A program made the position numbers and the translations under genes. Of a stretch of 64,000 nt of DNA, positions 1 through 64,000 are shown in pieces. This DNA is from Brevibacterium sp. ZH18 (GTDB lineage Bacteria > Actinomycetota > Actinomycetes > Actinomycetales > Brevibacteriaceae): the NCBI RefSeq assembly GCF_022748595.1, contig NZ_JALDSX010000016.1:1-64000 (forward strand), read 5' to 3'. Positions within the stretch are counted from its first letter, which is position 1; each line of letters opens with the position of its first letter. The notes beneath the pieces are model-generated. The model was given only the letters and a program-made list of their open reading frames with translations. It ran no database searches and was not told the origin of the DNA.

Positions 1-26
1 TCGAGGTCCGCCGCTGTGTTGGTCAT
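1..26 (-). CDS. Possible start of a gene running off the left edge
   Basis: An ATG at 26-24 opens a frame reading M-T-N-T-A-A-D-L before the window ends. It lies 46 bp downstream of the aldehyde dehydrogenase stop on the same strand, so it could be a third gene of the DapA-family/dehydrogenase operon. No strong Shine-Dalgarno is visible and only eight codons can be read, so no product can be proposed. Confidence 0.3.
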
Positions 27-72
27 GGCTCAATCATAGTCGCCGCGCGGGCGCAGCTGCCGCGGCACCGAT

Positions 73-1560
73 TCAGCTGCCGGATACCCAGACGGTCATC
101 GATTCCTGGTAGGACTCCAGTGCTTCCGGACCATTGTCGCGGCCCCAGAACCCGGACTGGCGCAGACCGCCGAACGGAGTGGCCACGGTCCCCTCGCTGT
201 AGCCGTTGATGGCCAGAGTCCCGACCCGGATGCGATCCGACCACCACTTGGCCATCGCCAGGTCCTCACACCACACCGTCGACGCAAGACCGTACTGGTC
301 GTCGTTGATGGCACGCACGGCCTCGTCCCGGGAAGAAACTCTCAGCAGGGACGTGACGGGCCCGAAGATCTCGCCGCGGCCCAGTTCGCTGTCGGTCGGA
401 ACGCCCTCCACGATGGTCGGCGGGTACCAATTGCCCGCTTCAGGCACCTGAGCGGGATCATTGATGACGGTGGCTCCCTTGCCCACAGCTTCGTCAACCC
501 ATGTGGTGATGCGGTCGCGGGACGCCGCAGTGATGACCGGCCCCACATCTGTGCCTTCGCTCAGCGGGTCGCCGAGTGCGAGCTTCGCGGTCGCTGCCAC
601 AAGGGCATCCCGGAACTGCTGGAAGCGCTCCTCATCGTCGCCGACGACGATCACCCGCGACGAGGCTGTGCAGTTCTGTCCGCTGGTGCCGAAGGCCGCT
701 CCCACCACGTCTGCGGCAATCGCTGCGAAGTCGCTGGCGTAGTCGACGTCGACGATGTATCCGGCGCGACCGCCGAGTTCGAGCGACACCTTCTTGAGGT
801 TCGACTTCGCGGAGGATTCGAGGAACGACCGGCCGACCGGTCCTGAGCCTGTGAAGGTCAGGGCGTCGACGTCCGGGTGCAGGCCCAGTGCTCGCCCGAC
901 GGTCCTACCTGTGCCGGTGAGCACGTTGACGACGCCGGAGGGGACTCCTGCGGCCGCGGCCAGTTCAGCGAACCAGAGTGCGCTGAGTGTGGATTCCTCG
1001 GATGGCTTGATCACCATCGAATTGCCTGCGGCCAGCGCAGGAGCGACCTTCCAACCGAGCATGGCGATCGGGTAGTTCCACGGGAGGACCGCACCGACGA
1101 CACCGATGGGGATCTTCTTCACCCATCCCCAGCCGTTCCCGTTCTGGAGGAAGCGTCCTTCATCTCTGGAGATGAGATCAGCGAAGAAGCGCAGGTTGTC
1201 GACGAAGTCCGGTACGTCTTCGTCGCGGCTTCCGGCGAAGACTTTGCCCGCCTCGACCGCGTCGAGATAAGCGATCTCTTCGGTGTTCTCCGCGACCAAC
1301 TCCGCGAGACGGCGCAGGACCGCAGCCCGGTGGTCGGCGTCTTGCGCCCATGGCCCTGAGGTGAAGGCCTGGCGCGCTGCGTGCACAGCCTGGTCCACTT
1401 GGTCGGCTGTCGCCTCCGAAAGCGTGCCGAGCACCTCACCGCTTGCCGGTGATCGCAGCTGCACTCCGGGACCTGCTCCGGTGGTCCGCCGTCCGCCGAT
1501 GTGGAGTCCTCGATCGCCCTCGAGCAGCTGCTGGAGTGCCGTGTTTCCCGACTCAGACAT
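73..1560 (-). CDS. NAD(P)-dependent aldehyde dehydrogenase
   Basis: A 495-residue protein of normal length for the aldehyde dehydrogenase superfamily, which oxidises aldehydes to acids with NAD(P)+ in the cytosol. Visible motifs are PWNYP with Asn162, the cofactor Lys185 (VIKPSE), the Rossmann FTGSGPVG at 236-243, the general base Glu261 in LELGG and the nucleophile Cys297 in GQNC. The ATG overlaps the upstream DapA-family gene by 8 bp, indicating translational coupling. In known pathways this pairing turns sugar-acid or hydroxyproline intermediates into 2-oxoglutarate semialdehyde, which the dehydrogenase oxidises. That substrate is inference; a betaine- or aminobutyraldehyde-type enzyme cannot be excluded. 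Confidence 0.92.
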   Translation of the reverse strand: MSESGNTALQQLLEGDRGLHIGGRRTTGAGPGVQLRSPASGEVLGTLSEATADQVDQAVHAARQAFTSGPWAQDADHRAAVLRRLAELVAENTEEIAYLDAVEAGKVFAGSRDEDVPDFVDNLRFFADLISRDEGRFLQNGNGWGWVKKIPIGVVGAVLPWNYPIAMLGWKVAPALAAGNSMVIKPSEESTLSALWFAELAAAAGVPSGVVNVLTGTGRTVGRALGLHPDVDALTFTGSGPVGRSFLESSAKSNLKKVSLELGGRAGYIVDVDYASDFAAIAADVVGAAFGTSGQNCTASSRVIVVGDDEERFQQFRDALVAATAKLALGDPLSEGTDVGPVITAASRDRITTWVDEAVGKGATVINDPAQVPEAGNWYPPTIVEGVPTDSELGRGEIFGPVTSLLRVSSRDEAVRAINDDQYGLASTVWCEDLAMAKWWSDRIRVGTLAINGYSEGTVATPFGGLRQSGFWGRDNGPEALESYQESMTVWVSGS

Positions 1561-2458
1561 GGAGGGCCCTTCCTTCGATCCCGTCGATCGTGCTCAGCAG
1601 CGCGTCGACTGATTCGGTGTCGACGCTCGGCAGCGGCGGGCGCACCGGCCCCTGTTCGGCACCTCGACGACTGAGTGCGGCTTTGATGAGAGAGATGAAG
1701 GCCGGGTTGTCCTCGATCTGACCCAAAGCCGCACCGAGGCCCTTCCACAGTTCGATTGCCTCACCCCACCGGCCGTCGCGGGACAGATCCCACAGACGCT
1801 GGCACTGCTCAGGCAGCAGCCAGGCCGAGGCCGCCACCCACCCGCTGGCGCCTTGGGAGAATCCTTCCAAGGCGATGCCATCGGCGCCGATGAACACTTC
1901 GACCTCGTCACCGAGTGCCGCCCGCAGCTCCCGAACCCGGGTGGCTGCTCCCGACGTCTCCTTGACGCTCCAGAAGCTTCCCGTGTCGAGCAGCTCGACG
2001 AGGTGGGACGGCTGCAGGTCGGTCCCTGTCGAATGCGGATTGTTGTAGACCATCACCGGCAGTTCCGACGCGGCCATCACGATCCGCAGCGCGGCAATTG
2101 CTGCCTCCGGCGGCAGACCACCGTAGAAGGGAGGGGTGATCATCGCGGCGTCGGCACCCAATGCTGCGGCTTCGGCGATGAGTTCGGACATCTCTGCGGG
2201 CGCGTAGGCCATGCAGCCGACGACGACGGGGGCTCGGCCGGCGGCCGCCTCGACCACTGCGCGGACCTGCGACTCGCGTTCGTCTCGGCTCAGAGCCAGC
2301 GCCTCACCTGTCGCTCCCAGACAGAGGATTCCGCCGATGCCGGTGTCGAGGGCGTGCTCAACCCCGGCAGCCAACTGCTCAAGGTTCTGTGTTCCGTCCG
2401 CGTTGTACGGCGTTGTGGGCACGGCGAAGACTCCGTGCATCCGGTGCTGATTCGACAT
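1553..2458 (-). CDS. Dihydrodipicolinate synthase/N-acetylneuraminate lyase (DapA) family protein
   Basis: A 301-residue class I aldolase-type (beta/alpha)8 protein. It has the GATGE carboxylate-binding loop at 48-52, the YNNP tyrosine at 138 and the Schiff-base lysine at 166 (VKETSG). The ATG at 2458 was chosen because a GGGAG ribosome site lies just upstream; further upstream the frame loses family similarity. Its partner is the overlapping aldehyde dehydrogenase rather than lysine-pathway genes, so a catabolic lyase or dehydratase role (for example a 2-keto-3-deoxy acid or pyrroline-hydroxycarboxylate substrate) is more likely than lysine synthesis. The exact substrate is not readable from the sequence. 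Confidence 0.88.
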   Translation of the reverse strand: MSNQHRMHGVFAVPTTPYNADGTQNLEQLAAGVEHALDTGIGGILCLGATGEALALSRDERESQVRAVVEAAAGRAPVVVGCMAYAPAEMSELIAEAAALGADAAMITPPFYGGLPPEAAIAALRIVMAASELPVMVYNNPHSTGTDLQPSHLVELLDTGSFWSVKETSGAATRVRELRAALGDEVEVFIGADGIALEGFSQGASGWVAASAWLLPEQCQRLWDLSRDGRWGEAIELWKGLGAALGQIEDNPAFISLIKAALSRRGAEQGPVRPPLPSVDTESVDALLSTIDGIEGRALHV

Positions 2459-2626
2459 TGAATCTCCCTCATTCGCATCTGCGTCGGTCGCTTCGCGCCG
2501 ACACCTTTGACAATAGAGAAGAGCGCGACCAGGAGCAATGACCGACCTGCAGGTGAGATGGCAGATCCGTGCAGCTGAGAACGGATCCACTTGCAGCAGG
2601 TGGGACGATCTCGCCCGCGACATGCA

Positions 2627-2662
2627 GAAGGGGCGGATCCCGTGATCGAGATCCGCCCCTTC
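2627..2662 (-). terminator. Hairpin terminator after the Bax-inhibitor gene
   Basis: A perfect 13-bp inverted repeat (GAAGGGGCGGATC, 2627-2639, against 2650-2662) with a 10-nt loop lies 40 bp beyond the stop of the gene at 2703. No T-tract follows, which is common in high-G+C genomes. Confidence 0.75.
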
Positions 2663-2702
2663 AGATGCGTATGAACTGCTGCGTCTGTGTCCCGGACTGG
2701 GA

Positions 2703-3512
2703 CTAGTTCCTGAAGTAGGAGAGGAGGCGCAGAATTTCGATGTAGAGCCACACGAGAGTGACCATGAGGGAGAATGCGCACATCCAGGAGTACTTCTCCG
2801 GGATCTGCTGCTTCACGCCCTGCTCGATCATCTGGAAGTCCATAATCAAGGTCATGGCAGCAAGCACTGTGGCGACGATGCCGATGATGACGCCCAAGGG
2901 CATCGAGATGCCCATGATGTTGATCTCGACAGCTCGCGCCCCACCGGTGCCGGTGAACATGGCGATGCCGAAGTTGATGAGCGAGAAGATCGCGTAGCCG
3001 CCGACGGCGATGAACATGAACTTCTTCATCTTCGAGCCGTAGCGCACGCCCTTGAACTTGAAGAGGGCGAGCATCACGCCGAAGACGCAGAGCGTGGCGA
3101 GCACAGCCTGGACGACGATGCCCGAGAACTGCGATTCGAACAGCGCGGAGATACCGCCGAGGAACACACCTTCGAAAGCGGCATACCCGATGATCAGGGC
3201 CTTGCTCGGTTCCTTCTTGAAGGCGTTGACCAAGCCGAGGACCAACGCGATGAGCATTGCGGGGAAAGCCAAGGGCGGAACGAACCAGCCGACGACGGCA
3301 GCGGCGAGAAGAATGGCGAAGAGCACACCGGTCTTCATCATCACATCGTCATAGGTCATGGCGCGGTCAGCGACCGGGCGACCTGTGTTGCGGTTCTGCG
3401 CGGCAGGCTGGTTGAACAGGTTGTTCAGTTCCTGGTCGGACATGACCGGGCCCTTGTTACGGCCGGCCTGGACTCCCTCATTGAGAGTCCGCTTCATCAT
3501 AGGGTTACTCAC
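2703..3512 (-). CDS. Bax inhibitor-1/YccA family membrane protein
   Basis: A 269-residue polytopic protein. A polar N-terminus of about 60 residues precedes roughly seven hydrophobic segments, ending in a family-typical C-terminus (WLYIEILRLLSYFRN). The family comprises putative membrane ion-leak or stress-protection proteins of uncertain bacterial function. The start is GTG at 3512, preceded by AAAGGA at good spacing. It is monocistronic, with its own hairpin downstream. Confidence 0.9.
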   Translation of the reverse strand: MSNPMMKRTLNEGVQAGRNKGPVMSDQELNNLFNQPAAQNRNTGRPVADRAMTYDDVMMKTGVLFAILLAAAVVGWFVPPLAFPAMLIALVLGLVNAFKKEPSKALIIGYAAFEGVFLGGISALFESQFSGIVVQAVLATLCVFGVMLALFKFKGVRYGSKMKKFMFIAVGGYAIFSLINFGIAMFTGTGGARAVEINIMGISMPLGVIIGIVATVLAAMTLIMDFQMIEQGVKQQIPEKYSWMCAFSLMVTLVWLYIEILRLLSYFRN

Positions 3513-3638
3513 GGTCGAGATCCTTTCGATCTGAGTAGGTTGCCCGCCACGGCAAAACGTCGCGCGGGGGTCTATTCACGGTTCCAGTGTAGTGGTCTGC
3601 CCTGGATACTGACTGAGGGCGAGGCCTGCTGAGAACGA

Positions 3639-3658
3639 GCGTTACGTGATCGTAACGC
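3639..3658. terminator. GCGTTACG-TGAT-CGTAACGC inverted repeat
   Basis: Perfect 8-bp arms (3639-3646 and 3651-3658) with a 4-nt loop lie 31 bp after the AbgT stop and about 130 bp upstream of the Bax-inhibitor gene. It is a plausible terminator for the transporter. Its symmetric GTTACG/CGTAAC form would also suit a dimeric repressor. Confidence 0.5.
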
Positions 3659-3689
3659 CTGAGCAGCGCCGCACTATTCCCCGTCAGCC

Positions 3690-5273
3690 TCAGCCCATGT
3701 GGTAGCTCGTAGCAGCACCTGGACCCCACGGGATTCCTGTAGCCCACCAGACGAAGAACAGCAGTCCCCACAAGATGAACATCGCGAACGAGAGAGGGAT
3801 GGTGAACGACAGCACTGTGCCGATGCCCGCGTCGCGCTTATACCGCTGGATGAAGCCGAGCACGACGACGAAATACGGGCTCATCGGGGAGATGATGTTC
3901 GTCGTCGAATCGCCGATGCGGTAGAGGGCCTGAGTGGTCTCGGGTGAGATCGACAGGAGCATGAACATCGGCACGAGGACCGGTGCCATGAGGGTCCACA
4001 ATCCCGATCCCGAGGTGAGGAACAGCGCACCGAGCGCCACGAGCACCCACCCGCCGAGGAGGATGACGAGGGTCCCGGTGTTGAGCGAGCCGAAGAACTC
4101 GGCACCGCGGATCGCAAGGATCTCACCGAGGCTCGACATCTTGAACAGTGCAAGGAACTGGCTGGCAGCGAAGAAGAGCACGATGACCGGGACGAAGGGA
4201 AGGAGTCCCTTGCCCATCATGTCCGGAATATCCGAGGTCTTCTTGATCGATCCGGTGGCGTATCCGTAGACGATGCCGACGATGAAGAAGCCGAACCCGA
4301 TGATGGCCGCAATGCCGCCCATCAGTCCCGATTCAGGACCGAAGCTGCCGGCCTCGTCACGCAGGAAGGAATCCTTCGGCCAGGCGAGGAGGAACAGGAG
4401 GGCAGCACACGCGATGATGGAGGCCACGGCGATGACCATGCCGCGCTTCTCGTTGGAGTCCAGCGCCATCTTCACGTCGAAGTTGTCCGGGTCGTTCTCA
4501 TCCGGTTCGTCGAGTTCGATCATGTCTGCGCGCTTCGACAGCACCAACTCGGTCATGATGGTCACGGCAGCAGCGACGACGAACATCGACACGAAGTTGA
4601 AGTAGAAATTCGCAACGGGGCTGACCACGTAGTCCGGGTCGATGATCTGAGCGGCCGTGGTGGAGAGTCCGCCGAGGATGGTGTCGAGCGAGTTGACCAT
4701 GGGCGCGGCAGAGTAGCCGCCGGAGGTGGCGGCGTAGGCGACGAGGCAGCCGAGCAGCGGATTGCGTCCCACCGCTTTGAACGCGAGTCCGCCCAGCGGA
4801 ATCATGATCATGTAGGAGGCATCCGAGGCGATCGACGAGGCGGTGCCGGCCAGGGCGACGATGAACGTGATCCACTTCGGAGAGGCCCCGGCGATGGTGC
4901 CGCGCAGCATCGCCGGGATGAGCCCGGACTGCTCAGCCACGGCAACGCCGAGGAGGACGATGAGCACCAGGCCGAGCGCGGGGAACGTGACGAAGTTGTC
5001 CGTGGCTCCGGCGACGATCGCACGCAGTGATTCCGTGCTGAAGAGATTGGTCACCGTCACCGTCTTATCGGTGGCCGGATTGACTGCGCTCAGTCCGGTC
5101 GCAGAGAAGATGGCTGAGAGCACCATGACCACAACAGCCAGCGAGAGGAACAGCCAGAACGGATGCGGAAGTCTGTTGCCCGCCTTCTCGATGATGACCA
5201 GCAGGCGCATGAGCCCGCTGAGTTCATTCGTTTGGGTGGTCGTGTTGTCGGTGGCAGCGGCATTGCGCGACAT
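3690..5273 (-). CDS. AbgT family transporter
   Basis: A 527-residue polytopic membrane protein of the AbgT family (p-aminobenzoyl-glutamate importers; some members export sulfonamide-type antifolates). Visible features are the LPHPFWLF segment near the N-terminus, AVAEQSGL, the hairpin around SDASYMIMIPLG, and the conserved C-terminal region DSTTNIISPMSPY. The ATG at 5273 was chosen because GAGGAG precedes it at ideal spacing; an upstream extension lacks a ribosome site. It is single-gene, with no abgAB-type peptidase beside it, so the direction of transport is unresolved. Confidence 0.92.
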   Translation of the reverse strand: MSRNAAATDNTTTQTNELSGLMRLLVIIEKAGNRLPHPFWLFLSLAVVVMVLSAIFSATGLSAVNPATDKTVTVTNLFSTESLRAIVAGATDNFVTFPALGLVLIVLLGVAVAEQSGLIPAMLRGTIAGASPKWITFIVALAGTASSIASDASYMIMIPLGGLAFKAVGRNPLLGCLVAYAATSGGYSAAPMVNSLDTILGGLSTTAAQIIDPDYVVSPVANFYFNFVSMFVVAAAVTIMTELVLSKRADMIELDEPDENDPDNFDVKMALDSNEKRGMVIAVASIIACAALLFLLAWPKDSFLRDEAGSFGPESGLMGGIAAIIGFGFFIVGIVYGYATGSIKKTSDIPDMMGKGLLPFVPVIVLFFAASQFLALFKMSSLGEILAIRGAEFFGSLNTGTLVILLGGWVLVALGALFLTSGSGLWTLMAPVLVPMFMLLSISPETTQALYRIGDSTTNIISPMSPYFVVVLGFIQRYKRDAGIGTVLSFTIPLSFAMFILWGLLFFVWWATGIPWGPGAATSYHMG

Positions 5274-5494
5274 CGATGCTCCTCGGTCATTCAGCACGCC
5301 GATCGATCGGACCGGCACGTTGGTGGCGTCCACGAAATATGGCACAGCTCACGTCAGCAAGGTTCTAGTTTTATCGACAACAGGTGTTGCGGCGAGAGGA
5401 TCTCATATTCTGGATCGGCACCGGCATCAGTCGAGGCGATCAGGCCCGCCGAGTGGGAATGACCGCGTGAGCATACGACCCGCTCCGGAATGCA

Positions 5495-5529
5495 CGATGC
5501 CGGCCGCACATGATGTGCGACCGGCATCG
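5495..5529 (-). terminator. Terminator after ino1
   Basis: A long near-perfect hairpin (CGATGCCGG paired with CCGGCATCG, and inner CGCACA with TGTGCG) lies 24 bp beyond the ino1 stop, with a TGA triloop. Confidence 0.8.
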
Positions 5530-5552
5530 TCAGCGATTGTCTGACTCCTGAG

Positions 5553-6638
5553 TCAGCGCTCGACGTCTCCGCGGATGAAGGCCTCGACGGCCTCGTGACC
5601 GGCGTCGTCGTCCTGCTGCTCAGGGGGCGACTTCATGAAGTAGGAGGACGCCGAGATCAAGGCGCCGCCGATTCCACGGTCGAGACCGATCTTCGCGGCG
5701 CGCACAGCGTCGATGATGACTCCGGCCGAGTTCGGGGAGTCCCAGACTTCGAGCTTGTACTCAAGGGATACGGGTGCATCGCCGAAGTTGCGACCTTCGA
5801 GACGGACGAATGCCCACTTGCGATCGTCGAGCCACTCGACGTAGTCGCTGGGTCCGATGTGGACGTTGCGCGCGGGCAGATCGGCAGTCGTATTCGACGT
5901 CACGGCCTGCGTCTTCGAGATCTTCTTCGACTCGAGACGCTTGCGCTCGAGCATGTTCTTGAAGTCCATGTTGCCGCCGACGTTGAGCTGGTAGGTCCGG
6001 TCGAGGACGACACCGCGGTCTTCGAAGAGCTTGGCCATCACACGGTGGGTGATGGTCGCACCGAGCTGGCTCTTTATGTCGTCGCCGACGATCGGCACGC
6101 CGGCCGCCCGGAACTTGTCGTCCCATTCCTTCGTGCCTGCGATGAAGACCGGCAGGGCATTGACGAAGGCGACCTTCGCGTCGATTGCGGCCTGGGCGTA
6201 GTATTCGACGGCCTGCTGTGAACCGACGGGCAGGTAGCAGACGAGCACATCGGCCTTCGCGTCGCGCAGTGCCTGAGCCACATCAACGGGTTCGACGTCG
6301 GATTCGACGATCGTCTCGCGGTAGTACTCCCCCAGCCCATCCAGGGTCGGGCCGCGCTTGACCTCGACGCCTGTCGGCGGCACATCGGCGAGTTTGATCG
6401 TGTTGTTCTCACTGGCCGTGATCGCCTCGGCGATGTCGGTTCCGACCTTCTTGCCGTCGACATCGAAGGCAGTGACGAATTCGATATCACCGACGTGATA
6501 CTCCCCGAACTCAACGTGCATGAGTCCCGGAACCTTTGTTCCTGGGGCCGCATCCCGGTAATACTCAACACCTTGGATCAGGGAAGAGGCGCAGTTGCCC
6601 AATCCGGCAATCGCGACTCGAATCGTTTTCGTTCCCAC
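5553..6638 (-). CDS. ino1: Inositol-3-phosphate synthase
   Basis: A 361-residue enzyme that converts glucose 6-phosphate to 1D-myo-inositol 3-phosphate using NAD. In actinobacteria the product feeds phosphatidylinositol and mycothiol. It shows the NAD-binding GLGNCASSL at 12-20, [15 protein letters not shown] and LNVGGNMDF, and matches the compact bacterial form rather than the roughly 500-residue eukaryotic form. The start is GTG at 6638 behind AAAGGAGAA. A 7-bp inverted repeat lies about 92 bp upstream and a strong hairpin follows the gene. Confidence 0.95.
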
Positions 6639-6729
6639 GTCTGTGATTTCTCCTTTGTCGTTTCAGGTTTCCCTGAGTGTCAGGTCTCCTGAGGATTCAA
6701 GGGGTTTCGAACCTCAGATATTCCTGACG

Positions 6730-6752
6730 GGGTCTGCATTTCGATCAGACCC
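6730..6752. promoter_or_regulatory. Candidate operator upstream of ino1
   Basis: A perfect inverted repeat, GGGTCTG (6730-6736) and CAGACCC (6746-6752), with a 9-bp spacer lies in the 245-bp region between prfC and ino1, 92 bp from the ino1 start. Arm and spacer geometry suit a dimeric regulator. No regulator gene is adjacent. Confidence 0.4.
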
Positions 6753-6818
6753 AACTATTCATCTTAATATCCTCGTCAAAACGGCGAGGCATGTGAACGA
6801 TGGCACTGCTGCCCGGCC

Positions 6819-6871
6819 GTCCGGGTGCCTGACCCGCTCGTCCGGGAGCCTGACCCGGTCGCCCGGGAGCC
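6819..6871. repeat. 21-bp tandem repeat, about 2.5 copies
   Basis: Units at 6819-6839 and 6840-6860 differ at only two positions, followed by a partial third copy to 6871. They sit 13 bp beyond the prfC stop. It is one of nine short tandem repeats found at gene 3' ends in this window. Confidence 0.85.
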
Positions 6872-6883
6872 CCGGTGTCGTCA

Positions 6884-8476
6884 TCAGCTGACGACGAGCG
6901 GCTCCAGAACCAAGTCCGGGTGGTTCTTCTGCACGCCCTGCAGACGCCACCTGTCGGAGAACAGCGCTAGCAGTTCCCCATCGGAGCGGCTGAGGACTTC
7001 AACCGAACGTTCCCGGGCCAGAGTCGGAACGCATTCCGGCGTGGTCCGTCGGGCCAGTGAGAAGTTGAGCCGCTCGAGCGCGCACGGCGCATGGAATTCG
7101 TTGATCATCCGATCCTCGGCGACCTCGAACTGCATCGGTCCGACCGCGCCGAGAACCGGCGCCTGATCGCCGCGCAGGTCCGAGCGAAGCACCTGGATGA
7201 CGCCCTCGTGGTCGAGCTGTTCGATGCCGCGGCGAAACTGCTTGTACTTCGAGGAGTCCTTGGCGCGGATGACCATGAAGTGCTCGGGCGAGAACGTCGG
7301 GATACCCGGGAACTCGACCTTCTTGTCGAGGTAGAGCGAGTCGCCCACACGCAGCGCACTGGCGTTGACGAGTCCGACGACGTCTCCGGGGAACGCCTCG
7401 TCGACGACATCGCGGTCGCGGCCGAAGACCTGCTGCGCGTACTTCGTGGCGAAGGGTTTTCCGGTTGCGGCATGGGTGAGCACGGAGCCACGTTCGAAGA
7501 CGCCGGAGCAGACGCGGATGTAGGCGAGTCGGTCACGGTGGTTCGAATCCATGCCGGCCTGAACCTTGAAGACGAAGCCGGAGAACGGGTCGGCCACGTC
7601 ACGGGGCTCGCCGGTCTTGTCCTCGCGCGCTTCGGCGGCGGGAGCCAGATCGACGAGCATGTCGAGGAGTTTGTGGATGCCGAAGTTGAGTACCGCGGAG
7701 GCGAACATCACCGGGGTGGACTTACCTGCCAGGAAGGTCTCCTGATCGTGGTTCTGGTCCTCCATCTCGAGCAGCTCGGACTCGTCGACAGCAGTCTGCC
7801 ACGCATCGCCTTCGAGATCGGCAGCCTTCTCCGGACTGAAGGTCTCCTCACCGGCGATGGTCGCTCCGCCGTCGGTGCGCGCGTACTTCGTGTAGTCGCC
7901 GGTGACACGGTCGAGCACACCGCGGAAGTCTCCGGACTGTCCAACGGGCCACGTCAGAGGGGTGGGCAGGAGTCCTGTGCGCTCCTGAACTTCGTCCATG
8001 AGCTCAAGCGCGTCGAGGCCGGGGCGGTCCCACTTGTTGACCACGGTGATGATGGGGATGTTGCGGTGGGCACAGACTTCGAAGAGCTTCATCGTCTGAG
8101 CCTCAAGGCCCTTCGCCGCGTCGATGAGCATGACCGCGCAGTCGACTGCGGAGAGAACGCGGTAGGTGTCCTCGGAGAAGTCGGCGTGGCCGGGGGTATC
8201 GACGAGGTTGAACACCGCATCCCGGTACTCGAACTGCAGAGCCGCCGAAGAGATCGAGATCCCGCGGTCTTGCTCCATCTTCATCCAGTCAGAGACGGTC
8301 GCGCGGCGGCCGGCCTTTCCATGGGTGGCTCCGGCCTGACCGATTGCTCGCGCATGCAGGGCGAGCGCCTCGGTGGTCGTTGATTTACCCGCGTCGGGGT
8401 GCGAAATGACAGCGAACGTGCGGCGGCGAGCCGCCTGGGTTCGAATGTCCTTGTCAGAATAATGGCCAGAAGTCAC
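6884..8476 (-). CDS. prfC: Peptide chain release factor 3
   Basis: A 530-residue translational GTPase that recycles RF1/RF2 from the ribosome after peptide release. It has P-loop HPDAGKST at about 26-33, DTPGH at 93-97 and NKWD at 147-150, followed by the RF3-specific C-terminal domains. GTG at 8476 is the preferred start because AGGAT precedes it at about 8 nt; a TTG one codon earlier is possible. It is divergent from the small membrane-protein gene at 8591. Confidence 0.95.
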   Translation of the reverse strand: MTSGHYSDKDIRTQAARRRTFAVISHPDAGKSTTTEALALHARAIGQAGATHGKAGRRATVSDWMKMEQDRGISISSAALQFEYRDAVFNLVDTPGHADFSEDTYRVLSAVDCAVMLIDAAKGLEAQTMKLFEVCAHRNIPIITVVNKWDRPGLDALELMDEVQERTGLLPTPLTWPVGQSGDFRGVLDRVTGDYTKYARTDGGATIAGEETFSPEKAADLEGDAWQTAVDESELLEMEDQNHDQETFLAGKSTPVMFASAVLNFGIHKLLDMLVDLAPAAEAREDKTGEPRDVADPFSGFVFKVQAGMDSNHRDRLAYIRVCSGVFERGSVLTHAATGKPFATKYAQQVFGRDRDVVDEAFPGDVVGLVNASALRVGDSLYLDKKVEFPGIPTFSPEHFMVIRAKDSSKYKQFRRGIEQLDHEGVIQVLRSDLRGDQAPVLGAVGPMQFEVAEDRMINEFHAPCALERLNFSLARRTTPECVPTLARERSVEVLSRSDGELLALFSDRWRLQGVQKNHPDLVLEPLVVS

Positions 8477-8590
8477 CAAAATATCCTATCCCGCTTCTGC
8501 CCTCTGCCGCGTGTCCGGTCAGTCACAGTCGTCTGAGATCGTGTTTCGCATCCAGCGTCCTGTCGGATTCTGCCTCTATGCTGGTGGGCG

Positions 8591-8950
8591 ATGACTGAGG
8601 AATTTGTTGAATATGCCGGCCGCTCGGAGCCCAGGGAACGTTGGCTCAAGGCCCTGCCGCTCATTCTCGCAGCGGTGCTCGGAATCCCCTGCCTGGTGTA
8701 TGCGATCTTGTTCTCAATCTCGATTGCGCAGGTGACGAAGTACATCTTCGACATCGGAACCTCCGGGTGGGAGGCCATCGGCCTGGTGCTGCTCAGCCTC
8801 TCCGGCGCATTCAGCATCATCTTCTATCTCGCGTTCCTCTTCATCGGCACCCGCAGGCGGACATGGAAATGGCGCATCTGGTGGGCCGTGGCCGCCTTCC
8901 TCGCCGCAGCAGCTCTGCCGATCTGGTGGCTGTTCGCCGACTTCCTGTAG
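8591..8950 (+). CDS. Small membrane protein, about three transmembrane segments
   Basis: A 119-residue protein with a charged N-terminus (about 20 residues), three hydrophobic stretches and an aromatic C-terminus (PIWWLFADFL). I do not recognise a family. It is divergent from prfC with 114 bp between starts and converges on hrpA with an 8-bp gap. High G+C at third positions supports coding. The ribosome site is weak (GGTGGGCG). Confidence 0.75.
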   Translation: MTEEFVEYAGRSEPRERWLKALPLILAAVLGIPCLVYAILFSISIAQVTKYIFDIGTSGWEAIGLVLLSLSGAFSIIFYLAFLFIGTRRRTWKWRIWWAVAAFLAAAALPIWWLFADFL

Positions 8951-8958
8951 ATCGAGGT

Positions 8959-11900
8959 CTACAGCTGCGCGAGAGCCTTCGCGATCCGCTTCTCCGACAC
9001 CGGGTGGGCGGTTCCCAATGAGTTCGCATAGAGACTGACGCGCAGCTCCTCGAGCATGACGATCACCTCGCGCCAAATGCTGGGCACCGCTGCGATCCGA
9101 GTCGCCCAGTCGGCCTTTGCCAGGTCCGGGAACCGCTTGGCGACCTTCTTCGCCACCTCATCCTCACTGCCGGAGACGCGGTCCATGAGCTGTTTGTCCC
9201 GACTCGGCGAATTCTGCATCCCATCGACGCGCTGGACGTGAGCACGGACCCAGCGCGGCAGGTCGCGAAGCATCTGCGGAGTCATCGCCGCCACCGCGTG
9301 CCCGGAGACCCGGGAGCCGCGCCAGGCCTGCACATCGGCCAAGTTGGACAGGATCGTCAGCGACGACGCCTTCGACACAAGCCGATCCAGCTCTGTCGTC
9401 GAGCGCAGAGCCTTCATCAGGTACTGCAGCAGAGCAGAACACGCGACCGGCAGTGCCGCCTGGACGGTCTTGTCGAGGCGGTCGAATTGCTGCGTGTCCG
9501 CCACCCATGCCGTTTCGGCCGGTCCCAGTGCGGATTCGACCTCACCGCGGACACCGACTCTGAGCAGGGCGGTGAGCAGCTCTTCCGACGTCTTCTGGTG
9601 TCCGGCAAGGACGAGCTTCTCATCGGTCGTCAGTCCGTCGCGCAGGTACTTCAGCGCCTCGTTCGCCCGCAGGCTCAGCAGTGTGATGAGCCCCTCGCGG
9701 GTGGCCAGTCGAGCTTGGAGCGCAGTGTCGAAGGCGACGAAATCGACGCTCGTGCCCCGATCGGCAAGACCGGGGATCGCACCGGCGTCTGCCTCGTCCG
9801 GGTCGGCAAGAGATCCGAAGGACCACGAGGTCAGACCGGTCTTCGTGCTGAATGCGACCTGCTTCTGCCGGGCCTTGCGCACCTGCGGCTTGGCCTTCGT
9901 CGTCAGCTTCGCCAGGTCCTCGCCGAGGCCCACGGTCGTGGTCCCGTCGATGACGCGGAAGCGGATCCGCAGGTGGTCGGGGATCCGGTCGCGGTCGAAG
10001 TCTGCGGCGGACACGGTGATGGGCACCAGATCCTGCAGGCCTCCCCCACCGGCACGTTCGCTCAGATGGGCGGCGAGCACCTCCGGCAGGCTGCCCCGGT
10101 ACGGCGTGAGGTTGGGCAAGATGTCGCGGGCGACGTCGGGGGCTGGCACGAAGTAACGGCGTTTGCTCTTCGGCAGCGACCGGATATAGGCGGCGACGAG
10201 TTCTTCACGCAGGCCGGGGACCTGCCAGGAGAACTCATCCGCATCGACCACCGGCACCGAGGCTGCAGGCAGTTCCACGGTCACCCCGTCCTCCGTGCTG
10301 CCCGGGTCGAAGGAGTACCGCAGCTTCGCCATCGTTCCGTCGCCCAGTTCCCATTCCATCGGGAAATCGTCGGCCACCGAGGCGGTCAGCTCCTCGCTGT
10401 CATCGCTGAGCAGCACCGAGGTTGTGAGGTCGAGGATGTGCGGGTCGCGCCGTTTCTGCTTCTTCCACCAGGAGCGGAAGTCCGCCGCCGAGGTGACGGT
10501 GGACGGCACCCGCTCATCGAAGAACTCGAAGAGCGCATCGTCCTGATCGAGAACACGTCTGTTGCGTGTGCGGGAGGCAAGGTCCTCGGCCTCTTCGATG
10601 ACCGCCTGATTGTGTTCGAGGAAGGCGAATCGCTCATGCCAGTCACCTTCGATGAGACCTTTGCGGATGAACATGTCACGGGCGGCTTCTTGGTCGAAGG
10701 TGCCATAGCCGACACGGCGGTCGCTGACGAGGGTGACGCCGTAGAGTGAGATCTTCTCGTAGACCATCGATCCGCCGGCCTTCGTCGACCAGTGCGGGTC
10801 CGAATACTGCCTGTTCACGAGGTCACCGGCAGCTTCGACAACCCAGTCGGGTTCGATCGCGGCCACTGTGCGCGCCCACAGCCTGGAGGTTTCGACGAGT
10901 TCGGCGGCCATGACGAAGTCGGGCTTCTTCTTGAACAGCCCGGAGCCGGGGAAGATCGCGAAGCGGGTCCCGCGGGCACCTTGGTAATCCTTGTTCCGCT
11001 CGGACCGGGAGCCGATCATCGACAGCAGTCCGGCCAGCAGTGCGCGGTGGATGGCCGCTGCATGCGGATCGAGTCGAGCGCTGGCAGCGCTCTGACCCGA
11101 GGCGGCTTCATCGTTGGCCACGCCGTTCTTCTTCGCGCTGCGTTTGGCTGCGCTGAGTTCAGCGAATCCGATCTTGCCGTTCGACGTCGGCAGCGCCGCG
11201 GCGGCACCCGAGCCCTTCGCCTTCGCACCTTCACCACCACGCGACGACCCCCGGCCTCCGGACGATGAGCCTGTGCCTCGCCTACCGGCACCTCTTCCCG
11301 CCTCGGTGAGGGCCGCGTCAGCACCAGTCTCAGCGTCGGCGGGACGCCAGACGGACTTGTTGATGCGGATTCCGGCGGACCCGAGCAGGGAGCGCAGCTG
11401 GCCGACGAGGTCCTGCCATTCGCGGATGCGCACGAAGTTGAGGAACTCGGCCTTGCACTGGCGGCGGAACTTCGAACTCGTCAGCGCTGCCTGCTGATCA
11501 TCAAGGTAGTTCCACAGGTTGAGGTAGGACAGGAAGTCGCTTCCCGAATGGGTGAACCGGGCATGCTTCTCGTCAGCTGCGGCCCTGACCTCGGTCGGAC
11601 GTTCGCGCGGGTCCTGAATGGACAGAGCAGCGACGATCACGGTGATCTCTCCCCCGCATCCCGCCTCGGCGCCGGCGATGATCATCCGCGCCAGACGCGG
11701 ATCGACCGGGAGCAGGGACAGCTGTCGGCCGGTCGGCGTGATCGTCGTGGTGCCGGCTGCGTCACTGGTCAGAGCTCCGAGCTCGGCCAGGAGTGTGCGG
11801 CCGTCGCGGACAGCTTTGGCCTCGGGCGGAGTGAGGAACGGGAACTCGAGGATCTCTTTGTCACTCGAGGCGAACCCGAGGTCGGTCATCTGGAGGATGA

Positions 11901-13224
11901 CGCTGGCCAGGTTCGTCCGCAGGATCTCAGGATCGGTGAATTCGGGTCGGGAGTCGAAGTCGGCTTCCGAGTACAGACGGATGCAGATGCCGTCGCTGGT
12001 GCGCCCCGACCGGCCCTTGCGCTGGTTGGCGCTCGCCTGGGAGATGCGTTCGATGGGCAAGCGCTGGACGCGGGTGCGGTTCGAATACCGGGAGATGCGG
12101 GCCGTGCCGACGTCGATGACGTATTTGATGCCGGGGACCGTCAGTGAGGTTTCGGCGACGTTCGTGGCCAGGACGATGCGCGGACGCGAGTGGGGTTTGA
12201 AGACCTTCTGCTGCTCCCCTGCGGACAGGCGGGCGAAGAGCGGAACGACCTCCCAGCTGCTCAGTCGGGTGCGCCTGCGCAGATGATCTTCGAGGGCATC
12301 GGCGGTGTCGCGGATCTCGCGCTCGCCGGAGAGAAAGACGAGGATGTCACCCGGCTCCTCCTTGCTGAGTTCGTCGACGGCGGCGATGATGCCGTCGGTC
12401 TGCTCCTCGACTCCGGTCTCGAAGCTGCCGGACTCCCCCGGACCGTCGACGTCGTCGTCCTCTTCGTCGTCGACGAGCGGGCGGTAGCGGACCTCGACGG
12501 GATAGGTCCGGCCTTCGACCTCGATGATCGGCGCATCGTCGAAGTGAGCTGAGAAGGACTGCGGGTCGATCGTCGCCGAGGTGATGATGACCTTGAGGTC
12601 CGGCCGTTTGCCGAGGACCTCTTTGAGATAGCCGAGGAGGAAGTCGATGTTGAGGCTGCGTTCGTGGGCCTCGTCGATGATGATGACTTCGTAGTCGCGC
12701 AGCAGCTTGTCGCGGGAGAGTTCGGAGAGCAGAATGCCGTCGGTCATGACCTTCACGCGGGTCGAGTCGGCGACCTGCGCGGTGAAGCGCACCTGGTAGC
12801 CGATGGTCCCGCCGAGGTCTTCGCCGAGTTCGTCAGCGATGCGCTCAGCCACAGTCCTGGCAGCGATGCGCCGCGGCTGAGTGTGGCCGATGAGTCCGTT
12901 GACGCCGAGCCCCAGCTCAAGGCAGATCTTCGGCAGCTGGGTGGTCTTTCCCGACCCGGTCTCGCCAGCGATGATGACGACCTGGTTGTCGCGGACCGCC
13001 GCGGCGATCTCGTCCTTCGCCGCGCTGACGGGCAGGTCAGGCGGATAGGTGACCTGAACGTCCTGTGCCTCGCGCGCGGTTTTCAGACGGGCCCGACGCT
13101 CGCGGTGGTGGGCGCCTGAAGTCTTGCCGCGCGGATTCTTGTGCCGCCGCTTCGAGGGCTGCGAGCGCGCCGTCGACGGCTCGGGCGCATGCTGCGTCGG
13201 ATGTGCTGGGTTCTCATGTGCCAT
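8959..13224 (-). CDS. hrpA: ATP-dependent RNA helicase HrpA
   Basis: A 1421-residue DEAH-box helicase of expected length. Walker A GETGSGKT is at 87-94 and DEAH at 184-187, followed by motifs SATID, a helicase C domain (TSLTVPGIKYVID), the helicase-associated domain, an OB fold and the long HrpA-specific C-terminus. E. coli HrpA acts on stalled ribosomes and mRNA. Residues about 640-690 form a Gly/Ser/Arg-rich low-complexity insert. The ATG at 13224 has only a modest GGGAC ribosome site. Confidence 0.94.
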   Translation of the reverse strand: MAHENPAHPTQHAPEPSTARSQPSKRRHKNPRGKTSGAHHRERRARLKTAREAQDVQVTYPPDLPVSAAKDEIAAAVRDNQVVIIAGETGSGKTTQLPKICLELGLGVNGLIGHTQPRRIAARTVAERIADELGEDLGGTIGYQVRFTAQVADSTRVKVMTDGILLSELSRDKLLRDYEVIIIDEAHERSLNIDFLLGYLKEVLGKRPDLKVIITSATIDPQSFSAHFDDAPIIEVEGRTYPVEVRYRPLVDDEEDDDVDGPGESGSFETGVEEQTDGIIAAVDELSKEEPGDILVFLSGEREIRDTADALEDHLRRRTRLSSWEVVPLFARLSAGEQQKVFKPHSRPRIVLATNVAETSLTVPGIKYVIDVGTARISRYSNRTRVQRLPIERISQASANQRKGRSGRTSDGICIRLYSEADFDSRPEFTDPEILRTNLASVILQMTDLGFASSDKEILEFPFLTPPEAKAVRDGRTLLAELGALTSDAAGTTTITPTGRQLSLLPVDPRLARMIIAGAEAGCGGEITVIVAALSIQDPRERPTEVRAAADEKHARFTHSGSDFLSYLNLWNYLDDQQAALTSSKFRRQCKAEFLNFVRIREWQDLVGQLRSLLGSAGIRINKSVWRPADAETGADAALTEAGRGAGRRGTGSSSGGRGSSRGGEGAKAKGSGAAAALPTSNGKIGFAELSAAKRSAKKNGVANDEAASGQSAASARLDPHAAAIHRALLAGLLSMIGSRSERNKDYQGARGTRFAIFPGSGLFKKKPDFVMAAELVETSRLWARTVAAIEPDWVVEAAGDLVNRQYSDPHWSTKAGGSMVYEKISLYGVTLVSDRRVGYGTFDQEAARDMFIRKGLIEGDWHERFAFLEHNQAVIEEAEDLASRTRNRRVLDQDDALFEFFDERVPSTVTSAADFRSWWKKQKRRDPHILDLTTSVLLSDDSEELTASVADDFPMEWELGDGTMAKLRYSFDPGSTEDGVTVELPAASVPVVDADEFSWQVPGLREELVAAYIRSLPKSKRRYFVPAPDVARDILPNLTPYRGSLPEVLAAHLSERAGGGGLQDLVPITVSAADFDRDRIPDHLRIRFRVIDGTTTVGLGEDLAKLTTKAKPQVRKARQKQVAFSTKTGLTSWSFGSLADPDEADAGAIPGLADRGTSVDFVAFDTALQARLATREGLITLLSLRANEALKYLRDGLTTDEKLVLAGHQKTSEELLTALLRVGVRGEVESALGPAETAWVADTQQFDRLDKTVQAALPVACSALLQYLMKALRSTTELDRLVSKASSLTILSNLADVQAWRGSRVSGHAVAAMTPQMLRDLPRWVRAHVQRVDGMQNSPSRDKQLMDRVSGSEDEVAKKVAKRFPDLAKADWATRIAAVPSIWREVIVMLEELRVSLYANSLGTAHPVSEKRIAKALAQL

Positions 13225-13263
13225 TTCATGTCCCAGCTTAGCGTCTGCCCCCGCCGAGGCGGT

Positions 13264-13295
13264 GGTGGGCTCAGGCGTTGGTGGGCTCAGGCGTT
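13264..13295. repeat. Perfect 16-bp tandem duplication
   Basis: GGTGGGCTCAGGCGTT occurs twice in direct succession (13264-13279, 13280-13295). The second copy contains the stop codon of the DinB-family gene. A CCCCCGCCGAGGCGG motif lies immediately before it (13248-13262). Confidence 0.9.
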
Positions 13296-13874
13296 GTCCG
13301 CCAGTCGCCGCAGCTTGGCGAGGTAGGCGTCCCAGTTCTGGTCCTCGGGCATGTTCGGGTTGGTCGCATTGAGTCCGACCTGACCGTCGATGGCCTCCCG
13401 GATGACATCAGCCTGCCCGAGGTGGCGGGTGAGGTCGACGAGCACGTGGGTCATCATCTGGGCCAGGGTCACCGTGTTCCTGTCGGCGGGCCAATGCGGA
13501 ACGGCTCCGATGGCGTCAAGAGGCAGGGAGGCGAAGGTCTCGTCCGCGAAGTCCCAGACCCGGTGGTAGAGGTCGACGATGGACGTCGACGTTTGGGTCT
13601 CGGTGGCAAACCAGTCGGCCTGCGGGTCGTTGTCGAATTCCTCGAGGGTGATGACTTCGTCGTGGTTCGGCCACGGGCGGCCGAAGGTATCTCCGAAGTA
13701 TCCGATCTCTACGCCGGCCATGTGCTTGACGATTCCCAGCAGGTTGAGGCCTGTGGGTGTCTGCGGCGAGCGCAGCTGCTTTTCGCTCAGCCCGTCGAGT
13801 TTCCACAGCAGATCCCTGCGCGAGGCTCGCAGGTTGTTGCCCAGGATGGCCTTCATCGCGGCTTCGTCGATCAT
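13287..13874 (-). CDS. DinB/DUF664 family protein
   Basis: A 195-residue four-helix-bundle protein of the DinB/YfiT-like superfamily, whose members are metal-dependent and often thiol (mycothiol or bacillithiol) transferases or hydrolases. The candidate metal histidines lie in VKHMAGVEIGYFG and in the C-terminal HVLVDLTRHLGQADVIRE helix. ATG at 13874 was chosen over a GTG six codons upstream, which has no ribosome site. It is divergent from the DUF202 pair. The substrate is unknown. Confidence 0.85.
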   Translation of the reverse strand: MIDEAAMKAILGNNLRASRRDLLWKLDGLSEKQLRSPQTPTGLNLLGIVKHMAGVEIGYFGDTFGRPWPNHDEVITLEEFDNDPQADWFATETQTSTSIVDLYHRVWDFADETFASLPLDAIGAVPHWPADRNTVTLAQMMTHVLVDLTRHLGQADVIREAIDGQVGLNATNPNMPEDQNWDAYLAKLRRLADNA

Positions 13875-13925
13875 GGTCCCAGTCTGCCTCACACGCCCGG
13901 CGGCGAATACCGTTATCCTCGAAGT

Positions 13926-14306
13926 GTGGACCCCGATGACTCACGCAGCAGGATCGCCCGGCGGATGTTCCCCGACGGCGAGGATCCCGACCCCCGCTTC
14001 ACACTTGCCAACGAGCGCACGTTCCTGTCGTGGATTCGGACGTCTCTTGCGTTCATCGGCGGTGGAATCGCGGTCGAGGCTTTCACCTCGGCGATCTTCA
14101 CCCCCGGCCTGCGTGCCACCCTGTCGATCGTGCTCATGGTCATCGGCTTCATCCTCGCCGCCGGCGCCGCGTTCCGGTGGCATCGGATCGAATCGGCGAT
14201 GAGGCGCAAGACCTCCCTGCCGCTGCCTCTCATCATTCCCATCGTCAGTCTCGCCTCGGCACTGGGTGCCGGGCTTCTCGTTCTGGTCTTCGCCGGAGTG
14301 CTGTGA
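13926..14306 (+). CDS. DUF202 (YidH-like) membrane protein
   Basis: A 126-residue protein with the DUF202 signature ANERTFLSWIRTSLAFIGGGIAVE near residue 25, followed by two more membrane segments. The start is GTG at 13926. A TTATCCT hexamer-like element just upstream and no ribosome site suggest a leaderless message. The gene overlaps the next DUF202 gene by 4 bp (GTGA), the common paired arrangement of YidH/YidG-type proteins. Function is unknown. Confidence 0.86.
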   Translation: MDPDDSRSRIARRMFPDGEDPDPRFTLANERTFLSWIRTSLAFIGGGIAVEAFTSAIFTPGLRATLSIVLMVIGFILAAGAAFRWHRIESAMRRKTSLPLPLIIPIVSLASALGAGLLVLVFAGVL

Positions 14307-14680
14307 GCACTCCTCGCCCTCAGAATCCCCGGCGACCCCCTCGTCCCCCGCGGCCCCAACCGCACCAAGATCCGGGCCTGCAGCCAGAGCGCACCACTCA
14401 GTCGTGGCTGCGCACGAGCCTGACGATGACGGTCGTGAGTCTGCTCTTCATCCGCTGGGTCAACGTGTTCGGTTTCCTCTCCGTCGTCATCTTCGTCATC
14501 TGCCTGGGCCTGGCGATTTCGGCCATCGCTCTGCAGGTGCGCCGGTACCGCCTCGGCGCGGTGTCCATCCGTGCCGAACGGGGCCGCCCCACACCGTGGG
14601 CCGTCCTGTTCCTCACCAGCTCGGTGTGTCTCATCGCCCTCCTCGGGATCGCCTCGGTCCTCAAGATCGCACTCGGCTGA
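14303..14680 (+). CDS. Second DUF202 membrane protein
   Basis: A 125-residue partner of the preceding gene, starting at GTG 14303 inside its stop codon. A Pro/Arg/Gln-rich tail of about 25 residues precedes RTTQSWLRTSLTMTVVSLLFIRWVN, a degenerate DUF202 signature lacking the usual Asn-Glu-Arg-Thr start. Two hydrophobic segments follow. The two proteins probably form a hetero-oligomer; this is inference from coupling. Confidence 0.8.
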   Translation: MSTPRPQNPRRPPRPPRPQPHQDPGLQPERTTQSWLRTSLTMTVVSLLFIRWVNVFGFLSVVIFVICLGLAISAIALQVRRYRLGAVSIRAERGRPTPWAVLFLTSSVCLIALLGIASVLKIALG

Positions 14681-14802
14681 CCCGACCCACCTCTGCTCGC
14701 GGAACTCCACCTGCGATGACGATGAGGGCTGTGGACCCTTGGGCTTCGCGAATCAGCGTTCCTCGTTGTGAGACCGCCTGCTCGTCGACGGCACCCGTTC
14801 TC

Positions 14803-14808
14803 TAAACT
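14803..14808 (+). promoter_or_regulatory. -10 hexamer TAAACT, leaderless promoter
   Basis: TAAACT ends 7 nt before the ATG at 14816, and no ribosome site lies between, the layout of a leaderless actinobacterial gene. No canonical -35 is evident. Confidence 0.5.
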
Positions 14809-14815
14809 GGTCCCC

Positions 14816-15136
14816 ATGAAGGATGCACAGGACGTTTCCACAGCCCCCATCGTCGCCGTCGGACTCATCGGCGGATTCCTCACCGCCCGGGAGACCGGGA
14901 TCCGTCCCCTCGGCGGAGTCGTTCTCGCAGCGGCGGGTGCCTATGCTGCGCGCACGTGGTTTCAGAAGCAGGGCTGGCCGACAGCGACAGCTCTGACACT
15001 GGGCTACCTCGGCGGATTCGGCGCCTCTCACCCGCTGGCGAAGAAGATCGGCGCGTGGCCCGCTGTCTTCACCGTCGCCGGTGCCAGTGCCCTGGCGGCC
15101 CACTTCGCCGTCGACTCGGCCGACAGCAGCGACTGA
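14816..15136 (+). CDS. Small Gly/Ala-rich membrane protein
   Basis: A 106-residue protein with three hydrophobic stretches (residues about 10-45, 60-72 and 80-100) and an acidic end (DSADSSD). No family is recognised. The ATG at 14816 follows a TAAACT -10 element. High third-position G+C supports coding. It is probably transcribed separately from the DUF202 pair. Confidence 0.7.
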   Translation: MKDAQDVSTAPIVAVGLIGGFLTARETGIRPLGGVVLAAAGAYAARTWFQKQGWPTATALTLGYLGGFGASHPLAKKIGAWPAVFTVAGASALAAHFAVDSADSSD

Positions 15137-15266
15137 ACCTGATCGCCTCTCGGCTCAACGCCGTCCTCTGAGCACCTCCGCTCAGCACCTGCGGCGGCCC
15201 ACCTCGGCGGCTCATTTCAGCGCCCCACCATCACTTGGCCCAGGAAGCGAGGATCACCGGTAGCCC

Positions 15267-16193
15267 ATGCTGGCCGTTTTCGAAGGTTTCGCCGTCATTG
15301 CGGCAGTCATTCTCGTCGGGTTCGTCCTGGGACGCTCCGATGTCCTCGGGCCCCATGGCCAGCAGGTCATCGCGAAGCTCGTCTTCTACGCCGGCACCCC
15401 GGCGCTGCTCTATGTCACCGTCGCGGACACCGATCTGGGGCTGATCTTCAACACGGCACTGCTGGCAACGGGCGGGTCAGCTCTGCTCGTCGCGATCATC
15501 CTGTTCGTCCTCACCCGTTGGGTCCGAAGACGCAGCACAGGTGAAGCACTGTTCTCCGCCTGGTCCGCAAGCTACGTCAACATCGGCAACCTCGGCATCC
15601 CGATCGCCGCCTATGTCCTCCACGACATCGGATACGTTGCACCTGTCCTGCTCTTCCAGCTGCTCATCCTCGCGCCGATCGGCATGGCCGTCCTCGACTC
15701 GGCCGGCAAGAAGAAGGTCGACCAGCACTGGTATTCGGCTCCTCTGCAGATCCTGAAGAACCCCATCGTCCTCGGTGCTGCTGCCGGAGTGGCCGCTTCC
15801 GCGACGAGTTTCGAACTCCCCCGCTTCATCTTCGAACCCATCGACATGATCGGTGCCATCGCGGTTCCCGGTGCGCTGCTGGCCTTCGGAATCTCGCTCA
15901 AGGACGGATGGGCTCTTCCTGCACGCGGGACCCGCAAGCAGCTCACCTTCATCACCGTCGCCAAACTCATCGTCCAGCCCGTCCTCGCCTGGGTCATCGG
16001 CGGACCTCTGCTGGGCTATGAGGGCATCGCCCTGTTCGCCATCGTCGTCACCTCGACCCTGCCGACTGCACAGAATGTCTACATCTACTCGATGCAGTAC
16101 AAACAGTCCGAAGCGCTGATGCGCGATGCCGTATTCATCACGACAGTCCTGGCCGTACCTGCCCTCGTCATCGTCGCCGCCCTGCTGGGGTGA
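15267..16193 (+). CDS. AEC (auxin efflux carrier) family transporter
   Basis: A 308-residue polytopic protein of typical AEC length. It has an N-terminal half containing LVFYAGTPALLYVTVADTD and the conserved SASYVNIGNLGIPIA crossover region, and a C-terminal half with LPTAQNVYIYSMQY. Bacterial members export small organic acids such as malate or malonate; the substrate here is unknown. Ribosome-site evidence is weak. A 35-bp duplicated sequence follows the gene. Confidence 0.9.
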   Translation: MLAVFEGFAVIAAVILVGFVLGRSDVLGPHGQQVIAKLVFYAGTPALLYVTVADTDLGLIFNTALLATGGSALLVAIILFVLTRWVRRRSTGEALFSAWSASYVNIGNLGIPIAAYVLHDIGYVAPVLLFQLLILAPIGMAVLDSAGKKKVDQHWYSAPLQILKNPIVLGAAAGVAASATSFELPRFIFEPIDMIGAIAVPGALLAFGISLKDGWALPARGTRKQLTFITVAKLIVQPVLAWVIGGPLLGYEGIALFAIVVTSTLPTAQNVYIYSMQYKQSEALMRDAVFITTVLAVPALVIVAALLG

Positions 16194-16223
16194 GAGGAAC
16201 CGGACCGACGGGGACCACGCACG

Positions 16224-16295
16224 TCGGTGACTGCGGGGCCGCCTCGGTGATCTGGGCGTCTCGGTGACTGCGGGGCCGCCTCGGTGATCTGGGCG
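16224..16295. repeat. Perfect 35-bp direct repeat, 37-bp period
   Basis: The same 35 nt occur at 16224-16258 and 16261-16295, separated by TC. The unit itself contains TCGGTGA twice. It lies 30 bp beyond the AEC gene stop and ahead of the DUF1461 gene. Confidence 0.92.
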
Positions 16296-16347
16296 CCTGT
16301 GGCGTGTCCTACACCGGTTGTTCGGCCGGGTCACTGACAATGGAAAC

Positions 16348-17421
16348 GTGGCTGGAGACGAGAAGAACGAGACCGAAGACCTCCTGAGCAGGCGGATGAG
16401 TTCAGGATCCAGTAGTGCTGCCGAAAAGCAGACGGATCCACCGCTGGAGGCGGCAAACGACCCATCGACCGACACCGAGGCGTTCGATCCGATCAAGGAT
16501 CCCATCGCCAAGGACGAGCCGAGGCCCTCAACCGGACCGGTGCGAGTCGCACCTGCGCATTCGTCGAATCCGACGGAGGCCACCAGGTCGAACGCCCACG
16601 CGACGTCCCGGACCCGTGAGGTCCCAGCCAACGCCCACACCTCGGTGATGAGCGAAGCGGACTGGGCCGCGGTGACGCAGGCTGCGACCGCGTCCGACGT
16701 TCACGAGCCGGAGGTCCCCGAGCACCGAGGCAACGTCCTCGACGTCATCGGCACCATCTGGATCACACTCGCCACCCCTTTCATCCTGCTGGCTCTGGCC
16801 GTGCGCTTCGTCGCATCGGGGCTGTTCCTCAAGTTCGAGTACTTCCGCCCCGGATTCCCTGCCGACCAGTTCGGATTCGGCAGTGCCGAGCGCGAGCATT
16901 ACGGCACCTACGTCATCGACTACCTGTCGAACCTCGATTCGCGCCGCTACCTCGCTGATGTCGTCATGCCCAACGGTGAGCCCGTCTTCATCTCCGAAGA
17001 GCTCAACCACATGGCCGACGTCAAGAGTCTCATCTCGCTGCTGTACCTGGTCGCGATCATCGGCATCATCGGCGCCGTCCTCTTCGCGCTCTACCTCTCG
17101 CGCCGGCACGGACCCGGCATGAATCTGGGTGTGCGCCTCGGGTCGATCCTCAGCGTCATCGTCATCGCCATTGCGGCGGTGCTGGCGTTCCTCGGCTGGG
17201 ACAGCTTCTTCCGCGGCTTCCACAAGATCTTCTTCTCCAACGGGACGTGGGAGTTCTACACGGATGATTCGCTCATCCGACTGTTCCCACCCCAGTTCTG
17301 GGTCGACTCGGGCATCGCGGGCGGCGGGCTCTTCCTACTCATCGCCATCGTCCTCTTCTGCCTCAGCTTCGCCGGACACAAGAAGCGCCGCGCCCGCCGG
17401 AAGGCGCTGCGCGAGGCCTGA
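16348..17421 (+). CDS. DUF1461/TIGR01906-type integral membrane protein
   Basis: A 357-residue protein. The first 125 residues are polar and probably disordered (many Ser, Pro, Asp, Glu). Four membrane segments follow with a large extracellular loop containing FPADQFGFGSAEREHYGTYVIDYLSN and LNHMADVKSL, matching the TIGR01906 family of unknown function. GTG at 16348 follows GACAAT by 6 nt, suggesting a leaderless start; an in-frame TTG at 16318 is less likely. The long N-terminal extension is unusual for the family. Confidence 0.82.
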   Translation: MAGDEKNETEDLLSRRMSSGSSSAAEKQTDPPLEAANDPSTDTEAFDPIKDPIAKDEPRPSTGPVRVAPAHSSNPTEATRSNAHATSRTREVPANAHTSVMSEADWAAVTQAATASDVHEPEVPEHRGNVLDVIGTIWITLATPFILLALAVRFVASGLFLKFEYFRPGFPADQFGFGSAEREHYGTYVIDYLSNLDSRRYLADVVMPNGEPVFISEELNHMADVKSLISLLYLVAIIGIIGAVLFALYLSRRHGPGMNLGVRLGSILSVIVIAIAAVLAFLGWDSFFRGFHKIFFSNGTWEFYTDDSLIRLFPPQFWVDSGIAGGGLFLLIAIVLFCLSFAGHKKRRARRKALREA

Positions 17422-17432
17422 GCTCAGGCATC

Positions 17433-17493
17433 ACAGAGTCCGGGCACACAGAGCTCGGACACACAGGGTCCGGGCACAACAGAGCCCGGGCAC
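17433..17493. repeat. 15-bp imperfect tandem repeat, four copies
   Basis: Units resembling ACAGAGTCCGGGCAC occupy 17433-17447, 17448-17462, 17463-17477 and 17478-17493. They start 12 bp after the DUF1461 stop. Confidence 0.88.
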
Positions 17494-17526
17494 ACAGCTG
17501 CGAGGTCGCGCCTCGCTCCACGGTTT

Positions 17527-17559
17527 CGGCCGGGTGGTCTTTCCCCTTCCACCCGGCCG
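17527..17559. terminator. Bidirectional terminator between convergent genes
   Basis: A perfect 11-bp stem, CGGCCGGGTGG (17527-17537) with 17549-17559, and a pyrimidine loop lies between the convergent DUF1461 and PPK2 genes. Confidence 0.78.
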
Positions 17560-17583
17560 CACTTATGTCCGCGGTCAGTGGGC

Positions 17584-17646
17584 CTGAGCCTCAGTCGGTC
17601 TGAGCCTCAGCCGACCTGAGCCTGACTCGACCTGAAGCCTCAATCG
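17584..17646. repeat. 16-bp imperfect tandem repeat, four copies
   Basis: Units of the form CTGAGCCTCAGTCGGT lie at 17584, 17600, 17616 and 17632. The last unit overlaps the stop codon of the PPK2 gene, so the array abuts the coding end. Confidence 0.88.
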
Positions 17647-18542
17647 TCGACGGCGTCGCGTCCGCGGCGGATGATGAGCGGATCGGGGTCGTAGACGACC
17701 TCTGTGTCCTTGCCCTCGTAGTCGAACTGGTTGAGGAAGTAACGGATGGCATTGAGCCGAGCGCGCTTCTTGTCGTTGCTCTTGATCGTGATCCACGGGG
17801 CGTGGTCGGTGTCCGTGCGGCGGAACATCTCTTCCTTCGCCGCGGTGTAATCCTCCCACCGGCCCAAGGATTCGAGGTCCATCGGCGAAAGCTTCCACTG
17901 CCGCACGGGGTCGATCTGGCGGATCGCGAACCGCGTCCGCTGTTCGTGCTGGGTGACGGAGAACCAGAACTTCGTGACATGGATGCCCGAGTCGATGAGC
18001 ATCTTCTCGAACAGCGGAGCCTGCTCCATGAAGATCTCGTATTCCTCGTCGCTGCAGAAGCCCATCACGCGTTCGACGTTGGCTCGGTTGTACCAGGAGC
18101 GGTCGAACATGACGAACTCACCGTCCGTGGGCAGGTGCGCGATATAGCGCTGGAAATACCACTGACCGGCTTCTTTGTCCGAGGGTTTGTTCAGCGCCAC
18201 AACGCGGGCCGCGCGGGGGTTGAGATGTTCGGTGAAGCGTTTGATCGTGCCACCCTTGCCGGCTGCGTCACGTCCTTCGAAGAGGATCACGTGTTTGCTG
18301 TCCGTGTCCTGTCCCCAGTACTGGAATTTCAGGAGCTCCACCTGCAGCTGGTACTTCTCGAGTTCGTATTCCTCGCGGTCCATGAGCTCGGGGTACGGAT
18401 AGCCTTCGCGCCACGTTTCGACGGCGCGGCCCATCGGATCGATGAGGTGCGGATCCGTGGTGTGGCTGTCTTCGACCGTGTAGCCCTCCAGCCGGAGCTT
18501 GTCGATGTACTCGCGCAGGTTCTCCTTGAGCAGGTGGTTCAC
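17640..18542 (-). CDS. ppk2: Polyphosphate kinase 2 family
   Basis: A 300-residue P-loop kinase that moves phosphate between polyphosphate and nucleoside diphosphates. Walker A GRDAAGKGG is at 90-98 and the lid/Walker B region FDRSWYNR at 146-153, both diagnostic of PPK2. GTG at 18542 is chosen because AAGGAG lies 6 nt upstream; an upstream start is unsupported. A polyphosphatase (ppx) is encoded at 26 kb in the same window. Preference for ADP or GDP cannot be read directly. Confidence 0.93.
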   Translation of the reverse strand: MNHLLKENLREYIDKLRLEGYTVEDSHTTDPHLIDPMGRAVETWREGYPYPELMDREEYELEKYQLQVELLKFQYWGQDTDSKHVILFEGRDAAGKGGTIKRFTEHLNPRAARVVALNKPSDKEAGQWYFQRYIAHLPTDGEFVMFDRSWYNRANVERVMGFCSDEEYEIFMEQAPLFEKMLIDSGIHVTKFWFSVTQHEQRTRFAIRQIDPVRQWKLSPMDLESLGRWEDYTAAKEEMFRRTDTDHAPWITIKSNDKKRARLNAIRYFLNQFDYEGKDTEVVYDPDPLIIRRGRDAVDD

Positions 18543-18680
18543 GAACTCTCCTTCACATCGACTTCCGACTGGACAGGAAACAGAACCCCGGACATTCGGG
18601 GCTGCCGCAACTCGCGCAGAGACGGCGACTCGCGCGCAGGTCTGCAGTTTCACATGCAGGCTAGTGCGCCCAGGTGAACA

Positions 18681-19976
18681 TCAGGTTATGCGATCAATGT
18701 CCCGCTTCGGAAGCATTCCGAGACTGAGCAGCGGTGCCACGGCAACGATGCCGAACGACAGCGGGTATCCGAAGACCGTGATGAGTGCGCCGAATCCTGG
18801 GCCCAGAATCGCCGACATCACGAACTGTCCCGTGTTCTGTGTGCCCAAAGCCTTGCCCGACCACTTCGGGCCCGCTGCCTCGGCCACCGAGGCGAAGGCG
18901 AGACCGTTGTCGGCCACCGACACGGTGGAGGCGAGGATGAAGACGACCGCGGCGACGACCGGCATCGGAGTCAGCGAGATCAGCGCGATCGCGGCCACGA
19001 GGACGACAGCGGCGATGGCCACGATCCGCATCAGACCGACGCGGGACCCTAACCTGTCCGAGAGCCCGCCGACGACCATCCGTCCCAGCGCTCCCACGAT
19101 CTGTGAAGCCGCGACGATTCCGCCGGCGATGCCCGCGCTGATGTGCTGGTTGGCGATGAGCCAGATCAGACCGTAGGTGGAGAACGCGAACTGTGGGATG
19201 ACGAGCAGTGCAGAAACTGCGTGGATACGCCACAGGAACGAATCCGCACGGTACGGGTTCGTCACGTGCGCGGTCTGCAGAGGGGATCCCCCCGCCGAGG
19301 TGGTTGCAGGCTCCCCCTCCCCCGCCGAGCTCGCGGGGTCGGGATCCGAAGCCGAGATCGGCTGAGCATCCGAGGCTGAGGCTGGCCCCACCTCGGCGGC
19401 GGGAGGATTGCGGACGAGGGCAAAGCACACGATCGTCATCGCACCGGTGACGATGGCTGCGAACCAGAGGTAGCCGACGAGGCCGTTCGCGGCGGCGATC
19501 GGCGGGATCGCCAGGGCGGCCACGCTCGTACCCAAGGGCGGTGACATCTGACGGATGCCCATTGCCAGGCCGCGCCTGTAGCGAGGGAACCATCCCATGA
19601 CCACGCGCCCGCTGGCCGAGTTCACCGAGGCGGCAGCCGCACCGGAGGCGGCGATGGCGATGACGGTCCAGATCGGTGATCCGACGACGAGCACCGCGAG
19701 TGCAGAGATCAGCGCGGTGAGCCCGATGCCCAGGGTCATGGCGAGGCGTTCGCCGAAGCGGTCGGCGAACGCGCCCCAGGCGATGAGGGTGACGATGAGG
19801 CCGAAGCTCGGAGCCGCTGCCACAGTGCCGGCTTGAGTCAGGGAGTATCCGAGGTCCGTATGCATATACGGGATGAGGAAGGCGGGGCCGGTGATCGCGA
19901 CCGTAGCCGCCATCTGGGACAGCACACCGACGACGAGGATCACCCAGGCTTGTCTGCTGGGTGGGGGCTCGAACAT
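18681..19976 (-). CDS. MFS transporter
   Basis: A 431-residue major facilitator with about 12 membrane segments; the loop GAFADRFGERLAM between TM2 and TM3 matches the family motif. The central cytoplasmic linker (about residues 195-235) is unusually rich in Ala, Ser, Asp and Pro and contains two copies of the TTSAGG/SSAGE-type dispersed repeat. The start at 19976 lacks a ribosome site; a palindrome occupies 6-22 nt upstream, implying repressor control and perhaps a leaderless message. The substrate is unknown; an oxalate/formate- or drug-type exporter is possible. Confidence 0.88.
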   Translation of the reverse strand: MFEPPPSRQAWVILVVGVLSQMAATVAITGPAFLIPYMHTDLGYSLTQAGTVAAAPSFGLIVTLIAWGAFADRFGERLAMTLGIGLTALISALAVLVVGSPIWTVIAIAASGAAAASVNSASGRVVMGWFPRYRRGLAMGIRQMSPPLGTSVAALAIPPIAAANGLVGYLWFAAIVTGAMTIVCFALVRNPPAAEVGPASASDAQPISASDPDPASSAGEGEPATTSAGGSPLQTAHVTNPYRADSFLWRIHAVSALLVIPQFAFSTYGLIWLIANQHISAGIAGGIVAASQIVGALGRMVVGGLSDRLGSRVGLMRIVAIAAVVLVAAIALISLTPMPVVAAVVFILASTVSVADNGLAFASVAEAAGPKWSGKALGTQNTGQFVMSAILGPGFGALITVFGYPLSFGIVAVAPLLSLGMLPKRDIDRIT

Positions 19977-19981
19977 AAGTT

Positions 19982-19998
19982 TGAGACTAGTCGTCTCA
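19982..19998. promoter_or_regulatory. Palindromic operator before the MFS gene
   Basis: TGAGAC-TAGTC-GTCTCA, perfect 6-bp arms with a 5-bp spacer, ends 6 nt before the transporter start. Size and symmetry suit a TetR/MarR-like dimer. No regulator gene is adjacent. Confidence 0.55.
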
Positions 19999-20132
19999 CC
20001 AATAGGGCGCTGTTCTGTCTCAGATCGCGGCAGGAGGGATTACGCTATACAGTGATTCCTGGCGCTGCGGAGTCCCGGCTCTTCGCTCACGTCGCTCATG
20101 CGAGCCGATGTCACGCGGTCAGCGTCAGTCAT

Positions 20133-20206
20133 CCCCCCATAGCCCAATCGGCAGAGGCAGTCGACTTAAAATCGATTCAGTCTGGGTTCGAGTCCCAGTG
20201 GGGGGA
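20133..20206 (+). tRNA. tRNA with UAA anticodon (leucine), short variable loop
   Basis: A cloverleaf can be drawn: acceptor CCCCCCA/TGGGGGG (20133-20139 with 20199-20205), anticodon stem GTCGA/TCGAT with loop CTTAAAA and anticodon TAA at 20167-20169, variable loop TCAGT (five nt), T stem CTGGG/CCCAG with loop TTCGAGT, and discriminator A. CCA is not encoded. The UAA anticodon specifies leucine, but leucine tRNAs normally carry a long variable arm. The D stem has three pairs with a large loop, as in leucine tRNAs. Confidence 0.88.
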
Positions 20207-20285
20207 CTTCTTCTGTCGCCAAGAGCTCAGCGACCGCAAGCCGGTGTGGTTCGCATCCCGACGACGGCCCAGGCAAGATGGTGAC

Positions 20286-20738
20286 ATGACCACACTGCTG
20301 CTCACTGCGCAGGAACCACCCCTGCCCGTCGACGACGAGACCGATCCTCGCGTCGGCGCCACAGTTGGACCCGCTGTGCTCTTCGCGTGCGCCACTGCCT
20401 CAGGAGACAATCGCGTCGCATCCACCGAGTATCCGCGCCCTCATGACGCGAAGCCCGCGCTGGCCAACCGCCCGGTCGCCTACCGTGAAGCCGGAGCCGA
20501 TTGGCATGAACTCGGCTATGAAGCCGCCGATCATTGGGAGAACCTCTCCTCCGAGCTGCGCGAGCGACTCATCGCAGATAGGACGGCGCAGGTCAGCGTC
20601 GCGGAGTACTCGGCGACCACCGACGGCGCCAGTGCTTCGATGATCACGAACAACTGGGTCCACTCTGGTTCACCCCGGATGTACCGCATCGCCGGCGAAC
20701 TGCGTGAACTCGCCGAGGTGGTTGCGGAGCTGAGCTGA
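20286..20738 (+). CDS. Hypothetical protein, 150 residues
   Basis: The protein has no signal peptide or membrane segment. It has a polar, Pro-rich start, a mid region AGADWHELGYEAADHWENLSSELRER and an amphipathic C-terminal helix (ELRELAEVVAEL). Third-position G+C supports this strand and frame over competing frames. The ATG at 20286 follows a CAAGAT element at leaderless spacing and has no ribosome site. It lies directly after the tRNA. I do not recognise it. Confidence 0.6.
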   Translation: MTTLLLTAQEPPLPVDDETDPRVGATVGPAVLFACATASGDNRVASTEYPRPHDAKPALANRPVAYREAGADWHELGYEAADHWENLSSELRERLIADRTAQVSVAEYSATTDGASASMITNNWVHSGSPRMYRIAGELRELAEVVAELS

Positions 20739-20900
20739 ACAGCTGATCTGTCCATTGCCGTGGTGACGAACCGATCCAAGGAGTCGCGCCGAAAAACTGA
20801 GTCGCCGACAGTCCGCAGGAGTAGGATTCACACCAACCGCAACGTGGCGGTGCTGAACCGCCGCCATGCGACTCAAACAGTCCACGGACAGGTAAGGACC

Positions 20901-21986
20901 ATGGCAGACAAATCGACGCCCACCGCAGACATCACACGACGATGCCTGCTGGTTGCAGGAACCACTTCAGCCGCCCTTGGGCTGGCCGGTTGCGCGTCAG
21001 GAGACGGAGGAGCCGAAACCTCCGATGCCTCTCCCACCACCGGCGGTGCCGACTCCGCTCAGCACGCACAGCCGCTGTCGATCACCCAGACCGACGCTCA
21101 GGCGGCAGCGACCCTGGCCTCCTGCACTCGCCTCGACGGACACCCGATGTACCACCTGACATGGGAGGGTGCGCCCGCTGAACTGGGCTCGCCTAACGAC
21201 ACGAACGCGGCGGCTCAGCCCACTGGCTTCGCCTGCACTCTCTTCGCAGCAGCCGATGCTGACGGGGCACCGCTCGTTGCCCGGAATTTCGACTGGGAAC
21301 CGGGCCCCGCCTCGGTGGTGGAATCGACTTTGGACAACGGGCGCAGGACTGTGTCGGTCACGGATCTTCGCTATGTGGGCGTCGAATCGGAGTCGGATCT
21401 CGACGACAAGAAGAAGGCAGGTGGCCTGACTCGAGCTCAGGCGTACTCCTTCGACGGCATCAACGACGCCGGAGTGTTCATCGGGCTGGCCGCCGATGCC
21501 TCGGCCCGGGCGGAAGTCGTCGACGGTCGCAGCTACATCGGCGGACTCGGCATTCAGCGCATGGTGCTCGACCACGCCGACACGGTTGACGACGCGATCG
21601 AACTCTTCGACAGCTACAACATCGACTTCTCCGGCGGCCCCGGACTGCATTACCTTCTCGCCGACAGCAAGGGCGGCAAGGCAGTCGTCGAATTCGATGC
21701 CGGGAAGCTTGCCGTCATTCGCCCACCCTCAGGGCAGCCGTGGATGTGCCTCGAGAACTTCCATATGTCCTCGACTGCCGAAGACGCCCGCAGCGTCCAT
21801 TCCCGCTACACCACCTGCGCCAAGTCTCTCGATTCCTCGCGCGGCAAGATCTCCGTCGACGACGCCTTCAGCCTCCTCGACGACGTGCGTCAGCCGCAGA
21901 CCCAATGGCAGAGCGTCTACAGCCTGGCCGCGGGCACGCTCAAGGTCATCGGCGAGAAGACTCACGATTACGAGCTGAGCAGCTGA
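20901..21986 (+). CDS. Exported linear-amide C-N hydrolase (Ntn-fold, choloylglycine hydrolase-like)
   Basis: 361 residues. A twin-arginine pattern (ITRRCLLVAG, Arg13-Arg14) and a lipobox LAGC with Cys31 predict a surface lipoprotein. The mature region has GFACTLF with Cys112 followed by LVARNFDW at 126-132, the arrangement of the N-terminal-nucleophile cysteine in penicillin V acylase, choloylglycine hydrolase and C45 peptidases. Activation would require removal of residues before Cys112; that is inference. Start ATG 20901 has AAGGA 5 nt upstream. Its end overlaps the convergent HxlR gene by 19 bp. Confidence 0.78.
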   Translation: MADKSTPTADITRRCLLVAGTTSAALGLAGCASGDGGAETSDASPTTGGADSAQHAQPLSITQTDAQAAATLASCTRLDGHPMYHLTWEGAPAELGSPNDTNAAAQPTGFACTLFAAADADGAPLVARNFDWEPGPASVVESTLDNGRRTVSVTDLRYVGVESESDLDDKKKAGGLTRAQAYSFDGINDAGVFIGLAADASARAEVVDGRSYIGGLGIQRMVLDHADTVDDAIELFDSYNIDFSGGPGLHYLLADSKGGKAVVEFDAGKLAVIRPPSGQPWMCLENFHMSSTAEDARSVHSRYTTCAKSLDSSRGKISVDDAFSLLDDVRQPQTQWQSVYSLAAGTLKVIGEKTHDYELSS

Positions 21987-22342
21987 CGATCACGACTGTC
22001 CTCAATGGCCGCAACATTGAGCTCCGCCCATCGACGCAGCGCCGCAACGGGCCCCTGCAGCGACCGGCCGAGGTCAGTCAGGGCATACTCAACCCGCGGA
22101 GGCACTTCCGCGAACACCTCTCTGGTGACAAGTCCGTCAGCGACCAACGATCGCAGCGTCGAGGTGAGGACCTTCGGAGTGATCCCACCGATGGCCGTCC
22201 GGATTTCACTGAATCGCTTCGGTCCCCCATCGAGGATCTCGATAATGAGGACCGTCCACTTATCCCCGACACGGTCGAGGACGACTCGCGTGGGGCACTC
22301 GGGGTCGAAGGCATCGCCTTCCCAGGAAACTTTCACACTCAT
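21968..22342 (-). CDS. HxlR family transcriptional regulator
   Basis: A 124-residue winged-helix protein with the HxlR signature DPECPTRVVLDRVGDKWTVLII, the recognition region RFSEIRTAIGGITPKVLTSTLRSL and YALTDLGRSL. Unlike the best-known members, the cysteine stands in CPTR after a Pro-Glu, a position used for thiol/aldehyde sensing in some family members. ATG at 22342 and GTG at 22336 are both possible starts. It is divergent from the NAD(P)-binding gene, and inverted repeats fill the shared promoter, so autoregulation with control of the neighbour is likely. Confidence 0.9.
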   Translation of the reverse strand: MSVKVSWEGDAFDPECPTRVVLDRVGDKWTVLIIEILDGGPKRFSEIRTAIGGITPKVLTSTLRSLVADGLVTREVFAEVPPRVEYALTDLGRSLQGPVAALRRWAELNVAAIEDSRDRQLLSS

Positions 22343-22350
22343 CCCCCAAT

Positions 22351-22396
22351 AGTATCCTTGAGGTACTCGGTATCCAAACGATACTGTTGAATCAAC
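22351..22396. promoter_or_regulatory. Tandem operators in the HxlR/oxidoreductase divergent promoter
   Basis: Three symmetric elements lie in 46 bp: AGTATCCTTGAGGTACT (22351-22367, imperfect), GTATC-CAAAC-GATAC (22370-22384, perfect) and GTTGA-A-TCAAC (22386-22396, perfect). The repeated GTATC/GATAC arms are those expected for an HxlR dimer bound side by side. Confidence 0.6.
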
Positions 22397-22421
22397 ATCC
22401 GATTCAACGAGAGGAACCACT

Positions 22422-23027
22422 ATGAAGATCGCACTGTTCGGAGCATCCGGCATGGTCGGATCACGCCTGACCAAGGAAGCAGCTGAGCGCGGACTCGAAG
22501 TCACCGCCATCACCCGCTCCGGCGACAAGGTCCCCGGAGCAGCACAGTCCCTGAAGGGCGATATGGGAGACGCGGACTTCGACCGCCAGATCGTCGCCGA
22601 CCACGACGTCATCGTCTCGACCACAGGCCCCAGCCGCACCGGCGGATCCCATGACGAATGGCTCAAGGCCGTCGAAACGCTCGCGAAGGCCAGCGGCGAC
22701 AAGCGGGTCTTCTTCGTCGGCGGTGCCGGATCGCTGCTCGTCGGCGATACCCAGCTCAAGGACACCGAAGGATTCCCGGCCGCCTACAAGGCCGAATCGG
22801 ACACCGCCTCGATCGCACTCGACAATCTGCGTGCAGGCAACTGGTCCCCGTGGACGCTCATCTCCCCCGCACCGGAGATCGCCCCGGGTGAGCGGACCGG
22901 AAAGTACTCGACCGAGCGCGACGTCCCTGCCGGGGATTCGGTCTCAGCGGAGGACTTCGTCGTGGCCATGGTCGACGAGATCGTCGATCCCCAGCACATC
23001 GACGCCCGGTTCACCGTCGCGAACTGA
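22422..23027 (+). CDS. NAD(P)-binding atypical SDR (NmrA/YwnB-like)
   Basis: A 201-residue Rossmann-fold protein with GASGMVGS at 8-15, VIVSTTGP, FFVGGAGSLLV and a C-terminal region typical of short NmrA/YwnB-type proteins without a clear catalytic Tyr-x-x-x-Lys. Members bind NAD(P) and act as reductases or redox sensors. The ribosome site GAGAGGAACC is good. It is divergent from hxlR and probably its main target, as often seen for HxlR/quinone-reductase or NmrA pairs. Confidence 0.88.
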   Translation: MKIALFGASGMVGSRLTKEAAERGLEVTAITRSGDKVPGAAQSLKGDMGDADFDRQIVADHDVIVSTTGPSRTGGSHDEWLKAVETLAKASGDKRVFFVGGAGSLLVGDTQLKDTEGFPAAYKAESDTASIALDNLRAGNWSPWTLISPAPEIAPGERTGKYSTERDVPAGDSVSAEDFVVAMVDEIVDPQHIDARFTVAN

Positions 23028-23119
23028 CAACCTCGCCGAGGCGGAGCCCACGTCAACGGCGCCCGCGACGACAACGGTCACCCCACCTCGGCGGGCGGCA
23101 AGTGGGGCCGCAAACGAGA

Positions 23120-23152
23120 GAACGCCGGGAGTGCAGTGCACTCCCGGCGTTC
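23120..23152. terminator. Bidirectional terminator
   Basis: A perfect 15-bp stem, GAACGCCGGGAGTGC (23120-23134) with 23138-23152, and an AGT triloop sits between the convergent NmrA-like gene and ndh. Confidence 0.85.
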
Positions 23153-23213
23153 CTTGCGAACTCATCAGGCTGTCTGCACCGAGACAATCGGTGCGCCCAG
23201 CCTCACTCAGGCA

Positions 23214-24587
23214 TCAGGCCTTAGCGGCTTCCTTCTTCGGAGCCGGCTTCGAGTTGGCGGCCTCGACGAAGTTCTTGCGGGGAACATCGAGGTCGGCCAG
23301 CGGCATGGCGTCGCGACCGACAACGGCGTTGATGATCCAGTTGCCGAAGACCTTCACCTTGCGGTCAAGGGTCGGGATCGCGTAGCCGTGGTAGGCGCGG
23401 TGCATGAGCCAGGCGAGGAGTCCGCGGGCTTCGAAGTCGCCCATCTGCGAGACGCCCTTGTACAGTCCGAGACCAGCGACCGAGCCGATGGTCTTGTGGA
23501 AGTACTGCTTGAACTCGGTCTCTCCGCGCAGCGCGGCGAGAACGTTGGCAGCCAGCACCGGGGCCTGACGAACGGCGTGCTGTGCGTTAGGCACGCAGTA
23601 GCCGCCGACTCCGCCACCGGAGAGGTCGGGAACCGCAGCATTGTCGCCGGCGGCCCATGCGCCTTCGACGACACCGTCGTCACCTTCGACGCGCAGGTCA
23701 GCGCGAACAGTCACGCGACCGCGCTCATCGAGAGGCAGATCCGAGTCGACGAGGAGCGGGTTGGCCTTGACGCCTGCCGACCACACGATGGTGTCAGCGT
23801 CGAATTCTTCGCCGCTGGAGAGCTTGACGTGCTTGTCGGTGCAGTCCTGGAGGAACGTCTCGAGGTAGACGTCGATGCCACGCTCACGCATGTGCTCGAC
23901 GACCCAGCGAGCCTGGGCTTCGCCGACCTCGGGCATGACGCGACCCAGTGCCTCGACGAGGACGAAGCGGACATCGGCTTCGGTCAGCGTCTCGTACTGA
24001 GCCACTGCGGAGCGGACGACGTCTTCGAGTTCCGTGAGGAGTTCGATGCCGGCGAACCCGCCGCCGACGAAGACGAAGGTGAGAGCCTTGCGGCGTTCTT
24101 CGTCGTCTTCCATCAGCGAGGCATCGGCCAGGCGCGAGAGGAGGTGGTCGCGCAGGGCGACGGCTTCCTCGATGCGCTTGAGCGCGATCGCGTTCTCCTT
24201 GAGACCGGGGATCGGCAGCGCACGGGCGACCGAGCCGGAGGCCATGATGATGTGGTCGTAGTCGAGCTCGAATGCTTCGTCGTTCTCAGGCTCGACGGTG
24301 ACGAACTTGTCGGCGTGGTTGATCGACGTCACCTTCGCGGTGATGACCTCTGCACCGGAGAGGTTGCGACGCAGCGGCACGACAGCGTGACGCGGTTCGA
24401 TCGACCCGGCTGCCACCTCGGGGAGGAAGGGCAGGTAGGTCATGTAGGGGTTGGGGTCGACCACGGTCACGGTGGCTTCGCCACGGCCGAGGTTCTTCAG
24501 CAGATTCTGTGCGGTAACGAGACCAAGGTAGCCGCCACCAACGACGAGGATTCGAGGACGCAATTTTGAGTTTCTGATGAGTGCCAT
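23214..24587 (-). CDS. ndh: Type II NADH dehydrogenase (NAD(P)/FAD-dependent oxidoreductase)
   Basis: A 457-residue non-proton-pumping NADH:quinone oxidoreductase of the cytoplasmic membrane face. It has an FAD-binding GGGYLG at 17-22, an NADH-binding FVFVGGGFAGIE near 175, AAGDNAAVPD and AQHAVRQAPVLAANV in the C-terminal FAD region, and an amphipathic C-terminal segment. A TAAGAT -10 element ends 6 nt before the ATG, suggesting a leaderless message. A Rex-type operator overlaps the promoter, fitting control by the NADH/NAD+ ratio. Confidence 0.93.
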   Translation of the reverse strand: MALIRNSKLRPRILVVGGGYLGLVTAQNLLKNLGRGEATVTVVDPNPYMTYLPFLPEVAAGSIEPRHAVVPLRRNLSGAEVITAKVTSINHADKFVTVEPENDEAFELDYDHIIMASGSVARALPIPGLKENAIALKRIEEAVALRDHLLSRLADASLMEDDEERRKALTFVFVGGGFAGIELLTELEDVVRSAVAQYETLTEADVRFVLVEALGRVMPEVGEAQARWVVEHMRERGIDVYLETFLQDCTDKHVKLSSGEEFDADTIVWSAGVKANPLLVDSDLPLDERGRVTVRADLRVEGDDGVVEGAWAAGDNAAVPDLSGGGVGGYCVPNAQHAVRQAPVLAANVLAALRGETEFKQYFHKTIGSVAGLGLYKGVSQMGDFEARGLLAWLMHRAYHGYAIPTLDRKVKVFGNWIINAVVGRDAMPLADLDVPRKNFVEAANSKPAPKKEAAKA

Positions 24588-24593
24588 ATTCTC

Positions 24594-24622
24594 ATCTTAG
24601 GCCTTTGTGAAAACTTTCACTA
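24594..24622 (-). promoter_or_regulatory. ndh promoter with Rex-like operator
   Basis: On the minus strand TAAGAT (24599-24594) is a -10 six nt before the start codon. On the plus strand TTGTGAAAACTTTCACTA (24605-24622) matches the known Rex consensus TTGTGAA-N4-TTCACAA at all defined positions but one, with a perfect GTGAAA-AC-TTTCAC core. It covers the -35/spacer, where a repressor would block polymerase. Confidence 0.7.
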
Positions 24623-24722
24623 ATTGTCTGCAGGCTGTTTTTCGACGCTCCAGCTCAGAGGTATTGCGCCCTGCATTTCAGACGTATCCGACCCGGCATC
24701 CCACCTGTCGTGCTCAAGTCGG

Positions 24723-26075
24723 TCACCGTCGGCGACGGATGAAGGCCACTGCCGATGCCACCAACAGGATCACAGCGACCAGTCCCCCGATGCCGAGCAC
24801 CGCGAAGCCGAAGGTCGGTGTCGACTGCGACGCAACGACATCTTTCGGTGCAACGGCCTTCGGGCGGCCATCCTCGGCGGGGGCCGCAGTTTCGGTCTCG
24901 GCCGGGTCGGCTGCCGCGCGCCGGTGCATCTTCACCCAGTTCTCAAGGTCATCGCTGGCGCTGGGCACCGACTTCGGGACATCGGCCTTCATCGCGGCCT
25001 TCGGGTCGAGTCGACCCCAGCCGACGATCGGATCGGGTTTGCCCTTCTTGCTCCGGCCTTTGTGCCCGTCCACCTCCGCTGCGGACGAGAGCAGCTTGGC
25101 GCTGACCTCGTCGGCGCTGAGGTCGGGGTTCTCCGACCGGATGAGCGCTGCGACACCGGAGACGACGGGTGAGGCGAACGAGCAGCCCTGCCCTTCGGCG
25201 TATCCGCCCGAGTAGTACGGGATCGGAATGTCCGTTGCCGGGCCCATGAGGTCGACGGCAGTGCCAGGGGCCGTGGAGTTCTTCAGCACGCGCCCCTTCT
25301 TGTTGAGTCCACCGACGCCGATGACGCCGGGAACGGTCGACGGGGACCACGCCTGGGTCGCGCCCTGAGAGGCGTTGCCGACGCAGGCGACGATGACGAC
25401 GTCCTTCTTGTAGGCATAGGCGAAAGAGTCATCCCAGCTCTCGGGCCAGGCGGGATCGTCCCAACCCAAGGACATATTGATCACCTTGGCGCCGGAGTCG
25501 ACGGCCCAGCGGATCGCTTTGTTGGCCTGCTCCCGCGTCGACCCGGATTCCTTCGGACGGTCGGGGCCCAGCCACATCGAGGCCGAGAGGATCTTCGCAT
25601 CAGGGGCGACCCCTGTGGGCCCTGCACCGTCACCCTGCCCGGCGATGACACCGGCGACTGCGGTTCCGTGGTGGATCGTCGTCTCACCGCCGATCGGAGT
25701 CTTGCCGTCCTTGTCGAGACCGCTGAAGTCCTTGGCTTTGGTGACGACGCCCTTGAGGTCGTCGTGATCGGCATTGACGCCGGAGTCGATGACAGCGACC
25801 TTCACGCCTTTGCCCGTCGACTTCTTCCACAGGTCGTCGATGCCGTAGTCCTTGATGAACCACTGTCCGGGTCCGGGCTCGGGCGCAGCCATGGCAGGTT
25901 GGGTGGTTCCCACGACCAGACTCAGTGCGAGCGAGCCGACGAGTGCGAGCTTCGCCGCATGCTTGATCGACCGGCCTGCGGCTGTGCCGGAACGCGCCGA
26001 GGTGTGCGCGCGTGCGCGAGTCGTGGTGCGTCCCGCCAACCTGCGTGGCCGACCGAGCTGTTCGGCCGGGTTCAC
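24723..26075 (-). CDS. Secreted, membrane-anchored S8 subtilisin-like protease (mycosin-like)
   Basis: 450 residues. A long n-region and hydrophobic segment end in AMA-AP near residue 63 (signal peptide). The subtilase triad is visible as Asp97 (VIDSGVN), His136 (HHGTAVAG) and Ser299 (GCSFASPVVSG), with Asn234 as the oxyanion residue. A Pro/Ala-rich linker and a C-terminal membrane helix (about 420-445) ending in RRRR follow, the layout of type VII secretion mycosins. No ESX genes are nearby, so a general cell-surface protease is equally possible. GTG start in a 4-bp overlap with ppx. Confidence 0.9.
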   Translation of the reverse strand: MNPAEQLGRPRRLAGRTTTRARAHTSARSGTAAGRSIKHAAKLALVGSLALSLVVGTTQPAMAAPEPGPGQWFIKDYGIDDLWKKSTGKGVKVAVIDSGVNADHDDLKGVVTKAKDFSGLDKDGKTPIGGETTIHHGTAVAGVIAGQGDGAGPTGVAPDAKILSASMWLGPDRPKESGSTREQANKAIRWAVDSGAKVINMSLGWDDPAWPESWDDSFAYAYKKDVVIVACVGNASQGATQAWSPSTVPGVIGVGGLNKKGRVLKNSTAPGTAVDLMGPATDIPIPYYSGGYAEGQGCSFASPVVSGVAALIRSENPDLSADEVSAKLLSSAAEVDGHKGRSKKGKPDPIVGWGRLDPKAAMKADVPKSVPSASDDLENWVKMHRRAAADPAETETAAPAEDGRPKAVAPKDVVASQSTPTFGFAVLGIGGLVAVILLVASAVAFIRRRR

Positions 26076-27019
26076 GACTGTGGGCGCGCCAGGTCGAGCG
26101 CGATGCCGTCGAGGATGTCCGTCTCGGACACGAGTATGTCGAGTTCGGCGCCGGCAGCCCGGACGGCAGAATCGATGCGGGCGACGACACGGGAGAAGAG
26201 CAGTCCTCCAGCCGCGATCACGTCGACGCGCCCCGGATGCATGTAGGGCAGAGCGGCGCGGGCTTCGCGATCCATGCTCAGCAGCTGCTCCGCCTGCCGC
26301 TCGACGTCCTGCACACTGAAACGGGCGCCGTGGATCTTCTCCCGCTGGTAGCTCTCGAGGCCAAGGATCCCGGCCGTCAGCGTGGTGACGGTGCCGGCGA
26401 CGCCGATGAACGTGCGTGGAGCGGAGAAGTCGACGATGTCGGCCGCTTGGTCGAGTTGGGCGTCGATGTCGTCAATCGCGGCGGTGATCTGAGTCTGATC
26501 GGGCAGCTCGACGGACATGTGGCGTTCGGTCAGGCGCACGGATCCGATGTCCATGCTCACGGCCGAGTCGACGTCTCCGGTGCCTAAGACGAGCTCGGTC
26601 GAACCGCCGCCCAGATCCATGACCATGAACGGACCGGCCGCAGCGCTGCGGCCTGCGGTGGCTCCGAGGAAGGACAGGTGTGCCTCTTCGTCACCGGTGA
26701 TGACATCGGGGACGATACCGAGGATGCTGAAGATGCCGGCGAAGAATTCGTCGCGGTTCTTAACGTCGCGGCTAGCGGAGGTCGCAACGAATCTCAGCTT
26801 CTCCGGGGAGTACTCAGCGGCCACCTCGGCGAATTCCCGGGCTACGGCGAACGTGCGCTCGAGTGCCTCCGGGGCGAACTCACCTGTCGCGTCGACCCCT
26901 TGGCCGAGACGAACGATGCGGGTCTCGCGGCGCAGATCGGTCATGGCACCGTGCTCATCGACATCGGCGATGAGCAAGCGGAGGGAATTAGTCCCGCAGT
27001 CGAAGGCGGCAACGCGCAT
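26072..27019 (-). CDS. ppx: Ppx/GppA family exopolyphosphatase
   Basis: A 315-residue two-domain sugar-kinase-fold phosphatase, the short actinobacterial form. It shows DCGTNSLRL at 7-15, the catalytic GDEEA loop at 109-113 and DLGGGSTE at 135-142. It hydrolyses terminal phosphate of polyphosphate or the pentaphosphate of pppGpp. The ribosome site TAGGAGAG is good; it starts 9 bp after DUF501 and overlaps the protease gene, forming one operon. In the common actinobacterial order eno-ftsB-DUF501-ppx it is the last gene. Confidence 0.93.
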   Translation of the reverse strand: MRVAAFDCGTNSLRLLIADVDEHGAMTDLRRETRIVRLGQGVDATGEFAPEALERTFAVAREFAEVAAEYSPEKLRFVATSASRDVKNRDEFFAGIFSILGIVPDVITGDEEAHLSFLGATAGRSAAAGPFMVMDLGGGSTELVLGTGDVDSAVSMDIGSVRLTERHMSVELPDQTQITAAIDDIDAQLDQAADIVDFSAPRTFIGVAGTVTTLTAGILGLESYQREKIHGARFSVQDVERQAEQLLSMDREARAALPYMHPGRVDVIAAGGLLFSRVVARIDSAVRAAGAELDILVSETDILDGIALDLARPQS

Positions 27020-27028
27020 GAGTCTCTC

Positions 27029-27670
27029 CTACTCCGTCGGCTCGGGCGCCGTGTCGGTCGGTTCCATGTCGGTCGGTTCCGTGGCGGTCGGTTCCGTGGC
27101 GGCCGTGGGGGCATCCGTTTCTGAGGCATCCGCTACGGGAGCGCCGGCGGCAGAGGCATCGGCGAAGACTGAGCCCGCCGGCGTCGGCACATCGGTCATG
27201 AAGGAGATCGCACGATCGCCGATCGGGTTGACTCCTGGCCCCGCGGCCAGGGAATGGCCGACGAGAGCGTGGAGGCACTTCACCCGGGTGGGCATGCCAC
27301 CGGCGGAATAGTCGTTGATCTCGGTCACCTCGGCGATGCCGGCTGTGGCACCGATCTCCGAACGGGCGGCCAGGTAAGCAGCATGCGCCTGCGCATAGGC
27401 GGCTGCCAGCTCGTCATCCTCAGACACTTCGGACGACCATTCGGCCATGATTCCCGAGGCCTCGAGGCGTGAGCATTCGGTGACGAAGGCGGGATGGGTG
27501 AGGTAGTACGTGGTGGGGAACGGCGTCCCATCCTCGAGCCGAGGCGCAGTGGCCACGACCAGGGGCTCACCCGAAGTGCTGCGGGCGGCGATGCCGACGA
27601 CCCCGCGAGGAATGCGTCCGAGCTGTTCCTTCAAGGTTGCAAAGTCCGCCTCGGTGCACTCTGTGATCAT
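27029..27670 (-). CDS. DUF501 family protein with EPT-repeat tail
   Basis: A 213-residue protein. The first 165 residues form the DUF501 domain (RIPRGVVGIAARS, TYYLTHP, NDYSAGGMPTRVKCLHALVGHSLA), conserved in actinobacteria between ftsB and ppx and of unknown function. The last 45 residues are an Ala/Asp/Thr/Pro-rich tail ending in three EPT-x-x pentapeptides encoded by 15-bp repeats. The ATG overlaps the ftsB stop by one base (TGATG), so the two are translationally coupled. Confidence 0.88.
   Translation of the reverse strand: MITECTEADFATLKEQLGRIPRGVVGIAARSTSGEPLVVATAPRLEDGTPFPTTYYLTHPAFVTECSRLEASGIMAEWSSEVSEDDELAAAYAQAHAAYLAARSEIGATAGIAEVTEINDYSAGGMPTRVKCLHALVGHSLAAGPGVNPIGDRAISFMTDVPTPAGSVFADASAAGAPVADASETDAPTAATEPTATEPTDMEPTDTAPEPTE
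27053..27097. repeat. 15-bp coding tandem repeat in DUF501
   Basis: Three units (27053-27067, 27068-27082, 27083-27097) of the form GTCGGTCGGTTCCGT encode successive EPT pentapeptides at the C-terminus of the DUF501 protein. Confidence 0.85.
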
Positions 27671-28161
27671 CAGCCCTTCTCCACGGTATTGCCGACCTCT
27701 TGAATCGACTCCAGCAACTCAAGGTACCAGGCCTGCTTGCGTTGCGGGCGATCCGAATCCGAATCGTCACCTTTGATGGCGTCCTGATTGGTGACGATGA
27801 CCGCGTTCTTCCCCTTCTCCACGTAGTACTGGTCGGCGCGAGCCTTGCGTTTGATGTACTCGGGGTTCCTGAGGTTCTCGTTTTTCGACTTCAGCGCCTG
27901 GACTTCGGATTTCGTCGAGTCGATCTCGCTGTTGAGCGCCGCGATCTGCTGAGCCTGCTTGACGGCGGAGTTGATCGGCTGGAGGAAGGCGAAGAGGACG
28001 ATCGCGATGGTCACGAGGAAGATGCCGGTCTGCCAAGACAGTCTCCGCCTGCGTGCTTCAGGGGATGCGGGAGCTTCGGCGACAGGTTTCGGGCGCCGCC
28101 GGGAAGCGGCTCTGCCCGGAGCCGACTTGGGGGCGCTGTTTCTCGGTTTGCTCGGAACCAT
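27670..28161 (-). CDS. ftsB: Septum formation initiator FtsB/DivIC
   Basis: A 163-residue single-pass divisome protein. A basic cytoplasmic tail (1-42) precedes a membrane helix (about 43-62), a coiled coil (63-97) and the DivIC motif NPEYIKRKARADQYYVEKGKN at 99-119. FtsB joins FtsL and FtsQ at the septum. It heads the ftsB-DUF501-ppx-protease operon, separated from eno by a strong hairpin, so it probably has its own promoter in 28162-28278. Confidence 0.93.
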   Translation of the reverse strand: MVPSKPRNSAPKSAPGRAASRRRPKPVAEAPASPEARRRRLSWQTGIFLVTIAIVLFAFLQPINSAVKQAQQIAALNSEIDSTKSEVQALKSKNENLRNPEYIKRKARADQYYVEKGKNAVIVTNQDAIKGDDSDSDRPQRKQAWYLELLESIQEVGNTVEKG

Positions 28162-28278
28162 GGACTCTTTCCTCTGCGACCGGGGATGGGGAAGGCAGTC
28201 GCAACACGTCTAAGTCTGCCGTGTCCGGTACCGGAGCGCGAGGATTTCGCAGTCGTGGCGTGTTCGAATCCGCAAAAG

Positions 28279-28332
28279 CGCCGAGGCGGGGGCCGGGTGA
28301 CCGCGTACGATCACTCGACCCCCGCCTCGGCG
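28279..28332 (-). terminator. Large hairpin between eno and ftsB
   Basis: Perfect 14-bp arms, CGCCGAGGCGGGGG (28279-28292) and CCCCCGCCTCGGCG (28319-28332), with an inner GTGA/TCAC pair. It lies 117 bp past the eno stop. Both arms carry the dispersed GCCGAGG motif of this genome. Confidence 0.72.
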
Positions 28333-28408
28333 GGAGAACTGCGCCCTGCGCGGCGATGCCGCTCGGGGTGCGAAGCCGATCAGACCATCAGGCCGATCGA
28401 TCTCTGGA

Positions 28409-28444
28409 ACTGCTGAGACTGCTGAGACTGCTCAGGCTGCGAAG
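28409..28444. repeat. 9-bp tandem repeat after eno
   Basis: ACTGCTGAG, ACTGCTGAG, ACTGCTCAG and GCTGCGAAG follow one another, ending 4 bp from the eno stop codon. Confidence 0.8.
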
Positions 28445-28448
28445 CGGA

Positions 28449-29732
<1,284 letters not shown>

Positions 29733-29837
29733 TTACTCCTTCGCAATTGGTTTCACATGGGGAACATGTGCCTGCAGGACAGCTTAGTGCACCGACACGC
29801 CTCGCTCATTCTCCGACAGCAGGAGGTCTGTGCCCAG

Positions 29838-30641
29838 TCAGAAAGCGTCCGGGACCGACTCCAGCAGCAGCTGACGGAGACGGGCGGGAGTCTGCGGATC
29901 CATGCCGTGTTCGAGCAGGTACGCCTCGACGCCGCCCGCGCCGTGCTGTGCGTCGATGGAGTCGAGGACTCCTGCCATCAGCTCGGGCGGCGCAGCGGTC
30001 GCTGTCTCGGCGAGATTCCCGGAGATGCCCGCATCGGCGAAGTTCCTGGTGATGTTCTCAAGGAAGCCACCAGAGAGATACTCGGCGGTGACCGAGTATT
30101 CGTCGAGGATGTCGCTTCGCTCGACGCCGAGGAGGCTGTGGAGGAAGGCCGAGACCGTCCCGGTGCGATCTTTGCCGGCCGAGCAGTGGAAGACCACTCC
30201 CTCGTCGCAGGTGTCGGCGATGAGGTCGACGGCCTTAGCCAGACGGGGACCGAAGTGGGCGATCATCAGGTCGTAGATCCTGCTCAGTGACCGGTCGGAC
30301 AAGTCGAGGCCCGTCGCTGCTGCCATCTCCTTCATCTCGTCGATGCTGAGACGCTTGGCCGGGAAGAAGTGGTCGTCGAAGATCGGAAGTTCGACGTACT
30401 CGACGTCGAGTCCGTCGAGAGCATCCGGCAGCTTCGACCGTTCACCGATGTCACGCAGATCGATGACGGTCGAGATGCCGAGGGCGCGCAGGTCGGCTCG
30501 CGATCTGTCGGTCAGCTGGGCAAGACCGTCGGAGCGGAATACCTTGCCCTGGGCGACTGCAGACTCCCCCGCCGAGGTGGTCGCTCCCCCGAGGTCGCGG
30601 AAGTTGAAGGTGCCTTCGATGTCGATGCGGTCCAAGCTCAC
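29838..30641 (-). CDS. Tyrosine-protein phosphatase (dual-specificity-like)
   Basis: A 267-residue member of the bacterial protein-tyrosine/lipid phosphatase group (MptpB/LipA-like). It has the N-terminal signature GTFNFRDLGG at 10-19, the general-acid region around residue 86 and the P-loop HCSAGKDRTG at 152-161 with Cys153. Residues 20-27 (ATTSAGES) match the dispersed repeat seen elsewhere in the window. GTG start overlaps the mazG stop by 4 bp, so it is coupled to mazG. Confidence 0.9.
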   Translation of the reverse strand: MSLDRIDIEGTFNFRDLGGATTSAGESAVAQGKVFRSDGLAQLTDRSRADLRALGISTVIDLRDIGERSKLPDALDGLDVEYVELPIFDDHFFPAKRLSIDEMKEMAAATGLDLSDRSLSRIYDLMIAHFGPRLAKAVDLIADTCDEGVVFHCSAGKDRTGTVSAFLHSLLGVERSDILDEYSVTAEYLSGGFLENITRNFADAGISGNLAETATAAPPELMAGVLDSIDAQHGAGGVEAYLLEHGMDPQTPARLRQLLLESVPDAF

Positions 30642-31192
30642 TGTTTCGTGTCTTTCGTCGGAAAGGATGGAGACTGCTGCTTCTCTTCTGCTTTGATGCG
30701 CCGGTACTCGCGTTCGACATCTTCGAGCGGGGGCATAGCACCATCATCGCTGTGGCTGCCCTCGCCGAAGGCCAACGGGTGACGGCGAATGAGCTTCTGC
30801 TCAAGCCCGTCGATGATGAGGCCCAGCGTGTGACCGTACGGTGTCGCGCCGCTCTCATCGAGCAGCGCCGAGTGGAACAGCACCTGGTAGAAGACGTCAC
30901 CGAGCTCTTCGACGACGGCAGCGCGATGGGCTGGACTCGCGTCGCTGCGATAGTCCTCAAGCGCTTCGATGAGCTCCTCGGTCTCCTCGCGGGCGAACTT
31001 CTTGAGGCTGCCGTGATCCTGCTGGCTCGACCATGGGCACCGGCGGCGCAGCGTCGCCATCGCGTCGATCACACCATCGGCGCGAGCCTCGCTGGTCGCG
31101 TCGCCGTCAGTTCGAGCCTCGCTGGTCGCCACGCCGTCAGTGCGCGCGTCGCCGTCAGTTCGAGCCTTACTCACACCGTCATCTTCACCCAT
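30638..31192 (-). CDS. mazG: MazG nucleoside triphosphate pyrophosphohydrolase
   Basis: 184 residues, a single MazG domain: CPWSSQQDHGSL (52-63), the Mg-binding EETEE (69-73) and EELGDVF (95-101). It hydrolyses (d)NTPs to monophosphates, removing damaged nucleotides. The ATG at 31192 is preferred; a further 17 upstream codons use rare codons and look non-coding. The first 40 residues contain ARTDGD/ATSE repeats from a 30-bp DNA duplication, absent from usual MazG proteins. TAGAGT 14 nt upstream is a plausible -10. Confidence 0.9.
   Translation of the reverse strand: MGEDDGVSKARTDGDARTDGVATSEARTDGDATSEARADGVIDAMATLRRRCPWSSQQDHGSLKKFAREETEELIEALEDYRSDASPAHRAAVVEELGDVFYQVLFHSALLDESGATPYGHTLGLIIDGLEQKLIRRHPLAFGEGSHSDDGAMPPLEDVEREYRRIKAEEKQQSPSFPTKDTKQ
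31083..31166. repeat. 30-bp coding tandem repeat in mazG
   Basis: Units at 31083-31112 and 31113-31142 are nearly identical, followed by an 18-bp shortened unit and a partial one. They encode the Ala-Arg-Thr-Asp-Gly repeats of the MazG N-terminus. Confidence 0.85.
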
Positions 31193-31324
31193 GTCTGCTG
31201 CTCTCCACTCTATCCACGCCCGAAAGCGCCCTCTGCGCTTCACTCAGCCGCCGCAGGCAGCCGACGACATCACATCAACTGACATCCCTGGATCTCCAAA
31301 CGATTGCTCTTCACCGACGAGAAT

Positions 31325-31352
31325 GGTCCCCACCGCCGAAGCGATGGGGACC
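31325..31352 (-). terminator. Terminator after csbD
   Basis: Perfect 8-bp arms GGTCCCCA/TGGGGACC with a 12-nt loop lie 28 bp past the csbD stop. Confidence 0.75.
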
Positions 31353-31379
31353 GAATTCCGCATGACGTGGCGAACCGTC

Positions 31380-31574
31380 TTACTTGGTGAACTTGTCCTT
31401 GATGTCGTCACCGAGGTCTTTGACCTTTTCGCCGACCTGCTTGGTCTTGGCCTTGAGCTGGTCAGCAGCGCCCTGGTTCTTGAGCTCGTCGTCACCGGTG
31501 GCCTCACCGATGGTCTCCTTGGCCTTGCCGGAGAATTCTTCTGACTTGTTCTCGAACTTATCGTCGAAACCCAT
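31380..31574 (-). CDS. CsbD family stress protein
   Basis: A 64-residue, highly charged, helical protein with the CsbD-like pattern FEGKAKE-type repeats (KSEEFSGKAKETIGEATGDDELKNQGAADQLKAK, residues about 8-41). CsbD is a general-stress protein in Bacillus; molecular function is unknown. The ATG at 31574 has a perfect AAAGGAGGA site. An inverted repeat and a GGCGTAAG element lie upstream, shared in part with rplY and the MT0933-type gene. Confidence 0.9.
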   Translation of the reverse strand: MGFDDKFENKSEEFSGKAKETIGEATGDDELKNQGAADQLKAKTKQVGEKVKDLGDDIKDKFTK

Positions 31575-31593
31575 GTTGTCCTCCTTTGATATT

Positions 31594-31616
31594 GGGCACT
31601 GGAGTGCCCTTACGCC
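31594..31616 (-). promoter_or_regulatory. Inverted repeat and GGCGTAAG element upstream of csbD
   Basis: GGGCACT-GG-AGTGCCC (31594-31609) is a perfect 7-bp inverted repeat 20 nt before the start codon. On the minus strand GGCGTAAG (31616-31609) directly precedes it. The same 8-mer lies upstream of rplY and of the antitoxin-like gene. Confidence 0.4.
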
Positions 31617-31673
31617 GCACTCTACGCCATCTGTCCGACGCAAAGCTGAACGGTCACGGAATGCGAAGAATAA

Positions 31674-34600
31674 TCAGACATTGGCTTCGACGGTCTCCGA
31701 AACCACGACGGGAACGATCGCATCGAGGAATTGGTGAGCCCAACGCAGGATGTCGGAATCCGTCATCTCCTTCGCACCGAAGCCGTTGCCGTCCATCGGC
31801 TTCGGCACGAGCACGGAGCGGATCGTGGGCTTGAGCAGCGACTTCGGGTACAGACGCTTGAGTCGTACGAGCTGGGAGTCGGCAAGCTCGAGCGGTCCGA
31901 AGCGGACGAAGTTGCCCTGCACGACGATGTCATTGACGCCCGAGGCCTTCGCACGGATCCGCAGCCTGGCGACATCGGCGAGCACGCCGACGGCCTCCGG
32001 GTACGGACCGTAGCGGTCGACGAGTTCGTCGAGGACCTCCTGCAGCTCCTTTTCGTTCGTCGCTGCCGCAAGCTTCCTGTACGCCTCGAGGCGCAGACGC
32101 TCATGATCGACGTACTCGGCAGGCAGGTGCGCGTCGACAGGCAGTTCGATCCGCATATCCGCCTCGGGCTCGGTGTCCTCGCCGCGGAAGTTCGCCACAG
32201 CCTCGCCGACGAGCCGGACATAGAGGTCGAATCCGACGCCTTCGATGTGGCCGGACTGCTGCCCGCCGAGGAGGTTGCCGGCTCCTCGGATCTCGAGGTC
32301 CTTCATCGCCACCTGCATGCCCGCGCCCAGCTCCGTATGCGCGGCCAGAGTCGTAAGCCTGTCGTGGGCTGTCTCCGTCAGCTGCGTCTCGGGTGGGTAG
32401 AGGAAGTAGGCGTAAGCACGTTCGCGACCGCGGCCCACCCGACCTCGCAGCTGGTGCAGCTGGGACAGTCCGAAGCGATCGGCATTGTCGATGATCAGCG
32501 TGTTCGCGTTGGCGATGTCGATGCCGGTCTCGACGATGGTCGTACAGACCAGCACGTCGAACTTCTTCTCCCAGAAGTCGACGATGACCTGCTCGAGGCG
32601 GTGTTCGTTCATCTTGCCGTGGGCGATCGCGATCCGTGCCTCGGGCACCAGCTCGGCGATGTGCGCGGCCACCGACTCGATGTCCTTGACTCGGTTGTGG
32701 ATGTAGAAGACCTGACCCTCGCGCATCAGCTCACGACGGATCGCAGCCTTGATCTGCTTGTCCTCGCGCTTGCCCACATAGGTCAGAACCGGGTGACGCT
32801 CCTCCGGCGGGGTCGCCAGGGTCGACATCTCCCGGATGCCGGTGACTGCCATCTCCAGGGTGCGCGGGATCGGCGTCGCCGACATCGCGAGCACGTCGAC
32901 GTTCGTGCGCATCGCCTTGAGCGTCTCCTTGTGCTCGACGCCGAAGCGCTGCTCCTCATCGATGATGACGAGTCCCAGGTTCTTGAACCGCACCTCACCG
33001 CTGAGCAGGCGGTGCGTGCCGATGACGAGGTCGAGTTTGCCTGCCGCCAGGTCCTCGACGACCTTGTCCGACTCCTTCTTCGTCTGGAAGCGCGAGAGCG
33101 CACCGACAGTGACCGGGAATCCCGAATAGCGCTCGGCGAAGGTCTCGAAGTGCTGCTGGACGAGCAGGGTCGTGGGCACGAGGACGGCGACCTGCTTGCC
33201 GTCCTGGATTGCTTTGAACGCAGCTCTGACCGCGATCTCCGTCTTGCCGTAGCCGACGTCGCCGCAGATCAGTCGGTCCATCGGCACCGACTTCTCCATG
33301 TCGGACTTGACCTCGTCGATCGTCGTGAGCTGATCGGCGGTCTCCACGTAGTGGAAGGCGTCCTCGAGCTCACGCTGCCAGGGAGTGTCCGGACCGAAGG
33401 TGTGGCCGACGGTGGCTTGGCGGGCCGAGTAGAGGCGGACGAGTTCGCCTGCGATCTCCTTGACCGCCTTGCGCGCCTTGGCCTTCGTCGTCTGCCAATC
33501 CGCGCCGCCCATCTTGTTGAGGCTCGGAGCCTCACCGCCGACGTAGCGGGTGATCTGGTCGAGCGCATCGCTGGGCACGTAGAGACGGTCCCCGGGCTGA
33601 CCACGTTTGGCCGGGGCGTATTCGACGATGAGGTATTCGCGGGTGTGCTTGCTCGCACCCTTGCCCGTGGTCCGCTGAGTCATCTCGACGAACTTGCCGA
33701 CACCGTGCTGGTCGTGGACGACGAAGTCGCCCGGTTTGAGGTTGAGCGGATCCACCTGGTTGCGCTTGCGGCGGGTCGGCAGTCGGCGCATGTCCCGCGT
33801 CGAGGTTGCCGCAGCGCGACCGAGCACATCGGCCTCAGTGAGGACGGCGAGCTTGAGATCGTCGAAGACGAAACCGCCGAACGGTGCCGCCGTGGTCACG
33901 GTGACGAGAGCGTCGGGGAGGTCGCTCGGATCGTCGACGAAGGTCGCGGGCACTCCGGCGTCGGAGAACACTTCGACCATGCGCTGGCCTGGTCCATGCC
34001 CCTCGGTCAGGACGAGGATGCGCCATTCATCGTGGATGAGACCTTTGACGTCGGCGAGGATCGCTTCGACGTCACCGGCATAGCCGCGAGGCGTGCGGGC
34101 CGGAATCGAGAACAGATTGTCTGTGGGCGCGGCGAGTTCCTCATCGGTGGCGAATCCGCCGATCTCCCACCAGGCGAGTCCGATGAGGCGAGCGCCCTCC
34201 TCCATCTCGTCGAGGGTGCGGAACGTCGCTGCCGAGAGGTCGATCGGAGAGTCACCTCCGGCAGCTGCTCCGGACCATGCGGCTTCGAGGAATTCGTTCG
34301 TCGTCACGACGAGGTCGGCAGCTCTGGCCGCCACCCGTTCGGGTTCGGTGATGATGATCTTCGTGGCTGCGGGCAGCAGCGCGATGATCGGCTCCATCCC
34401 GTCGGCAAGCACAGCCGAGAGCGATTCCATGCCTTCGACAGCGACTCCCCCGGCGATCTTGTCGAGCATGTCGGCTGCGGCAGGCAGGGTCGGAGCCAGC
34501 GCGGCTGCCCGCTCGCGAATGGAATCGGTGAGCAGGAGTTCACGGCACGGCGGCGCCGAGAGCCATAGCGGCGTGGCGCCCTCTTCCGCCGCGATCGACC

Positions 34601-35282
34601 TCTGGTCGCTGACGGAGAATTCGCGGATCTCATCGACCTCGTCACCGAAGAATTCGATGCGCAGAGCATGATCTGACGTCGGTGGGAAGATGTCGACGAT
34701 CCCGCCGCGGACGGCGAACTCGCCTCGGCGGGAGACCATGTCGACCCGTGAGTACGCGAGTTCGGTCAGGCGCTGTGCCAGGCCGTCGATCTCGCATTCG
34801 TCGCCAATGGCGACTTCGACCGGTTCGATCTCGCCGAGGCCCTTGACCAGCGGCTGCAGGAATGCGCGGACCGGGGCGATGATGAAGGTCAATTCATGGC
34901 CCGGACGCGGATGGGCCAGGCGGCGGAGGATCTCCAGACGCTGTCCGACCGTGTCCGAGCGCGGTGAGAGCTTTTCGTGCGGCAGGGTCTCCCAGCTGGG
35001 GAAGACCGCGATCGTGTCCTCGTCCACCCAGTCGGCCAGTGAGCGGGCGAGGTCCTCGGCCTCACGGGTCGTGGCCGTGACGATGAGCTGAGGCGCCGAG
35101 GTGGTCGTGCCGTCACCGGCAGACGAGCCTTGGCCCGCCGCGACGACCGTGCGCCGCAGGATCGAGGGCCAGAGGCCCCGGATCGCATCGATCGTCCCAC
35201 CGGTCGTACTCGGGTCGTTGAAGGCTTCGACGAGTTCGGTGATAGTGGGATTCTGGCGTGTGAGATCGAGTCCGTTGAGCAC
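31674..35282 (-). CDS. mfd: Transcription-repair coupling factor Mfd
   Basis: A 1202-residue multidomain ATPase that displaces RNA polymerase stalled at lesions and recruits UvrA. The order is a UvrB-like N-terminal region (VSRRGEFAVRGGIVDIFP), a polymerase-interaction domain (LKPGDFVVHDQHGVGKFV, about 510), a RecG-like translocase with GDVGYGKTE (about 690) and DEEQRFG, RGRVGRGRERAYAY, and the TRCF C-terminal domain. Start GTG 35282 has no ribosome site but TAGAAT lies 6 nt upstream, so the message is probably leaderless. Full length. Confidence 0.96.
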   Translation of the reverse strand: MLNGLDLTRQNPTITELVEAFNDPSTTGGTIDAIRGLWPSILRRTVVAAGQGSSAGDGTTTSAPQLIVTATTREAEDLARSLADWVDEDTIAVFPSWETLPHEKLSPRSDTVGQRLEILRRLAHPRPGHELTFIIAPVRAFLQPLVKGLGEIEPVEVAIGDECEIDGLAQRLTELAYSRVDMVSRRGEFAVRGGIVDIFPPTSDHALRIEFFGDEVDEIREFSVSDQRSIAAEEGATPLWLSAPPCRELLLTDSIRERAAALAPTLPAAADMLDKIAGGVAVEGMESLSAVLADGMEPIIALLPAATKIIITEPERVAARAADLVVTTNEFLEAAWSGAAAGGDSPIDLSAATFRTLDEMEEGARLIGLAWWEIGGFATDEELAAPTDNLFSIPARTPRGYAGDVEAILADVKGLIHDEWRILVLTEGHGPGQRMVEVFSDAGVPATFVDDPSDLPDALVTVTTAAPFGGFVFDDLKLAVLTEADVLGRAAATSTRDMRRLPTRRKRNQVDPLNLKPGDFVVHDQHGVGKFVEMTQRTTGKGASKHTREYLIVEYAPAKRGQPGDRLYVPSDALDQITRYVGGEAPSLNKMGGADWQTTKAKARKAVKEIAGELVRLYSARQATVGHTFGPDTPWQRELEDAFHYVETADQLTTIDEVKSDMEKSVPMDRLICGDVGYGKTEIAVRAAFKAIQDGKQVAVLVPTTLLVQQHFETFAERYSGFPVTVGALSRFQTKKESDKVVEDLAAGKLDLVIGTHRLLSGEVRFKNLGLVIIDEEQRFGVEHKETLKAMRTNVDVLAMSATPIPRTLEMAVTGIREMSTLATPPEERHPVLTYVGKREDKQIKAAIRRELMREGQVFYIHNRVKDIESVAAHIAELVPEARIAIAHGKMNEHRLEQVIVDFWEKKFDVLVCTTIVETGIDIANANTLIIDNADRFGLSQLHQLRGRVGRGRERAYAYFLYPPETQLTETAHDRLTTLAAHTELGAGMQVAMKDLEIRGAGNLLGGQQSGHIEGVGFDLYVRLVGEAVANFRGEDTEPEADMRIELPVDAHLPAEYVDHERLRLEAYRKLAAATNEKELQEVLDELVDRYGPYPEAVGVLADVARLRIRAKASGVNDIVVQGNFVRFGPLELADSQLVRLKRLYPKSLLKPTIRSVLVPKPMDGNGFGAKEMTDSDILRWAHQFLDAIVPVVVSETVEANV

Positions 35283-35288
35283 CAGGCA

Positions 35289-35294
35289 ATTCTA
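35289..35294 (-). promoter_or_regulatory. -10 hexamer TAGAAT, leaderless mfd promoter
   Basis: TAGAAT on the minus strand ends 6 nt before the mfd GTG. A transcript would begin at or near the start codon. No clear -35 is seen. Confidence 0.6.
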
Positions 35295-35541
35295 GGGCAC
35301 GGGCCCGACACGACTGAAGAACAGGAGACGAACGCGACATTCGGGAGCGAAGGCATCCCACTGGGGAGGGGGTCAGACGCACGGATCATCGGCAGGAGGC
35401 GGACCCGGTCGGAGCAGAGGAGTGGACCCGATCCGAGCGGTTGAGGTCTCAAGGCTGTAACGGGCTTAACGGATCGGTCACGATTGCCTGCGAGCCGCGG
35501 TTTTTGGGCGTTCTCCAATGTTGATGACCGACAATTGGACC

Positions 35542-36270
35542 ATGAGCTCCAACCAGTCCCCTCGCTTCTCCCCCGAAGAATCCCGTCTTCTCTTCGGCCC
35601 TGATTCGTCCACTCCGAATACGTCCCGGTCAGGCGGTCGCCCATCGACCGCAGGACAGAAGGTCGCCACCTTGCGCACCACTGTCAACCGCGACCATCAC
35701 CTGTCTCGCTTCGCCCCCGTCGGCATCCTGTTGGCCATCATGTGGATCGTCGAGATCGTCGATGCGATCCTGCCGGCCGACCTCGACAGTCTCAGCCTCC
35801 AGGCGTGGAATCCCCTCTCGCTCTACGGCCTCGTCACCTCACCGTTCCTGCACTCGGGATTCGGCCATCTGACGGCAAACACGTTCCCGTTCCTCATCCT
35901 GGGCCTCTTCATCGCCCTCGAAGGCTCCCGCAGGTTCTGGGAGGTCACGATCATCACGGCGCTGGCGTCCGGACTCGGTGCGTGGCTGACGACGATGCCG
36001 GGCACCCACATCATCGGCGCCTCGGGCATCGTCTTCGGCTTCTTCGGCTATCTGGCAGTGCGCACCTGGTTCACCGATGACATCATCCGCAAGATCGTCT
36101 ACTTCGCGATCGGGCTCTTCGTCCTCGTCACCTACGGCGCATCGATGGTGTTCGGAATGGCACCCCAGGCGGGCATCTCATGGCAGGGTCACCTGTTCGG
36201 TCTCGCCGGCGGCATCTTCGCCGCCTGGTTCATCCACCGCAAGCGCCCAGCTCTCGACGCGAAGAAGTGA
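35542..36270 (+). CDS. Rhomboid family intramembrane serine protease
   Basis: A 242-residue protein with a polar N-terminus of about 55 residues and six membrane helices. The oxyanion helix signature HLTAN (His109, Asn113), catalytic Ser161 in GASG and His217 in WQGHLFGL are present, so it should be active. ATG 35542 follows GACAAT by 6 nt and has no ribosome site, suggesting leaderless expression; an ATG eight codons earlier is the alternative. It converges on pth, with both stop codons inside one palindrome. Confidence 0.92.
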   Translation: MSSNQSPRFSPEESRLLFGPDSSTPNTSRSGGRPSTAGQKVATLRTTVNRDHHLSRFAPVGILLAIMWIVEIVDAILPADLDSLSLQAWNPLSLYGLVTSPFLHSGFGHLTANTFPFLILGLFIALEGSRRFWEVTIITALASGLGAWLTTMPGTHIIGASGIVFGFFGYLAVRTWFTDDIIRKIVYFAIGLFVLVTYGASMVFGMAPQAGISWQGHLFGLAGGIFAAWFIHRKRPALDAKK

Positions 36271-36284
36271 GCTCAGCTCACTTC
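36264..36284. terminator. Palindrome spanning two convergent stop codons
   Basis: GAAGTGAGCT (36264-36273), a central C and AGCTCACTTC (36275-36284) form a perfect palindrome. It contains the rhomboid TGA (36268-36270) and the pth stop (36278-36280), so one hairpin can end transcripts from both sides. Confidence 0.65.
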
Positions 36285-36877
36285 GAGTGATACTTCTGCT
36301 GCACGGCTTCAAGACCGTCAACGATGTACATCTCGACTGCGTCGGCAACGTCTGAGACGAAGATCGGCAGTGTCGCGCGTTCGTCCTTCGAGAACGGTTT
36401 GAGGACGAAGTCAGCAGTGTCCTGACGGCCGACAGGTCGCCCGACCCCGGCCCTGATCCGCGGGTAGTTCTTTGTGCCCAGCGCCGAGGTCATCGATCGC
36501 AAGCCGTTGTGTCCGCCCTCTCCCCCGCCGACCTTCGCCTTGATCGTGTCGAAGGGGATGTCCACGTCGTCGTGGATGGCGATGATCTGATCGGGATCGA
36601 TCGAGTAGAAGTCCGCGAGCTGCCGGACGGGTCCGCCGGATTCGTTCATGTACCCGGTGGACGTCGCCAGGACGATCCGAAGTCCGGGCACGCCGGGGAC
36701 CGATCCCACCGGCAGTCGACCGGTCCCGACATTGGAACGCAGCTTCGTGCGGGTCAGGTTGAGGTTCATGCGCTGAGCGAGTTCAGCGACGACCATCTGT
36801 CCGATGTTGTGTCGAGTCGCCTCGTATTTGGGTCCGGGGTTGCCGAGTCCGAAGACGAGCCAAGGCTCATTCGTCAT
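36278..36877 (-). CDS. pth: Peptidyl-tRNA hydrolase
   Basis: A 199-residue enzyme that frees tRNA from prematurely released peptidyl-tRNA. It shows GLGNPG at 10-15 with Asn13, the catalytic His23 in TRHNIG, the HDDVDIPF segment near 102-109 and GGGEGGHNGLRS with Asn124, all required active-site residues. Normal length. It follows rplY after a very strong hairpin, so it may be transcribed from its own promoter at reduced or separate level. Confidence 0.96.
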   Translation of the reverse strand: MTNEPWLVFGLGNPGPKYEATRHNIGQMVVAELAQRMNLNLTRTKLRSNVGTGRLPVGSVPGVPGLRIVLATSTGYMNESGGPVRQLADFYSIDPDQIIAIHDDVDIPFDTIKAKVGGGEGGHNGLRSMTSALGTKNYPRIRAGVGRPVGRQDTADFVLKPFSKDERATLPIFVSDVADAVEMYIVDGLEAVQQKYHSK

Positions 36878-36945
36878 AGTTCTCTCTCACTCATCATCGT
36901 TTGTCGGTTCTCGCCGTCATCCGAGCACGACGGCCCCGCAATGCA

Positions 36946-36984
36946 CATTCGGTGGGCCGTCTATGCGACGGCCCACCGAATGTC
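36946..36984 (-). terminator. Strong terminator after rplY
   Basis: A perfect 17-bp stem (36946-36962 with 36968-36984, arm ACATTCGGTGGGCCGTC) with a 5-nt TATGC loop lies 52 bp past the rplY stop. Confidence 0.88.
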
Positions 36985-37036
36985 GTCACCTCATGCCGCT
37001 CTCAGCGACTGTGTGGTGCCTATGCAGAGGTTGAGG

Positions 37037-37684
37037 TCACTCGTCGTCCGAGGACTCGCCCTCAGAGGACTTCTCTTCCCCAGCCGACGCTTCCTCAGTC
37101 GATTCCTCATCGGTCTCGTCTGCGTCAGACTCGGTGTCCATCTCGGCTTCTTCCGAGATGTTGACGACGAGGAGTTCGGGGTCGGCTGCGAGCTCGGAGC
37201 CCGAAGGCAGTTCGACCTGGCCGGCGAGAACGTGCTCGCCTGCAGGACGACCCTCAACGCTGACCTCGATGAGCTCAGGCAGCTTGGTGGCGTCGGCCTT
37301 GATGAGCAGGGTCGACTCTTCCTGCTGCACCATGGTGCCGGGAGCGGATTCTCCGATGATGTGAACGGGAACCTCGACCTCGATCTTCTCACCGCGCTTG
37401 ACGATGATGAGGTCAAGGTGCTCGATCTCACGCGTGACGACGTCCGTCTGCACGTCGCGAGCGATTGCGAGGATGTTCTTGGCACCGTCGGTGCTTTCGA
37501 TCTCGAGCAGCGCGTTGGCATGCTTGAGGGCCATCATGGTGGCGTGGCTCGGCAGCGAGACGTGCACCGGGTCGCCACCGTGTCCGTAGATGACAGCCGG
37601 GATGCGGCCGGCACGACGGGTCCGGCGGGCAGCGCCCTTGCCGAATTCGTTCCGGGGTTCGGCGATGAGTTTGAAGTCAGCCAT
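37037..37684 (-). CDS. rplY: 50S ribosomal protein L25/general stress protein Ctc
   Basis: A 215-residue CTC-form L25: a 5S-rRNA-binding N-terminal domain (EFGKGAARRTRRAGRIPAVIYGHGGDP) and the beta C-terminal domain, ending in a 35-residue acidic Glu/Ser/Asp tail. It binds 5S rRNA in the central protuberance. Start ATG 37684 is preceded by GAAGGAG. The GGCGTAAG element about 60 nt upstream is shared with two other stress-type genes. Usual neighbour of pth. Confidence 0.95.
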   Translation of the reverse strand: MADFKLIAEPRNEFGKGAARRTRRAGRIPAVIYGHGGDPVHVSLPSHATMMALKHANALLEIESTDGAKNILAIARDVQTDVVTREIEHLDLIIVKRGEKIEVEVPVHIIGESAPGTMVQQEESTLLIKADATKLPELIEVSVEGRPAGEHVLAGQVELPSGSELAADPELLVVNISEEAEMDTESDADETDEESTEEASAGEEKSSEGESSDDE

Positions 37685-37810
37685 TTTCTCTCCTTCGTGG
37701 TGTACTTATTTTCAAGCACCACGGCGAAACAGCCGCAATCCGCACTTACGCCGCAAACTTCGCACCCGAACGGGTGGGGCAGCGTGGTGGGTCAGGACCG
37801 CGTCGATCAC

Positions 37811-37826
37811 GGAAACATACGTTTCC
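37811..37826. terminator. GGAAAC-ATAC-GTTTCC inverted repeat
   Basis: Perfect 6-bp arms with a 4-nt loop lie 18 bp after the alpha/beta hydrolase stop and upstream of rplY. It is a weak terminator candidate or an operator for rplY. Confidence 0.35.
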
Positions 37827-37844
37827 CTCGCCGAGGCAACCTCA

Positions 37845-38906
37845 TCATTCTAAGGCACTCTCACCGGCCTCACCAAGTCGGCTCGTGACAGCCTCGGCGC
37901 AGGCGTCGATGCCCACTTCGCTGAGCAGGATGTCGTAGTGGTTCGTGCCAGGCACATCGACGACCGTCATCGCCGGCCACTGCTCCCGGTAGGTGTCGAC
38001 GAGTTCAGGCGGGTAGAGCCCCGGCTCGGCTGCCACGAGATCACGCTCGGCGAAGAGGAACGTCACCTCCGACTGCCGCCGCCGGCTGCTCATGATCTGC
38101 CCCAGAGAGTTCTTATAGGCCCCGCCGGTGTACATGTCGGCGGAATCGGCCTGCATCGCCTCGACCGAGGTCGAAGGTTGGAAGGTGTGGTCGTCCTTGG
38201 CCGCGAGATCGTAGACGAAGCTCTCCGTGGCGACCGTGTCGAGTCCGTCGACGAACGCCGGATGTGCGGCGAAGAAGGCGAGGTACTCTTCGACGGTGGC
38301 AAAGGTCATCGACAGTCGTTCAGCGGCCGGACCGAGGACGGCTGCGATGAGGTCGTCGGTGTCGAGGCCCGCATCATTGAGATCATCGACGGGATGCGCC
38401 CGGGTGCCGTCAGCAGTGCCAACGCCGTCGGCACTGCCTGCGGTCTGGCCGCCTCCAGGCTGAGCGACGGGCAGGGGCAGTCCCCCGTCGATGAGGACGG
38501 GTCCGCGGAAACGATCGGCCACCTCGGCGTCGGGATCCACACCGGCACCCAGGCCGGCCAGGGTCATGGCGACGAACCCGCCCATGGAATGCCCGACCAG
38601 GACGACCGGACCATCGGGGGCGAAGGTGTCGATTGCGGCGAGGACGTCCTCAGCGTGAGCCCGCATCCCGAACGGCCCTTCCAGGGTTCTGGAGTCGGCA
38701 CGTCCGCGCAGATCCGGTCCGATCACGCGCACGCCGGGCAGGGCGGAGACGAGTCCGGCGAAGAACAGATGGTTCGAGGTGATTCCGTGGATGACGCACA
38801 CGGTGGGAACATGTCCGGGTCCGGAAGCCACGGGCTCCCAGACGCCGACGGACAGCTCACCACCGGAGACGCTGACTCGGTACCGGTTGTAGTCGTGGGA
38901 CGACAT
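37845..38906 (-). CDS. Alpha/beta hydrolase
   Basis: A 353-residue alpha/beta-hydrolase fold protein. It has the oxyanion motif HGITSN near 41-46, the nucleophile elbow GHSMGG near 104-109, and a C-terminal His in GTNHYDILLS. A Gly/Asp/Thr-rich insert (about 148-180) sits before the lid region. ATG 38906 is favoured over the GTG two codons upstream because GGGAG then has about 9 nt spacing. Substrate unknown. It lies between prs and rplY, an insertion into the usual prs-rplY order, with a hairpin separating it from prs. Confidence 0.88.
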   Translation of the reverse strand: MSSHDYNRYRVSVSGGELSVGVWEPVASGPGHVPTVCVIHGITSNHLFFAGLVSALPGVRVIGPDLRGRADSRTLEGPFGMRAHAEDVLAAIDTFAPDGPVVLVGHSMGGFVAMTLAGLGAGVDPDAEVADRFRGPVLIDGGLPLPVAQPGGGQTAGSADGVGTADGTRAHPVDDLNDAGLDTDDLIAAVLGPAAERLSMTFATVEEYLAFFAAHPAFVDGLDTVATESFVYDLAAKDDHTFQPSTSVEAMQADSADMYTGGAYKNSLGQIMSSRRRQSEVTFLFAERDLVAAEPGLYPPELVDTYREQWPAMTVVDVPGTNHYDILLSEVGIDACAEAVTSRLGEAGESALE

Positions 38907-38945
38907 CGTCACGGCTCCCTTCGCTCGGTTGCTTCCAGTGTAGAA

Positions 38946-38979
38946 CGAACCCCGGGCCGACGGGTCGGCTCGGGGTTCG
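38946..38979 (-). terminator. Terminator after prs
   Basis: An interrupted stem (CGAACCCC/GGGGTTCG outer, GCCGAC/GTCGGC inner) lies 47 bp beyond the prs stop. Confidence 0.75.
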
Positions 38980-39026
38980 ATTCGGATGAGACTGGAAGGT
39001 GCTCAGACCTCGCGGCGGTTCGTGTC

Positions 39027-39998
39027 TCAGACCTCGAAGAGGCTGGTGACCGACCCGTCTTCGAAGACTTCGTGCACGGCGCGGGCGATCAGCGGAGCGA
39101 TCGAGAGCACGGTGAGCTTGTCGAACATCTTGTCCTCGGTCAGCGGCAGCGTGTTGGTCACGATGACCTCCTGTGCCACGGAGTTCGACAGGCGTTCGAC
39201 GGCCGGGCCGGAGAAGACAGCGTGCGTCGAGACCACGATGACGCCGGTCGCTCCGGCAGCCATGCAGGCGTCGGCTGCCTGGACGATCGTGCCGCCCGTG
39301 TCGATCATGTCGTCGACGAGGACGCAGGTGCGCCCCTCGACCTCACCGACGACACGGTTGGCCTTGGTCTCGTTCGGGCGCGTGATGTCACGCGTCTTGT
39401 GGATGAAGGCCAGAGGCACTCCACCTAGAGAGTTCGACCAGTTCTCGGCGACCTTGATGCGGCCGGCGTCGGGTGAGACCACGGCCAAGTCCGTCGGGTA
39501 CTTGTCCTTGACGTAGCCGGCCAGGATCGGCATCGCGATGAGATGGTCGACCGGGCCGTCGAAGTAGCCCTGAATCTGCGCGGTGTGCAGGTCGACGGTG
39601 ATGATGCGGTCGGCACCGGCCGTCTTGTACAGGTCAGCCACCAGGCGAGCCGAGATGGGCTCACGGCCGCGGTGCTTCTTGTCCTGTCGGGCGTAGGGGA
39701 AGAACGGTGCGATGACCGTGATCCGCTTCGCCGAGGCGCGCTTGAGAGCGTCGACCATGATGAGCTGTTCCATCAGCCATTCGTTGATGGGTGCACAGTG
39801 CGACTGCAGGACGAACACGTCACAGCCGCGGACCGATTCGGAGAACCGAACGTAGATCTCTCCATTGGCAAAGTTGTAAATGTCGGTGGGGAGGAGTTCC
39901 GTCCCCAGGTTCTCAGCGACTTGCTCAGCGAGTTCAGCGTTCGCGCGCCCGCTGACCAGGACGAGCTTCTTTTCGCCCGTCGTCGTAATTTCATTCAC
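39027..39998 (-). CDS. prs: Ribose-phosphate pyrophosphokinase
   Basis: A 323-residue class I PRPP synthase making phosphoribosyl pyrophosphate from ribose 5-phosphate and ATP for purine, pyrimidine, NAD, His and Trp synthesis. It has FANGEIYVRFSESVRG, the flexible loop YARQDKKHRGREPISARLVA (102-121) and the PRPP loop VDDMIDTGGT (228-237). The ATG overlaps glmU by 8 bp; glmU-prs is a conserved pair. Confidence 0.97.
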   Translation of the reverse strand: MNEITTTGEKKLVLVSGRANAELAEQVAENLGTELLPTDIYNFANGEIYVRFSESVRGCDVFVLQSHCAPINEWLMEQLIMVDALKRASAKRITVIAPFFPYARQDKKHRGREPISARLVADLYKTAGADRIITVDLHTAQIQGYFDGPVDHLIAMPILAGYVKDKYPTDLAVVSPDAGRIKVAENWSNSLGGVPLAFIHKTRDITRPNETKANRVVGEVEGRTCVLVDDMIDTGGTIVQAADACMAAGATGVIVVSTHAVFSGPAVERLSNSVAQEVIVTNTLPLTEDKMFDKLTVLSIAPLIARAVHEVFEDGSVTSLFEV

Positions 39999-41448
39999 TT
40001 GCCGGTTCCCCTTCAGATGCGGCCTCGGCCGCCTGCGCTGCAGGCGTTCCGGGGCGGTTGCTGACGACCCAGCCCTCCAGGTTACGCTGTGGGGCCACGG
40101 TTATGGCCAGCGCTCCCGCAGGGACATCTTTGCGCACCGTAGTGCTCGCACCGGAGTAGGCCCCGTCGCCCACCGTGACGGGGGCGACGTACATGTTGTC
40201 CGAGCCCATCCGTGCGTGCTTGCCGACGACGGTGCGGTGCTTATTCACGCCGTCGTAGTTGACGAAGACCGAAGCAGCACCGATGTTGGTGCCCTCACCG
40301 ATCTCGGCATCGCCGACGTAGGACAGGTGCGGAATCTTCGCACCCTGACCGATGTCCGCGTTCTTCGTCTCCACGAAGGTGCCGATCTTGCCACCCTCGC
40401 CGAGGTTGGTCCCAGGACGCAAGTACGCGAACGGTCCGACGTTTGCCGCAGGGCCGACGACGGCGAGTTCCGCATGGGTGCGCACGACGTGCGCACCGGC
40501 ACCCACCTCGGTGTCCTTGAGGGTCGAATCGGGTCCGACGACGGCACCAGCGCCGATGTCGGTGGCCCCCAGGAGCTGGACTCCCGGGAGGATGGTGGCG
40601 TCTTCACCCAGGGAGACGTCGACGTCGATCCACGTGGTGTCGGGATCCATGATGGACACTCCCGCACGCATCCACTTCTCGCAGACGCGGCGGTTGAGCT
40701 CCTTGCCGAGATTGGCCAGCTGCACTCTGTCATTGGCGCCCTCGACCTGCCACAGGTCGTGAGTGGCGGTGGCGGCCACGGACAACCCGCCTTCGCGGGA
40801 GAAGCCGATCACATCGGTGAGGTACTTCTCCCCCTGAGCGTTGTCCGTGGTCAGGGAGTCAAGGCCCGCCTTCAGCGCCGAGGCGTCGAAAGCGTAGATG
40901 CCCGAGTTGATCTCGCGGATCGCGCGCTGGTCCTCGCTCGCGTCCTTCTGCTCGACGATGCGCAGCAGAGACCCAGAGGCGTCGCGGACGATGCGGCCGT
41001 AGCCCGTCGGATCGTCGACCTCGGCGGACAGGACGGTCACGGCGTTGTGGGAGGATTCGTGGACCTCGACGAGGCTGTTGATCGTCTCGGTCGTCAGCAG
41101 TGGCACATCGCCGTAGGTCACAACAACGGTGCCGGAGAGGTCGTCGGGCAGCTGGGTCAGCGCGCATTCGGTGGCGCGGCCGGTTCCGGGCACCTCGTCC
41201 TGGTCGGCGATGAGCACGGTCTGCGTCGAGTTCAGCGGCAGAGAGTCGAGATGAGCGACGAGCTGGTCGCGTTCATGTCGCACGACGACGACGAGATGTT
41301 CGGGCGTCGTGCCCGCCGCCGCCGAGATCGCATGGTGAAGGAGGGAGCGTCCGCCGATCGGGTGCATGACCTTCGGCAGCGACGACTTCATACGGGTGCC
41401 CTGGCCGGCAGCCAGGACGATGACGGCGGTTGGTCGGGTCTGCGACAT
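39991..41448 (-). CDS. glmU: Bifunctional GlmU (GlcNAc-1-P uridyltransferase/GlcN-1-P acetyltransferase)
   Basis: A 485-residue enzyme making UDP-GlcNAc for peptidoglycan. The N-terminal nucleotidyltransferase has LAAGQGTRMKSSLPKVMHPIGG at 12-33 and VPGTGRATECAL; the C-terminal half is a left-handed beta-helix of hexapeptides (GPDSTLKDTEVGAGAHVV, IGEGTNIGAASVFVNYDGVNKHRTVVG). An Ala/Glu-rich tail ends the protein. ATG 41448 has AAGGA 8 nt upstream; tRNA-Gln lies just before it on the same strand. Confidence 0.97.
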   Translation of the reverse strand: MSQTRPTAVIVLAAGQGTRMKSSLPKVMHPIGGRSLLHHAISAAAGTTPEHLVVVVRHERDQLVAHLDSLPLNSTQTVLIADQDEVPGTGRATECALTQLPDDLSGTVVVTYGDVPLLTTETINSLVEVHESSHNAVTVLSAEVDDPTGYGRIVRDASGSLLRIVEQKDASEDQRAIREINSGIYAFDASALKAGLDSLTTDNAQGEKYLTDVIGFSREGGLSVAATATHDLWQVEGANDRVQLANLGKELNRRVCEKWMRAGVSIMDPDTTWIDVDVSLGEDATILPGVQLLGATDIGAGAVVGPDSTLKDTEVGAGAHVVRTHAELAVVGPAANVGPFAYLRPGTNLGEGGKIGTFVETKNADIGQGAKIPHLSYVGDAEIGEGTNIGAASVFVNYDGVNKHRTVVGKHARMGSDNMYVAPVTVGDGAYSGASTTVRKDVPAGALAITVAPQRNLEGWVVSNRPGTPAAQAAEAASEGEPASE

Positions 41449-41480
41449 TGTTGAATCCTTCGCGCGTCGGATTGGGCCAG

Positions 41481-41552
41481 CTCCGCCCATAGGATTCGAA
41501 CCTATACTGCACGGCTCCAAAGGCCGGCGTGCTGCCATTACACCAGGGCGGA
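41481..41552 (-). tRNA. tRNA-Gln (UUG)
   Basis: A 72-nt cloverleaf on the minus strand: acceptor TCCGCCC/GGGCGGA, D stem GTGT/GCAC, anticodon loop CTTTGGA with anticodon TTG, T stem ATAGG/CCTAT, discriminator G, no encoded CCA. The 27-43 pair is a mismatch. It lies 32 nt upstream of glmU, a usual actinobacterial position. Confidence 0.94.
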
Positions 41553-41615
41553 ACAGCGTGCGCCAGCAGAGGGCCCGCGCTCACGAGACACCATCATGCC
41601 ACTAGGATGAACGGT

Positions 41616-42023
41616 ATGGAAATTCTGCACGAGATACTGTTGACCCTTCATCTGATCGGAATGGCGATCATCATCGGCGGGTATTTCACGGTCATCCGCT
41701 CTCCACGAGTGGTCCCGGGAATGCTTCACGCGGCTTACCTGCAGTTGATCACCGGACTGCTGCTCATGGGTCTGGCCGAGATGGGCGACGGCGACGTCAA
41801 CCACATGAAGATCGGGATCAAGCTGGTCATTGCGATCCTCGTCACGGTCTTCGCGTTCATCGGCAACAAGAAGCAGAAGGCATTCAACGCCGAGGTGGCG
41901 GAAAGTTCCAACGGCACCGCCGGCGCTGTGGCCACAGCTGTGAAGAATCCTTCGGCGACGATGGCGCATCTGGCCTTCGCCGGAGCCCTCATCAACGTGC
42001 TGGTGGCCGTCTTCGTCCACTGA
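41616..42023 (+). CDS. Small integral membrane protein, four segments
   Basis: A 135-residue protein with hydrophobic stretches at about 4-24, 38-55, 62-78 and 115-134 and polar loops (GDGDVNHMK, ESSNGTAG). It resembles small actinobacterial membrane proteins of unknown function. ATG 41616 follows TAGGAT by 7 nt (leaderless or AGGA-led). A canonical terminator follows. Confidence 0.82.
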   Translation: MEILHEILLTLHLIGMAIIIGGYFTVIRSPRVVPGMLHAAYLQLITGLLLMGLAEMGDGDVNHMKIGIKLVIAILVTVFAFIGNKKQKAFNAEVAESSNGTAGAVATAVKNPSATMAHLAFAGALINVLVAVFVH

Positions 42024-42046
42024 TCTTGTAACCCCTCGCATCATCG

Positions 42047-42084
42047 GCTCCGTCCTCGCCTCTGCGGTGAGGACGGAGCTTTTT
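42047..42084 (+). terminator. Canonical Rho-independent terminator
   Basis: An 11-bp stem GCTCCGTCCTC/GAGGACGGAGC (42047-42057, 42069-42079) followed by TTTTT, just after the small membrane-protein gene. Confidence 0.92.
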
Positions 42085-42121
42085 CTCTGCGTCAGCGCCT
42101 GACGGTATCGTTGATCCGGAC

Positions 42122-44644
42122 ATGACTGCTGCAGCTGAAAACATCGACAACTCCGCCCCCGCACCCAATGCGCGTGCCGCCGAGCTCCTGACCGGACTCA
42201 ACCCTCGTCAGCGAGAAGCCGTTGCCCACACGGGCTCTCCCCTGCTCATCGTGGCGGGAGCCGGGTCCGGCAAGACGACGGTCCTGACCAGACGCATCGC
42301 CTACGCGCTGGCCACAGGACGGGCACATCCCGGTGAAGTGCTGGCCATCACGTTCACGAACAAGGCGGCCAAAGAGATGGCCGAACGAGTCAGCACCATC
42401 GTCGGCCCTGCCTCTCGTGCGATGTGGGTTTCGACCTTCCACTCCTCGTGCGTGAGGATCCTCCGCCGTGAGGCGAAGGTCCTGGGCATGAAGTCGAACT
42501 TCACGATCTATGACGCGCAGGATGCGCAGCGGCTCGTTTCGCAGATCCTCAAGGAGCTCGGTCTCGACACGAAGAAGTACACGCCTCGGTCGATGCTGCA
42601 CAGGATCTCGAACCTCAAGAACGATCTGCAGACCCCCGACGACTTCTCGCCCAGACCCAACAACCCTGCCGACGAGGTTCTCGCCGATGTCTTCCGGCGC
42701 TACACTTCCCGCCTGCGCCTGGCCAATGCCTTCGACTTCGACGACCTCATCGCTGAGACCGTCCACCTCTTCGGCGCATTCCCCGAGGTCGCGGACTTCT
42801 ATCGCCGCCGGTTCCGGCACATCCTCGTCGACGAGTACCAGGACACGAACCCGGCACAGTACGCGCTCATCAAGTCCCTGGCAGGCGACGGAGCCGGAGG
42901 CGCGACCGGTGCCGAGCTGACGGTCGTCGGCGACGCCGACCAGTCGATCTATGCCTTCCGCGGAGCCACAGTGCGCAACATCGTGGAGTTCGAGAAGGAC
43001 TTCCCCGACGCCGAGACGATCCTGCTGGAGCAGAACTATCGGTCGACGCAGAACATCCTCGATGCCGCGAATGCTGTGATCTCGAACAACCAGGATCGTA
43101 AGGACAAGAAGCTGTGGACCTCTGAGGGGTCCGGCGAACCGATCATCGGATGGGTGGCGGAGAACGAGCAGGCCGAGGCGCGCTTCATCGTCGACCGGAT
43201 CGACGACCTCATCGACGATGAGAAGTTCACCTACGGCGATTTCGCCGTCTTCTACCGCACGAACGCGCAGTCGCGTGCGATCGAGGACGCTCTGGTGCGA
43301 TCCGGCATCCCGTACAAGGTCGTCGGCGGCACGCGGTTCTACGAGCGCAAGGAGATCAAGGACGCACTCGCCTACCTGCGCGTCGTGGCCAACCCCGATG
43401 ACGACGTCAATCTGCGTCGCATCCTCAACGTCCCCAAACGGTCGATCGGCGATCGCACCGAGGGCATCATCGCGGACTTCGCCGACCGCGAGAGCATCAG
43501 CTTCTACACGGCGCTCGGCCGCCTCGACGAGATCGAGCATCTGACCTCGCGGGCGAAGACCTCCGTAGCGAAGTTCTACGACCTCATGCGCGACCTCGCA
43601 GCCACCGCCGAGGCGGCTCCGCTGTCCCGTGTGATCGAGGCGATCCTCGAACAGAGCGGTTACCTCGAGTCGTTGCAGAAGAGCACAGACCCCCAGGACG
43701 AGTCTCGCGTCGACAACCTTGCCGAACTCGTCGCTGTCGCCGAGGACTTCGTCACCACTCAGGCCCTGGCGGCTGCTGCCGACGAGGAGACCGACGGCAG
43801 CGACGGAGATGGCGACGCCGTAGCACCAAACGATGCCGAAGGCGACACCGACAGCAGCATCGCCGACGGCGATGCGCCCGCTTCTACCAGTTCCTCCATC
43901 GAGGCATTCCTCGAGCAGGTGGCCCTGGCATCGGATACGGATCAGATCCCGGATGCCGAGCTCGGGCAGGTCACACTGATGACGCTGCATACGGCTAAGG
44001 GTCTGGAATTTCCTGTTGTGTTCCTCACCGGCCTCGAGGACGGCGGCTTCCCGCACGCCCGGTCATTCGAGAACCCCAATGAGCTCTCCGAGGAGCGCCG
44101 ACTGGCCTATGTCGGCCTCACTCGTGCCCGGCAGCGCCTTCTGCTCTCTCGCGCGGAGACGCGCAGCATGTGGGGGCAGCCCCAGTACAACCCGCCAAGC
44201 AGATTCCTCTCCGAGATTCCGGAGAGCCTCATCGAATGGGAGAACACCGGCAGCTTTTCGTCCGGGATGGGCGGATTCTCTTCGAGCGGCTATGGCTCGG
44301 GCGGCTTCGGTGGCGGTTACAGCTCAGGATTCGGGTCCGGAGGCTCTTCAGGAGCGTCTCGCGGCTCCGGAAGCTACGAATCGTCGCGTGGATCGCGCAG
44401 CTCGTCGCGTTCAGGTTCAGCCAGTTCCTCGTCGCCGGTGGCGGGATTCCCGAATCGGATCCGTCCGAATCGTGAAGTCATCACTGTCGCTGTGGGAGAG
44501 AAGGTCTCGCATGAGTCCTTCGGGCTGGGGACCGTCACCGAGGTCAACGGCGTCGGCGACAAGACTGTTGCGGTCGTCGACTTCGGCTCGCTGGGCGCCA
44601 AGCGGCTTCTGCTCCGCTACGCCCCCATCGAAAAGCTCGACTGA
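42122..44644 (+). CDS. pcrA: UvrD/PcrA ATP-dependent DNA helicase
   Basis: An 840-residue superfamily 1A 3'-5' helicase for nucleotide-excision and replication repair. Walker A GAGSGKT is at 46-52, DEYQDTN at 237-243, followed by GDADQSIYAFRGA, NYRSTQNIL, TLHTAKGLEFPVVF and VGLTRARQRL. Two departures from the family: an acidic Asp/Gly/Ala insert at about 550-595 inside domain 2B/2A, and a Gly/Ser/Tyr-rich linker at about 711-774 before the C-terminal Tudor-like polymerase-binding domain (VSHESFGLGTVTEVNG). No strong ribosome site precedes 42122. Confidence 0.96.
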   Translation: MTAAAENIDNSAPAPNARAAELLTGLNPRQREAVAHTGSPLLIVAGAGSGKTTVLTRRIAYALATGRAHPGEVLAITFTNKAAKEMAERVSTIVGPASRAMWVSTFHSSCVRILRREAKVLGMKSNFTIYDAQDAQRLVSQILKELGLDTKKYTPRSMLHRISNLKNDLQTPDDFSPRPNNPADEVLADVFRRYTSRLRLANAFDFDDLIAETVHLFGAFPEVADFYRRRFRHILVDEYQDTNPAQYALIKSLAGDGAGGATGAELTVVGDADQSIYAFRGATVRNIVEFEKDFPDAETILLEQNYRSTQNILDAANAVISNNQDRKDKKLWTSEGSGEPIIGWVAENEQAEARFIVDRIDDLIDDEKFTYGDFAVFYRTNAQSRAIEDALVRSGIPYKVVGGTRFYERKEIKDALAYLRVVANPDDDVNLRRILNVPKRSIGDRTEGIIADFADRESISFYTALGRLDEIEHLTSRAKTSVAKFYDLMRDLAATAEAAPLSRVIEAILEQSGYLESLQKSTDPQDESRVDNLAELVAVAEDFVTTQALAAAADEETDGSDGDGDAVAPNDAEGDTDSSIADGDAPASTSSSIEAFLEQVALASDTDQIPDAELGQVTLMTLHTAKGLEFPVVFLTGLEDGGFPHARSFENPNELSEERRLAYVGLTRARQRLLLSRAETRSMWGQPQYNPPSRFLSEIPESLIEWENTGSFSSGMGGFSSSGYGSGGFGGGYSSGFGSGGSSGASRGSGSYESSRGSRSSSRSGSASSSSPVAGFPNRIRPNREVITVAVGEKVSHESFGLGTVTEVNGVGDKTVAVVDFGSLGAKRLLLRYAPIEKLD

Positions 44645-44733
44645 GCAGACCTGCACACCACAGGACCGGACTGTGTTCGTCAGACGAAGCTGTCATCCGG
44701 TGCACGTGGCAGAGACCGAAATAACACAAAGAA

Positions 44734-44767
44734 AGCGCCGAGGTGAAAGTTCATTCACCTCGGCGCT
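44734..44767. terminator. Terminator after the MT0933-type gene, between convergent genes
   Basis: Perfect 14-bp arms AGCGCCGAGGTGAA/TTCACCTCGGCGCT with a 6-nt loop. The minus-strand side is followed by a T-rich stretch, so it mainly ends the gene at 44800; it may also serve pcrA. Confidence 0.85.
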
Positions 44768-44799
44768 CTACCATGCCGGACGCGGCTATGGGTTAAAAA

Positions 44800-44982
44800 T
44801 CATTCGTTGCCGAGTTTACCGTCGGCGCCGTCGCGACCTTTGTTGATCTGGTCTTCAAACTTGCCGCCGGTCTTATCGTTGGCGAAGTCAGTAGCCTTAT
44901 CCAGACCCTGATCGGAAATCTCTTCACCCTTGTCGCTGCTCATGGCGTCCTTGGCTTTGTTAGTAAGATCGTCGAGTCCCAT
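44800..44982 (-). CDS. MT0933-like (Rv0909-type) antitoxin family protein
   Basis: A 60-residue charged helical protein with the family pattern MGLDDLTNKAKD and DKATDFANDKTGGKFEDQI. In M. tuberculosis the Rv0909 member is paired with the toxin Rv0910. Here no toxin gene lies beside it, only a DUF3017 gene and pcrA, so a general stress role like that of CsbD proteins is possible. ATG 44982 has AAGGGAG 6 nt upstream. An inverted repeat and GGCGTAAG precede it. Confidence 0.85.
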   Translation of the reverse strand: MGLDDLTNKAKDAMSSDKGEEISDQGLDKATDFANDKTGGKFEDQINKGRDGADGKLGNE

Positions 44983-45002
44983 ACTGTCTCCCTTCAACGG
45001 AA

Positions 45003-45028
45003 AAGGTTCTTACGAACCTTCTTACGCC
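45003..45028 (-). promoter_or_regulatory. Inverted repeat and GGCGTAAG upstream of the antitoxin-like gene
   Basis: AAGGTTC-TTAC-GAACCTT (45003-45020), perfect 7-bp arms, lies 20 nt before the start codon, with GGCGTAAG on the minus strand immediately upstream (45028-45021), the same layout as csbD. Confidence 0.42.
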
Positions 45029-45156
45029 CTTCACCCTGCCACTGATCTCGCCTCGGTGAAAGCCGAGAGCGCGGTTTCTCAGCGAATGCACAAAGTGACG
45101 ACGGTTACACAGATAGCAACTTCGCGCATGGTCCGGAATTGATGAGTCTGAACCGG

Positions 45157-45375
45157 TCAGCGCGACTGCGGAACGACGAAGGCCAGTGCGACGAGCAGAA
45201 TGGCGAAGATCAGCCCTGTCGCGATGTCGACGCTTCTCGACCTGTTCGTCCAGACCTCATCCCATGGTGACGGCATTGCGCGCACCATCGCCAAGCCGGC
45301 AGGAACGATGGCTAGGATGATGGCCCCCAGGCGGAAGTCGATGAACGCACCGGCTGCGGCGATGATGATCCCCAC
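45157..45375 (-). CDS. DUF3017 family membrane protein
   Basis: From GTG 45375 it is 72 residues: part of a first hydrophobic segment, FIDFRLGAIILAIVPAGLAMVRAMP, the motif DEVWTNRSRSVD and a final helix, matching DUF3017. The frame continues open upstream to 45513 and reads RRDWVLLACLVG, completing membrane segment 1, so the real protein is probably longer. No ATG, GTG or TTG exists in that extension; an ATT at 45513 with GGGAG before it is a candidate. It follows purH directly, as in other actinobacteria. Confidence 0.8.
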   Translation of the reverse strand: MGIIIAAAGAFIDFRLGAIILAIVPAGLAMVRAMPSPWDEVWTNRSRSVDIATGLIFAILLVALAFVVPQSR

Positions 45376-45499
45376 CAGGCACGCCAGCAGAACCCAATCA
45401 CGTCGAACCGGGTGCGAGTAGCGCCGTTTCCAGTAGATCCAACGCTTGGCGAGCGGGCCCCGCCCACGCCTGGCATGGCGTGGGTAGGACTTCGCTCTC

Positions 45500-47077
45500 T
45501 CAGTGGAAGAAATGGCGGCTCCCGGTCAGGTACATCGTGATCCCGGCCTCTTCTGCTGCCGCAACGACCTCGTCATCACGGATCGATCCGCCGGGCTGGA
45601 CCACCGCAGTGATTCCTGCATCGATGAGGATCTGGAGGCCGTCTGCGAAGGGGAAGAACGCGTCAGAGGCAGCCACCGCACCGGTCGCACGCTCTGCGCC
45701 GGCTCGTTCGACGGCCAGTTTTGCAGAGTCGACGCGGTTGACCTGTCCCATTCCGACACCGACCGAGGCTCCGTCGCGGGCCACGAGGATCGCGTTGGAC
45801 TTCACCGCACGGCAGGCTTTCCACGCGAACTCGAGATCGGCGAGCACCTCAGGTGCAGCAGCGGTTCCGGCAGCCAGGGTCCAGTTCTCGGACGAATCGC
45901 CGTCTGCTTGGAACGCATCACGATCTTGGACGAGGAATCCACCGGTGATGGGTTTGATCTCAGTCGCGGAGAAGTCCACATCGCCGAGTTCGAGTAGACG
46001 CAGGTTCTTCTTCGACGACAAGATCTCGAGCGCCTCGGCGGAGAACGACGGTGCGGCCAGACACTCGGTGAAGATGGGTTTGATCGATGCGGCCAGATCG
46101 GCATCAACCTCACGGTTGGTGGCGATGACCCCACCGTAGGCGGACAGCGAGTCGCACTCATGGGCTGCCTTATGGGCTTCTGCCACGGTGTCGGCGACGG
46201 CGATCCCACACGGATTGGCGTGCTTGATGATCGCCACGGCAGGACGCTCGAAATCGAAGGCCGCACGGATCGCGGCATCGGTGTCGGTGTAGTTGTTGTA
46301 CGACATCGCTTTGCCGCCCAGCAGCTTCGCTCCGGCAATCCCGCGGGTGCCGTCGGAGTACACCGCTGCCTTCTGGTGCGGGTTCTCGCCGTAGCGCAGA
46401 TCAGCGATCTTCTCGCCGGTGACTCCAGCAAACGCCGGACGTGCAGAGGTGGCGGATTCCTCTGCGTCTGCGTCACCGGCAGCGGTCAGCTCTTCGGCGA
46501 ACCACGAAGCTACAGCCGTGTCGTACGCTGCGGTGTGAGCGAACGCGCGGGCGGCGAATCCGCGCCGCGTGGCGATGTCGAACCCTTCACCCTGGGCCGC
46601 ATCGAGGACTGCTGAGTAGTCGTCAGGATTCGTGATGACCGCGACTGTCGGATGGTTCTTCGCAGCGGCACGCACCATCGAGGGGCCGCCGATGTCGATC
46701 TGCTCGACGCAGTCGTCGAAGCTGGCGCCGCTGGCCACGGTCTCGGCGAAGGGGTAGAGGTTGACGATCACGAGGTCGAACTGTTCGATCTCGAGTTCTT
46801 CGAGCTGCCTCATGTGATCGGGCTTGCGCGAATCGGCGAGGATGCCGGCATGCACGCGAGGGTGCAGGGTCTTGACTCGACCTTCGAGGCATTCGGGGAA
46901 CCCGGTCAGCTCTTCGACCTTCGTGACCTCAGCACCCGCCTCGGCGATCTTCGCTGCAGTCGAACCGGTCGACACGATCTGCACACCGGCAGCGTGGAGT
47001 CCGCGAGCCAGATCCTCCAATCCGGTCTTGTCGTAGACGCTGACGAGCGCTCTCTTGATCGCGCGGGTTCCTGTCAC
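45500..47077 (-). CDS. purH: Bifunctional AICAR formyltransferase/IMP cyclohydrolase
   Basis: A 525-residue enzyme of the last two purine-synthesis steps. The N-terminal MGS-like cyclohydrolase has [15 protein letters not shown] and [13 protein letters not shown]; the C-terminal transformylase has [21 protein letters not shown] and [11 protein letters not shown]. Full length. GTG 47077 has an excellent AAGGAGGA. It lies 53 bp after purN in the same direction, a standard pair. Confidence 0.97.
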
Positions 47078-47130
47078 AGAGTCCTCCTTGAAGGCGTGGT
47101 TGCCGATTCGTACGGTTGGTGGGTTGGCAG

Positions 47131-47751
47131 TCAGGTGGCCGCCGCCGAGGTGGCATATCCGCTGACATGCCGTCCGTCGATGACGAGGTCGTGATGGGCG
47201 AGGTGGGCGAGGAGGCGGACGAGCTCTTCTCTCTCCCTGGTCTTGATGCGTTCGTGCACAGTCTCCTCGGTGTCGTCGTCGGACACCGAGACCGGGAACT
47301 GAGTGATGATGGGACCGGTGTCGACTCCGGCATCGACGAGGTGGATCGTCCCGCCGGTGATGCGCACTCCGTGGGCGAGCGCGTCGCGCACACCGTGAGC
47401 GCCGGGAAACGACGGCAACAGAGCAGGATGGGTGTTGATGATCCGATCGGCGAACGAGGCGATGAAGGTGGGGCCGAGGATCCGCATGAAGCCGGCTGAG
47501 ATCACCCAGTCGGGCGAGAATTCGGCGACCGTGTCGCGGAGGCGGACGTTCCAGTCCTCACGATCGGCGCAGTCCTTGGGACGAACGACGAAGGTCGGGA
47601 TGGAGCGCTCTGCCGCGCGGTCGAGTACCCCTGCAGTCTGCGAATCAGCACCGATCGCTGCGATCTCGACGCCGCGGTCCGAATCTGCGAACGCGTCGAT
47701 GACGGCCTGTGTGAGGGTACCGGAACCGGAGGCCAGAAGAACGATGCGCAC
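47131..47751 (-). CDS. purN: Phosphoribosylglycinamide formyltransferase
   Basis: A 206-residue GAR transformylase using 10-formyl-tetrahydrofolate. The substrate loop ASGSGTLTQ starts at 8; the catalytic Asn106, His108 and Asp144 stand in [16 protein letters not shown] and DAGVDTGP. Start GTG 47751 has no ribosome site, but TAGAAT lies 6 nt upstream, indicating leaderless transcription. It leads the purN-purH-DUF3017 operon. Confidence 0.96.
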
Positions 47752-47757
47752 GCGACC

Positions 47758-47763
47758 ATTCTA
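47758..47763 (-). promoter_or_regulatory. -10 hexamer TAGAAT, leaderless purN promoter
   Basis: TAGAAT on the minus strand ends 6 nt before the purN GTG. No canonical -35 at 17 bp. Confidence 0.6.
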
Positions 47764-47856
47764 CCGTCTGTTCCTGGCTGTGCCTGTCAGCTGGTGAGAA
47801 TGTGGACAGCACCTCCCGCAAAGGCTTTTGTCAGTGGACTGTGACAAACTGGGGAC

Positions 47857-48309
47857 GTGACGTCACCAAACAACACTGAAGAGAAGAGCGCCCCCACTCC
47901 CGAAGAGGAGAGGCTGGCCGCACCCTCCCGCCACGGCCTGGTTCTGATACTGCTGATCCTCGCCTCGGTGCTGACGTTCACCTATCCCCTGCCCTTCAAA
48001 CTCGCAGCGATCGGATTCGCCATCGCCGCGATCGTGTGGGCGGTCCGCTATATCGTCGCTGTCGTGAAAGCCAAGCAGAAGCGCAGCATGTCCCTGGGCA
48101 TTCTCGGTGGTCTGCTCAGCGTCTACCTCATCTTCTCCACGCTGTCCTCGGTCGTGCTCTGGCCCGTCCAGTCCAAATACGAAGAATGCGTGCGCGATGC
48201 GATCACGCAGCAGGCGCAGCTGACCTGCACGACCGATTATCAGAACGGTATGGGCGACTGGTTCAAGCAGGTCACCGGACAGGACCTCAAGATGCCCGGA
48301 GCCAATTGA
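47857..48309 (+). CDS. Hypothetical membrane protein
   Basis: A 150-residue protein: charged N-terminus (1-25), hydrophobic segments at about 27-43, 48-68 and 80-105, then a Cys-containing polar tail (YEECVRDAITQQAQLTCTTDY) whose two cysteines could form an extracytoplasmic disulfide. No family recognised. GTG 47857 follows GACAAACT at leaderless spacing. Divergent from purN. Confidence 0.75.
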   Translation: MTSPNNTEEKSAPTPEEERLAAPSRHGLVLILLILASVLTFTYPLPFKLAAIGFAIAAIVWAVRYIVAVVKAKQKRSMSLGILGGLLSVYLIFSTLSSVVLWPVQSKYEECVRDAITQQAQLTCTTDYQNGMGDWFKQVTGQDLKMPGAN

Positions 48310-48378
48310 GCACCGCGCTCGCACGATGAGCCATCGGTGAGACGCTGAGCTCAGGGCGCGAATCTGATCGTGCAAAGG

Positions 48379-48411
48379 GGAACGCCTCCGGCAACTGGCC
48401 GGAGGCGTTCC
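48379..48411 (+). terminator. Terminator after the membrane-protein gene
   Basis: Perfect 14-bp arms GGAACGCCTCCGGC/GCCGGAGGCGTTCC with a 5-nt loop, 69 bp past the stop at 48309; it may serve the convergent DUF6350 gene as well. Confidence 0.85.
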
Positions 48412-48473
48412 TGCTGTTGGGACGGAATCAGGTCAGTTCTGGTTGGCGCCCGTCCCGTATCGACTCCCGCGTC

Positions 48474-48567
48474 GTCTGCCGCCTGCGGATAGTCGCTGCA
48501 GACCGCGGACAGTCACTGCCGGCTGCGATAGCCTGCCGCCTGAGATAATAGTCTGCCGCCTGCGGCA
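48474..48567. repeat. 17-20 bp imperfect tandem repeat, five copies
   Basis: Units starting at 48474, 48492, 48512, 48531 and 48551, each like GTCTGCCGCCTGCGGATA, end 5 bp from the DUF6350 stop codon. Confidence 0.85.
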
Positions 48568-48572
48568 GCTTC

Positions 48573-49838
48573 TCAGTCCTCGTCCGAGTCACGGGCGAAC
48601 GGTTCATGCGCATCGAGGTCGTCGAGGTTCGAGGCACCCCAGCCCTGACCACTCTGCATGTGGGACAGTCTGGTCAGCCCGAGGCCGATGCCCAGTCCCA
48701 GCGCGATCCACGCGGTGACGACCACGCCGGAGGTCAGCGGTGAGGGGCCGAAGTCCGAGAGTCCCAGTGGTCCCATCGCTCCGCTGGCGAAGAGCGCAAG
48801 CATCTCGACAACGACGAAGAATTTGATCGCCGCGATTCCGAGGCCCAACCAGGAGCCGTTCAGCACCTGCCAGGCGTGGTCCCGCCCGAGGATGACAGCG
48901 AGGACTCCCACCAAGACGAGCAGCACAGGAGCGGCATACGTCCATCCCGGGTAGTCGCCGATGAGCAGCTGGAGCACGGGAACGTTCGGCATCGGCCCTG
49001 GGGCCGAGTGGAACACTGAACTCGGGCCTCCCGCGCCCACATCAACCCCTGTCCCCGCAACCCAAGACAGGGCTGCGAAGAGGATTCCGGGCGCGAAGAG
49101 AATCTGGACGACGAGCAGACCCAATCCCGCTGCCGCCGGTGAGCTGTAGGCCTGGAGCGAGTCAGTCAGTTCGCTCCAACGAAGGACGATGCCTGCGGCA
49201 AGGACGACGATGGAGAGGACAGCTGCTGACCAGAGAAGTCTCTTGACGAGTCGCGCACTCGCATCCCAGACGTCGAGGTCGAGATCCTGCAGCCGAGGGA
49301 TGTCGGCGACACCGCGGACCCAGAGCCAACCGGCCGCCGAGGCGGTCATCAAGAGCAGGAAGAGTCGGAGGAATCCGAAGGGAGTGACAGTCGTCTCGCC
49401 AACGAGTATGGCGAGCACGAGCAGAGGCGCGGCATAGGCGACGACGAAAGCTGCCAGGGCAAGGGCGATGTCCTTCCACCACGACGAGTCATCATCGTTG
49501 GTGCCATCGGCCTCGGCGGCTGAGAACTCCTCCACCAGACGTTTCGCCCCGAACGCCAGCAGGAACCACACCCCCACAGTGACCAAGCTGGGCGCGAGTG
49601 AGAAGTCGAAGCCGATCGTCGTCACGGTCAGTCCGTTCACGACGGCCCACAGTGCGAAGGCCCACTCAGGAATGATGGAGTACGCAAGCTGCGATCCGAG
49701 GCCGACGATCCAGCAGACCGCAGCGACGACGAAGGCGGCAGGGACGACAATGAGATCGACTTTGAGGGCCTCCATCAGTCCCTGGAGAACAGGATGGCGG
49801 TTGGTTCGAGGATGAGGAGAAGTGTGCATCTCTTCCAT
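48573..49838 (-). CDS. DUF6350-type polytopic membrane protein
   Basis: A 421-residue protein with about ten hydrophobic segments and a charged C-terminal tail (NLDDLDAHEPFARDSDED). Features seen in this actinobacterial family are an APSLVTVGVW-like region, GPSSVFHSAPG and the position near purN/purH. Function unknown. ATG 49838 is taken as start; ATG 49829 is an alternative. The frame stays open far upstream opposite the Pro/Gln-rich gene, but that part is an antisense shadow. Confidence 0.85.
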   Translation of the reverse strand: MEEMHTSPHPRTNRHPVLQGLMEALKVDLIVVPAAFVVAAVCWIVGLGSQLAYSIIPEWAFALWAVVNGLTVTTIGFDFSLAPSLVTVGVWFLLAFGAKRLVEEFSAAEADGTNDDDSSWWKDIALALAAFVVAYAAPLLVLAILVGETTVTPFGFLRLFLLLMTASAAGWLWVRGVADIPRLQDLDLDVWDASARLVKRLLWSAAVLSIVVLAAGIVLRWSELTDSLQAYSSPAAAGLGLLVVQILFAPGILFAALSWVAGTGVDVGAGGPSSVFHSAPGPMPNVPVLQLLIGDYPGWTYAAPVLLVLVGVLAVILGRDHAWQVLNGSWLGLGIAAIKFFVVVEMLALFASGAMGPLGLSDFGPSPLTSGVVVTAWIALGLGIGLGLTRLSHMQSGQGWGASNLDDLDAHEPFARDSDED

Positions 49839-49897
49839 TTTCGCTGACGTCGCGCTCTCATCGCGGTATTGACCACGCGATTCCCTGCTGTGGGACG

Positions 49898-49903
49898 TAC
49901 AAT
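49898..49903 (+). promoter_or_regulatory. -10 hexamer TACAAT
   Basis: TACAAT lies 42 bp before the chosen start of the Pro/Gln-rich gene, leaving a leader with an AAGGA site. A TTGACC at 49869-49874 is 23 bp away, too far for an ordinary -35. Confidence 0.45.
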
Positions 49904-49945
49904 TGCGCCAGGACAAGCTTGTAGACACGAAGGATGCATCCAGCG

Positions 49946-51823
49946 ATGAGCAACGGGAACGATCAGCCGAATTTCCCGCCACCTCCCAACACCCCTCCGG
50001 AGAACAACTACTCGGGAACCGGTTCGGAGACGTCGGCGGACGACCAATCAGATAGTCCATCGAGGGCAGACCGTTCCGAGAACACTCCTCAAGACGACAC
50101 ATCGCGCACCGAGCCGGATTCGGCGTCGGAGTCGGCTGAGTCAGGCGCATCGTCTGCACCGTCATACCCGAAGGATCAGGCACCTCCCCTTCAAGCCGAC
50201 AACCGCGACGGCAAACGTGCTGATCCATCCGGCCAGAACTCTCAGGCCGGCAATCCGAGCCAGCAGAATCCGAACCAGAACCAGCAGCCTCGTCCCGAGG
50301 TTCAGTCGGGCGATTCTCATCGGAACTTCCCGCAGCAGGGCGGATCGGGTCAGCAGAACCCGAACCAGCCGCCGCAGAATCCCAATCAGCCACCGCAGAA
50401 TCCGAATCCGGTGCCGTCGAACGAGGCTCCGTATTACTCCGGTGGACAGCACAGCGGCAATCAGCAGTGGGGTGGCCAGTACCAGGGCGGCTCCCCGTAC
50501 CAGTCGGGCCCCGGCCAGAACGGCGCATATCCTCCTGCCCAGGGCCAGTATGGTTCGGGCCAGCCCGGCCAGGGCCAGTACGGTTCGGGCCCAGCACAGA
50601 CAGGTCCCGGCCAGTACGGTCAGTACCAGACCGGTTCCGGCCCAGACGCCCATCGCACGGGATCGGGCCCAGGCCAGTCGCAGGCCATCCCACAGCCGGC
50701 TCCGGCTCCCGGGTTCGCCGGTTCGACCGCGGCCGCGACCCGCGCTGATGCGCGTCCCGAGAAGAAGAAGAGCAAGATGCCTCTCTTCATCACTCTCGGT
50801 GCCGTCGCGCTCGTCATCATCCTGGTCCTCGTCGGATTCCTCGTCGTCAACTCGGTGAATAAGAACAATTACGGACCTGACAAAGTCGCCGAGGATTACG
50901 TCTCGGCGCTGAGCAAGGGCGACTTCGCCGCCGCGGAGAAGATCGCACCATCACCGCGACCCGAGGGCACTAACCTGGATCTGCTGTCGAAGAACTTCAC
51001 CGACAACTCATCGACCAAGGTCGAGAACGCGAAGGTCGAGTCGTCGAACGTCGATGGCGACAACGGCAAGGTCGTCGTCTCCTATGAGCTCGATGGCAGC
51101 GCTTTCAACGTTGAGCTGACGGCGAAGAAGGACGGCAAACAGGATCTGTTCTTCGACAAATGGAAGCTCACCGGCCCCGCACTGAACGTCATCTCCCTCG
51201 ACGTTCCGGCCGCCGACGGCATGACCGTCAACGGCCAGGACTACAAGGCACAGTCGGGAACCACCTCCTTCGCCGTGTATCCGGGCAACTATGATTTCTC
51301 GATCCCGGCCAGCAAATGGGTCAGCAAGGCCTCGGACACTGCCGCAGTGAACTTCCCGCAGGCGTTCGGACCGGGTGGGAAGCCGAACACCGACCAGGTG
51401 TCGCCGATGACTCTCAATCTCGATCTCTCGCCGACAGGTGAATTCCAGAAGGAAGTCCAGAAGCAGGTCGAGGCCGAGCTCAAGAAGTGCTTCGACAATA
51501 AGGACATCAAGCCCAAGTGCAAGTTCATCAAGTTCGACCCGACCGAGATCCCGGTCGGCGGCACGGACAAGAAGCTCGATGATCTGGCCAAGAAGAACAC
51601 CGCCAAATGGGATATGAAGGACATGCCCAAGGTCAAGGCGGACTTCGGCGCCGGCGACACGAGCACCGGTTCGTTCTTCACGGAGAAGCCAGGCAAGTTC
51701 AACTTCACCGTGCAGGGCAAGAAGTCCGGTTCGTCGTACTTCTCGAACGGCAACACGTTGTCGGTCTCGGGCAGTGTGAAGATCGACGGTGACAAGCTCA
51801 AGGTCGAGTTCTTCGACTTCTGA
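49946..51823 (+). CDS. Large membrane protein with Pro/Gln/Gly-rich cytoplasmic region
   Basis: A 625-residue protein. Residues 1-265 are disordered and rich in Pro, Gln, Asn, Gly and Ser, including repeated NQPPQNP and GQYGSG units. A basic patch (RPEKKKSK) and one membrane helix (about 276-300) follow, then an extracytoplasmic part beginning with GPDKVAEDYVSALSKGDFAAAEKIAP, similar to DUF4878/NTF2-like lipoprotein domains, and a beta-rich C-terminus with two cysteines (KKCFDNKDIKPKCKF). Type II topology, cytoplasm in, resembles actinobacterial envelope or sensor proteins; function is unknown. Confidence 0.85.
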   Translation: MSNGNDQPNFPPPPNTPPENNYSGTGSETSADDQSDSPSRADRSENTPQDDTSRTEPDSASESAESGASSAPSYPKDQAPPLQADNRDGKRADPSGQNSQAGNPSQQNPNQNQQPRPEVQSGDSHRNFPQQGGSGQQNPNQPPQNPNQPPQNPNPVPSNEAPYYSGGQHSGNQQWGGQYQGGSPYQSGPGQNGAYPPAQGQYGSGQPGQGQYGSGPAQTGPGQYGQYQTGSGPDAHRTGSGPGQSQAIPQPAPAPGFAGSTAAATRADARPEKKKSKMPLFITLGAVALVIILVLVGFLVVNSVNKNNYGPDKVAEDYVSALSKGDFAAAEKIAPSPRPEGTNLDLLSKNFTDNSSTKVENAKVESSNVDGDNGKVVVSYELDGSAFNVELTAKKDGKQDLFFDKWKLTGPALNVISLDVPAADGMTVNGQDYKAQSGTTSFAVYPGNYDFSIPASKWVSKASDTAAVNFPQAFGPGGKPNTDQVSPMTLNLDLSPTGEFQKEVQKQVEAELKKCFDNKDIKPKCKFIKFDPTEIPVGGTDKKLDDLAKKNTAKWDMKDMPKVKADFGAGDTSTGSFFTEKPGKFNFTVQGKKSGSSYFSNGNTLSVSGSVKIDGDKLKVEFFDF

Positions 51824-51885
51824 CGAGGTCGTCGACTTCTGCTCGAGCCTCACCGAGGCGGTGCCCACCGAAGCGTAAGTCGGCA

Positions 51886-51927
51886 GACAGGAGGGCCGGG
51901 GTTCTTTCGAACCTCGGCCCTCCTGTC
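51886..51927 (+). terminator. Strong terminator
   Basis: A 19-bp stem with a single G-U pair (51886-51904 with 51909-51927) and a TTTC loop, 62 bp past the stop at 51823; it also stands between convergent genes. Confidence 0.88.
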
Positions 51928-52036
51928 GTCTGTGTGTGATCGCGTCGAACGCCGCACGCCACCTGAGCAAATCCCGGCCGGCTGGCAGTGCCCAGCCCGT
52001 CCGCGCTGCTCAGCCGGCGCTGCCCGTCCGCGTTGC

Positions 52037-53458
52037 TCAGTTCGGAGAGGTGCGCTCCGGCAGTGGAATGTCCGCAGCCTGTTCGAACCAGGTCCCTGCC
52101 GCCATCACGAGTTCATCGGCGAAGCGCCGGCCCGAGATCTGCGCACCGATCGTCCGCCCGTCCTTCATGTACCCGGCCAGCACTGTCGCCGCCGGCTGCT
52201 CCGACATGTTGTAGGGCATCGTGAACCCGATGTGGCCCATCGGTTCGTTGACCTTCGGGTACGGCATGGGTTGGTCTGCAGGGAACGCCGCGTTCGGCGA
52301 CACCGGCGAGATGACCAGGTCGAAGCCGCCGGTCGCGGCCACGCTGCGTCGGCGGATCTCCTGCACGCTGTGGTAGCAGTCCATGAGCTTCACACCGGTC
52401 ACGTCGGCTCCGCCCTGTGCCCACTGCTGGATATAGGGCAGGATGAGCGCCTGCTCCTCGACGGGCAGGGCCCGCAGATCGGACCATGAGCGCACCCGCC
52501 AGAACAGGTCCATGTCCGCCAGCAGGTCATCGTCGATGAAGGGGTCGACTGTTTCGACCTGGGCGCCGGCAGCGGCGAAACGCTCGGCCGCCTCGGCGAT
52601 GGTGGCCGCGATCTCAGGTTCCACGGGCTCTCCGCACCCGGCGTCGAGTTGGACTCCGATTCTCAGCCCTCGAGGATCGAACGCGGCGTCGGAAGCAGAG
52701 TCCGATAGCGTTGCACGATCATCGGCGGCGAACCGGGGCAGACGCGAGTAGTCGCGATCGTCGGTGCCGGAGATGACGTCCATCGCGATCTTCACGTCGG
52801 CCATCCGCCGGGCCAGCGGTCCTGCGCAGCGGCCCATGTACGGAGCATCGAGCGGCACCCTGCCGAAGCTGGGTTTGAGACCGGCCAGCCCCAGCCAAGT
52901 ACAGGGCAGACGGATCGACCCGCCGATGTCGGAGCCGATGTGAATCGGTCCGTAGCCGGCCGCCGCAGCAGCACCCGCTCCAGCACTGGATCCACCTGTG
53001 GTCAGGTTCGGGTCAAGAGGGGAACGAGTCACGCCGTGTAGCGAGGAGACGCCGGAGGAGAGCATGCCCCAGTCGGGCATCGTCGTCGATCCGAGAATGA
53101 TGGCACCGGCTTCTTCGAGGCGCTCGGTGATCGGAGAATCGTGAGTTGACACGGGAACCTCGACCCACGCGTGGCCGCTGGGCATCGGCACACCCTTGCG
53201 GGCGACGTTCTCCTTGATTGTCACCGGCACCCCATCGAGCGGGCCCAGCGATTTCCCTTCCCGCCACCGGGTTGCGCTGGCCTCGGCTGCGCCACGTGAG
53301 CGCTCATCGTCACGGTGGTGGAGGGCGTTGATGATCGGTTCGAAGTCGTCCATGCGGTCGACGACGGCGGCATGGACGTCGAGCGGATCGAAGTCTCCAG
53401 CCGCGAATCCCGTGGTCATCGCGGCAGCGGTGTGGTCGGCAAGCGTGTTCTGGCTCAA
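52037..53458 (-). CDS. Amidase signature family amidase
   Basis: A 473-residue amide hydrolase. The Ser-cisSer-Lys triad is visible: Lys in PVTIKENV, Ser in TTGGSSAGAG and the nucleophile region GSDIGGSIRLP. Full length with the AS-family C-terminus (QISGRRFADELV). TTG 53458 is chosen because AAAGGA lies at proper spacing; the in-frame ATG at 53482 has no ribosome site. It sits 59 bp after the dipeptide ABC operon on the same strand, suggesting it hydrolyses the imported amide; that link is inference. Confidence 0.9.
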   Translation of the reverse strand: MSQNTLADHTAAAMTTGFAAGDFDPLDVHAAVVDRMDDFEPIINALHHRDDERSRGAAEASATRWREGKSLGPLDGVPVTIKENVARKGVPMPSGHAWVEVPVSTHDSPITERLEEAGAIILGSTTMPDWGMLSSGVSSLHGVTRSPLDPNLTTGGSSAGAGAAAAAGYGPIHIGSDIGGSIRLPCTWLGLAGLKPSFGRVPLDAPYMGRCAGPLARRMADVKIAMDVISGTDDRDYSRLPRFAADDRATLSDSASDAAFDPRGLRIGVQLDAGCGEPVEPEIAATIAEAAERFAAAGAQVETVDPFIDDDLLADMDLFWRVRSWSDLRALPVEEQALILPYIQQWAQGGADVTGVKLMDCYHSVQEIRRRSVAATGGFDLVISPVSPNAAFPADQPMPYPKVNEPMGHIGFTMPYNMSEQPAATVLAGYMKDGRTIGAQISGRRFADELVMAAGTWFEQAADIPLPERTSPN

Positions 53459-53517
53459 GTGCCGTCCTTTCTTCTCGTGCATTCTGCGGACAGGTTCGCT
53501 CTCCCCTGCTCTCCGGA

Positions 53518-55323
53518 TCAACCGGCTGAGGCGAGCGCTCCTGCCAGGCTGGGGGTCGCCGCGATGAGGCGTTGCGTGTACTCCTCGCGCGGGTTCGCGT
53601 AGATGTCCTCGGTGGTACCGGATTCGACAATGTGCCCGTCCTTCATCACGATGATGTCCGAGCACAGATGCTGGACGACGCCCAGATCGTGGGAGACGAA
53701 GAGCAGCGTCAGTGCGTAGTCGTCGACGAGGTCGGTGAGCAGGTTGAGCACCTGAGCGCGCACCGAGACGTCGAGAGCGGAGACCGGTTCGTCGGCGATG
53801 AGGATCTGTGGTCGGGTCACGAGCGCTCGGGCGATGGAGATCCGCTGTCGCTGACCGCCGGAGAACTGGTGCGGATATCGTCGCATCGCAGCCGAGTCGA
53901 GGTCGACGGCGAGCAGCATCTCCTCGACGCGAGAGAGTCTTTCGTCTCGGCCCATTCCCCGCGCGATCAGGGGTTCGGAGACAATGTCCTCGACCCGCAT
54001 GCGAGGGTCGAGAGAGGCGAACGGATCCTGGAAGACGATCTGCAGGTTCTCACGCAGCGACCGCAGCGCCGAGGCACTGGCCGACTCGACGCGGACGTCG
54101 CCGACTCGCACATGTCCGGTGGTCGGTCTGTCGAGGCCCGAGAGGATGTTGAGCAGCGTCGACTTGCCCGAACCGGACTCCCCCACGATGCCGAGGCGCT
54201 GACCGGCCGAGACTCGGAAGCCGATGTCTTCGAGGGCCTGCACTTCAGAGCGCCGGCGAAGCGTGAGCCCCCGGGCCTTGTACAGCTTCGAGACTCCGGT
54301 GACCTCGATGAGCGGAGCAGACTGCCCTGTCAGTTCGGGCTCCCGCGCACGCGGACTGTCCACCGCACGTGTTCGTACACGTCCGCTCTCCCCCGCCGAG
54401 GCGGTCGTCGGCTCCACATCAGCATCGACGTTTTCGTCAGGGTTCGTCCCTGCCTCAGGGGGTGAGCCTGCTTCGCCAAGGGGCCCCGCATAGGCGAGGG
54501 CGGTCTTGAGCGTGAACAGCTTCCCGTTCGCGTCGGTGGCTTCGAGATCGGAGGAGGCCAGGAGACCGCGCGTGTACTCGTGCTGCGGATTCGTGAAGAT
54601 GTCGTGCACGCTTCCGGTCTCGACGATGCGACCGGAGTTCATGACGATGACCCGGTCGCAGACTCCCGCGACGACGGCCAGGTCGTGGGTGATGAACAGC
54701 AGTCCCGCCTCGACGGCGGCCACACGCTCGGCGATGAGGTCGAGCATGTGCTTCTGCACGGTCACGTCGAGTGCTGTGGTCGGTTCGTCGCAGATGAGCA
54801 GCCGCGGCGTATTCGCCAGCGCGATCGCGAGCATCACGCGCTGTCGCTGTCCACCCGACATCTGATGCGGATAGGCATAGCGGGCACCCTCCGGATCGGG
54901 CATGTGCACACTGGTGAGGAGCTCGAGGACCCGGCCGGGAACGGCACGGCGATCAGTGCTGCCGTGGATGCGCAGCGCCTCGGCGATCTGGTCCCCGATG
55001 CGCATCAGCGGATTGAGCGCGCTCATGGGCTCTTGGAAGACCATCGAGACGATGTCGGAGCGCATCCGCGCCAGCGTCCGCTCCTTCGCTTCGAGGACGT
55101 TTCCGGAAAATCCCGCCAGCGATACCGTCCCCGTGGCTCTGAGCTCTTCGGGCAGCAGGCCCATCACGGACTGCGCGGTCAGTGATTTCCCGGAGCCGGA
55201 TTCGCCGATGAGGCCGACCCGTTCTCCCGGCGCCAAGCTCAGGGACACGTCCTTGAGCACTGGCCCATCAGCTCCGGCCGGAGTGATCGTGAGGTCGCGG
55301 ACCTCGAGCAGGTTCTCAGCCAT
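53518..55323 (-). CDS. Dipeptide/oligopeptide ABC transporter, fused dual ATPase (DppD-DppF)
   Basis: A 601-residue protein with two ABC domains. NBD1: Walker A GESGSGKS at 40-47, LSGGQRQR signature and ICDEPTTALD. NBD2: GESGSGKST, FSGGQRQR and IADEPVSALD. Each ends with the oligopeptide-ABC region around EYTRGLLAS and EYTQRLIAA. The linker (about 285-345) is Glu/Ala/Ser-rich and carries the PTTASAGES dispersed repeat. ATG 55323 overlaps dppC by 8 bp and has GGAGG 8 nt upstream. Confidence 0.93.
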   Translation of the reverse strand: MAENLLEVRDLTITPAGADGPVLKDVSLSLAPGERVGLIGESGSGKSLTAQSVMGLLPEELRATGTVSLAGFSGNVLEAKERTLARMRSDIVSMVFQEPMSALNPLMRIGDQIAEALRIHGSTDRRAVPGRVLELLTSVHMPDPEGARYAYPHQMSGGQRQRVMLAIALANTPRLLICDEPTTALDVTVQKHMLDLIAERVAAVEAGLLFITHDLAVVAGVCDRVIVMNSGRIVETGSVHDIFTNPQHEYTRGLLASSDLEATDANGKLFTLKTALAYAGPLGEAGSPPEAGTNPDENVDADVEPTTASAGESGRVRTRAVDSPRAREPELTGQSAPLIEVTGVSKLYKARGLTLRRRSEVQALEDIGFRVSAGQRLGIVGESGSGKSTLLNILSGLDRPTTGHVRVGDVRVESASASALRSLRENLQIVFQDPFASLDPRMRVEDIVSEPLIARGMGRDERLSRVEEMLLAVDLDSAAMRRYPHQFSGGQRQRISIARALVTRPQILIADEPVSALDVSVRAQVLNLLTDLVDDYALTLLFVSHDLGVVQHLCSDIIVMKDGHIVESGTTEDIYANPREEYTQRLIAATPSLAGALASAG

Positions 55324-56347
55324 TGCCGCGGGCCTCCATCTTCGGATCGAATCGGTCGCGCAGCCCATCACCGAGCAGGTTGAACCCCAGCACGGCCAGG
55401 GCGATGAACAGTCCCGGCCACAGCGCGAGCCCCGGGTGGGTGGACAGGAACTGCTGGGACTCCTGGAGCATCCGCCCCCAGGACGGAACCGGAGCCTGGG
55501 TGCCGAGTCCCAGGAACGACAGCCCCGCCTCGGCGAGGATCGAGATCGCGAACGCCACGGAGGCCTGCACGATGACCATCCCGGCGATGTTCGGCAGGAC
55601 ATGGAAGAGGGCGATCGCGGGCACGCGACGGTTCGAGGCCCTGGCGGCCCGCACGTATTCGGAGCCGAGGACCTGCATCGTGCCGGACCGGGCCACGCGA
55701 GCGAACCCGGGAATCGCGGCGATCCCGACTGCGACCATGGCGGGACCGGTCCCGGGTTGGTAGACGGCGGCGAAGATGATCGCGAGCAGCAGAGCCGGGA
55801 ACGCGAGCAGGATATCGTTGGCGCGCATGATCACGGCCCCGATCCACGCGCCCCACGGATACTGGGCGAAGAGCGCCGCGATGACCCCGATGGGGGTGCC
55901 GATGAGCAGGGCGATGCCGACGGCCACGATCCCGACCATGAGCGTGATCCGCGCCCCGTACATAACCCAGGTCAAGGTGTCACGACCGAACATATCGGTG
56001 CCGAAGGGATGCTCGAGGCTCGAGGACTGCAGCCGGGCGACGGGATCGACGGCGCTCGGGTCGTACGGTGTCCAGAGGAAGGACACGAGGGCGAGCGCGA
56101 AGATGAGGATGACAAGGACGGCGCCGATGACCATGGACGCGTTGAGGCGCAGCAACGTCCGCTTGCGCTGGTCAACGCCAGTTCGTCTGCTCGGACGCAC
56201 GGCAGCTTCTGGCGCGGCGGTTCCCGGCGCAGTGGTTCCCGGCGCAGTGGTTCCCTCCGCCGAGGCTGCCGCGGGGATCCCGTCGGCGGTGACGACGTTG
56301 CGGGGGTTCGTCTCCCCCGACGAGGCGGGGCTCGGGTTCTGGCTCAT
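55316..56347 (-). CDS. dppC: Peptide ABC transporter permease DppC
   Basis: A 343-residue inner-membrane permease with an N-terminal OppC-type region, membrane segments and the EAA-loop MQVLGSEYVRAARASNRR. The first 60 residues are Ala/Thr/Pro-rich, with TAPG repeats and SPASSGET, not part of the family domain. ATG overlaps the dppB stop by 4 bp (ATGA). Confidence 0.93.
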   Translation of the reverse strand: MSQNPSPASSGETNPRNVVTADGIPAAASAEGTTAPGTTAPGTAAPEAAVRPSRRTGVDQRKRTLLRLNASMVIGAVLVILIFALALVSFLWTPYDPSAVDPVARLQSSSLEHPFGTDMFGRDTLTWVMYGARITLMVGIVAVGIALLIGTPIGVIAALFAQYPWGAWIGAVIMRANDILLAFPALLLAIIFAAVYQPGTGPAMVAVGIAAIPGFARVARSGTMQVLGSEYVRAARASNRRVPAIALFHVLPNIAGMVIVQASVAFAISILAEAGLSFLGLGTQAPVPSWGRMLQESQQFLSTHPGLALWPGLFIALAVLGFNLLGDGLRDRFDPKMEARGNG

Positions 56348-57291
56348 GCGGCGGTCCTGATCCGGGGGTCGATGATCGGGTAGAGGACATCGACGATGAG
56401 GTTGATGACGAGTACGAGCAGGACGAGGACCATGACGATGCCCTGGACTGCGACGAGGTCGCGGTTGGCCACAGCGCGGACGAGTTCCGAGCCGATGCCG
56501 GGGATGACGAAGATCTGCTCGATGATCACGGCCCCGACGAGCAGAGTCGCCAGTTGGACGCCGGCGACCGTGACGACGGGAATCGCGGCGTTGCGCAGAC
56601 CGTGGACGAACAGTGCCTTGGTCCGTGTCAGGCCTTTGGCCCGGGCGGTGCGGATATAGTCCTCGCGCATGACGTCGAGGACCGCTGAGCGCACATAGCG
56701 GGTGAGGATCGCGGCCTGGACGAGTGCCAGCGACACGACCGGCAGGACCAGTCGGACGAGGAATCCGCCCACCCCCTCGACCGGGGCCATCCATCCCTGG
56801 GACGGGAACCAGCCGAGGGTGAGTGAGAAGACCATGACGAGGATGATCGCTGCAAGGAAGTTCGGCACGGCGATGCCGATCTGGCTCAGGGCAGAGATCG
56901 TCACGCCGATCCAGTTGCGCTGCTCGAGTGCGGCGAAGGTGCCCAGCGGCACGGCGATGAGGATCGCGAGCACGATCGAGGCGATGACGAGGATCCCGGT
57001 GACCTGGACGCTGCCGACGATGACAGGAGTGATCGCAGCTCCGGTGACGTACGAGGTGCCGAAGTCGCCTGTCAGCATTCCGCCCATCCAGTCGAAGTAC
57101 CGGAGGACAGGCGGCTGGTCGAGTCCGTACTGGGCTTCGAGCGCCGCCACCGCCTCAGGTGTGGCGTTCGTTCCCAGGGCGACCTGCGCGGCATTGCCAG
57201 GCAGAAGGCTCATCAGGGCGAACACCGCCACCGAGGCGACGATCAGTGACAGTGCGAACTGGAGTGCGCGATTGGCCACATAGGTGATCAT
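56344..57291 (-). CDS. dppB: Peptide ABC transporter permease DppB
   Basis: A 315-residue permease, six membrane segments, with the N-terminal signature LPGNAAQVALGTNATPE and YGLDQPPVLRYFDWMGGMLTGDFGTSY, and EAA loop DVMREDYIRTARAKGLTRTKAL. It starts 13 bp after the binding-protein gene. It forms the channel with DppC. Confidence 0.94.
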   Translation of the reverse strand: MITYVANRALQFALSLIVASVAVFALMSLLPGNAAQVALGTNATPEAVAALEAQYGLDQPPVLRYFDWMGGMLTGDFGTSYVTGAAITPVIVGSVQVTGILVIASIVLAILIAVPLGTFAALEQRNWIGVTISALSQIGIAVPNFLAAIILVMVFSLTLGWFPSQGWMAPVEGVGGFLVRLVLPVVSLALVQAAILTRYVRSAVLDVMREDYIRTARAKGLTRTKALFVHGLRNAAIPVVTVAGVQLATLLVGAVIIEQIFVIPGIGSELVRAVANRDLVAVQGIVMVLVLLVLVINLIVDVLYPIIDPRIRTAA

Positions 57292-57304
57292 GGACGACGA
57301 CGGC

Positions 57305-58807
57305 TCAGTTCCAGCTCAGATCCGCGATCCGGAAGGCATCGGAGACCCTGTTGGCGGGGATTCCGCTGACATCGGACTTCGCGATGACGAGGTTCGGGAA
57401 GAGGAACAGGAAGTCCGACGCTGCGTCATCGGTGATGGTCTTCGCGATGTCCTTCATTCCCGAGATGTATTCCTCTTCGGTTCCGGTGTCTGCCTTCTCC
57501 GCGATCTTCTTGATCTTCGAATCGTCGTAGCCGATGTAGTAGTCCTTCGAGAACACGGTGAGGATGTCACGCGGTTCGGCATGGTTGATCACAGACATGT
57601 CGAAGTCGTGCTTCGTGAACGTCTTGTCCAACCACACTGCGGGGAACTCCTGCGTCTTGATGTCGGCCTTGAGACCGACGGCTTCAAGCTGGGAGGACAC
57701 GATCTCGGAGATCGCCTTCGCATACGGCAGGTTCGGGACGGTGAAGGTGAACTTCTCCCCCGCGATGCCTGCCTCGCTGACAAGGTCCTTGGCCTTCTGC
57801 GGGTCGTACTTCCAGACACCTGTCAGATCTTCGTAATAGGGATCGGTGGGCGGGACCATCGAACCGATGAGTTCACCGTAGCCAGCCCAGGCCGTGTCGA
57901 GCACCGCTTTGCGATCGACGGCGTACATGACGGCTTCGCGGGCCTTCTTGTCCTTGAAGATGCCCTTCGCGTTGTTCATCGACAGCACGACTTCGCCGTT
58001 CGTGGTGCCGGAGATGATCTGGTAGTCCTTGCTCTGGAATTCGCCGGCCAGCTCTGGGGCTTGGAGGTTCGAGACGACGTCGATCTCTCCGGACTTCAGG
58101 GCGTTCGAAGCGGAGACCGCGTCCTTGAAGTATTTGAACTCTACGTTCTTGACCTTGGGCTTCTCGCCCCAGTAGTCGTCCCTGGCTGCGAAGTCGATCG
58201 ACTGCCCGCGGGTGAACTTCTCGATGGCGTAGGGTCCTGTGCCGATGGCAGTGTTTGACAGGTCGCCGGTGCCCTGGGTGTCGAAGACCGCTCCGACGAG
58301 GCTGGTGAGGTTGAACAGCCAAGTGTTCGACGGCTTCTTCAGCGCGATCTCGACCGTGAGATCGTCAGGGGTCTTGATCGAGTCGACGATGTCCATCTTC
58401 GACTTCAGCGCGTTCTTCCAGTCCTTCTGCACCCGCTCGTAGGAGAACTTCACGTCCTCGCTGGTCAGGTCGGAGCCGTCGGAGAACTTCACGCCGTCCT
58501 GCAGGTGGAAGGTATAGGTCTTGCGGTCATCGGAGATGTCCCAGTCCTTGGCCAGCGCCGGCTGGATCTCCCCGTCGCCGTCAACGCGGACCAGTGATTC
58601 GTAGACGTTCTCCATCAGCGCCTCGGGAATCGCCACCCCCGAGGTGGACGTGAAGTCGAGGTTCGCCGGCTCAGCAGTGAACGCGATGGTCATCGAGTCC
58701 TTCTTCGCTGACTCACCGGAATCCGAAGCCCCTGCGGAGCAGGCTGTCAGGAATAGGCTGGAGGCAGCCGCAGCTGCCACCCACATCTTGAAGCGCGGAG
58801 TCTTCAT
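57305..58807 (-). CDS. Peptide ABC transporter substrate-binding lipoprotein (SBP family 5)
   Basis: A 500-residue lipoprotein with signal MKTPRFKMWV and lipobox LTAC (Cys23). Family 5 features: EPANLDF near the start, ALAKDWDISDDRKTYTFHLQDGVKFSDG, YWGEKPKVKNVEFKYF and REAVMYAVDRKAV. It captures peptide- or amine-type solutes outside the membrane for DppBC. ATG 58807 has AAGGAGAG. First gene of the operon; regulatory palindrome CTCACC-A-GGTGAG lies 76 bp upstream. Confidence 0.94.
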   Translation of the reverse strand: MKTPRFKMWVAAAAASSLFLTACSAGASDSGESAKKDSMTIAFTAEPANLDFTSTSGVAIPEALMENVYESLVRVDGDGEIQPALAKDWDISDDRKTYTFHLQDGVKFSDGSDLTSEDVKFSYERVQKDWKNALKSKMDIVDSIKTPDDLTVEIALKKPSNTWLFNLTSLVGAVFDTQGTGDLSNTAIGTGPYAIEKFTRGQSIDFAARDDYWGEKPKVKNVEFKYFKDAVSASNALKSGEIDVVSNLQAPELAGEFQSKDYQIISGTTNGEVVLSMNNAKGIFKDKKAREAVMYAVDRKAVLDTAWAGYGELIGSMVPPTDPYYEDLTGVWKYDPQKAKDLVSEAGIAGEKFTFTVPNLPYAKAISEIVSSQLEAVGLKADIKTQEFPAVWLDKTFTKHDFDMSVINHAEPRDILTVFSKDYYIGYDDSKIKKIAEKADTGTEEEYISGMKDIAKTITDDAASDFLFLFPNLVIAKSDVSGIPANRVSDAFRIADLSWN

Positions 58808-58882
58808 TGCTCTCCTTGTTTTCACACACCAGAACCGGGGAATCCACATTCGCTCACCGGCATCGTCAGTTTAGCCGAAGTT

Positions 58883-58895
58883 CTCACCAGGTGAG
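58883..58895. promoter_or_regulatory. CTCACC-A-GGTGAG palindrome upstream of the dpp operon
   Basis: Perfect 6-bp arms with one central base, 76 bp before the binding-protein start. Candidate operator for the peptide transporter. Confidence 0.4.
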
Positions 58896-58928
58896 GCGGG
58901 AGTGCTCATATCGTGGCGAGGCAGTGAC

Positions 58929-58962
58929 TCGGCCCGGACACACGCGAGTGCATCCGGGCCGA
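58929..58962 (-). terminator. Terminator after rdgB
   Basis: Perfect 10-bp arms TCGGCCCGGA/TCCGGGCCGA with a 14-nt loop, 90 bp past the rdgB stop and upstream of the dpp operon. Confidence 0.75.
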
Positions 58963-59028
58963 ATGGCGCGAAACCGGGCTGTCAGGACCGGACATCAATC
59001 ACGGTCACAGGACCCACAGAGTCTGGTC

Positions 59029-59063
59029 TCAGAGCCCTGCAGAATTTGGGGTCAGAGCCCTGC
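59029..59063. repeat. 12-bp direct repeat, 23-bp period
   Basis: TCAGAGCCCTGC occurs at 59029-59040 and 59052-59063. The second copy includes the rdgB stop codon. Confidence 0.8.
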
Positions 59064-59657
59064 TTGGGTCGAGAGGATCGCAGCCAGTTTGTCGAAGGCG
59101 ATCTTCCGATGCGAGCGAGCGTTCTTCTCCTCGGCCGACATCTGTGCGGCACTGAAGTCTGACCCCTCAGGGACGAAGATCGGATCGTAGCCGAAGCCGT
59201 TGGCTCCTGCCGGCGCCGTGGCCAACCGTCCGGGCATGACACCCTCGGCGGAGAACTCTCGCCCATCGGCGGTCACGGCTGCGGCCGCGCAGCGGAACTG
59301 GGCTCCGCGATGCTCAGCGGAGATGTCGCTCAACTGGGCCAGGAGCAGTTCGAGATTGGCTTTGTCGTCCCCATGGCTGCCCGACCACCGGGCAGAGAAG
59401 ATCCCCGGCGCCCCGCCGAGTACGTCGACGGCGATCCCCGAATCATCGGCGATCGACGTCAGCCCGGTGGCGGCAGCGGCAGCACGGGCCTTGATGAGAG
59501 CATTCTCAGCGAACGTGACTCCGGTTTCCGCGACATCATCGAGTCCCGCCTCGGCGGCGGTCCTGACTTCGGTGTCCTCCCCGAGCACCGGAAGGAGGAT
59601 CGCGAGGAGTTCGCGCTTCTTCCCTTCGTTGTGGGTGGCCAGCACGAAGGTGGTCAT
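59052..59657 (-). CDS. rdgB: RdgB/HAM1 non-canonical purine NTP pyrophosphatase
   Basis: A 201-residue enzyme hydrolysing ITP, dITP and XTP. Substrate motif [11 protein letters not shown] at 7-17, [27 protein letters not shown] and the C-terminal GYDPIFVP and SHRKIAF regions are all present. ATG overlaps the rph stop by 4 bp; rph-rdgB is a conserved pair. Confidence 0.97.
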
Positions 59658-60376
59658 GCGCTCAGGACCTCGGTCTGGATGCGGGTGAGGTCGGTGCAGC
59701 CCTTCGTTGCGAGATCGAGGAGGTGGCCCAGTTCCTCGCGGTCGAAGGGCGCGCCCTCGGCCGTGCCCTGGACCTCGACGAACTTGCCGCTGCCGGTCAT
59801 GACGACGTTCATGTCGGTCTCTGCGCGCGAGTCCTCGACGTACGGCAGGTCGAGCATGGGTTCGCCGTCGATGATGCCGACGCTGATCGCGGAGATCGAA
59901 TCCTTGATCGGGTTGTTCGCAGCGGGAATGATTCCGGTCGAACGGCCCTTCTCGATCGCGTCGACGAGAGCCACGTAGGCGCCGGTGATCGAGGCAGTGC
60001 GGGTGCCGCCATCGGCCTGGAGGACATCGCAGTCAAGGACGAGCGTGTTCTCGCCGAGCTTGTCGAGGTCGATGACCGCGCGCAGGCTGCGGCCGATGAG
60101 GCGGGAGATCTCGTGGGTGCGACCGCCCAGTTTGCCCTTGACGGATTCGCGGGTGTTGCGGGAATCGGTGGCACGCGGGAGCATCGCGTATTCGGCGGTG
60201 ACCCAGCCGCGACCCTGGCCTTTGAGCCACCGGGGCACGCCTGCGGTCAGAGAAGCCGCGCAGAGTACGCGGGTGTTGCCGAACTCGATCAGCGCCGATC
60301 CTTCGGCGGTGTTGATCCAGTTGCGGGTGATTGTCACTTCGCGGAGTTGATCAGCGAGTCGTCCGTCTGCGCGCAC
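59654..60376 (-). CDS. rph: Ribonuclease PH
   Basis: A 240-residue phosphorolytic 3'-5' exoribonuclease that trims tRNA ends. Intact family motifs: [58 protein letters not shown] and [19 protein letters not shown]. Not truncated (as the E. coli K-12 copy is). GTG start at 60376 behind AGAGG. Confidence 0.97.
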
Positions 60377-60440
60377 TGTGTGCCTCTTTCGGTTGTCGGT
60401 TCTGTTCTCTGTTTCCAGTTTTTCAAGTTCTGCTGCGAAG

Positions 60441-60500
60441 CTCAGCCGGTCTCGACTGAGCCGGTCTCAGCTCAGCCAGTCTCGACTCAGCCAGTATGCT
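60441..60500. repeat. 15-bp imperfect tandem repeat, four copies
   Basis: Units CTCAGCCGGTCTCGA, CTGAGCCGGTCTCAG, CTCAGCCAGTCTCGA and CTCAGCCAGTATGCT lie between the metallo-beta-lactamase-fold gene and rph. Confidence 0.9.
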
Positions 60501-60536
60501 CTGAGCTCACACGGTCCGGCCTCGATCGGTTCGGTC

Positions 60537-61358
60537 TCACACTGTCCAACTGGTCTCAGGTTTGGCCAGTTCGATGGGCCCACGGTATTCCCGGGCGGCC
60601 TCGCCGCGGACGATCGAGCAATCCGTCCACGAAGGGATGTGGGTGAGCACGAGGGACTTGACGTCGGCGGCCTGAGCCACACGACCGGCGCGCTTGCCCG
60701 TGAGGTGGATGCCCCGAGCGGTGTCGCGGTCCTCCTGGAACGCGGCTTCGCAGAGGAAGATGTCGGCCCCGCGAGCTGCCTCGACGAGGTTGTCGCATTC
60801 GTCGCTGTCGCCTGAGTAGGTGATGACGGAGCCGTTGGCGTCCGTGATCCTCAGCGCGTAGGCCTCGACCGGGTGGTCGACGAGGAAGCTCTCGACCTTC
60901 AAGGAGCCGATCTGGTGGCTCGTGCCGTGGTCGATGTCGAAGAACTCGAACGCATGGCTGAGATCGGCGTGGTCGCCTTCGTCGGCGATCGGCGACTTCC
61001 CCGGATCGGTGTAGTAAGCGCGTGAGAGTCGTTCCTGGGCACCCGGAGGAGCATAGATCGAAGTCCGGGTCCGGATGGTTCCGGTGTCGGAGACATTGCC
61101 GTTGAAGAACTTCGGGTCGTAGCAGTGCTTGACGTAGAGACCTGTCACGTCCATGCAGTGGTCCGGGTGCAGGTGGCTGAGCACGATGGCGCTGAGTGAG
61201 TCCGTATCGACGGCGCGCTGGAGTGGACTCAGCGCACCCGAACCGAGATCGAGCACGATGCGCGTCGGCGACGCCTCATCGGTCTCGATGAGGTAGCAGC
61301 TGGCTGCCGAGTACGGGCCGGGGAACGACCCGGCGGTGCCGATTGCGGTGAGTTTCAT
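60537..61358 (-). CDS. MBL-fold metallohydrolase
   Basis: A 273-residue protein with the metal site HLHPDH at 62-67, YSGDSDECDNL, and LTHIPSW, near the RNase Z/phosphodiesterase branch. The M. tuberculosis neighbour of rphA at the same position, Rv1339, is an atypical cyclic-nucleotide phosphodiesterase; that identity here is inferred from position and fold. ATG overlaps the DUF2017 stop by 4 bp. Confidence 0.9.
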   Translation of the reverse strand: MKLTAIGTAGSFPGPYSAASCYLIETDEASPTRIVLDLGSGALSPLQRAVDTDSLSAIVLSHLHPDHCMDVTGLYVKHCYDPKFFNGNVSDTGTIRTRTSIYAPPGAQERLSRAYYTDPGKSPIADEGDHADLSHAFEFFDIDHGTSHQIGSLKVESFLVDHPVEAYALRITDANGSVITYSGDSDECDNLVEAARGADIFLCEAAFQEDRDTARGIHLTGKRAGRVAQAADVKSLVLTHIPSWTDCSIVRGEAAREYRGPIELAKPETSWTV

Positions 61359-61930
61359 TCCTCGTCATTCCCTTCCAGGTCAGCCAGCAGTGTTGTTGTG
61401 AGTCGGTCCTGGATCCAGGTTACGAAGTCGTACAGAGTCAGAGTCAGGTCTTCGGATTCGTCGAGCTCTGACCGGTGGGCGTACTTGTCCTCCTGCGCCT
61501 CTTCGGTGTCGATTCCGAGGCGGACGGCGAGGACCAGACGCAGATCATTGAGTCCCTTCATCCAGGCCAGCACCTCGTCACGGGACAGGGTGATCGGAGA
61601 CGATCGGCTCAGCCCATTGAGCACGATGCGCACATTGTGGGCCTTCGCCTGCTGGAGGTCGAACTCGGTGAGGCGCCGGAACTCCTCGGAGCGCTCTTCG
61701 TCCTCCGGGTCGACGTCGGGGAAGAGCCGCAGCAGTGCCGGATCGTCCGGACGCGGCCTATCCACCATGCCGAGTCGGGCTTCCCAGTTCTCGGAATCGG
61801 GGCGATCGCTCCCGTCGTCGTCCTCGGCCAGCAGGGCGGCCAGGTCGGTGAAGACAGTGAGCATGAGGGTTCGTTCGTTGTCCTCGAGCTTGAGGACGAC
61901 ATCGTCCCCGCGAGCATCAATGGCTGCCAT
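61355..61930 (-). CDS. DUF2017 family protein
   Basis: A 191-residue, acidic, helical cytosolic protein of a family confined to actinobacteria and found next to clpS. Features: LEDNERTLMLTVFTDLAALL near residue 15, RLFPD, EEFRRLTEFDLQ and WMKGLNDLRLVLAVRLGI. Function unknown; linkage to clpS suggests a part in regulated proteolysis (inference). It starts 3 nt after the clpS stop. Confidence 0.9.
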   Translation of the reverse strand: MAAIDARGDDVVLKLEDNERTLMLTVFTDLAALLAEDDDGSDRPDSENWEARLGMVDRPRPDDPALLRLFPDVDPEDEERSEEFRRLTEFDLQQAKAHNVRIVLNGLSRSSPITLSRDEVLAWMKGLNDLRLVLAVRLGIDTEEAQEDKYAHRSELDESEDLTLTLYDFVTWIQDRLTTTLLADLEGNDEE

Positions 61931-61933
61931 GTG

Positions 61934-62239
61934 TCAGACGGATCCTGATTCGGGTTGGCACGCGGCCCACAGGCCGTATTCGTGCATGGCTTGGGTGTCC
62001 CTCTCCATGGCTTCTCGCCCGCCGGTGGCCACGACGGACCGTCCCTTCTCATGGACTTCGAGCATCAGCGACTCAGCTTTCTCGGACGAATAGCCGAAAT
62101 AGCTCTGGAACACGTAGCTGACGTAGCTCATCAGGTTGACCGGGTCGTTGAAGACGACGGTCTTCCAGGGCTTCGCCAGGTCCTGGGCAGGTCGGACGTC
62201 GACCTCTGGTTCCAGGACAGGAGTCGTTGGATTGCTCAC
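61934..62239 (-). CDS. clpS: ATP-dependent Clp protease adaptor ClpS
   Basis: A 101-residue adaptor delivering N-degron substrates to ClpAP/ClpCP. Core W-KTVVFNDPVNLMSYVSYVF, GYSSEKAESLMLEVHEKGRSVV and EYGLWA are intact. GTG 62239. First gene of the clpS-DUF2017-MBL-(rph-rdgB) set and divergent from pncB. Confidence 0.95.
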   Translation of the reverse strand: MSNPTTPVLEPEVDVRPAQDLAKPWKTVVFNDPVNLMSYVSYVFQSYFGYSSEKAESLMLEVHEKGRSVVATGGREAMERDTQAMHEYGLWAACQPESGSV

Positions 62240-62278
62240 GTTTCCACCTTACGGCAGAACACTGACGCTGTCGTGACG

Positions 62279-62284
62279 TAAGAT
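62279..62284 (+). promoter_or_regulatory. -10 hexamer TAAGAT, leaderless pncB promoter
   Basis: TAAGAT ends 7 nt before the pncB ATG with no ribosome site in between. Confidence 0.55.
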
Positions 62285-62291
62285 CGCGCCT

Positions 62292-63611
62292 ATGAGTGAT
62301 CTCACACGGACTTCCTCGACTGCTTTCTTCACCGATCAGTACGAATTGACGATGGTGCAGGCTGCCCTGGAATCGGGCGCCGCACACCGTCAGAGCCTGT
62401 TCGAAGTCTTCGGACGCAGCCTTCCCGCAGGCCGTCGCTACGGCGTGGTCGCCGGAACCGGTCGGGTCCTCGAGATGCTCAGAGACTTCCGCTTCGGCGA
62501 CGAGGAACTGAAGTTCCTCAGCCGCGAGAACATCGTCGATTCGACCACGATCGACTGGCTCGCCGACTACTCGTTCACAGGGAACATCCGCGGATATGCC
62601 GAGGGCGAGATCTACTTCCCAGGGTCCCCGCTGCTCACCATCGAAGCGACCTTTGCCGAGGGCGTCATCTTGGAGACCCTCATCCTCTCGGCCATGAACT
62701 ACGACTGTGCGGTCGCCTCGGCGGCGTCGCGCATGGCACAGGCAGCCGGCGATCGTCCCTGTGCGGAGATGGGCGGCCGACGCACCAATGAGCATGCTGC
62801 CGTCGCCGCGGCGCGGGCTGCGGTCATCGGCGGCTTCTCGTCGACGTCGAACCTCGCGGCCGGCCTCCGCTACGGACTGCGCACGATCGGCACCTCCGCG
62901 CACTCATTCACGCTCCTCCACGATTCGGAGCGGGAGGCCTTCGCCGCCCAACTCAAGTCATTGGGCACGGACACCACGCTCCTGCTCGACACCTATGACG
63001 TCGAAGAGGCGCTCAAGACCGCTGTCGAACTCACCGGAGGCAACCTCGGTGGGGTTCGCATCGATTCGGGCGACCTCATCGAACAGGCCAGCGAGGTACG
63101 GGCCGAACTCGACCGCCTCGGCGCGCGGGATACGACGATCACTGTCACCAGCGACCTCGACGAACACGCGATTGCGGCCCTGGCCGCGTCCCCCGTCGAC
63201 TCATACGGTGTCGGCACCCGTGTGGTCACCGGATCGGGTGCACCCGCGGCCGGACTCGTGTACAAGCTCGTGGCCCGGGCAGACGAGGCAGGCACATGGT
63301 CAGCCGTGGCGAAGAACTCCACCGGCAAACCCTCACGAGGCGGCAACAAGGAAGCCCTGCGTATCATCGACGGGGCCATCGCTGTCGAGGAGGCCGTCGG
63401 AATCCCGAATCTGCCTGACGATCTCGGAGACGGTCGTTCTCTGACCGTCGACCTCGTGGTCAACGGCGAAATCGACGAATCCTTCATCGGCGCCACCGGA
63501 GTGAAGAAGGCCTGCGCCCGCCACGACGAGTCCTTGGCCGAGCTGCCGCGCTCAGCACGGCGTATGCAGGACGGCGAACCCGCGATCCCGACGGTGTTCT
63601 ACTCGAACTGA
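62292..63611 (+). CDS. pncB: Nicotinate phosphoribosyltransferase
   Basis: A 439-residue enzyme of NAD salvage, nicotinate + PRPP to nicotinate mononucleotide. Family features: TDQYELTMVQAAL at 14-26, GRRTNEHAAVAAARAA, GTSAHSFTLLHDSE, DTYDVEEAL and VRIDSGDL. Divergent from clpS; the same clpS/pncB adjacency occurs in mycobacteria. Its substrate PRPP is the product of prs in this window. Confidence 0.96.
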   Translation: MSDLTRTSSTAFFTDQYELTMVQAALESGAAHRQSLFEVFGRSLPAGRRYGVVAGTGRVLEMLRDFRFGDEELKFLSRENIVDSTTIDWLADYSFTGNIRGYAEGEIYFPGSPLLTIEATFAEGVILETLILSAMNYDCAVASAASRMAQAAGDRPCAEMGGRRTNEHAAVAAARAAVIGGFSSTSNLAAGLRYGLRTIGTSAHSFTLLHDSEREAFAAQLKSLGTDTTLLLDTYDVEEALKTAVELTGGNLGGVRIDSGDLIEQASEVRAELDRLGARDTTITVTSDLDEHAIAALAASPVDSYGVGTRVVTGSGAPAAGLVYKLVARADEAGTWSAVAKNSTGKPSRGGNKEALRIIDGAIAVEEAVGIPNLPDDLGDGRSLTVDLVVNGEIDESFIGATGVKKACARHDESLAELPRSARRMQDGEPAIPTVFYSN

Positions 63612-63618
63612 GCCGCGG

Positions 63619-64000
63619 TCACTTCTTGCCGACGAACCAGCCCTGGAGCTTCTTGATCCGGGCTTGGATCTGCTCCTGAGTCGCTTGCGCCACGGCCGGA
63701 CCTCCACACGCTTTGCGGAGTTCGACGTGGACTGTCGCGTGCGGAGTTCCCGTCCGACGCGACCAGGCCCCGACGAGGCTCTGGAGCTGATTGCGCTCCT
63801 CCTTCATCGCCCTGTGGTCGAGTTCGCTCGGCACGACCTCCGGCGCCGGAGGGCCCGCGGCGTCCGTCTTCCGCTTGGCCTGGCGCGCCTGCTGAGTGCG
63901 CAGGAGTTCGTGGACCTGATCAGGTTCGAGCAGACCTGGAATGCCGATGAAGTCGAGTTCATCTTCGGAGCCGATCGCTCCCCCGGTGCCGAATTCGCCG
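63619..64000 (-). CDS. C-terminal part of a probable DEAD/DEAH-box helicase (partial)
   Basis: The frame is open from the right edge to a stop at 63619: 127 codons without the N-terminus. It reads DELDFIGIPGLLEPDQVHELL, a basic stretch (QARQAKRK) and LQSLVGAWSRRTGTPHATVHVELRKACGGPAVAQATQEQIQARIKKL, which resembles the C-terminal extension of actinobacterial DEAD/DEAH-box (SSL2/XPB-like) helicases. No catalytic motif is within the window, so the assignment rests on that tail only. It converges on pncB with a 7-bp gap. Confidence 0.65.
   Translation of the reverse strand, partial: GEFGTGGAIGSEDELDFIGIPGLLEPDQVHELLRTQQARQAKRKTDAAGPPAPEVVPSELDHRAMKEERNQLQSLVGAWSRRTGTPHATVHVELRKACGGPAVAQATQEQIQARIKKLQGWFVGKK

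Follow-up and report, generated by a model that had tools for sequence, protein, structure and literature searches.

A predicted Rex operator at the promoter of the type II NADH dehydrogenase gene ndh in Brevibacterium

Results

The ndh gene and its promoter

The window, meaning the whole 64,000-nucleotide stretch of Brevibacterium sp. ZH18 DNA that was analyzed, carries the gene of a type II NADH dehydrogenase (NDH-2) on the minus strand, with a palindrome close to its start codon. The following features were assigned:

23214..24587, minus strand: ndh, type II NADH dehydrogenase of 457 aa (PF07992, E 9.3e-42; matches to PDB NDH-2 entries 5na1 and 4nwz)
24594..24599, minus strand: putative -10 element TAAGAT, 6 nt before the ndh start codon
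24605..24622, strand not assigned: predicted Rex operator (ROP), TTGTGAAAACTTTCACTA on the plus strand and TAGTGAAAGTTTTCACAA on the ndh strand
24617..24622, minus strand: putative -35 hexamer TAGTGA, placed by its distance from the -10 element (a weak match), inside the promoter-distal half-site

The ndh product is a two-dinucleotide-fold flavoprotein related to the solved NDH-2 structures (5na1, E 8.4e-36; 4nwz, E 1.4e-35), and YjlD (9pxk) was also matched. Two more distant Ndh-like matches were found in the genome, with 28% and 27% identity. A gene for a mycosin-like S8 serine protease (24723-26075) lies upstream of ndh in the same orientation; it scores 231 bits, under the 279-bit cut-off of the NCBIfam T7SS mycosin model. 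No Rfam match was found around ndh.

The ATG of ndh (24587-24585, minus strand) has no Shine-Dalgarno sequence, and TAAGAT stands 6 nt before it, as the earlier note had read. Along the ndh strand the order is TAGTGAAAGTTTTCACAA, 5 nt, TAAGAT, 6 nt and ATG, so that the start-codon-proximal edge of TTGTGAAAACTTTCACTA is 17 nt upstream of the ATG, and a 17-bp spacer separates the putative -35 and -10 elements. A generic promoter scan called no promoter here. The T, A, A and T at -12, -11, -8 and -7 from the ATG are 100% conserved among 51 aligned Brevibacterium promoters. The ndh transcript is probably leaderless, its start being predicted from this conserved sequence. If TAAGAT is the -10 element and transcription begins at the ATG, the palindrome would occupy -35 to -18, a geometry that fits overlap with the -35 element and the spacer.

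The palindrome and the Rex protein

Compared with the Rex operator consensus TTGTGAA-N4-TTCACAA, TTGTGAAAACTTTCACTA has one mismatch and contains the core GTGAAA-AC-TTTCAC. Re-reading the sequence bears out the earlier description of the box as the Rex consensus bar one base with a perfect core. The range then given (24594-24622) includes the operator, which properly spans 24605-24622; the remainder reaches the -10 element. Allowing up to three mismatches, the exact 18-mer occurs once in the window (0.00 expected), and the ndh box is the sole match to the Rex consensus in these 64 kb, where 0.64 are expected by chance. A consensus match at this threshold is therefore unremarkable by itself, and the case is made by the near-perfect match together with position and conservation. 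The stricter pattern WWGTGAANNNNTTCACWW (WWGTGAA-N4-TTCACWW) has a single match in the whole 3.8-Mb genome, the ndh box, and the reversed-pattern control has none.

The earlier note had made its reading depend on a rex gene in the genome, and one is indeed encoded there. Only one gene carries the Rex N-terminal domain over the cut-off (PF06971, E 1.3e-15; contig C49 of the genome). Its 231-aa product scores 241.1 bits against the equivalog model NF003992 (cut-off 226) and matches the PDB Rex structure 2dt5 with an E-value of 9e-39. Both the winged-helix N-domain PF06971 and the NAD(H)-binding Rossmann domain PF02629 are over their cut-offs, and the glycine motif GAGRLG is present. Judged by these features, the protein is an authentic Rex. 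The gene order at the locus is a glutaredoxin-like gene, rex and a hemA-hemC fusion. The last is one 825-aa frame downstream of rex (L037:1089-3566) that combines a GlutR domain with a porphobilinogen deaminase domain; frames of 819-834 aa begin at hemA in eight further Brevibacterium genomes.

Conservation and co-loss of box and rex

The upstream regions of all ndh genes were read in 57 Brevibacterium genomes, 52 with and five without rex. The box precedes ndh in 51 of the 52 rex-positive genomes and in none of the five rex-negative ones (G004, G009, G014, G040 and G069). In all five, the glutaredoxin gene and hemA are still adjacent and rex alone is gone, so an assembly gap is not the reason for its absence. 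Four of these five genomes are small, at 2.3-2.6 Mb. We aligned the 51 Brevibacterium promoters with 17-nt spacing, two of which appear to be the decayed loci L033 and L034 of rex-negative genomes. The majority identity per column is about 96% in the box, 52% in the 45 bases upstream of it and 79% in the 17 bases that separate the box from the ATG.

Furthermore, the scan was extended to ndh loci of named genomes from Micrococcaceae and Microbacteriaceae. A box lies just upstream of ndh in Arthrobacter, Pseudarthrobacter, Paenarthrobacter, Sinomonas and Glutamicibacter (for example, TAGTGAAGATTTTCACAA), and none was found upstream of ndh in Microbacteriaceae, Kocuria, Nesterenkonia and Tersicoccus. 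A search for rex in 47 of those genomes gave the same split as the box, with the exception of B. rongguiense. Outside Brevibacterium, 22 of 25 rex-positive relatives have the box. Over all 111 ndh loci (Brevibacterium and other Micrococcales), the box is found at 73 of the 77 rex-positive and at none of the 34 rex-negative loci. Four rex-positive genomes lack the box at ndh: B. rongguiense (L132 and L265, the same genome) and three from other families. In B. rongguiense no box is visible before serA (L174) either; Rex there must therefore have other targets or be relaxing.

The association between box and rex over the 111 loci gives a Fisher p of 1.8e-24, a statistic that takes no account of ancestry. 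The Ndh tree shows only about 6-7 changes; among six independent pairs, on average 4.0 agree, none oppose and 1.9 show no difference, and the sign test gives p of about 0.125. Phylogeny inflates the correlation: its direction is consistent, the independent events are few, and Microbacteriaceae are one large clade. The absence of the box from all 34 loci without rex, the loss of site with regulator, likewise represents few independent events.

A Rex site or another element

Proteins of the Crp type are the only serious rival regulators to Rex. If the box were a Crp/GlxR (cAMP receptor type) site, ndh would answer to carbon or energy status and not to NADH. The arms TGTGA...TCACA are common to both kinds of site, and TGTGA-AAACTT-TCACT differs from the actinobacterial Crp consensus TGTGA-N6-TCACA (PMC7739888) only in its final base; Crp-type proteins are encoded in the genome. 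Such helix-turn-helix proteins, however, are found in 57 of 57 Brevibacterium genomes, including the five that have lost rex and have no box, so the ndh box tracks rex and not crp in both presence and loss. The inner bases tell the same way. Among 73 orthologous boxes, which retain the Rex consensus pattern, position 7 is A in 70 and position 12 is T in all 73, while positions 8-10 vary; Crp, which leaves its N6 unconstrained, does not need these bases, and their near-invariance therefore fits the N4 spacing of Rex. Position 2 of the promoter-distal half-site is off consensus, being A or C in 69 of the 73 boxes. The location over the -35 element and spacer also suits a repressor, and we regard a Crp/GlxR site as very unlikely.

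Alternatively, the palindrome might be kept because it forms part of the promoter (-35 and spacer), or because an unrelated regulator uses it. Its promoter-distal half overlaps the -35 position, and at L033 and L034, the rex-negative loci of G004 and G040 that keep a half-site, the -35-side half TTCGTGAAA is retained and the other half is decayed. The other three rex-negative loci (L038, L044 and L131), however, retain a similar ndh -10 element without a palindrome. Unlike a core promoter element, the box stands at varied distances from the ATG across genomes (17-20 or 28-34 nt, either of which would allow it to overlap the -35 region), and its presence follows rex. This explanation is extremely improbable. 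Collectively, the rex gene in the genome, the co-occurrence and co-loss of box and rex, and the Crp-type proteins kept where the box is lost support the Rex-type operator proposed in the earlier note, and we hold with high confidence that the palindrome is an operator through which Rex controls ndh.

Other candidate sites in the genome

With up to two mismatches, four sites were found in the whole genome: the ndh box, one before serA, and two others, of which one falls within a coding region and the other precedes a TRAP transporter gene. The coding-region site was taken as chance. The TRAP transporter site TCGTGAGGGAGTTCACAA (L201:1995-2012), which stands about 30 nt before the permease gene and has a similar counterpart in one relative (L203), looks more Crp-like and was rejected as a Rex site. 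The serA site TTGTGAAGGCATTCACGA (L142; G000:C93:26167-26184) lies about 45 nt before the aligned serA start. Several species have a perfect serA box, but it is decayed in many rex-positive genomes and absent in rex-negative ones. In relatives it lies inside a longer inverted repeat, GAGAC...GTCTC, the outer arms of which persist where the inner box decays, and this repeat suggests another regulator as well. For these reasons a role of Rex at serA is possible but unproven. Its logic is not obvious, as an NADH-producing enzyme would be derepressed at high NADH.

No box that would point to autoregulation was found in an 8-kb stretch around rex. The cydA gene is present, but its 4.5-kb locus has no match at up to four mismatches. 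The complex I subunit NuoD was detected in none of the 57 Brevibacterium genomes and in 11 of 14 control genomes. The wider regulon that the earlier note suggested looking for (cydAB, nuo) thus did not appear; besides ndh, a good promoter site was found only at serA. It may be that Rex in Brevibacterium has been reduced to a nearly single-purpose switch, with the ndh operator, a variable serA site and none detected at cydA or rex, a reading that we advance tentatively and consider somewhat doubtful.

Discussion

In the proposed mechanism, a Rex dimer would occupy 24605-24622, over the -35 element and the spacer, and keep RNA polymerase off ndh as long as the ratio of NADH to NAD+ is low. Accumulating NADH would bind Rex, which would leave the DNA, and ndh would then be transcribed, probably without a leader. 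NDH-2 would pass electrons from NADH to the quinone pool, oxidizing NADH, and repression would return. NADH-dependent binding, repression and feedback at ndh are predicted by analogy with Rex systems already studied, and polymerase blockade, as with S. avermitilis Rex, is the simplest reading. Since NuoD is undetected in the genus, the NDH-2 encoded by ndh is probably the main entry of NADH into the respiratory chain.

Bacillus subtilis has a known Rex-ndh loop (Gyan et al. 2006, as cited in PMC6018154), so the feedback that the earlier note described as familiar from Gram-positive bacteria has a precedent. The two systems share a Rex operator at the type II NADH dehydrogenase gene and NADH feedback, which is predicted here. 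They differ in phylum and, by the same source, in regulon: in B. subtilis, the targets of Rex further include cydABCD, lctP-ldh and ywcJ (PMC6018154), whereas in Brevibacterium serA has the only other good promoter site and ndh is probably leaderless. In S. avermitilis, Rex represses and is weakened by NADH, and its DNase footprints (-39 to -17 at rex, -42 to -16 at nuoA1) match the position of the ndh box, -35 to -18 from the ATG (PMC5355995). The consensus TTGTGAANNNNTTCACAA, the operator over the -35 element and rex beside hemA are also alike (PMC5355995). Streptomyces Rex, however, controls the nuo, cyd, atp and rex-hem operons (PMC5355995), whereas in Brevibacterium NuoD was not detected, and neither rex nor cydA was found to be preceded by a box.

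The Rex-ndh circuit itself is known, and the Brevibacterium case is very probably a well-supported further instance of it. A search of the literature on Rex with ndh of Brevibacterium or Arthrobacter found no description. For some Micrococcineae, predicted Rex sites may already be present in RegPrecise.

Through the predicted operator, NADH sensing would directly control the main respiratory NADH oxidase in Brevibacterium and in many Micrococcaceae. This would extend a circuit known elsewhere to a group on which the literature searched holds no description. The co-loss of regulator and operator is clean, and the comparative support is strong. If the single-purpose reading were true, Brevibacterium would offer a natural example of a minimal NADH feedback circuit, acting on the main detected NADH:quinone entry enzyme besides the more distant Ndh-like proteins; several species, most of them with small genomes, would have lost this circuit together with its operator. 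The ndh switch may thus provide a simple system for NADH feedback in bacteria without detectable complex I.
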